Of a stretch of 33,985 bases of DNA, positions 1 through 33,985 are shown piece by piece (position 1 is the stretch's first letter; each line of letters starts with the position of its first letter). Below the pieces are notes generated by a model. The model had not been told where the DNA came from. It saw only the letters and a program-made list of their open reading frames with translations, and did no database searches. The translations under genes and the position numbers were made by a program. The stretch lies in assembly GCA_005885325.1 (NCBI GenBank), contig VAYX01000016.1, forward strand, positions 1-33,985, in the 5' to 3' direction. This DNA is from Actinomycetota bacterium (GTDB taxonomy: Bacteria; Actinomycetota; UBA4738; HRBIN12).

Positions 1-423
1 CTGCCGAACGCCGAAATGCAGGTGCGGCGGCTCCACGCCGGGATGGCCGGTCCCGGTGAGCGCCAAGGTCGAACCCCGGGACACGGCGTCGCCCTTGCGG
101 ACCAGGATCGCTGAGACCCACGAGTACGTCGATGACAGCCCTCCGCCGTGATCCACCGTGACGAACAGGTGGCCGGCGACGGCGCCGGCGAAGGCCACGA
201 CACCCGGCGCCGGTGCACGAACGGGCGTCCCGACGGCGACCGCGATGTCGATCCCGCGATGTCCCGCGCCGAACGGTGTGGACGGTGGGTCGAAGCCCCG
301 GATGACCGGGCCGACGACCGGCCACGCCCAGTCACCGGTGGGGCCTGCCCCCGCAGATGGGCCGACCGATGCGAGGAGCACCAACGTGAGGGGGAGGACG
401 ACGAGCCGCGGACGAAGCGGCAT
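1..423 (-). CDS. M23-family metallopeptidase, secreted (partial; C-terminus beyond window edge)
   Basis: Reverse-strand translation from ATG at 423: MPLRPRLVVLPLTLVLLASVGPSAGAGPTGDWAWPVVGPVIRGFDPP...GAGHRGIDIAVAVGTPVRAPAPGVVAFAG...HPGVEPPHLHFGVRQ; signal peptide, HRGID and HLHFG LytM/M23 motifs; strong SD AGGAGGT (427-433, minus). Confidence 0.88.
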   Translation of the reverse strand, partial: MPLRPRLVVLPLTLVLLASVGPSAGAGPTGDWAWPVVGPVIRGFDPPSTPFGAGHRGIDIAVAVGTPVRAPAPGVVAFAGAVAGHLFVTVDHGGGLSSTYSWVSAILVRKGDAVSRGSTLALTGTGHPGVEPPHLHFGVRQ

Positions 424-463
424 CTGACCTCCTGTTCTCCTTCTTCTCGAGCCCGTCCGTTTC

Positions 464-490
464 CGATCGGCCGGTGATCGAGCCCCTGAA
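464..490 (-). promoter_or_regulatory. Candidate WhiG/FliA-type promoter (TTCA-N15-GCCGATCG) upstream of M23 gene
   Basis: Minus strand reads TTCA GGGGCTCGATCACCG GCCGATCG; same spacing as the WhiG/FliA consensus TAAA-N15-GCCGATAA, with a good -10 core and a poor -35. Confidence 0.3.
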
Positions 491-549
491 CGCTAGCCCC
501 GCACGGCCTGGATCGCAGTGAAGGAGGTCACGTTTCGGGGAGGGTGGGT

Positions 550-1506
550 CTACTCGGTCTCGACGAGCTGCAGCCGCAGCTGGTTCACGGCCTTCGTGTG
601 GATCTGGCACACCCGGGACTCGGTGACACCGAGGATCTCGCCGATCTCCGCCAGGGTCAGTCCCTCGAAGTAATACAGGGTGACCACGATCTTCTCCCGC
701 TCCGAGAGCGAGTTGATGGCCGCGGCAAGCAGGCCCCGTGTCTCCTGCCCCTCCAGCCCCATCGAGACGTCGCTCCCCCGGTCGGCCAGCGTGTCGAGCA
801 GCGACACCTGCTCACCGCGGTCGCTCCCCACCGACAGCAGCTCGTCCAGTGCCAGGACCGACACGAAGGAGATCTGCGTGATCACGTCGTGGAGCTCCTT
901 GAGCGTGACGCCGAGGCGCGCCGCGACCTCCTTCTCGCTGGGGGCCCGTTTCATCATCGACTCGAGGTCGGAGTAGGCCTTCTCGATCTCGCGGGCCTTG
1001 AACCGAACGGACCGCGGGACCCAGTCCATGGCCCGCAGCTCGTCGATGATCGCGCCCTTGATGCGAGGGATGGCGTACGTCTCGAACTTGTTCCCCCGGG
1101 CCGGCTCGAACTTCTCGAGCGCGTCGATCAGCCCGAACATCCCGTACGAGACGAGGTCGGCCTGCTCGACGCTCGCCGGAAGGCCCGTGGCGACCCGGCT
1201 GGCCACGTACTTCACGAGCGGCGCGTAGTGCAGGATGAGCCGCTCGCGGGCCTGGGGCGACGCGGTCTCCTTGAACTCGGCCCACAGCGCCATGAGCTCG
1301 TCCATCGGTGGCTTGGCCGGCTCCGGGAGGACCGTGACGGACCGCCCGGCCTCCCTGGCCGACGGCTTGAGGGGTGAGACGGCCTTGATGGCGGGTGCGG
1401 CCTTGAGCGATCCGGACGACTTCACCGCCGGCGCGGGCTTCGCGGGCTTCGCCCCCTTCGCGGGGAGAGCCGCCTTCCCGTTCGCGCTCGCCTTGGCCCC
1501 CATCAT
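550..1506 (-). CDS. whiG: FliA/WhiG-family RNA polymerase sigma factor with Ala/Lys/Pro-rich N-terminal extension
   Basis: Sigma-70 regions 2-4: [21 protein letters not shown]..., [91 protein letters not shown]. Start taken as MMGAKAS, overlapping the xerC stop; the longer ORF upstream is xerC antiframe. Confidence 0.88.
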
Positions 1507-2432
1507 GCCCTCGGGTGACTCTGCCGGTAGGCGGCGAACAGCCGGGTCCGCGACACGTGCGTGTACCGCTGGGTCGTGGCCACGCTCGAGTGGCCGAGCA
1601 GCTCCTGGACCGCGCGGATGTCCGCTCCCCCTTCGAGGAGGTGCGTGGCGAACGAGTGCCTGAGCGTGTGCGGGGTCACCCGCCGTCCGGACAGCTTCCC
1701 GGACCCGTATCGCCCCACGAGGGCTCGGATGTCGCGTACCCCGAGCGGCCGTCCCCGTCGGTTGAAGAACAGCGCGGCCGACCCGTCGGCGGCCAGCACT
1801 CCACGTCCCCGGCGGAGATGGTCCCGGATGGCCTCGACCGCGAAGTCCGACAGCGGGACGTCGCGTTCCTTGGATCCCTTGCCCATCACCCGAACCCGGC
1901 CCTGCTCCAGGTCGATCCGGTCCAGGGTGAGTGCGCTCACCTCCCCGACCCGAAGGCCCGACCCGTACAACAGCTCCAGGACGGCCCGGTCCCGGAGGGC
2001 CACCGCCCGGCCCACCTCGTCCTGCGAACCCGGTTGCGGGGCCTCGACCAGTCCGGCGGCCTCGGCCGGCCTGAGCACCGTGGGCAGCCGGTTGGCCACC
2101 TTCGGCCGCCCCAGCATGGCGGCCGGGTCGGTCCTCACGAACCCCCTGGCCGCTGCCCACCGGTAGAAGGTGTGGATGGCCCCCACCCGACGGGCGATCG
2201 ACGCCCGCGCGTAGCCCAGGGTGACCTGCTGGGCCAGGAACCGCCGGAGCAGCGGGGTCGTCGCGGAGGCGAGCGAGCGCCGCTGGCGCGACAGGAACAC
2301 GGCCAGCTGCTCGAGGTCCCGGCGGTAGGCGGCCACCGTGTGCTCCGATAGGTGGCGCTCGAGCGCCAAGTGATCGGCGAACCCGCCGATCAGCTTCGCC
2401 TCGGGATGGGGAAGGTCCTCCCGCGCTTGCAT
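1503..2432 (-). CDS. xerC: Tyrosine recombinase XerC/XerD
   Basis: Phage integrase catalytic motifs [53 protein letters not shown]-terminal SAM-like domain. ATG at 2432 is the likely start; ORF is open to 2555. Confidence 0.9.
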
Positions 2433-2605
2433 CCGTCCTTCCAAGTCGTCGTCGTCGAGTGCCCTTGTATCAACGGGGGAAAGAGCATTCAAGCTTCCCA
2501 CGAACGTCGGGCACTTTCTGTCCCCCCAACGGCCGTCGGACGGACGATGCCCCACACCACCCCGGATGGGCCATGGGTGCCTAGCGCTGAGATGGCCCGC
2601 CGATC

Positions 2606-3772
2606 CTACGTCGACGCGGCCTTCAGCCGAGGTTCGAACCGGCCGCCGACGCTTCGGATCAGTCCTTTCAGCTCCAGGCCGAGGAGCAGCGGGAGCACTT
2701 CCGGCACCGAGACGCCCAACCCCTTCGCCACGTTCTCGGGCAAGACCGGTGCGATCACCAGATCGAGCGCCGCCCGCTCCGCCAGGGTGAGGTCCAGCCG
2801 CACGGGAGCACCGCCCAGCCGCTCGCCAAGCTTCAGGTCCCGCATCAGGTCGTCGACGCCGCGGATCAGCGTCGCCCCTTCACGGATGAGGACGTGCGGC
2901 ACGTGAGCCAGTGGACTGGTGATGGCGCCCGGGACGGCGAACACGTCCCGGCCCAGGTCCAGCGCGTGTTCGGCCGAGATCAACGAGCCGCTTCCTTCGG
3001 CGCCCTCCACGACCACCAGGCCCGTGCACATGGCCGCCACGATCCGGTTGCGGGCCGGGAAGTGGTACGGCTCCGGGGGGACCCCCGGCGGATACTCGCT
3101 CACCAACGTGCCGGTCTCCGCGATCCGCCGAATCAGTCGCTCGCTCCACTTCGGATAGGCCTGGTCGATCCCGCACCCGAGCACCGCGACGGTGTGACCG
3201 CCGGCGTCGAGCGCGCCCTGGTGGCCGGCGGCGTCGATACCGCGGGCCGCCCCGCTGATGACGCACACGCCCGACATCGCGAGGTCGTGACCGATGTCGG
3301 TGGCCAGCTCCCTGCCGAGCTCCGAGCAGTTCCGAGCCCCGACGATCGCCACGGCTCGCTCGCGTGAGGGAAGCGGGCGGCCCTTGACGAAGAGGGCAGC
3401 CGGTGGATCCTCGAGGTTCTCGAGCTGGGGCGGGTAGCCGGCACTTCCGAAAGGCACGAGGCTGGCACCGCACGCCACGAGGGCGCGATCGATGTCGTCG
3501 GGGTCGACCACCAGTGCGAACTCGCGATCCGCGTCGCTGCCGGCGCGTCCCCTTCGAACCGCCTCGAGGGTGGCGACGGCCGTACGCTCTCGATCCGCCA
3601 CTTCCAGCAGCTTGATCGGCGAGATCCCCCGCAGGGCCATCAGGACGAGGAGCGCCCTTCGATCCGCCTCCACCTCGACGAAGCTCGGCGGCCACCGGGA
3701 CGGCCGGTTCCCCGCCCGCCTCCGGCCGTTTGTCCGCCGGTCACCTCGGTCGGCCGCACGGTCAGCCCGCAC
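2606..3772 (-). CDS. dprA: DNA-processing protein DprA (start uncertain)
   Basis: AIVGARNCSELGRELATDIGHDLAMSGVCVISGAARGIDAAGHQGALDAGGHTVAVLGCGIDQAYP...PARNRIVAAMCTGLVVVEGAEGSGSLISAEHALDLGRDVFAVPGAI. Confidence 0.9.
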   Translation of the reverse strand: MRADRAADRGDRRTNGRRRAGNRPSRWPPSFVEVEADRRALLVLMALRGISPIKLLEVADRERTAVATLEAVRRGRAGSDADREFALVVDPDDIDRALVACGASLVPFGSAGYPPQLENLEDPPAALFVKGRPLPSRERAVAIVGARNCSELGRELATDIGHDLAMSGVCVISGAARGIDAAGHQGALDAGGHTVAVLGCGIDQAYPKWSERLIRRIAETGTLVSEYPPGVPPEPYHFPARNRIVAAMCTGLVVVEGAEGSGSLISAEHALDLGRDVFAVPGAITSPLAHVPHVLIREGATLIRGVDDLMRDLKLGERLGGAPVRLDLTLAERAALDLVIAPVLPENVAKGLGVSVPEVLPLLLGLELKGLIRSVGGRFEPRLKAAST

Positions 3773-5297
3773 GGGCCAGGCTTCCCTCGGACAGGTTCAT
3801 CCGATACGTCAGCGCTTCGGCCATGTGCCCGGCGGCGATCTCCTCGGCGCCCGCGAGGTCGGCCACGGTCCGAGCAACCTTGATGGCTCGATCGAATCCT
3901 CGGCCGGTGAGGCCGAGGGCATCCACCGCGCCCGCCAGGACGTCGTGTCCGCCGGAGGACATCCTGGCCAGTCGCCGGGCCACCGGGCCCGGAAGCTGGG
4001 CGTTGCACGGGAAGCCGAGGGCCGAGTACCGGTGCCGCTGGCGCGCCCGGGCCTCCTCCACACGAGCCCGGATGGGTGTCGATGCCTCGCCGGCGGTCTC
4101 GCCCAGCAGCTCCCTCTTGGAGAGCCGCGGCACCACGAGCCTGATGTCGATCCGATCGAGCAGCGGCCCCGACAGCTTCTGTCGGTACAGCTCCACGCGG
4201 TGCGGAGGACACCGGCACTGACGTTTGGGATCCCCTTCGTAGCCACACGGGCACGGGTTGGTGGCAGCGATGAGCGTGAACCCCGCAGGGAACTCAACCG
4301 ACCCGGCCACCCTCGTCACCACGACGCGGCCGTCCTCGAGCGGCTGGCGGAGGGCCTCCACCGCATCGCGCCGGAACTCCGTCAACTCGTCGAGGAACAG
4401 GACCCCGTGATGCGCGAGCGAGACCTCCCCCGGCCTGACGAAGCCGGTCCCCCCACCGAGGAGCGCCGACAGGGAGATGGAGTGATGCGGCGACCGGAAT
4501 GGCCGCGACCCCACCAACCCTCCCGCGTCCAACATGCCGGCCACGGAATGAAGTTGCGTGACCTCCAGGGCCTCCCCGCGAGAAAGGCCGGGGAGGATGG
4601 TGGCGAGGCGCCGCGCCAGCATGGTCTTGCCCGCGCCCGGTGAACCGACGAGCAGGACGTTGTGCCCGCCGGCCGCCGCCACCTCCAGTGCCCGCCTGGC
4701 CTGCGCCTGCCCCCTGACCTCGGCGAAGTCCACCCCGTGCTTCGGTGCCTCGGCCGCGCCGCTGGCCCGAGGCGTTGGCGGATCCCACGTGCCGCGGAGG
4801 AACCCGGCAACCTCGGCGAGGCCCGGGGCCCCGACGACCCGCACTCCGTCCACGAGGGCGGCCTCCCCGGCGTTCGGGGCAGGCACCACGACACCGTCCA
4901 GGCCGGCGCGCGCGGCCGCGATGGCCACCGAGAGCACGCCCGGGGTGGCCACCAGGCCACCCTTCAAGGAGAGCTCCCCGAAGAACGAGAACCGGGCCAG
5001 CCTGTCACCGGGGACCTGAGCCGACGCCGCAAGCACTCCCATGGCGATGGGCAGGTCGAGGCCGGGCCCTTCCTTTCGGAGATTCCCGGGGGACAGATTC
5101 ACGACGATCCTCCGGAGCGGCCATTCCAGGCCCGAGCTTTCCACGGCGGGCCGGATTCGATCCCTCGCGTCCTGCACGGGCGCGCCGGGCAGGCCGGTCA
5201 ATGTCAGCGATGGAAGCCCTCGCCCGATGTGCGCCTCGACCGCGACCGGGTGGCCGCGTACCCCGACGATGGTGATCCCGATGACCCGCCCGTACAC
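3762..5297 (-). CDS. comM: ComM/YifB-family Mg-chelatase-like AAA ATPase
   Basis: N-terminal Lon-like domain (VEAHIGRGLPSLTLTGLPGAPVQDARDRIRPAV), Walker A GSPGAGKTMLA, ATNPCPCGYEGDPKRQCRC motif. Confidence 0.92.
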   Translation of the reverse strand: MYGRVIGITIVGVRGHPVAVEAHIGRGLPSLTLTGLPGAPVQDARDRIRPAVESSGLEWPLRRIVVNLSPGNLRKEGPGLDLPIAMGVLAASAQVPGDRLARFSFFGELSLKGGLVATPGVLSVAIAAARAGLDGVVVPAPNAGEAALVDGVRVVGAPGLAEVAGFLRGTWDPPTPRASGAAEAPKHGVDFAEVRGQAQARRALEVAAAGGHNVLLVGSPGAGKTMLARRLATILPGLSRGEALEVTQLHSVAGMLDAGGLVGSRPFRSPHHSISLSALLGGGTGFVRPGEVSLAHHGVLFLDELTEFRRDAVEALRQPLEDGRVVVTRVAGSVEFPAGFTLIAATNPCPCGYEGDPKRQCRCPPHRVELYRQKLSGPLLDRIDIRLVVPRLSKRELLGETAGEASTPIRARVEEARARQRHRYSALGFPCNAQLPGPVARRLARMSSGGHDVLAGAVDALGLTGRGFDRAIKVARTVADLAGAEEIAAGHMAEALTYRMNLSEGSLARAG

Positions 5298-5326
5298 CGG
5301 GCGACCCTAGCGCGCGGTGATGACAC

Positions 5327-5698
5327 TCAGAACGCGTCCTCGAACAGCTCGACGCTCGTGCCACTCGTGCCGACGTGAACGCTCGCGACGTCGAATCGCA
5401 GGTTCCCGTGGGGAACGGGCACGGTGGCGACGAAGACCTCCGCCAGCTGCCGGAGCTTCCGCTGCTTGCGGGCCGTCACCGCCTCGTAGCCACCGCCGAA
5501 GCCGTCGCCACGGCGCGCCTTGACCTCACAGAAGATGAATGTCCCCTCGCGTTCGACGATGAGGTCGAGCTCGCCGAGAGCGCACCGCCAATTCCGAGCG
5601 ACGATGCGGAACCCGCGACGCGCGTACAGGGCGGCAGCGGCATCCTCGCCCGCGCGGCCGAGCGAGGCGCGCGCGGCATGTGGAGCGATCCGGTCCAC
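5327..5698 (-). CDS. YraN / UPF0102 family nuclease-like protein
   Basis: LGRAGEDAAAALYARRGFRIVARNWRCALGELDLIVEREGTFIFCEVKARRGDGFGGGYEAVTARKQRKLRQLA matches the UPF0102 pattern. Confidence 0.88.
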   Translation of the reverse strand: MDRIAPHAARASLGRAGEDAAAALYARRGFRIVARNWRCALGELDLIVEREGTFIFCEVKARRGDGFGGGYEAVTARKQRKLRQLAEVFVATVPVPHGNLRFDVASVHVGTSGTSVELFEDAF

Positions 5699-5730
5699 GG
5701 CCGTCCGACCCTAGGACGGCCCACCGACAT

Positions 5731-6045
5731 TCAGGCGTCGAGCGTCGGATCGCCCGGCATGGCCTCGTCGCGGCGGAGCTCCTCGACGTTCACGTCGCGG
5801 CGGGTCATCACCCGGACGTTGGAGACGAACCGGGCCGGGCGGAACATGTCCCAGACCCACGCGTCGGACAGGCGCACCTCCACCCACCCGTCCTCCCGCT
5901 GCTGCACGTCGACGACGTTCGCGAGATAGAAGCGGCGCTCGGTCTCCACGACGAAGGTGAACATCGGGACGACGTCGCGGTACTCCCGGTACAGCTCGAG
6001 CTCGCGCTCCTCCTCGAACCGCTCGATGTCGTCGCCCTCGTTCAC
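5731..6045 (-). CDS. DUF2469 family protein
   Basis: V(M)NEGDDIERFEEERELELYREYRDVVPMFTFVVETERRFYLANVVDVQQ..., typical actinobacterial DUF2469; GTG start overlaps rnhB stop (GTGA). Confidence 0.85.
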   Translation of the reverse strand: MNEGDDIERFEEERELELYREYRDVVPMFTFVVETERRFYLANVVDVQQREDGWVEVRLSDAWVWDMFRPARFVSNVRVMTRRDVNVEELRRDEAMPGDPTLDA

Positions 6046-6689
6046 GGGTCCTCCACGGTCTCGACGTCCACCGTGCCGTTCTCGCCCACGCCCTTGAAGG
6101 AGAGCCGGTGGATCGGCGTGGGGCCCAGGCGGTCCAGCACGTTCCAGTGCTCGCGCGTGCCGTAGCCCTTGTTGTGGTCGAACCCATACCGTCGGAACCG
6201 GCGGTGGTAGCGCTGCATCATCCGGTCCCGCGTGACCTTGGCGACGATCGACGCCGCGGCGACGCAGGCGGTCACGGCGTCGCCCTTCTTGATGGCCAGG
6301 CTGGTCGCGGGGAGCCGGCGGACGGGGAAGCCGTCGATCAGCACGTAGTCCGGCGGCAGCGGAAGGGCGCACACCGCCCGGCGGAGGAGCCACAGGTTGG
6401 ACTTGTGCAAGCCTCGGCGGTCGATGCGCGACGGAGTGGCCTTGCACCATGCGTAGGCCAGTGCCCCGGACACGATCCGGGCGTAGGCCTCGTCCCGCTG
6501 GAGCGGCGTGAGCACCTTCGAGTCGTTCACCCCGTCGAGGTCGAAGTCCTCCGGCAGGATCACGGCGGCGGCGACGAGCGGCCCGGCCAGGGCCCCGCGC
6601 CCCGCCTCGTCCACGCCGGCCACGGCGCGAAAGCCCTGCTCGCGCAGCCGGCGCTCGTAGCGCCCGAGGTCGAGGTCTAGTGCAGCCAC
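6042..6689 (-). CDS. rnhB: Ribonuclease HII
   Basis: AVAGVDEAGRGALAGPLVAAAVIL, NDSKVLTPLQRDEAY, AAASIVAKVTRDRMM. Confidence 0.93.
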   Translation of the reverse strand: MAALDLDLGRYERRLREQGFRAVAGVDEAGRGALAGPLVAAAVILPEDFDLDGVNDSKVLTPLQRDEAYARIVSGALAYAWCKATPSRIDRRGLHKSNLWLLRRAVCALPLPPDYVLIDGFPVRRLPATSLAIKKGDAVTACVAAASIVAKVTRDRMMQRYHRRFRRYGFDHNKGYGTREHWNVLDRLGPTPIHRLSFKGVGENGTVDVETVEDP

Positions 6690-7411
6690 CCGATCCGGGA
6701 GGGCGGCCAGATGGTGACGAACGCCTTGCCCACGACCTTGTCCATTGGGACGAACCCCAACCCGAACCGCGAGTCGTTGGAATAGAGGCGGTTGTCGCCC
6801 AGGACGAACAAGCTGTCCGGCGGGACCTTCTTCGGCCCGTACGGGCGCGTGTCCGGAGGGCCCTTCAGGTACGGCTGGGGAACCCGCTTGCCGTTCACGT
6901 AGAGGTTGCCGTCCCGAAGCTCGACGGTCTCGCCCGGGAGCCCGATCACCCGCTTGATGAAGTCCTCGTTCGGGGGCCGGGCGAAGCCCAGGCCCTCCGA
7001 CAGCCAGTGCAGGAACCCACCGACGACACCTCGGTCCGGCTGCTGTCCGGAGGGATCCTCGAACACCACGATGTCGCCCCGGTGCGGGTGGTACAGCACC
7101 TTGTTCACCAGCACGCGGTCTCCCGGCATGAGGGTGGGCTCCATGGAGCCCGAGGGGATGTAGAACGCCTGGACCACGAACGTCTTGAGGACGAGGGCCA
7201 GGGCGAAGGCCAGCAGGATCAGGACGGGGAGCTCACGGAGGAAGGCAAGGAGGCCGCGATCCACGCGGCCGGTCTGTTTGGGCGGGGCGGGCGGCCTCTC
7301 GTCGGGAGCCTTGGGGCCCAGCACGAACGCGTCCCCCGGCAAGGGAGTCGCGGTGGAGGGGGGAGGATCGGCCGGGGCCGGATCGGCCGAGTCCGGCTGC
7401 GGCTCGGACAC
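6677..7411 (-). CDS. lepB: Signal peptidase I
   Basis: TM segment then FYIPSGSMEPTLMPGDRVLVNKVLYHPHRGDIVVF, KRVIGLPGETVELRDGNLYVNGK, LGDNRLYSNDSRFGLGFV. Confidence 0.93.
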   Translation of the reverse strand: MSEPQPDSADPAPADPPPSTATPLPGDAFVLGPKAPDERPPAPPKQTGRVDRGLLAFLRELPVLILLAFALALVLKTFVVQAFYIPSGSMEPTLMPGDRVLVNKVLYHPHRGDIVVFEDPSGQQPDRGVVGGFLHWLSEGLGFARPPNEDFIKRVIGLPGETVELRDGNLYVNGKRVPQPYLKGPPDTRPYGPKKVPPDSLFVLGDNRLYSNDSRFGLGFVPMDKVVGKAFVTIWPPSRIGWLH

Positions 7412-7413
7412 GC

Positions 7414-7962
7414 CTAGCCCTTGCTCTCGGCGTCGACCGCGGCGGTCTCGGGGACCTCCACCGGCTCCGCCTCGGCCGCTTCGGGCGCCTCCTCCGCGGG
7501 CTGCGGCTCGGCCGCGTCCGCCCCATCGGCGGTTACCTCGGCGAGGTCGGGCTCGGCAGTCGTCTCCCGGATCTCTGCCTCGACCGCGGTGGTCTGCGCG
7601 GCCGCAAGCTCCTCCGGGCCGACCCGGCGCTCGCGGATCCGGGCCTTCTTGCCCCGCAGCTCCCGCAGGTAGTACAGCTTGGCCCGGCGCACCTTCCCTC
7701 GGGTCACCACCTCGAGCTTGCCGATGGATGGCGAATGGACGGGGAACGTTCGCTCCACGCCGACGCCGAAGGACACCTTGCGGACGGTGAACGTCTCCTG
7801 GAGGCCGCCGCCCTGGCGGCGGATCACGACGCCCTGGAACACCTGGATGCGCTCGCGGCCGGCCTCGACGACGCGCACGTGCACACGCACGGTGTCGCCC
7901 GGTCGAAAGGGTGGGATGTCCGCGCGCAGGTAGGCCTTGTCGACGAGATCGGTCTTGTTCAT
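7414..7962 (-). CDS. rplS: 50S ribosomal protein L19 with long acidic C-terminal extension
   Basis: [95 protein letters not shown] plus an A/E/P-rich tail. Confidence 0.93.
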
Positions 7963-8045
7963 GGCGGGAGCCTGATGCTACCAGGACGGCGAGCCTGGGT
8001 CGCTCGAAACGGTCCGGATGTGACCGGCGGGCTCGCGGGCGGGAC

Positions 8046-8165
8046 TCAGGTCACCACGAACGTGCCGTGCATGAAGGGATGGATATCGCACTGGAAGTAG
8101 TAGAGGCCTCGAGGAAGGGCGTGCAGATGGTAGACGAACCCGCTATCAGCGTTCCAGCAGATCCG
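8046..8165 (-). pseudogene. Cupredoxin C-terminal remnant (no usable upstream ORF)
   Basis: Minus-strand frame ending in TGA at 8048-8046 reads ...WNADSGFVYHLHALPRGLYYFQCDIHPFMHGTFVVT*; C-x2-H-x2-M cupredoxin-type copper-site motif. Overlaps the trmD 3' end out of frame; not in the ORF track. Confidence 0.5.
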
Positions 8166-8817
8166 GACGGTTGCGGCGGGTCTTCTCCTCGGCGGCCTCG
8201 CGTCGCCACCGCTCGACCTCGGCGTGGTTTCCCGAGAGCAGCACGTCCGGAACCGCCATCCCCCGGAACTCGCTCGGGCGGGTGTAGTGGGGGTGGTCCA
8301 GGTGACCGTCCTCGAACGACTCCCGCTCGAGCGACTCCTCCTTGCCCACGACGCCCGGGATCAGGCGGGTCACCGCCTCGAGCACGACGAGTGCCGGGAT
8401 CTCGCCTCCCGACAGCACGTAGTCGCCGATGGAGACCTCTTCGGCCGGGAGGCCCTCGACGACGCGTTCGTCGACGCCCTCGTACCGGCCGCTGATCAGC
8501 ACCAGCCGGGGCTCCTTCGCCAGGTCACGGACGAGGGCCTGGTCCAGCCGGCGCCCGGCAGGCGACAGCACGATCACGCGCTTGGTTCCCTCTCCCAGCG
8601 ATTCCACCGCGGCGAACACCGGCTCGGGCTTCAGCACCATGCCCGGTCCGCCGCCGTAGGGTTCGTCGTCCACCTGGCGATGCCTGTCGGTGGCGAAATC
8701 GCGGATGTCGTGGACCCTCACGTCGATGATGCCGGCCTCGATGGCCTTGCCCAGCAGGCTCTCGCGCAGCGGGCCCTCGACGATGGTGGGGAAGATGGTG
8801 AACACGTCGATCCGCAC
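8146..8817 (-). CDS. trmD: tRNA (guanine-N1)-methyltransferase
   Basis: MRIDVFTIFPTIVEGPLRESLLGKA, DDEPYGGGPGMVLKPEPVF, LISGRYEGVDERV, SIGDYVLSGGEIPALVVLEAVTRLIPGVVG. Confidence 0.95.
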   Translation of the reverse strand: MRIDVFTIFPTIVEGPLRESLLGKAIEAGIIDVRVHDIRDFATDRHRQVDDEPYGGGPGMVLKPEPVFAAVESLGEGTKRVIVLSPAGRRLDQALVRDLAKEPRLVLISGRYEGVDERVVEGLPAEEVSIGDYVLSGGEIPALVVLEAVTRLIPGVVGKEESLERESFEDGHLDHPHYTRPSEFRGMAVPDVLLSGNHAEVERWRREAAEEKTRRNRPDLLER

Positions 8818-8963
8818 ACGCGCAGGCTAGCAGCGCCCGATCAAGCGGCGGGGCGGGCATGGCAGGCGCGCGTTCGGCGACGTCTATGGCGATCGGCTGC
8901 GGATACCCCGCCGGCGCATCGAAACATCACGCGTCCCCGTTCGGTTCCCGCAACGGTCCCTCA

Positions 8964-9479
8964 TCAGCTGGCCTCCGGGACGGTGAGGCCGGGGACCTCG
9001 CGGACCACGATGCGCTTGCCCGCCGTGTCCACTGCGACGATCACGTCCTTCAGGGCCGGGATCAGCGTCTCGCGGTCATCCGATACCGCGCTCCACACAT
9101 CGTTCGCCGCCGTATGGATGACCTCTCGCACCGTTCCCAGCGATCGGCCCGACTCGGTGACGACCTCGCAGCCCACCAGCTGGTGATCCCACCAGGAGCC
9201 GTCGGGAAGCTCCGGGGAGGCTGACTCGGGCACCATGAGGACGCTTCGGGCCAGCCGTTCGGCCGCGGTCCGGTCGGGGACCTCGCGGAACTTCACCAGC
9301 AGGCCACTGCGATGGCGCCGCGCGGACTCGACGGTGAGCACCCGTCCGTCCTCCAGGTAGACCACCGCCCCGTCGGCGAATCGCCCTTCGACCTCCGACA
9401 GCACCAGGACGGAGAGCTCGCCCTTCAGGCCGTGGGGCCGGGTGATGCGGCCGACCACGACGGTCGGCTCGCGGTTCAT
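8964..9479 (-). CDS. rimM: 16S rRNA processing protein RimM
   Basis: VVVGRITRPHGLKGELSVLV...; PRC-barrel region with LIPALKDVIVAVDTAGKRIVV; adjacent to trmD and rpsP. Confidence 0.9.
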   Translation of the reverse strand: MNREPTVVVGRITRPHGLKGELSVLVLSEVEGRFADGAVVYLEDGRVLTVESARRHRSGLLVKFREVPDRTAAERLARSVLMVPESASPELPDGSWWDHQLVGCEVVTESGRSLGTVREVIHTAANDVWSAVSDDRETLIPALKDVIVAVDTAGKRIVVREVPGLTVPEAS

Positions 9480-9712
9480 CCCGGGTCGACGATCTCGACC
9501 GCGGCGTGGACCCCTTCGCGGATGGCCGCCGCCTTCACCACCTGGCGAATGGCTCGGGCCGTTCGTCCGCCCTTGCCGATGACCTTGCCCATGTCCTCGG
9601 GATCCACGGTGAGCTGGAGGAGGATCCCGCGATCGTCGTGAACCTCGTTCACCTCGACCGCGTCGGGGTTCTCGACGAGCTCCCTCGCGATGTACTCGAG
9701 GAGCTCCTTCAC
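9476..9712 (-). CDS. KH-domain RNA-binding protein (YlqC-like)
   Basis: GTG start: [73 protein letters not shown] motif. Confidence 0.9.
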
Positions 9713-9993
9713 GAAGCCGCCTTGCTCTCCTTCTTCTCCGACTGGAACTTCTCCCAGATGCCCGCCTTGGTCAGCAGCACCTGGACCGCTTGGCTCGGCT
9801 GCGCGCCCTTTCGGAGCCACTCCATGGCCCGGGCCTCGTCGATGTCGATCAGCGACGGATCCTCGAGCGGGTGGTACTTCCCGATGTTCTCGATGAACCG
9901 GCCATCGCGCGGGCTCCGCTGGTCGGCCACCACCACCCGAAAGAAGGGACGCTTCTTGGCCCCCATCCGCCGCAACCTGATCCTCGTCGTCAT
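9709..9993 (-). CDS. rpsP: 30S ribosomal protein S16
   Basis: [43 protein letters not shown]. Confidence 0.95.
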
Positions 9994-10005
9994 CCCGTTC
10001 CTTCT

Positions 10006-11343
10006 CTACGAGATCCCCGGCAGGCCCGGGATCTTCAGACCCCGCTTGCCCCCGAGCATCGTCCGCATCATCTTCCGGGCCCCGTCGAACTCCTTCAGCA
10101 GGGAGTTCACGTCGGCCGTGGTGGTCCCGGAGCCGCGGGCGATCCTCAGGCGCCGGGACCCACCGATGATAGCGGGGTTGCGGCGCTCCTCGGGGGTCAT
10201 GGAGCAGATGACGGCCTCCGCCCGGGCCATCTGGCGCTCGTCCACCTGGCCGGCCAGGTCCTTCAGCGCGTCCTTGCCCCCGGGGATCCCGGGAAGCATG
10301 GCCAGCAGATCCTGGAGCGGCCCGAGCTTTCGCATCTCGCGCATCTGCACCAGGAAGTCCTCCAACGTGAACTGGGCCGTGGCCATCTTCTCCGCGGCCT
10401 CCTTGGCCTTGTCGGCGTCGAGGTTCTCCTGGGCCCGGTCGATGAGCGTGAGCACGTCGCCCATCCCCAGGATCCTGGAGGCCATGCGGTCCGGATAGAA
10501 CGGCTCGAGGTCGGCGGGGCGCTCCCCCGTCCCGGCGAAGAAGACCGGGCGTCCGGTGACGGCGGTGATCGAGAGCGCCGCCCCGCCCCGAGCATCGCCG
10601 TCGAGCTTGGTGAGGATGAACCCGGTCGTGTCGACCTCGCGCATGAACGCGCGGGCCTGGACCACGGCGTCCTGGCCGGTCATGGCGTCGGAGGCCATCA
10701 GCACGTGATGGGGCTTGATCGCGTCCTTCACCCGCCGGGCCTCCTTCATCATCTCCTCGTCCACGTGAAGCCGGCCCGCCGTGTCGACGATGACCACGTC
10801 GAGCCCCTCCCGCTCGGCCTGCTTCAGGCCCGCCTTGGCCACCTTGACGGGATCCGCGCCGTCGGAGGCCACCGGGACGCCGACCTCTGCCCCCAAGGTG
10901 AACAGCTGCTCGACGGCCGCGGGCCGCTGGAGGTCCGCGGCGACGAGCAGCGGGTGCTTGCCCTTCTCCTTCAGCATCCGGGCGAGCTTGGCGGAGGCCG
11001 TGGTCTTGCCCGAGCCCTGAACCCCGGCCATCATCACCACCGCGGGCTTGGCCGAGGGAAGGGTGAACGCGGATTGCGTCCCTCCCATCGTTGCCTGGAG
11101 CTCCTCCCGCACCACCTTGATGACCTGCTGTGCTGGGGTCAGGCTCTTCATCACCTCTTCGGAGAGCGCTCGCTTCCTGACCCTTGCCAGGAGCTCGTCG
11201 GCCACCTCGACCGACACGTCCGCGTCCAGCAGGGCGGTCCGCATGTCGGCCAGCGCGTTGTCCACCTGCTTGGGATGCAGCTTGCCCCGCGACCGAAGCT
11301 TCTTGAAGATCCCGTCCAGCTGTTGTGTCAGCGTGTCGAACAC
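10006..11343 (-). CDS. ffh: Signal recognition particle protein Ffh (SRP54)
   Basis: MFDTLTQQLDGIFKKLRSRGKL..., GVQGSGKTTASAKLA, VIVDTAGRLHVDEEMM, TKLDGDARGGAALS, and M-domain. Confidence 0.95.
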   Translation of the reverse strand: MFDTLTQQLDGIFKKLRSRGKLHPKQVDNALADMRTALLDADVSVEVADELLARVRKRALSEEVMKSLTPAQQVIKVVREELQATMGGTQSAFTLPSAKPAVVMMAGVQGSGKTTASAKLARMLKEKGKHPLLVAADLQRPAAVEQLFTLGAEVGVPVASDGADPVKVAKAGLKQAEREGLDVVIVDTAGRLHVDEEMMKEARRVKDAIKPHHVLMASDAMTGQDAVVQARAFMREVDTTGFILTKLDGDARGGAALSITAVTGRPVFFAGTGERPADLEPFYPDRMASRILGMGDVLTLIDRAQENLDADKAKEAAEKMATAQFTLEDFLVQMREMRKLGPLQDLLAMLPGIPGGKDALKDLAGQVDERQMARAEAVICSMTPEERRNPAIIGGSRRLRIARGSGTTTADVNSLLKEFDGARKMMRTMLGGKRGLKIPGLPGIS

Positions 11344-11739
11344 CTAGCCGCTCCCCTCCGTGGGGGCCAACACCTTCTCCACCGTCCGAAGGAGCGCCAG
11401 CGGGCTGAACGGTTTGGTGAAGTACTCGTCGGCGCCGAGCGAGAGGACGTATTCACGGCCTTCCTCGCCCACCGCGGTCACGATGATCACGCGGACGTCC
11501 GCCGTCTCGGGCGCCGACTTCAGCTCCTTCAGTACCTCCGCGCCGCTCGGGCCGGGGATGTTGAGGTCCAGGAACATGAGGTCCGGTGGCCGGTCCCGGG
11601 CCATGGCCAGGGCGGCCTGCCCGTCACTCGCCTCACGGATGTCGAACCCCTCGTGCTCCAGGACCATCCGCATCGCTTCCCGCATCGTCGGATGGTCCTC
11701 CACGATGAGGATGTCCGCCTTCGCCACGCCCTCAGCCAC
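11344..11739 (-). CDS. Receiver-only (CheY-like) response regulator
   Basis: ADILIVEDHPTMREAMRMVLEHEGFDIREASDGQAALAMARDRPPDLMFLDLNIPGPSGAEVLKELK...VIIVTAVG...LGADEYFTKPFSPLALL; acidic pocket, phospho-Asp, Thr and Lys present; no output domain. Start GTG 11739 or TTG 11751. Confidence 0.9.
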   Translation of the reverse strand: MAEGVAKADILIVEDHPTMREAMRMVLEHEGFDIREASDGQAALAMARDRPPDLMFLDLNIPGPSGAEVLKELKSAPETADVRVIIVTAVGEEGREYVLSLGADEYFTKPFSPLALLRTVEKVLAPTEGSG

Positions 11740-11740
11740 G

Positions 11741-12745
11741 TCAGCCCCCAAGGATCCGTTCGGCGAAGGCCCGGGAGTCGAACGCCTGGAGATCGTCGAT
11801 CCGCTCGCCCGTCCCCACCAGCTTGACCGGGACCCCCAACCCCTCGCGAACAGCGAGCACGATACCGCCCTTCGCCGTCCCGTCGAGCTTCGCCAGGGCC
11901 ACGCCGGTCACGTCCACCGCGCTGGCGAAGGCTTCGGCCTGTGCGATGCCGTTCTGTCCGGTAGTCGCGTCCAGGACCAGCAGCACCTCGTCCACGGTTC
12001 CGGCGGCCTTCTCCAGCACGCGTTTGACCTTCTGGAGCTCGTCCATCAGTGGCGTGCGGGTGTGCAGCCGTCCCGCCGTGTCCACGAGCAGGACGTCGAC
12101 GTCGCGGGCCCGAGCGGACTCCACGGCGTCGAAGGCAACCGCGCCGGGGTCGGCCCCCCGCTGCTGCGCGATCAACTGAACGTTCGCTCGTCTGGCCCAG
12201 GCATCGAGTTGCTCGGCGGCGGCTGCCCGGAACGTGTCGGTGTTCGCCACGCTCACCTTGCGGCCCTCCCGGGCCAGGCGGGCGGCGAGCTTGCCGATGG
12301 TCGTGGTCTTCCCGGCGCCGTTGACCCCGACGACGAGGACCACCCCCAGGCGACCCGAGGGAAGGCGGAGGGCCCCGTCCTCCCCCAGGAGGCCCACGAT
12401 CTCCTCCCGAAGCAGGTCCTCGGGGTCGGCGCCCACCTCGTAGCGGTCACGGATGTCCCGCACCATCCGAGAGGCCGCAGCCGGGCCGACGTCGGCCTTC
12501 AGCAGGAGGTCCTCGAGCCGGTTCCACTCGTCCCCGCCGGGCGTCCCACCGGTCAGGAGGGCTCGGGCCCTCGCCCCCAGGCCGTCGCTCCGGCGGCGAG
12601 CCGGCGACGGCGCCTCCGCCGCCGGCATCGATGACGGTGGAGCTGCGGCCGGGGCACGGCCGCGTCGCGACACGGCCGTGACGATGCCCGCGACGACGAT
12701 CGCGACGACGGCGACGATGAACAGGCCGACGATCAGGACGTCCAC
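11741..12745 (-). CDS. ftsY: SRP receptor FtsY with N-terminal TM anchor
   Basis: N-terminal hydrophobic MDVLIVGLFIVAVVAIVVAGIVTAV, GVNGAGKTTTIGKLA, DTFRAAAAEQLDAWA, LLVDTAGRLHT, LAKLDGTAKGG. Confidence 0.95.
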   Translation of the reverse strand: MDVLIVGLFIVAVVAIVVAGIVTAVSRRGRAPAAAPPSSMPAAEAPSPARRRSDGLGARARALLTGGTPGGDEWNRLEDLLLKADVGPAAASRMVRDIRDRYEVGADPEDLLREEIVGLLGEDGALRLPSGRLGVVLVVGVNGAGKTTTIGKLAARLAREGRKVSVANTDTFRAAAAEQLDAWARRANVQLIAQQRGADPGAVAFDAVESARARDVDVLLVDTAGRLHTRTPLMDELQKVKRVLEKAAGTVDEVLLVLDATTGQNGIAQAEAFASAVDVTGVALAKLDGTAKGGIVLAVREGLGVPVKLVGTGERIDDLQAFDSRAFAERILGG

Positions 12746-12756
12746 GGGGATACAGG

Positions 12757-15700
12757 CTACTCGGTGGCCGCGTCCGGACCGTGCAACACGGCGACAGCAT
12801 CGCCGGGTTCGGCCGTAGGCCCTTCGCCCGGCATCTCCAGGCGCTGCCCCACCACCCTCGAGGTCCCCTCCTTGCTCATCGAGACCCCGTACATCATCTG
12901 CGCGACCTCCATCGTCCGCTTCTGGTGCGTCACGATCAGCACCTGGGAGTCGTCGACGAATCCCCTGATCAGCTGGAGGAACCGGTGCAGGTTCACGTCG
13001 TCGAGAGCCGGCTCGACCTCGTCCATCAGGTAGAACGGGCTCGGCCTGGCCTTGAAGATGGCGAACAGGAAGGCGAGCGCGGTGAGCGCCCGCTCACCGC
13101 CGGACAGGAGCGAGATGCGCTTCACCCGCTTACGGCCCGGGCGAGCCTCGATCTCGATCCCGGTGGCCAGGATGTCCTCCGGCTCGGTGGCCACGAGCCG
13201 TCCCTCTCCTCCGGGGAAGAGCTCCTGGAACAACGCCTCGAAGGAGGACGCCACGTCACGGTAGGCGGCGGCAAACGTGGTGGCGATCTCCTCGTCGATC
13301 CGGGCGACGACCTGCATCAGGTCTCGCCGGGCCTTCCGGACGTCGTCGAGCTCCCTGGCCATGAAGTCGTGACGCTCCGAAAGGGCCTCGAACTCCCCGC
13401 CGGCGAGCAGGTTCACCCGGCCCAGGAGGGCCAGCCGGCGCTGCACGAGCTCGGCGCGCCGCTCGATGGACTGGGCCGACTCGTCCGTTCCCAAGCTCGC
13501 GACCGCCTGCTCCGGTTCCGCCTGGTGCCCCTCCCGTAGCAACCGCTCCGCGTCGCGGACCCTGCGCTCCAGATCGCCGCGAACCCGGTCCTCTTCCTCG
13601 TACTCCTCTCGGAGCCGTTCCAGCTCCTGGGAAGCCTCCCGCCAGGCTCGGTTGACCCCGGCTTCGCCTTCGGTCGCCTCGCGCTCGGCCTCGGCTGCCT
13701 CGTCCCGCCGAGCCCCAGCCGATTCCATTGCGGCCTCGGCGGCGACGAGGCGTTGGTCGGCGTGGCCCCGTTCGATGCCCGCGGCGTCGAGCGCCGCCGA
13801 AAGCGCGTCCGGGTCCTGCGCTGCGAGCGTCGCGCGCTCGGCGCGAACCGAGGTCAGCCGAGCGGAGATCCCGGCCCGGTCTCGCCGCAGGGTCTCCACC
13901 GCGACCCGGTGCTGGATCGGCGGCTCCGGGGCCCTCGGGAGGTTCGGCAGCACATGGGTGGCAGGCTCGGCCGCGGACAGCCGGTCTCGCCAGGCCGCGG
14001 CCGCGTCCTCCACCCCGGCCAGGCGTTGGCCCTGGCTCTCCTCCTCCCGGGCCAGCGCGTTCGCCTCGGTCTCCAGACGAGCCATGGCCTCGGCGGCGCG
14101 CGTGATCTCGGCGTCGGACTGCTCGAGCCGGGCGGCGAGCCGCTCGAACTCCGCCGCCGCCTGTCCCAGCCGGTGGCGCGCGGGCCGGGCCGCCGACAGG
14201 GTCCGCGCCAGGTCGTGTTCGACCCTTGCCAGCTCGCGCGCGATCTCGTCCCCCCGGGACGTTGATGCGGCGGTTCGGATGAACGCCGGACCGATCAGCA
14301 CACCGTCGGCGGTGACGAACGCGCATTTGGGATGGGTTTGGTGCTTCGCCACGGCCTCCTCGAGCGAGTCCGCGATGTAGATGTCCTTCAGGACCGTCGA
14401 AACGAGCCCGCGAGCGGCGGGATCGGCCGACACGATCGAGAGCAGGGTGCGTTCCTCGGGCAGCACGAAGGACGCGGGGCCTCCGCCGGCGACGGCGAGC
14501 GTCGCGCCCTCGCCGTTCGGAGCCTCCTCGATCGCGACGTCCATGTCCGCGTAGACGACCGCGTCGGCGAAGGGGCCGAGGCCCGCGACGAGCGCGCGCT
14601 CCCAGCCATCCTCGACCTCGACCAGTCTGCCCAGCAGCCCCACGGCCCGGTTGGCACGCGACGCGAGGAACCGGGACCCGGGGGTCTCCTCCAGGTCGGC
14701 CTTCCGCGCCTCCAGCAGCTCCCGCCGCGCGAGGAACCGCCGCTCGGCCTCTTCGAGCTCCGCCACCCGCCGGGCGAGCTCCGTCCGTTCCCCATCCAGC
14801 GCTGCTTTGCGTTCGGAGACCGGCGCGCTCTCCCCGTCGAGCCGCTCGATCTCCTCGCCCAGCCGGGCCCGCTCGGCTTCCACCGCCGCGCGTCGTTCGC
14901 GTACCTGCCCCAGGTGCTCCTCCAGGCGCGCCCGCTCGCGTTCGTGCGAGGCCAGCGAGGCTCTGAGCGTCTCCATCTCCGCCCGGTGGGCCGCGGCTTC
15001 CTCGGAGATCCGGCGGCGCTCCTCCTCCACGAGCCGCCGCGTCTCGATGGCCTCGCGGAATCCCCGCTCCGCCTCGTCGAGCTCGCGCTCGCGCTGCTCG
15101 AGCTCCACGGCCACCTCACCCAACCGCGCCTCCATGCGGGCCGAGTCCTCGTCCATCGCCGTCAGGCGGGCGTGCCGCGAGGCTTCGGCGGCCAGCTGCG
15201 TGCGCGCCATGGACTCGGCTTCCACGGCCGTGCGAAGCGCGCGCTCAGCGGAGGATTTCTCCTCCTGGGTCTGCCGGAGCACGGCCTCGGCCTCCTGGAG
15301 CGCCCACACCGCCCTGGCCCGCGCGTCCGCCGCGCTCGCCACGTCCTGGTCGAGCGAGTCCAGCAGCTCTCGAGCCCCCTTCCGCCGCTCGAGACCCTCG
15401 TCCCACCCTCCGGTTCGCCGATCACGCTCCGCCAGGAGGTCCCGCAGCCGTGCCGCAGCGAGCTTCACGGCCACCGCGTCCGCTTCGGCCGTCAGCTCCT
15501 CATGGCGGTGCGCCATCTCGGCCTGCTGCTTCAGCGGCTTCAGCTGGCGCCGGAGCTCGGCCAGGACGTCGGACAGCCGGACCAGGTCCTGCTCCAGGCC
15601 GGCCAGCTTGCGCTCGGCGCGCTCGCGCCGCCGCCGGTGCTTGGCGATGCCCGCGGCCTCCTCGATGTACTGACGGCGCTCCTCCGGCCGGACCGTGAGC

Positions 15701-16146
15701 ACCTCCTCGAGCTGCCCCTGGCTGACGATGGTGTGCAGCGCGCGCCCGATGCCGCTCTCCGACAGCAGCTCCTGCACGTCGAGGAGCCGGCACACCCGCC
15801 CCCCGATCCGGTACTCGCTGTCGCCGCTCCTGAAGATCGTCCGGCTGACCTCGATCTCGCTCATCGGAACGGGGATCAGGCCGGCCGAGTTGTCGATCAC
15901 GAGCTTGACCTCGGCCATCCCGAGCGCCGGACGCTGCGGGCTCCCTGCGAAGATGACGTCCGCCATCTGATTGCCCCGCAAGGCTCTTGGGCCCTGCTCT
16001 CCCAGCACCCAGCTGATGGCGTCGACCAGGTTGGACTTGCCCGACCCGTTTGGGCCCACGATGACGCTGATCCCCGGGGCGAACTCGAGGATCGTCTTGT
16101 CGGCGAAGGACTTGAAGCCTCGGATCTGGAGGGAGCGAAGGAACAT
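12757..16146 (-). CDS. smc: Chromosome segregation protein SMC
   Basis: MFLRSLQIRGFKSFADKTILEFAPGISVIVGPNGSGKSNLVDAISWVLGEQ; coiled coils, hinge; LLSGGERALTALAFLFAIFKARPSPFYLMDEVEPALDDVN. Confidence 0.96.
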   Translation of the reverse strand: MFLRSLQIRGFKSFADKTILEFAPGISVIVGPNGSGKSNLVDAISWVLGEQGPRALRGNQMADVIFAGSPQRPALGMAEVKLVIDNSAGLIPVPMSEIEVSRTIFRSGDSEYRIGGRVCRLLDVQELLSESGIGRALHTIVSQGQLEEVLTVRPEERRQYIEEAAGIAKHRRRRERAERKLAGLEQDLVRLSDVLAELRRQLKPLKQQAEMAHRHEELTAEADAVAVKLAAARLRDLLAERDRRTGGWDEGLERRKGARELLDSLDQDVASAADARARAVWALQEAEAVLRQTQEEKSSAERALRTAVEAESMARTQLAAEASRHARLTAMDEDSARMEARLGEVAVELEQRERELDEAERGFREAIETRRLVEEERRRISEEAAAHRAEMETLRASLASHERERARLEEHLGQVRERRAAVEAERARLGEEIERLDGESAPVSERKAALDGERTELARRVAELEEAERRFLARRELLEARKADLEETPGSRFLASRANRAVGLLGRLVEVEDGWERALVAGLGPFADAVVYADMDVAIEEAPNGEGATLAVAGGGPASFVLPEERTLLSIVSADPAARGLVSTVLKDIYIADSLEEAVAKHQTHPKCAFVTADGVLIGPAFIRTAASTSRGDEIARELARVEHDLARTLSAARPARHRLGQAAAEFERLAARLEQSDAEITRAAEAMARLETEANALAREEESQGQRLAGVEDAAAAWRDRLSAAEPATHVLPNLPRAPEPPIQHRVAVETLRRDRAGISARLTSVRAERATLAAQDPDALSAALDAAGIERGHADQRLVAAEAAMESAGARRDEAAEAEREATEGEAGVNRAWREASQELERLREEYEEEDRVRGDLERRVRDAERLLREGHQAEPEQAVASLGTDESAQSIERRAELVQRRLALLGRVNLLAGGEFEALSERHDFMARELDDVRKARRDLMQVVARIDEEIATTFAAAYRDVASSFEALFQELFPGGEGRLVATEPEDILATGIEIEARPGRKRVKRISLLSGGERALTALAFLFAIFKARPSPFYLMDEVEPALDDVNLHRFLQLIRGFVDDSQVLIVTHQKRTMEVAQMMYGVSMSKEGTSRVVGQRLEMPGEGPTAEPGDAVAVLHGPDAATE

Positions 16147-16209
16147 GTCTGGAGGCCGATGCTAGCAGCGCCCGAGCGGTCGTTTCCCCGGTTTGACCAG
16201 GAACTTCAG

Positions 16210-16479
16210 TCAGCCGGTGATCCGGAAATCTCGGTCCCCCCGAACCTCTTCGGGAAGGACGTCGACCCGCTCCACGCGGGCGTGGTCCGGTCCCACCCCG
16301 CACCACGCCACCAACGCGTCCACGTCGTCGTCGATCCCTTCGAAGGCCGCCTCCACCCCCCCGTTCGGGAGATTGCGGACGAAGCCGCCGAGCCCGCGCT
16401 GTCGGGCCAACGTGGCGCACGTCGAGCGGAAGAAGACCCCCTGGACTCGGCCCTCGACCACCACGCGAACCCGCTTCAC
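16210..16479 (-). CDS. acyP: Acylphosphatase
   Basis: GTG start: VKRVRVVVEGRVQGVFFRSTCATLARQRGLGGFVRNLPNGGVEAAFEG; GRVQGVFFR catalytic motif. Confidence 0.92.
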   Translation of the reverse strand: MKRVRVVVEGRVQGVFFRSTCATLARQRGLGGFVRNLPNGGVEAAFEGIDDDVDALVAWCGVGPDHARVERVDVLPEEVRGDRDFRITG

Positions 16480-16554
16480 TGCGGGATTCTTACCGGATCG
16501 GGCCGACGCCAACCCCAGGCGGCAACCAGGGCACGCTGAGACGACGGCCGTCCC

Positions 16555-16560
16555 TACAAT
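16555..16560 (+). promoter_or_regulatory. Candidate -10 element (TACAAT) for the pncA-like gene
   Basis: TACAAT close to TATAAT; GGAGG SD at 16568-16572 and GTG start at 16584. No convincing -35. Confidence 0.3.
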
Positions 16561-16583
16561 CCTCCTCGGAGGCAAAGCAAACA

Positions 16584-17165
16584 GTGGACCTCGGCCCGAA
16601 AGCCGCTCTGATCGTCGTGGACGTCCAGAACGACTTCGCCGACCCCAAGGGGAGCCTCTACGTGAAGGGGGGCGAGATGGTGGTCCCGGTGATCAACGAG
16701 CAGGTGGAGGCGGCGAGGGCGGCCGGAGCTCTCGTCGTGTACACGCAGGACTGGCACCCGACGTCGACGCCCCACTTCCAGAAGGACGGCGGCATCTGGC
16801 CCGTGCACTGTGTCAAGGAGACGTGGGGCGCCGAGCTCCACCCGGATCTCTAGGTCGTGGGCCAGTCGGTGAAGAAAGGGACCGACGGCGAGGACGGCTA
16901 CTCCGCGTTCAGCGTGCGGGATCCGAGGACCGGGGAGACGGCCTCCACCCAGCTCGAGGCCATGCTCCGGGAACGAGGCGTCCAGGCCGTCACGGTGTGC
17001 GGCCTGGCCACCGACTATTGCGTGGTCGAGACGGTCCTCGACGCGCGGCGGCTGCGGTTCGAGACCGAGGTGCTTTCCCCGGCCGTCCGGGCGGTCGACC
17101 TCCACCCCGGCGACGGTGACCGCGCGCTCGAGCGCATGCGCGAGGCAGGGGCGGTCGTCGGTTAG
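16584..17165 (+). pseudogene. pncA: Nicotinamidase/isochorismatase-family hydrolase interrupted by in-frame TAG at 16851-16853
   Basis: 16584-16853: MDLGPKAALIVVDVQNDFADPKGSLYVKGG...YTQDWHPTSTPHF...GGIWPVHCVKETWGAELHPDL*; same frame continues VVGQSVKKGTDGEDGYSAF...VQAVTVCGLATDYCVVETVLDA...GAVVG* to 17165. Confidence 0.85.
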
Positions 17166-17180
17166 CGGTCGCCGCCGAGG

Positions 17181-18023
17181 TCAGCTCTGGCATTGCGGGC
17201 AGAAGTAGGCGCTCCGGCCGGAGACCTTCACGGTCTGGATCGGGGTGCGGCAGCGCCGGCAGGGCAGGCTCTGGCGGCCGTAGACCTTGAGCTCGTTCTG
17301 GAACTCGCCTGGCTTGCCGAACAGGTCGAGGTACGCCTCGTCCTCCAGCGTCGTCCCCCGGTACCGGATGGCCTCCTGCAAGACCTCCTGGAGCGAGCGA
17401 TAGAGACGGCGCACCTCCTGCGAGGAGAGTGTGTCCGACAACCGGTCGTGCCGCAGCCCCGCGGCGAACAGAACCTCGTCGGAGTAGATGTTGCCCAGCC
17501 CGGAGATGAACTTCTGGTCCATGAGGAGCTGCTTCAGCTTCGACCCCCGTTGGGCCATCTGCCCCCCAAACGACTGCCACGTGAAGACGTGGTCGAGGGG
17601 GTCGATGGCGATGTGCTGGAGCTCCTTCACCTTCCCCAGGTCATCGCCGGCCGCGACGAACATCTCCCCGAAGGTGCGCGGGTCGACGAACCGGAGGTCG
17701 CCCCCCTGCTGGAAGGTGATCACGACGTGGGTATGGGGCGGGAGCGGCACCCGCTTGTTGCCTCGGACGAACTGGCCGCTCATGCCGAAATGGACCACAA
17801 GCACGTCACCGTTGTCCAGGAACAGCAGGACGTACTTCCCACGGCGGTCGGCCTTCAGGATCTTGCGGCCGACGAGCCTGTCGACGAACTCCTTGCGCCT
17901 GCCGTGCCGGCGGATGACCCGCATGGCATTCTTCGACGGTCGGACCTCGGCCGCGGCGATCTTGCGGCCCACGACGTCCTTTTCGAGGTCTCGCCGCATC
18001 ACCTCGACTTCGGGAAGCTCCAC
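17181..18023 (-). CDS. Fpg/Nei-family DNA glycosylase (MutM-like) lacking the N-terminal Pro
   Basis: M(GTG)ELPEVEVMRRDLEKDVVGRK..., RRGKYVLLFLDNGDVLVVHFGMSGQ, DQKFISGLGNIYSDEVLFAAGL (H2TH), CRRCRTPIQTVKVSGRSAYFCPQCQ zinc finger. Confidence 0.92.
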   Translation of the reverse strand: MELPEVEVMRRDLEKDVVGRKIAAAEVRPSKNAMRVIRRHGRRKEFVDRLVGRKILKADRRGKYVLLFLDNGDVLVVHFGMSGQFVRGNKRVPLPPHTHVVITFQQGGDLRFVDPRTFGEMFVAAGDDLGKVKELQHIAIDPLDHVFTWQSFGGQMAQRGSKLKQLLMDQKFISGLGNIYSDEVLFAAGLRHDRLSDTLSSQEVRRLYRSLQEVLQEAIRYRGTTLEDEAYLDLFGKPGEFQNELKVYGRQSLPCRRCRTPIQTVKVSGRSAYFCPQCQS

Positions 18024-18767
18024 CTACGCTCCCTTCGACCCCGTCTCGACGGGGCGCTCCGAGAGCTTCACGTAGGCTTCGTGGGCGGCCTGCTGCTCGG
18101 CCTCTTTCTTGGAGCGGCCGATCCCGGTGCCGTAGGGCCTCCCGGCCAGGAAGACGGTGGCCGTGAACTCCTTCTCATGGTCGGGGCCCCGTTCGTCGAT
18201 GCGGTACTCCGGGAGCGCCCGCAGGTCCTGCGAGGCCAGCTCCTGGAGGATCGTCTTGTAATCGCGTTCTCCCTCGCCCCGGACGTACGCAACCATGCGC
18301 GGGCGGAACAACCGCTCGATGATCGGTCGCGCGGCGTCGAGCCCGAGGTCGAGGTAGACAGCGCCCAGGACGGCCTCCAAGGCGTCGGCCAGGATGCTGG
18401 ACTTGTCCCTTCCCCCGGAGAGCTCCTCCCCCTTGCCCAGGCGGATCACCGAACCGAGCCCGAGGTCGCGGGCCACCTCGGCCAGGGCTCCCATGTTCAC
18501 GATGGCCGCACGCAGCTTGGCCAGCTCACCCTCGGAGAGGTCGGGGAACTCCCGGTACGCCAGATCGGTGACCACCAGACCGAGGACGGCATCGCCCAGG
18601 AACTCGAGGCGCTCGTTGTTGAACGCGAGCTCCTGCTCGAACGCGAACGACCGGTGGGTCAACGACTGGTCACGAAGGTCGGCGTCCGCGAAGCGGACGC
18701 CGAGCGCCCGCTCCAAGGCCACGGTCGTCGCGTCGTCGGCACCGGTCGAGCTCACGCGGTCCCTCAC
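18024..18767 (-). CDS. rnc: Ribonuclease III
   Basis: [55 protein letters not shown]-terminal dsRBD. Start GTG 18767 (or 18755). Confidence 0.94.
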
Positions 18768-18774
18768 GACCTCG

Positions 18775-18951
18775 CTACTCGACCTCGATGGCCTGGCGAC
18801 CCCCGTAGTAGCCGCAATTGGCGCAGACACGATGGGGGAGCTTGGGTTGATGGCACTGGGGGCAGGTGGAGTACGTCGCGGCCTGCGCCTTCCAGTTGGC
18901 ACGCCGCTTGGCCCCCCGGGCCTGGGTCTGTCTCCTCTTCGGTACCGGCAT
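18775..18951 (-). CDS. rpmF: 50S ribosomal protein L32
   Basis: [58 protein letters not shown]; zinc-ribbon form. Confidence 0.95.
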
Positions 18952-18979
18952 CGGTCCTTCCTTTCTCGCCTGTCGCGCC

Positions 18980-19489
18980 CTACGGGTCGCGGAACAGCTG
19001 CTCGAGCCCGGCCCACCGTGGATCGACGACCTCCTCGGAGCACGTGCACTCGCCGAGGTTGCGGTCGCCACCGCAACGCGGGCACAGCCCCAGACAATCG
19101 GGCCGGCACAAGGGGGAGAACGGCATCGACAGGACGACGGAGTCCCGGACCATCTGCTCCGGGTCCAGCGTCAGGTCCTCACCGAGCTCGTAATCGTCCT
19201 CCGGACCCGGCCGGAGAGGGAACAGCTCGTGCATCTCGACGTCGAACGGCTGCGTGAACTCCTTCAGGCATCGGGCGCAGCGGAGCGCCATCGTGCCCCG
19301 GATGGTCCCGGTCGCGTACACCCCGTCGACCACGCTCTCCAATGTGAGATCGCCCGAGAGGCGCTGGTCCCCCGAAACCTCGGCAAGCTCCGTGTGCAAC
19401 CCCTCGACGGCCTCGTCCACGCGCACCGTCTTGGTCGAGCCTGGGCTGTCGACCAGGTCGCGGACGTCGATCGCGCGCATCACCATCAC
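18980..19489 (-). CDS. YceD/DUF177 family protein
   Basis: [34 protein letters not shown]..., [26 protein letters not shown]; immediately upstream of rpmF. Confidence 0.9.
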
Positions 19490-20019
19490 TCCTCTTCCTC
19501 CAACTCCTCCGGGCCGAACTCCTGCTGGGCCGGCGCCGTCCCCCGCAGGCGGTCCCTTCCCCCCTCCACCTGCTCGAGCGTGCGGCCCAGGGCGGCCTTG
19601 GTGGCAGCCAGCTCCTCACCGCTTCGCTGCAGCGCGATCTCGAATTGGGCCAGCTTGGCGTCCACGTAGTCTTCGGCCTCCAGGCGCATCCGCCGGGCCT
19701 CCTCGCGGGCCTCGGCCAGGATCCGGTCGGCTTCGGCCTCCGCTCGCTTCATCACCTCTTCGCGGGTGGCCATGCGGAGCTGCTCCTGCTCTGCCTCCTC
19801 CACGATCCGCTGCGAGTCGCGGCGGGCCTTGGTCAGGAGCTCCTCACGATCCTTCACCACCCACCGGGCCTGCTTGATCTCCTCGGGCAAGGCCTCCCGC
19901 ATCTGGGCCACCAGCTCCAGGATCTCCTCCCGGTTCAGCAGGGCCGACGAGGAGAGCGGCATGGACTTCGCCTCCCTGATCATGTCCTCCATCTGTTGCA
20001 GGCGGGCCGCAAGGTCCAC
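19486..20019 (-). CDS. DivIVA-like coiled-coil protein (SepIVA-like by position)
   Basis: GTG start: VDLAARLQQMEDMIREAKSMPLSSSALLNREEILELVAQMREALPEEIKQARWVVKDREELL...; long coiled coil; between DUF177 and coaD, comparable to the mycobacterial rnc-DUF177-sepIVA order. Confidence 0.75.
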   Translation of the reverse strand: MDLAARLQQMEDMIREAKSMPLSSSALLNREEILELVAQMREALPEEIKQARWVVKDREELLTKARRDSQRIVEEAEQEQLRMATREEVMKRAEAEADRILAEAREEARRMRLEAEDYVDAKLAQFEIALQRSGEELAATKAALGRTLEQVEGGRDRLRGTAPAQQEFGPEELEEEE

Positions 20020-20504
20020 TACCGGGGACCCCCGAGCTTCTCCGCCAGCCGCTCGGCCACGACCGCCGGCACCAGCCCCGAGACGTCGCCTCCGTACCTG
20101 GCGACCTCCCTGACCAAAGACGAGGACAGGAACGACCAGTTCGGCGCGGTGGTCATGAACAGGGTCTCCACGCCCGACAGGCTCCGGTTCATCTGGGCCA
20201 TCTGGATCTCGTACTCGAAGTCCGTCACCGCCCGGAGGCCCTTGACAATGACGCTGGAGCCCCGGAGCCTTGCGTAGTCCACGAGCAATCCGGAGAACGG
20301 ATCGACCTCCACGTTCCCCAGCTCGCTCGTTGCCTCCTTGAGCATCGAGACCCGCTCCTCCACACTGAACAATGGTTGCTTGGCCGGGTTCTCCAGCACC
20401 GCGACCACCACCGTGTCGAAGTGCCGCCCAGCCCGTTCGATGATGTCGAGATGACCGTTCGTCACGGGGTCGAACGTCCCCGGACACAGGGCGGTCAAGC
20501 CCAA
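20019..20504 (-). CDS. coaD: Phosphopantetheine adenylyltransferase
   Basis: ALCPGTFDPVTNGHLDIIERAGRHFD..., VIVKGLRAVTDFEYEIQMAQMNR, LSSSLVREVARYGGDVSGLVP. Confidence 0.95.
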   Translation of the reverse strand: MGLTALCPGTFDPVTNGHLDIIERAGRHFDTVVVAVLENPAKQPLFSVEERVSMLKEATSELGNVEVDPFSGLLVDYARLRGSSVIVKGLRAVTDFEYEIQMAQMNRSLSGVETLFMTTAPNWSFLSSSLVREVARYGGDVSGLVPAVVAERLAEKLGGPR

Positions 20505-20505
20505 C

Positions 20506-21060
20506 TCAGACCTCCCGGTAGACCAGGACGAGGGTGTCGCCGTACTCCAGGCGCCTCGCGACGTGCCAGTGTACTGGAATGACAGGCATGGAACCCCTGA
20601 CCGGACGGGTCAGGACGACCGTCCACCCGTGCTCGGGGAGCCATCCCGATCCGAGCTCGGCGAGCACGGCGTCCACCTCCGCCTCGGGCGCCTCGTAGGG
20701 GGGATCGGCCACCACCAGGTCGAACGGTCCTGCCGATCTGTCATGCCTGGTGACGAACGCGGTCACCGCCGAAGCGATCACGGCCCCCCGCTCGGCCAGC
20801 GCCGTACGGTCGAGGTTCCGGCGGATGGTGGTCAGTGCCGGGCGGCTCCGGTCCACGAAGGCGGCCCGCTCCGCCCCCCGCGAGAGGGCCTCGATGCCCA
20901 ATGCGCCCGTCCCCGCGTACAGGTCCAGCACCGCCGCGCCGGGGACGTCGGAGGCGATGCTGGAGAACAGGCCCTCCCTCGCCATGTCGGAGACCGGGCG
21001 AACCCCCCGCGGGACGGGCGCCAGGCGGACGCCTTTCGCCGTCCCGGCGATGATCCGCAT
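20506..21060 (-). CDS. rsmD: 16S rRNA (guanine966-N2)-methyltransferase RsmD
   Basis: MRIIAGTAKGVRLAPVPRGVRPVSDMAREGLFSSI, VLDLYAGTGALGIEALSRGAERAAFVD, LVVADPPYE. Confidence 0.93.
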   Translation of the reverse strand: MRIIAGTAKGVRLAPVPRGVRPVSDMAREGLFSSIASDVPGAAVLDLYAGTGALGIEALSRGAERAAFVDRSRPALTTIRRNLDRTALAERGAVIASAVTAFVTRHDRSAGPFDLVVADPPYEAPEAEVDAVLAELGSGWLPEHGWTVVLTRPVRGSMPVIPVHWHVARRLEYGDTLVLVYREV

Positions 21061-21090
21061 GGAAACGACTGTAACGGCGTCGGCAGACCG

Positions 21091-23289
21091 CTAGGAGTGG
21101 AACAGCCAGTCGATCGAGCGCTCGAACCGACTCCGAAGCTCGTCGAGGAGGCCCGGGTGTCGCTCGAGATCGGGATCCTCCTCGATCGCGGCGAACGCCC
21201 GTGCTCGCGCCCGCTTCACCAGCTCGAGGTCGTCGGCGAGGCGCGCGAGCTTCAGGTCCGGAAGCCCCGATTGGCGAACGTCGAACAGCGTGCCCTCGCC
21301 CCGCAGGCGCAGGTCCTCGTCGGCCAGCTCGAACCCGTCCGTGGTCCGAACCATGGCCGCGAGTCGAGCCCTGGCCTCCTCGTTCTCCGGGGTGCTCTCG
21401 TCGAACAGGACGCAGTACGACCGGTACTCGCCACGCCCGATCCTCCCCCGGAGCTGGTGGAGCTGCGCCAGGCCGAACCGCTCGGCGTTCTCCACCATCA
21501 TCACGGTCGCGTTGGGGACGTCGACGCCGACCTCGATCACGGTGGTGGAGATCAGCAGGTGGTGCTTGCCCGCCCGGAACTCCTCCATCACCCGCTCCTT
21601 GGCCGTCGGCCGGAGCCGCCCGTGCAGGACCTCCACGGAGAGGTCCGGGAACACCTGGGTCGCCAGCCGCTCGGCCTCCTTCTCGGCGGCCCGGACCTCG
21701 GCCCGATTGGCCTCGTCGATCGCCGCGCAGACCACGAAGGCCTGCCGGCCGGCCTGAACCTCCCGGCGGACCAGGTCGTAGGCCGCCGTACGCTCCGCGG
21801 CGGTCTTGGCGATCCGGGTCTCGACGGGCTGGCGACCCGAGGGCATCTCGTCCAGCAGGACCACGTCGAGGTCCCCGTAGTACGTGAGCGCGAGTGTCCG
21901 GGGGATGGGGGTGGCCGTCATGATCAGCACATCCGGTGAGCCGCCCTTCCCCTTCAGTGCCATCCTCTGGTGGACGCCGAACCGATGCTGCTCGTCGATC
22001 ACGGCGAGGGACAGGTCCAGGAACGAGACGCCCTCCTGGACCAGCGCGTGGGTCCCCACGACGAGGTCCACGTCACCGCCGGCGATGCCGTCCAGGATCC
22101 TGGTCCGGTCCTTGCCGGTCACCGACGCCGACAACAGCGCGTAGGTGACGCCGGGCCCGCCCGTCGATGTCTGGGACTCGAGCAACGACGCCTGGCCATC
22201 GGTAGGTCCGTCCGCCAGCTCGAGGTAGGAAACGGCCCCGAACGGCCCCAGCAGCTCGGTCATCGACCGGAAATGCTGCCCGGCGAGGACTTCGGTCGGG
22301 GCCATGATCGCCGCCTGGTGGCCCGACTGGATCGCGACCAGCGCCGCATAGAGCGCGACCAGGGTCTTGCCCGAGCCCACGTCCCCCTGCAGGAGCGCGT
22401 TCATGGGTCGGGGACGGGCCATGGCGTCCCCCACCTGTTGCATGGCCCGGCGCTGTGCCCGGGTGGGCTCGAACGGCACGCCGGTGAGCAGCCGCTCCAC
22501 CAGCGGACCGCTCGTTTCGTGCGCGACTCCTCGCTGGCCCGCCTCCACCCGATGCTTGCGGAACGCCACGCCGAGCTCCAGCGTGAACAGTTCGTCGAAC
22601 TTCAGCCGTTCACGGGCACTCGCCAGATCCTCCTGTGACTCGGGGAAGTGGACGGCGCGGATGGCCGGATCGAAGGATGGGAGGGACTCGGCCGCGACGA
22701 TGTCCTCGGGGAGTGGGTCGGGGATCCGCGGAAGGCGTTCGAGCGCTCGGAACACGAGCTCGCGGATGGTCCGGGTGGTCACGCCCTCCGTGGCCCGGTG
22801 GACCGGCGTGATCCGGCCGGTGTGCACCATGTCCGCCTCGGCCCCCCGGAGGATCTCCACCTCGAAGTTGACCATCTGCAACTTGCCCCGGTACAGGGCT
22901 GGGGTGCCGGACACGGCGAGCTCCTGCCCTTCCTTGTACAGCGTCGCCGCCCACGGCTGATTGAAGAACGTGAGGTCGAGGTAGCCAGAGCCGTCGTACA
23001 GGGTGACCGTCACCATGCTCTGGCGCCTGCGGGTCTGGCGCTTCGTGGTCCGCTTCACCCGGGCGATGACCGTCCCCTCCTGCCCCACCCGGAGATCCCG
23101 GATCGAGGCCACCTGCGATCGGTCGATGTAGCGCCGCGGGTAGTGATGGAGCAGGTCCCGCACCGTGCGGATGTCCAGCGCCTCAGCCAGGACGTCGGCG
23201 GCCGGCGGGCCCTTGTCTTTGAACCCGGCCCGGCGCGCCGCCAGGGCGCGGTCGATGGCCGTGATCGGCGACGAGAGCGTGAGCGTCAC
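21091..23289 (-). CDS. recG: ATP-dependent DNA helicase RecG (start uncertain)
   Basis: LLQGDVGSGKTLVALYAAL, VGTHALVQEGVSFLDLSLAVIDEQHRFGVHQRMAL, ATPIPRTLALTYYGDLDVVLLDEMPSGRQPVETR, QLRGRIGRGEYRSYC. Start placed at GTG 23289 because the longer ORF overlaps the divergent tlpA-like gene. Confidence 0.93.
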   Translation of the reverse strand: MTLTLSSPITAIDRALAARRAGFKDKGPPAADVLAEALDIRTVRDLLHHYPRRYIDRSQVASIRDLRVGQEGTVIARVKRTTKRQTRRRQSMVTVTLYDGSGYLDLTFFNQPWAATLYKEGQELAVSGTPALYRGKLQMVNFEVEILRGAEADMVHTGRITPVHRATEGVTTRTIRELVFRALERLPRIPDPLPEDIVAAESLPSFDPAIRAVHFPESQEDLASARERLKFDELFTLELGVAFRKHRVEAGQRGVAHETSGPLVERLLTGVPFEPTRAQRRAMQQVGDAMARPRPMNALLQGDVGSGKTLVALYAALVAIQSGHQAAIMAPTEVLAGQHFRSMTELLGPFGAVSYLELADGPTDGQASLLESQTSTGGPGVTYALLSASVTGKDRTRILDGIAGGDVDLVVGTHALVQEGVSFLDLSLAVIDEQHRFGVHQRMALKGKGGSPDVLIMTATPIPRTLALTYYGDLDVVLLDEMPSGRQPVETRIAKTAAERTAAYDLVRREVQAGRQAFVVCAAIDEANRAEVRAAEKEAERLATQVFPDLSVEVLHGRLRPTAKERVMEEFRAGKHHLLISTTVIEVGVDVPNATVMMVENAERFGLAQLHQLRGRIGRGEYRSYCVLFDESTPENEEARARLAAMVRTTDGFELADEDLRLRGEGTLFDVRQSGLPDLKLARLADDLELVKRARARAFAAIEEDPDLERHPGLLDELRSRFERSIDWLFHS

Positions 23290-23341
23290 GGGGAGCCGGT
23301 CGGTTCGGTCGGCGGCGCGGAACCCACACCGTGGTTCTACC

Positions 23342-23902
23342 ATGCACCTCATGCCGCTCCGCCGGATCGCCTTCGCGTCCGCCCTCATCGCGATGGCGGC
23401 GGCGGCGTGCACGGGTGGTGCCTCGGACGTCGGCGGGGGCGATCGGACGCCGGTTCCGGCGCGGAACGCCACGCAGGCCCCCCTCCTGCCGACCGACGCT
23501 TCGGCCCTTCCCGGGTTCGACTTCGGAACCTTCCAGGAGCTGCTGGGTCAGCTGAAGGGAACCCCCGTGGTCGTGAACGTCTGGGCGGCATGGTGCGGGC
23601 CGTGCCGGGTGGAGGCCCCGGACCTGGCGTCCGCCTCGCACTCCTACGGCTCCCGCGTCCAGTTCTTGGGGGTGGACATCTTGGACTCGCGATCATCGGC
23701 CAGGTCCTTCATGGTCGAGTACGGGTGGAACTACCCGAGCGTCTTCGACCCCACGGCCGCGATCCGAAACGGTTTGGGGTTCGTGGGGCAGCCGGACACC
23801 ATCTTCTACGACGCCGGGGGCCGCATCGCGATGACCTGGCAGGGGCCGCTCACCCCCGCTGCCCTCCAGAAGGGATTGAACAGGATCCTTCCTTCGGTCT
23901 GA
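23342..23902 (+). CDS. TlpA/ResA-type thioredoxin-fold lipoprotein
   Basis: Lipobox AMAAAAC; VVVNVWAAWCGPCRVEAPDLASASHSYGSRVQFLGVDILDS; WCGPC redox motif; cis-Pro region FVGQPDTIFYD. Confidence 0.9.
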   Translation: MHLMPLRRIAFASALIAMAAAACTGGASDVGGGDRTPVPARNATQAPLLPTDASALPGFDFGTFQELLGQLKGTPVVVNVWAAWCGPCRVEAPDLASASHSYGSRVQFLGVDILDSRSSARSFMVEYGWNYPSVFDPTAAIRNGLGFVGQPDTIFYDAGGRIAMTWQGPLTPAALQKGLNRILPSV

Positions 23903-23905
23903 GCG

Positions 23906-26900
23906 TCAATGGTCGATGGGCGAAAGGATCGACGATCGGTTCCGTGCCGGCGTCTTCAACTCGTCGAGGACGGCCTCGGCCCTGCGATACAGCCTGCCGG
24001 CCATCCGCCGATCTCCACGCCGCTTCTCGGCCGCAGCGTGGAGCGAAAGGGACCGCGCAAGCCACGCAGTCCGACCCATGGTGCTCCACGTTTCGACGGC
24101 TCGCTCGAATGCCTTCGCCGCGCCCTCGTCGTCCCCCGCGCGGAGCGCGTGCAGACCCTCGTTCTCCAGGACGACCGCCGCGATCTCCGCTTCCTCGATC
24201 GCAACGTCAGGTCTGCCCTCGACGTCCGCTCCCGCCAGCAACGCGGACTGCCGCTCCAACGCCACGGCCAGGCCCAGGAAGCCGCCCGAGCCCAGGGACC
24301 GAGCGAGCGAGGCGGCTCGAGCCAGGTGGCGCCGCGCCTCATCCGGCCGGCCGGCGCCAAGGGAGGCTCGTCCACGAAGGAGCGGAACGAGCGGCTCGAG
24401 GATGAGCCAGTCGCTGGCTCGCACCGCGGTACCGAGGCGAACGCCGAGGCCCGAGACCTTGTCCCAGACCCCTCGGTCAAGCGCCAGCCACGCTTCGAAC
24501 AGGAGGGCCTCGCAACGCATCACGCGGATCCTCTTCTGCTCGATGATCAGCCGGGCCGCCCGGAGCCGGCTCTGTGCAAGCGACGGCGAACCGGACCTGA
24601 GCGCCGCGCGGGCTCCCGCCAGGAGCCCGGTGGCTCGAACCCGCGCCGAGCGCAGCTCACGGGCGAGCTCGAGGGCCTCGAGGCTCAGGCGTTCAGCCTC
24701 GTCGGGAGGGCCAACAGCGGCCGCGGCCATGGCACCGATGAGGACGGTGTCGGCCTCCGCATAGCGATCACCTGACTGAGCCGCCAGCGGTCTCGCTTCG
24801 CGCATGATCCGGATGGCCTCCCCGAACTCGCCGCAGAAATACGCGAAGTAGCCGCGTGTCCTGGCCACCGCGGCCCGCGATCGAAGGTCGCGGTCGTCCT
24901 CCGCGAGCCGGTTCGCCTCCTCCAACCACCGATGGAACTCCCGGCCCCCTTGCGTGGTGAGCAGGTACGCGAGGTCCTGGGCGGCGACCGAACGGCCCCA
25001 GCGATCCCTCGAGCGCGTGAACAGGCGATGGGCCTTGCGGAGTTCCAGCAACTCGCGCGAGTAATCGTCTCTGCTCCACGTCTCGGAAAGATGGTGGAGC
25101 GCCCACGCCTGCCCCCGGACATCACCGAGGATCGCGAACTCCCCTCGTGCCTCCTCCAGGAGCGTTCGAGCTCGACGCATGCGACCCGCGTCGCTCTCGG
25201 CTCGTCCCAGCGCGAGCAACGCCCGGGCCGCTAGGCGCCGGTCGCCAAGCTCATGGCCGATGGCCCTGGCCTGGGTGGCGTGCGTGATTGCCTCGCGGTG
25301 CCGCCCCATCTCGATCAAGCTCTCCGCCCGGCCCGTGAGGAGCGTGGCGGTGGTCCGAGGGTCGATGCCTTCCTCATCTTCCTGGACGATGCGAAGGGCC
25401 CGCTCGTACAGAGCCTCGGCGGAGCGCGCCTGGTAGGCGAAGGTCTGCGCCGCAGACCGACCGAGATACCGAACCGCGAGCCGAGCGGTTCCGATCGGTG
25501 GACGCCGGCCCGTCGTCGAGCGCCCGAGCTCCCACGCCCGCTCGTAATGATGGGCGAGCGCGGCGATGGGCTCCTCGGACGCCGACGGGGCACGTCCCCG
25601 CAACCACTCCGCGATCTGCCGATGACGGCGGGCCCGTTCCAATCGCGGCAACGACTCGTAGGCCACCTCGCGGATCAGCGGGTGCTTGAACCCGTACTCC
25701 ACCGACCCCGGGACGGCGCTCGTGGCGCGACGCCGCAGCAGGTCGCGTCCCTCCAGCGACAGCAGGGCCCGGTGAGGATCGGGGACCTCGGACAGGTGTT
25801 CCTCGAGCCCGTCCCACGTCGCATCACCCGCGACCGACGCGTCCTGGAGCACCTGTTTCTCGTCCGGTGGAAGCCCGTCCAGCCGAGCGGCGATCAACGA
25901 CCGGATCGTCGGGGGCACGGCCTGCAGGAGGTTCGGCTGGGCCACTCGCCAGCCGGTGGCTCCGGACACCAGCGCACCCGTCTCGACCAGCATCCCCAGG
26001 CTCTCCTCGAGGAACAACGGGTTGCCTGCGGCCAACCCCACCGGGGCCTGGACCACTGCACGGGGGGCCGCTTCTCCCAGGACGCTGTGAGCGAGCTCCA
26101 GCATCGCGGGGTCCGGCAGCGACCCCAGCTCGAGCTGGGGGAGTTTCGCGATCAGCTTGTCGGGCCGGGAGAGACCGAGGAACAGCACAGGGCAGTTCCA
26201 CGGCTGGCGGCTCACGTCCTCGAGGGCCTTCACCAGGTCCGGGTCCGCCCACTGCAGGTCGTCGAGAACGACGGTGACCGGCTGCTTCATCCTGGCCAGC
26301 CCCTCCACGACCGTGCGGACCGCCGCAAGTGCGTCATGCACCGATCCGGGTGCTTGCCCCGGTGCGACCCGTCCGGCCAGCAACAGGCTCATCTCCCTGA
26401 CCAGGGTCCTTCGGTCCACGCCGGCGATGCGCTCCGCGAGTCGCGTCGCCCCGGCCTCGATCTCCTTGATCGGCGCTCCCGGGGAGACGCCGGCGGCCCC
26501 GCCGATCGCTTCGGCCATGGCATGCAGGGGGTGCTGTGGGCCGAAGGGCACGCACCGGCCGGCCAAGACGGAACCGCGCCGCAGGCGTTTGCGGAACTCC
26601 GCCGCGGCCCGCGACTTGCCCAGTCCGGGTTCGCCGGTGACGACGAGGACCCGGGATCGGGCTTCGCGTTCGGTGGCGAGCGTCTCGTCTCGAAGGCGAT
26701 GCATCACGTCCGCCCGGTCGACGAATGCTCTCGTCGGCGTCCGGCCCTGTCGCGTGGCCGGGCGGGCCGACCGGACGCCCACGGCCTCATAGGTCGCGAG
26801 ATCGGGCTTGCCCTTCGCTTGCCGGGTGTATCGGGGGCCGTACCGGATGGCGCCGGAGGTCCGGGCCCTCGTGCGCTCGTCGACCAACACCCGCCCGCCC

Positions 26901-27364
26901 GGTGCGAGATCCGCGAGCCTCGACGCGGTGTTCACCGTGTCGCCGATCACGGTGAACCCCGCCGGCTCATCGGAAGGGGCGACCATGACTTCCCCTGAGT
27001 TCACGCCCGCGTGGACTTCGGGGAACGGGAGGCCTTCGCTCCTCGCGTTCAGTTCGCGGACGTGATCCCGTACGGCCAGCGCGGCCCGGACCGCCCGTTC
27101 GGCGTCGTCCTCGTGGACGATCGGGACCCCGAAGACGGCCATGAACCCGTCCCCCATGATCTGGGGCACCGTGCCGCCGAAGGTCTCGGCGATCCGCTGG
27201 AGCGCGTGCAGCTGGGGACGGAGGAAGCGATAGACCTCCTCGGCATCCATGGAGGCTGCGAGCGCCGTGTACCCGGCGAGGTCAGCGAAGAGGACCGAGA
27301 CGAGCTTGCGTTCGCCTCGCTCGGCGACGGGCGCCCTCGACCCAACGGTCCGCCTATCCGGCAT
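23906..27364 (-). CDS. Class III adenylate/guanylate cyclase - AAA ATPase - TPR signalling protein (1152 aa)
   Basis: N-terminal cyclase domain (VSVLFADLAGYTALA, GGTVPQIMGDGFMAVFG, FTVIGDTVNTASRLAD), Walker A VVTGEPGLGKS, Walker B-like VTVVLDDLQWADPDL, helical-repeat C-terminus. Confidence 0.92.
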   Translation of the reverse strand: MPDRRTVGSRAPVAERGERKLVSVLFADLAGYTALAASMDAEEVYRFLRPQLHALQRIAETFGGTVPQIMGDGFMAVFGVPIVHEDDAERAVRAALAVRDHVRELNARSEGLPFPEVHAGVNSGEVMVAPSDEPAGFTVIGDTVNTASRLADLAPGGRVLVDERTRARTSGAIRYGPRYTRQAKGKPDLATYEAVGVRSARPATRQGRTPTRAFVDRADVMHRLRDETLATEREARSRVLVVTGEPGLGKSRAAAEFRKRLRRGSVLAGRCVPFGPQHPLHAMAEAIGGAAGVSPGAPIKEIEAGATRLAERIAGVDRRTLVREMSLLLAGRVAPGQAPGSVHDALAAVRTVVEGLARMKQPVTVVLDDLQWADPDLVKALEDVSRQPWNCPVLFLGLSRPDKLIAKLPQLELGSLPDPAMLELAHSVLGEAAPRAVVQAPVGLAAGNPLFLEESLGMLVETGALVSGATGWRVAQPNLLQAVPPTIRSLIAARLDGLPPDEKQVLQDASVAGDATWDGLEEHLSEVPDPHRALLSLEGRDLLRRRATSAVPGSVEYGFKHPLIREVAYESLPRLERARRHRQIAEWLRGRAPSASEEPIAALAHHYERAWELGRSTTGRRPPIGTARLAVRYLGRSAAQTFAYQARSAEALYERALRIVQEDEEGIDPRTTATLLTGRAESLIEMGRHREAITHATQARAIGHELGDRRLAARALLALGRAESDAGRMRRARTLLEEARGEFAILGDVRGQAWALHHLSETWSRDDYSRELLELRKAHRLFTRSRDRWGRSVAAQDLAYLLTTQGGREFHRWLEEANRLAEDDRDLRSRAAVARTRGYFAYFCGEFGEAIRIMREARPLAAQSGDRYAEADTVLIGAMAAAAVGPPDEAERLSLEALELARELRSARVRATGLLAGARAALRSGSPSLAQSRLRAARLIIEQKRIRVMRCEALLFEAWLALDRGVWDKVSGLGVRLGTAVRASDWLILEPLVPLLRGRASLGAGRPDEARRHLARAASLARSLGSGGFLGLAVALERQSALLAGADVEGRPDVAIEEAEIAAVVLENEGLHALRAGDDEGAAKAFERAVETWSTMGRTAWLARSLSLHAAAEKRRGDRRMAGRLYRRAEAVLDELKTPARNRSSILSPIDH

Positions 27365-27929
27365 CCTCCCCGCCGCGGATCGCGTTGCCGGGCAGATAGG
27401 CGAACGACGAGTCCGTTCCCCCGATCCCCTCCACGGTCAGGAGGTCATGGGCGATCGCCGTCCACAGCTCCTCGAAGCTCGGCCTTCCCAAGTCCACGAG
27501 GACGTCGAACCCCCGGCCCGAGACGACGGCTGCGCCATACCAATATGTGTTCTCGTCGAACTTGTCCTTGAAGGCCTCGTCCAGGGCGTCCAGGAGGTCG
27601 AACGGACTTCCGGCGGCGCGAACCCGTACGAGTGCGCAGTACGGCGGGCTTGCCCGCTTGGGCCCCCTGATGCTCGAGACCTTGAGCTCGGTGGACGTCT
27701 CGGAATGAACGCCCGCGTCCCAGAGAGGTCCGGCGATGAACGTCTGGGCGTCCTCAAGGCTCCGGCTCTCCATGCGCGTGTACACGGCGAAGGAGCCGAT
27801 GAAGTGCGCCACGAACTTGACCTGATCGCGATTGGCCCCCACGGACTCGACGACCTGCCGGATGGACCTCCCTGCCTCGATCGTCTGGGAGAAGACATGA
27901 TGGACGATCGGACCCTCCGCTGATTGCAT
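27354..27929 (-). CDS. Uncharacterised 191-aa protein with two apparent RAM/Lrp-AsnC-like half-repeats, coupled to the cyclase gene
   Basis: Long ORF with GAGGGGG SD upstream of ATG; overlaps the cyclase start by 11 bp. Internal similarity: SLEDAQTFIAGPLWDA-GVHSETSTELK vs SFEELWTAIAHDLLTVEGIGGTDSSFAYL. Confidence 0.7.
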   Translation of the reverse strand: MQSAEGPIVHHVFSQTIEAGRSIRQVVESVGANRDQVKFVAHFIGSFAVYTRMESRSLEDAQTFIAGPLWDAGVHSETSTELKVSSIRGPKRASPPYCALVRVRAAGSPFDLLDALDEAFKDKFDENTYWYGAAVVSGRGFDVLVDLGRPSFEELWTAIAHDLLTVEGIGGTDSSFAYLPGNAIRGGEDAG

Positions 27930-28030
27930 GATTCCCCCTCAGGATTCGTTCCTCGACAACTCTGCTCTCCGGACGGCCCGACCGCAAGGCGACGGGAAGC
28001 CGGAGGCCGTCTGTTACCCTTGCTCGCGCC

Positions 28031-28222
28031 ATGGCAGCCGTGTGCGAGATCTGCGGGAAGAAGCCGTTCTTCGGCAAGCGGGTGTCCCACTCCCACCACC
28101 GGACCAACCGAAGGTTCGATCCGAACGTCCAGCGGGTCCGGGCCCTGGTGAATGGGTCGCCGCGGCGGATCTACGCCTGCACCAGTTGCCTGAAGGCCGG
28201 CAAGGTTCAGCGAGCCGGCTAG
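28031..28222 (+). CDS. rpmB: 50S ribosomal protein L28
   Basis: MAAVCEICGKKPFFGKRVSHSHHRTNRRFDPNVQRVRALVNGSPRRIYACTSCLKAGKVQRAG; zinc-ribbon (two CxxC) form. Confidence 0.95.
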   Translation: MAAVCEICGKKPFFGKRVSHSHHRTNRRFDPNVQRVRALVNGSPRRIYACTSCLKAGKVQRAG

Positions 28223-28245
28223 ATCCCGCCCCCCGCTGTGGCACG

Positions 28246-29058
28246 CTACGGCGGAAGGATCCCCCACGCCGGATCGACCGGTCCGATGCCCTGCCCGATG
28301 GCCAGCCCGTGGCGCATGGCCTCCGCGACGAAGACCTTCCCCTTTCGCACCGCGACGAGCAGGTCGTCCCCACAGGCGAGGTAGGCCGCGATGGCCGAGG
28401 ACAGGACGCACCCCGTCCCGTGGGTGTTCGGGGTATCGATGCGCTCCCCCTCCACCCAGAGCAGTCGGATCCCGTCGAAGAACAGGTCGTCCGAGCGCTC
28501 ACCGGAGAGATGGCCTCCCTTCACCAGGACGGCCGTGGGGCCGAACGACCGGATCGCTTCAGCCGCCTCCTTCATGGACGCCGCCGAGTCCACCCGGAAG
28601 CCCGCCAGGCCGCTCGCCTCCGGAAGGTTCGGCGTGACCAGGATGGCCAAGGGCAGGAGGCGCTCCCGAAGGGCCTCCACGGCATCGTCCGCGAGCAGCG
28701 GGTGACCGTGCTTGGACATGAACACCGGGTCGACCACCAGGTTCGGCACCCGGGTCTCGGCCACCGCGTCGGCAACCGCCTCCACGATGACCGCGGATGC
28801 AAGCATCCCGGTTTTCGCAGCGTCGACGCCGATATCGGTCACAACCGCCCGGATCTGGTCGGCCACCAATTGCGGCGACAGCTCCTCGTAGCCGCTGACG
28901 CCCTTGGTGTTCTGCACGGTGACCGCGGTGATGGCGGTCATCCCGTACACGCCGAGGGCGGCGAACGTCTTCAGGTCGGCCTGGATCCCCGCCCCGCCGC
29001 CGGAGTCCGACCCTGCGATCGTCAGGGCCCTGGGCCGTTCGCCGTCATGCCGTGGCAA
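28246..29058 (-). CDS. thiD: Hydroxymethylpyrimidine/phosphomethylpyrimidine kinase (start uncertain, TTG proposed)
   Basis: [89 protein letters not shown]. Confidence 0.92.
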
Positions 29059-30049
29059 AGTGATCCCACCCCGTGGGCTCGAGCGGTGACTGCCGGCCTT
29101 CGGCGTCCACCGCGACGAGCCCCTCATCGATGATGACGCCGACATCGCTGAGCGTCACCCCGAACCGCTCGCGCAGGTCGCCCCGCGCCCGCGCCAGGTT
29201 CGTGAGATCGATGGTGGCCAGCAGCTCGTAATCCTCGCCGCCCGTCAGCGCGAGCTCCGCGGGATCGACCTCCAGGAACCCTGCGGCGAGGCGGAGCGCC
29301 TCCGCCACCGGCACGCGAGGCAGGTCCACCCGGGCCCCCACACCGCTCGCCGAGCACAGGCGGGACAGATCCTTGGCCAGCCCGTCGGACAGGTCCATCA
29401 TGGCCGTCGCCCCTGCCTGGGCCAGCGTCTGTCCCTCGCCCACCCGGGCCACCGGCCGGGCCTGGGCATCCAGCAGCTCCCGGCCCCACGGCTCGGCCAG
29501 CGCCTGTGGCAGCTTCGAGGGGTGGATCCGCGAGAGCAGGAACCCCCCCGCCGCCGCACCGAGGGACCCCGTGACCACCACGATGTCGCCGGGCCGAGCC
29601 CCTGAGCGCGAGACGGCGTGCCCCGACCCGACCTCGCCAACGACCGCGACGGCGATGACGACGGCGTCGGCGCGGTTGGTGTCGCCGCCGACGAGCGCCA
29701 GCGCGTACTCGTCGCACGCGGCCCGCATCCCCCCGAAGAGCTCCATCACCCAAGCGGCGTCGACGTCGACCGGGATCCCGAGCGACACCATCGCGTACCG
29801 GGGACTGGCGGCCATGGCGGCGATGTCGGACACGTTCACCACGATCGACTTTGCTCCGAGATCCCTGGCCGAGATCGACGAGCGCTCGAAGTGCACGCCC
29901 TCGATCAGCATGTCAGTCGAAAGGACCATGGACCCGGTCCCGGACCCCACGACCGCTGCGTCGTCTCCGATCCCCACCTGGACCCCAGGGAACTCCCCGG
30001 AGAGCACCTTGCGGATGGCCTCGATCAGCTGGTCCTCGGTCAGCTCCAT
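29045..30049 (-). CDS. thiL: Thiamine-monophosphate kinase
   Basis: [10 protein letters not shown]...[71 protein letters not shown]. Confidence 0.93.
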
Positions 30050-30190
30050 GGCATCGGTTCCGGCCCCACCCGGCGTCTGCTCCCCATCCGCGGTGGCCGA
30101 ACGGGCAAGCCCCTCGGGTAGAATCTAGCCTCTCATCAGGCACCGGCTCCGTCCTAGGCGCCGATCGTCGAGTGGTCGAAGGAGCACCTG

Positions 30191-31708
30191 TTGCTGGTCG
30201 AGGCGCGAACCGTGCACCAGAACCCCTCACCGGAGGAGCTGCGGAGCTTCACCGAGGAGATGCCGCAGTGCCGGATCACAGAGTTCGGCAACCTGAACGT
30301 GCAGACCCGCGTGACGTCCCGCTCCTCCGGCAGCACGTTCGTGGTCACCGACGATCCGGCGGCGGCAAGCGGCAAGACCATGACGCGGCAGGAGTACGAG
30401 CGGATCGCCTCGCTGCAGGACGCGTACCTGGCCAAGCAGGACGTCGTGGTGATCGACGGTTACATCGGCAACGACGAGGGATTCCGGACACCGGCCCGCC
30501 TCACGATCGAGAAGGCCAACGCGAACATCGCCGGCATGCAGCAGAAGCTGTACTTCCCCCGCGACGGCGGCGAGCCGAACGTCGAGGTCATCTACACGCC
30601 GAACCTCGCCGCACCGGGCTACCCGGACGACCGCGTCATCGCGGTCGACCTGGTGAACGGGGTGACCCGGATCCTGAACTCCGATTACTTCGGCGAGTCG
30701 AAGAAGGGCGGCCTTCGGATGTGGAACACGATCGTCTACGACCGCGGCGGCCTGGGGCTGCATGCCGGATGCAAGGTGATCCCCACGGACGCCGGCGAGA
30801 AGGTGTTCCTCATCATCGGGCTCTCGGGGACGGGCAAGACCACCACCACGTTCACCACCCAGAACGACTCGCTACCCGTCCAGGACGACTTCGTGGCGCT
30901 CATGCCCGGCGGGAAGGTGTACGGCACCGAGAACGGATGCTTCGCCAAGACCTTCAGCCTCGACCCCGACTTCGAACCGAACATCTTCAGGGCGGTCACC
31001 CAACCCACCGCCTACCTGGAGAACGTGTACCAGGACGAGCGGGGGACGGTGAACTTCTTCGAGACCTCGTACACGAAGAACGGCCGGGCCGTGTTCGGCA
31101 TGGACGATCTGGGCAACTACCGAGACGCGCGCACGGTGGGCACGGTCGATCGCCTGCTGATCCTGAACTGGAACGAGAACATCATCCCTGCGGTGGCCAA
31201 ACTGTCGCAGGAGCAGGCCGCGGCGTACTTCATGCTCGGCGAGACCACCGGCACCTCAGCCGGAGGCAAGGCCGAGGAGGGCAAGTTCCTCCGGGTGCCG
31301 GGGACCAACCCGTTCTTCCCCCTGCCGCACGGGCTCCAGGGCAACCGCATCCTGGAGCTGCTGGCGTCCCATCCCATCGAGGTGTTCCTGCTGAACACCG
31401 GCCGAGTGGGAGGCAGAGAGGACGACGAACGATCGAAGAAGGTGAAGATCCCGCACTCCTCGGCCGTGGTGAAGGCCATCGCCGAGGGGACCATCTCCTG
31501 GATCGAGGACCTCGACTTCGGCTACCTCATCGCCGAGGCAGTCCCCGGGATCGATGACCCCGAGCTGCTCCAGCCCCGTTGGCTGTACGAGCGACAGGGA
31601 CGACAGGCGGAGTACGCCGGCATGGTCTCGAGGTTCAAGGCCGAGCGGCGCGCCCACCTGATGGGTTTTCCCGAGCTCTCGAAAGAGATCGTCGCCGCCG
31701 CCGGCTGA
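30191..31708 (+). CDS. pckA: Phosphoenolpyruvate carboxykinase (ATP-type, divergent)
   Basis: P-loop LIIGLSGTGKTTTTF, VQDDFVALMPGGKVYGTENGCFAKTFSL, ITEFGNLNVQTRVTSRSSGSTFVV, EVFLLNTGRVGG. TTG start at 30191 with SD AAGGAG at 30179-30184; upstream in-frame stop at 30155. Confidence 0.85.
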   Translation: MLVEARTVHQNPSPEELRSFTEEMPQCRITEFGNLNVQTRVTSRSSGSTFVVTDDPAAASGKTMTRQEYERIASLQDAYLAKQDVVVIDGYIGNDEGFRTPARLTIEKANANIAGMQQKLYFPRDGGEPNVEVIYTPNLAAPGYPDDRVIAVDLVNGVTRILNSDYFGESKKGGLRMWNTIVYDRGGLGLHAGCKVIPTDAGEKVFLIIGLSGTGKTTTTFTTQNDSLPVQDDFVALMPGGKVYGTENGCFAKTFSLDPDFEPNIFRAVTQPTAYLENVYQDERGTVNFFETSYTKNGRAVFGMDDLGNYRDARTVGTVDRLLILNWNENIIPAVAKLSQEQAAAYFMLGETTGTSAGGKAEEGKFLRVPGTNPFFPLPHGLQGNRILELLASHPIEVFLLNTGRVGGREDDERSKKVKIPHSSAVVKAIAEGTISWIEDLDFGYLIAEAVPGIDDPELLQPRWLYERQGRQAEYAGMVSRFKAERRAHLMGFPELSKEIVAAAG

Positions 31709-31714
31709 GCCCGC

Positions 31715-32521
31715 TCACGCGACCACGTCGCGGCGCGAGAACGACACCAGGGCCACGGTCAGGAACACCGCCGTGTACGCGGCCGAGATGAGGACCCCCC
31801 CGCGCATGCCGCCCCACTCGACGGGGAACCGGAAGAGGTCCGTGAACGCCAGCCACCCGTGGGTGGGCAGGTACGGGTGGATGACCCGCAGGTTCGGGAT
31901 CTGGTCGACGATCTCGCTGGTGATGCCGAGGATCACCGTGGCCACGATCGCCCCCGGCCCCGAGTCCGTGAGCGTCGAGATGCACACGCCGATGGCGGCG
32001 ATCCCCGACACCCCGAGGAGGATGTACCCGGCCGCCGCGAGGATCCGCAGCGATGCCTGGGCCACCGAAAGTGTCGTTCCCGACAGCGTGGGCAGCGGCT
32101 TGAACCCGAACACCACGCCGCCCCAGAACGCGCCGCATCCCACGACCCACAGGAGGAGGAGGCCGAGGAGCGCCATGGCCGCTCCGTACTTGCCGAGGAC
32201 CAGTCGCGTCCGGGCCACCGGCCGGACCAGGAGGTAGCGCAGCGTTCCCGCTTGGGCCTCGCCGGCCACCGCGTCACCGGCCAGAAGTCCGGCGGCGAGC
32301 GGTAGGAAGAACGGCTGGATGACTGCCAGGCCGGTGAGCGGGGCGAACAACCCGTTGCGCAGGATCTGGAACAGGAAGGGCGGCGCGTCCCCGGAGTCCG
32401 CTGACGTCGGTGGTGACAGCTTCACGGCGATGACGATCAGCACCGGGATGCCACCGAGGGCCGCGGCCAGCAGATACGTCCGCCATCGGCGCCACGCTTT
32501 CATCAGCTCAACCCTGAACAC
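31715..32521 (-). CDS. ABC-2 type transporter permease
   Basis: Multiple hydrophobic segments; LLAGDAVAGEAQAGTLRYLLVRPVARTRLVLGKYGAAM typical of ABC-2 permeases; start overlaps the ATPase gene end. Confidence 0.85.
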   Translation of the reverse strand: MFRVELMKAWRRWRTYLLAAALGGIPVLIVIAVKLSPPTSADSGDAPPFLFQILRNGLFAPLTGLAVIQPFFLPLAAGLLAGDAVAGEAQAGTLRYLLVRPVARTRLVLGKYGAAMALLGLLLLWVVGCGAFWGGVVFGFKPLPTLSGTTLSVAQASLRILAAAGYILLGVSGIAAIGVCISTLTDSGPGAIVATVILGITSEIVDQIPNLRVIHPYLPTHGWLAFTDLFRFPVEWGGMRGGVLISAAYTAVFLTVALVSFSRRDVVA

Positions 32522-33437
32522 CGGAGCCCTCCACGAGCGACATGAAGACGTCTTCCAGCGTGTCCCGTTCCGACACCAGGGCGCTGACGGCCACCCCGCC
32601 CGAGACCAGGGCCGCGTTCACCTGAGCGGGGTTCGCTCCGTCGAGATGGACCCGGAGCACGCGCCCCTCACCTTCGATGCCGGCCACGCCGGCCAGGGCT
32701 CGAAGGATGGCCGCCGCGCGTTCGGGATCGCCGACCTCGATCCGCAGGTGCTCGGCGCCCCCCCGAAGGTTCCCCGGCGGACCTTCGGCCACCAGGCGGC
32801 CCCGCGAGAGGACGCCGACGCGGTCGCACATCACCTCGACCTCCGCGAGCAGGTGGCTCGACACGAACACGGTGGTGCCGCCGTCGGCCAGGCGCCGCAG
32901 GAGCAACCTGACCTCGCGCATCCCCGCCGGGTCGAGCCCGTTCGTCGGCTCGTCGAGCACGAGCACCTCGGGCCGGCCGAGGAGCGCGAGCGCGATCCCC
33001 AGGCGCTGCCGCATGCCCTGGCTGTACGCCTTCACCCGCTTGTCCCCCGCCGGCGACAGGCCGACCTGCTCCAGGACCTCATCGATGCGGGACAGGCGCC
33101 GCCGGGCCTCCTCGCCGTCCCCACCGGCCCGGGCGAAGGCCTCGAGGTTCCTTCGGCCCGACAGGAATCGGTAGAACGCGGGCTCCTCGATCAACGCACC
33201 GGTTCGGCGAAGCGCATGGTCTCGGCCCCGGCGGAACATGGGCTCCCCCAACAGTTCCACCTCGCCACCGGAGGGGAAGATCAGCCCCAGGGCCATCCGG
33301 ATCGTCGTGGTCTTCCCCGCGCCGTTCGGCCCCAGGAACCCGTAGAGCTCGCCGTGGTTCACGGTGAGATCCAAGCTGTCGACGACGTTCACCCCGTCGT
33401 AGCGTTTCGTCAGCCCGCGCGTGACCAACGCGGTCAC
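32508..33437 (-). CDS. ABC transporter ATP-binding protein
   Basis: Walker A GPNGAGKTTTIRM, signature YSQGMRQRLGIALALLGRPEVLVLDEPTNGLDP. Confidence 0.94.
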   Translation of the reverse strand: MTALVTRGLTKRYDGVNVVDSLDLTVNHGELYGFLGPNGAGKTTTIRMALGLIFPSGGEVELLGEPMFRRGRDHALRRTGALIEEPAFYRFLSGRRNLEAFARAGGDGEEARRRLSRIDEVLEQVGLSPAGDKRVKAYSQGMRQRLGIALALLGRPEVLVLDEPTNGLDPAGMREVRLLLRRLADGGTTVFVSSHLLAEVEVMCDRVGVLSRGRLVAEGPPGNLRGGAEHLRIEVGDPERAAAILRALAGVAGIEGEGRVLRVHLDGANPAQVNAALVSGGVAVSALVSERDTLEDVFMSLVEGSGVQG

Positions 33438-33985
33438 GGGAGCTTCGGCTCCACCTCCGCGAGCGCTGCGGTCCGCACCAAGCCGACCACGAGCCAGGAA
33501 TGGTCGACTCGGTCCACCACGTCGGCCGAGCCGAGCGGACCCGCGTACGGGAACAGGCTGCGGATGTCGGCCGGCACGTCGGACACGCGGACCGCGAGGA
33601 TCATCTCGAATCCCCGGCCGAACACGCGCACGCCCTGGACCGGCAGCTGGCCCGGAGAGCCGGGAGCCCCCGGGCCCTCGTCGCTCACCTGCTTCACCAT
33701 TGCGTCCTGTGGGGCGTTGAACGTGAACATGGAGGCATCCACCGGTTCGAACGCGACCGACGCGTACCTCACGCTAACCACGGCCGTCGAGCTCCCTCGG
33801 GGGAACACCTGGAGTGAAAGGGGCATCCTCGTCTCGGCGTCGATCGCGACATCGATCCTCCCGAGCAAGGTGTCGGCGGTGGCCGGCGTGAGGCGAATCA
33901 CGTACGCGTCCCGGCCGGCGACCACCTCCGAGCCGGCGACGGAGGCCGCGACGTACGACCGATCGTCGCGTAGGAAATCCGAGAC
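33434..33985 (-). CDS. LolA/RseB-like periplasmic/extracytoplasmic protein (partial; N-terminus beyond window edge)
   Basis: ...GRDAYVIRLTPATADTLLGRIDVAIDAETRMPLSLQVFPRGSSTAVVSVRYASVAFEPVDASMFTFNAPQDAMVKQV... resembles the LolA/DUF lipoprotein fold; ends with ATGA overlap to the ABC ATPase. Confidence 0.6.
   Translation of the reverse strand, partial: VSDFLRDDRSYVAASVAGSEVVAGRDAYVIRLTPATADTLLGRIDVAIDAETRMPLSLQVFPRGSSTAVVSVRYASVAFEPVDASMFTFNAPQDAMVKQVSDEGPGAPGSPGQLPVQGVRVFGRGFEMILAVRVSDVPADIRSLFPYAGPLGSADVVDRVDHSWLVVGLVRTAALAEVEPKLP

Follow-up and report, generated by a model that had tools for sequence, protein, structure and literature searches.

The window analysed here, a stretch of 33,985 nucleotides, encodes a 191-residue protein that is almost certainly a tandem pair of RAM domains, and that probably works in functional partnership with the class III cyclase protein encoded beside it. 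The evidence comes from the fold of the two domains, from a conserved linkage of the family to cyclase genes, and from sites at which the RAM gene has been kept while the cyclase differs.

Gene arrangement in the window

The locus comprises the following features, in window coordinates:

28031..28222, plus strand: ribosomal protein L28-like open reading frame of 63 aa, divergent neighbour (identity assigned by eye)
27934..27940, minus strand: Shine-Dalgarno sequence GAGGGGG, 5' of the RAM gene (from the sequence)
27354..27929, minus strand: tandem-RAM gene (P0001), 191-aa open reading frame with an ATG start
27672..27908, minus strand: RAM domain 1, approximately residues 8-86 (hhalign to stand-alone RAM domains, 96.5%; sub-threshold in Pfam)
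27387..27641, minus strand: RAM domain 2, approximately residues 97-181 (hhalign, 98.6%; AlphaFold; Foldseek)
27354..27364, minus strand: 11-bp overlap of the RAM stop and the cyclase start (from the reading-frame coordinates)
23906..27364, minus strand: gene for a class III cyclase - AAA_16/STAND-type ATPase - TPR protein of 1152 aa (Pfam)
26789..27304, minus strand: cyclase catalytic domain, residues 21-192 (Pfam, alignment)
26183..26725, minus strand: AAA_16 ATPase domain, residues 214-394 (Pfam; Walker A GEPGLGKS and Walker B intact)
24092..25351, minus strand: TPR region, approximately residues 672-1091 (Pfam TPR_12 in four stretches, TPR_2)
21091..23472, minus strand: recG, downstream neighbour (NCBIfam RecG)

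The 191-aa open reading frame described in an earlier note on this DNA, which gave no strand, lies exactly at 27354..27929 on the minus strand, and its 5' context (GAGGGGG-AATC-ATG) is a good Shine-Dalgarno arrangement, as had been claimed. The overlap of 11 bp with the 1152-aa cyclase-AAA-TPR gene was likewise found (27354-27364), with the cyclase reading frame running from 27364 to 23906 on the same strand. Immediately 5' of the cyclase ATG stands GGGGAGG with zero spacer, which makes reinitiation at this gene after the RAM stop plausible and leaves the exact start codon of the 1152-aa reading frame not certain. The RAM-cyclase pair is predicted to be its own unit, which would begin where the L28-like reading frame diverges upstream. 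The recG gene follows 433 bp downstream of the pair, and the genome G005 has the same flank.

A tandem RAM protein without an HTH

Both halves of the protein match RAM profiles. With profiles made from the 12 homologues, hhalign against an alignment of ordinary and stand-alone RAM domains gave ~95-96.5% for the N-terminal half and 98.6% for the C-terminal half. The two half-profiles match each other with 88% probability, whereas ten unrelated cyclase-alignment blocks, used as a negative control, reached at most 0.5% against either half. The comparison aligns the same stretches that had earlier been paired by eye (SLEDAQTFIAGPLW.../SFEELWTAIAHDLL...), and the duplication is therefore real. A PDB profile search with the family profile A1 retrieved the stand-alone RAM structures 2cvi (6e-9) and 2e1a (2e-8). 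In Pfam, AsnC_trans_reg (PF01037) matches residues 23-67 of the window protein with an E value of 0.004 and 17.4 bits, against a curated cut-off of 25; among the window protein and seven homologues, it matches seven of the eight at E ≤ 1, the best at 1.3e-15.

Structure prediction agrees with these matches. AlphaFold models the C-terminal domain alone as beta-alpha-beta-beta-alpha-beta (pLDDT 69), and all 11 structures found by Foldseek with E ≤ 0.001 are of the Lrp/AsnC type, including E. coli Lrp and AsnC. The model of the whole protein, made with a two-row alignment, is poor (pLDDT 42), with the order b-a-b-b-a, helix, then a-b-b-a-b; Foldseek ranked Lrp/AsnC proteins top for this model, with matches that are not significant. 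The RAM fold of the N-terminal domain is given by this low-confidence model together with the profile match. Where an unrelated fold might have emerged, the profiles, Pfam in the homologues, the PDB matches and the C-domain structure all indicate RAM, which bears out the earlier proposal of a duplicated RAM protein with a RAM-like second half.

Only Gly45, Gly73 and Leu144 are invariant across the 12 homologues. The first RAM domain of the window protein is degenerate, in that the invariant Gly45 is kept and the usual Asp of GxYD is lost (alignment A4), and the second keeps G-F-D. No HTH family matches the 191-aa protein in Pfam at E ≤ 10, in line with the absence noted by eye, and the first RAM domain starts near residue 8. 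By its sequence, the protein has neither HTH nor linker and is not DNA-binding.

The partner cyclase

The adjoining gene encodes a protein of class III cyclase - AAA/STAND ATPase - TPR architecture, that of the mycobacterial Rv0386-like type, with Pfam matches to Guanylate_cyc (2e-18), AAA_16 (3e-16) and TPR_12 (7e-17). The domain order is the same as in the Rv0386-like type, from which the window clade differs by a Gln for Lys and by the adjoining tandem-RAM gene. Among the residues with established roles in class III cyclases (the metal Asp residues, the transition-state Asn and Arg, and the adenine-selecting Lys), the window cyclase retains both Asp, the Asn and the Arg, and has Gln in place of the Lys (GGTVPQIMGDG). 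Its clade reads GGTVPQxxGD where the usual motif is GGTVEKFIGD. Of 53 cyclases compared, 36 have Lys at this position; Gln is found in the window protein, in L009, L010 and L015, and in just one more. Judged from these motifs, the replacement is the mark of a variant cyclase and not of a non-cyclase, and the window-clade enzymes may use a substrate other than ATP alone. The 2.2-Mb draft genome G000 has at least 11 cyclase-AAA-type matches, a large expansion for its size.

Linkage of the family to cyclase genes

A plain protein search, blind to gene neighbourhood, added to the window protein seven homologues from seven further genomes, and all eight adjoin cyclase-AAA genes. The last four members were recruited with a profile built from the first eight, which brings the family to 12 members. 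Of the order, 27 genomes were examined, and 10 of them hold the family. A cyclase-AAA(-TPR) gene lies at most 1.9 kb away in 12 of 12 members, and at most 0.7 kb away in 11, whereas the 51 other PF01037 genes in these genomes all lack such a gene within 5 kb (Fisher 4e-13, for genes that are not independent and with the last four members profile-recruited). The coupling to a cyclase regulator proposed in the earlier note is thus a conserved linkage in the neighbourhoods of the homologues.

Each genome has scattered cyclase-AAA matches, from several up to 18 of them, and most of these genes are without a RAM neighbour; a search for RAM genes missed beside the other cyclases found none. No RAM-cyclase fusion was seen. 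When a two-row family profile was searched against genome contigs, the G005 contig (MAG nzgw114) was the sole match. Outside the order, the family search yielded L053, a probable thirteenth member that stands apart from the count of 12. This probable tandem-RAM gene (L053:3493-3810) is truncated where its contig ends, and its visible side has no cyclase. It comes from another family of the phylum, and genes for a BTAD-TPR regulator and for an ABM-domain protein lie close by.

Exchange of cyclases beside the RAM gene

In the window clade, the RAM gene comes first and is co-directional with the cyclase gene, at spacings of -11, +25, -4 and ~+1 bp. The two genes are tail-to-tail in L011, L012, L013, L014, L049 and L052. 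In L050 (2614-4657), the tandem-RAM gene and an abhydrolase (alpha/beta-hydrolase)-cyclase gene face away from each other, start to start, with a cyclase-AAA gene beyond. The translational coupling read from the overlap in the window is seen in the window clade alone (4 of the 12 members, with spacings between 11 bp of overlap and a gap of 25 bp), whereas most other pairs are tail-to-tail. Two consecutive tandem-RAM genes stand beside one cyclase-AAA gene in L013 (4553-5712).

The partner cyclases occupy at least four places in a tree of 53 cyclase sequences, in two orientations, and the RAM-linked state needs five changes on this tree, at least four of them forced by supported branches. The window cyclase forms a clade with those of L009, L010 and L015 (100%). 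The window RAM protein groups with L009, L010, L011, L012 and L014 (99/98), a group that leaves out L015, so that the RAM and cyclase trees disagree. Two syntenic sites have kept the RAM gene while both the subfamily and the orientation of the cyclase differ: the site HDAC-cyclase-RAM-SDR in G021 (L015) and G023 (L013), and the site next to tad genes in G006 (L010) and G014 (L011). Simple inheritance of one ancestral RAM-cyclase pair is ruled out by the trees and the synteny.

Because the RAM gene is kept while the cyclase differs at these two sites, a functional partnership is likelier than an inherited neighbourhood, and the pairing looks like the former. The linkage could also be passive, with cyclase-AAA-TPR cassettes being often exchanged and a functionally unrelated RAM gene carried along or marking the place of exchange. 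Cyclases of different subfamilies at the same sites and the varying orientation would fit such exchange. The adjacency in every one of the 12 members, across three families, the retention of the RAM gene through exchanges and the co-directional, near-overlapping genes in one clade argue against it, and we consider passive linkage unlikely.

To the same degree we doubt that the RAM protein acts in transcription, in mixed assemblies with HTH-bearing Lrp proteins, with the adjacency reflecting shared regulation only. Mixed octamers of FL11 and DM1 have been reported in Pyrococcus horikoshii (PMC2995911), and the genomes studied here hold several other PF01037 genes, some of which perhaps encode full Lrp proteins. 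However, these other RAM genes are unlinked to cyclases, and a role in transcription does not account for a constant cyclase-AAA neighbour of changing subfamily.

Comparison with known RAM proteins

The RAM-cyclase pairing appears to be undescribed, although RAM domains and stand-alone RAM proteins are already known; our literature search, which covered few subscription papers, found no report of RAM domains in tandem or of such a pair. The stand-alone RAM proteins DM1 (2e1a) and PHS023 (2cvi) of P. horikoshii, STS042 (2zbc) of S. tokodaii and TTHA0845 (2djw) of T. thermophilus likewise have RAM without an HTH. They consist of one domain (~75-92 residues), whereas the window protein has two per chain, the first degenerate, and no cyclase partner has been described for them, whereas the window RAM gene adjoins a cyclase. 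Lrp/AsnC transcription regulators share the RAM fold with the window protein, which is without their N-terminal HTH and linker.

A second tandem-RAM family (G000:C111 = L116, L062, L115, L117, L118, L051) follows an MgtE gene and a PhoU/TrkA_C gene, with ispH adjoining where seen. The proteins of this MgtE - PhoU/TrkA_C - tandem-RAM operon, from the same order (L062, L115-L118, L051), are also tandem RAM proteins without an HTH, of 182-190 aa, and profile A4 matches L118 over its full length (3.9e-19). In contrast to the window protein, both halves are canonical, and the neighbours are a divalent-cation transporter set and ispH, not cyclases. This family is possibly a regulator of divalent-cation transport.

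Proposed mechanism

A tandem RAM protein without an HTH is unlikely to act on DNA alone, and we therefore expect it to have a protein partner. Wherever the neighbourhood could be judged, a cyclase-AAA gene lies beside it. Amino acids or similar metabolites bind to RAM domains between dimers and alter their assembly (PMC2995911). We propose that the tandem-RAM protein would be a dedicated ligand-binding regulatory subunit of the adjoining class III cyclase - STAND-type ATPase - TPR protein. A small metabolite, at a first guess an amino acid or a relative, would bind to the RAM domains, and the ligand or the assembly state of the RAM protein would set the cyclase/ATPase activity by contact, probably via the TPR/ATPase part of the cyclase protein. 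The persistence of the RAM gene through changes of cyclase points to contact with a part common to all partners (ATPase or TPR). The mechanism as stated, in which we infer the binding, the contact and the direction of control, is in our view evenly poised between right and wrong. Several observations count against it: the lack of any fusion, the mostly non-operon pairs, the degenerate first RAM domain of the window protein, the restriction of the family to 10 of 27 genomes, the RAM-less majority of cyclase-AAA genes and the poor whole-protein model.

Alternatively, the RAM protein might act downstream of the cyclase, binding a cyclic nucleotide or another product and relaying the signal. A small ligand-binding protein does adjoin a nucleotide-making enzyme here, and the base-selecting residue is altered in the cyclase clade. 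Yet cyclic-nucleotide binding is not known to us for any RAM protein. The ligands known for RAM domains comprise amino acids, and 2-oxoglutarate in the case of DM1 (PMC2995911), and we find a downstream role quite unlikely. It is very unlikely that the RAM-fold protein is an enzyme making or destroying a ligand of the cyclase protein: hydrolytic activity has been reported for a stand-alone RAM protein of Pyrococcus furiosus, according to the part of PMC2995911 that cites it, and the title of a PDB entry gives the sirohaem decarboxylase AhbA/B an Lrp-like fold, but the three invariant residues of the family include no conserved catalytic-type set.

A regulatory subunit that binds a ligand could be taken further, to a two-part module new to science, in which a tandem-RAM amino/keto-acid sensor would directly gate a STAND-ATPase cyclase whose cyclase part is interchangeable, the product in the window clade being a cyclic nucleotide other than cAMP. 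We regard this extended version as speculative and rather improbable.

Implications

The control of many bacterial cyclase-STAND-TPR proteins is, to our knowledge, mostly unknown. The physiological role of stand-alone RAM proteins has been called unclear in a review of archaeal Lrp proteins (PMC2995911). A conserved RAM-cyclase pair joins these two questions and offers a direct test: the protein is small, a class of candidate ligands suggests itself, and the enzyme can be assayed.
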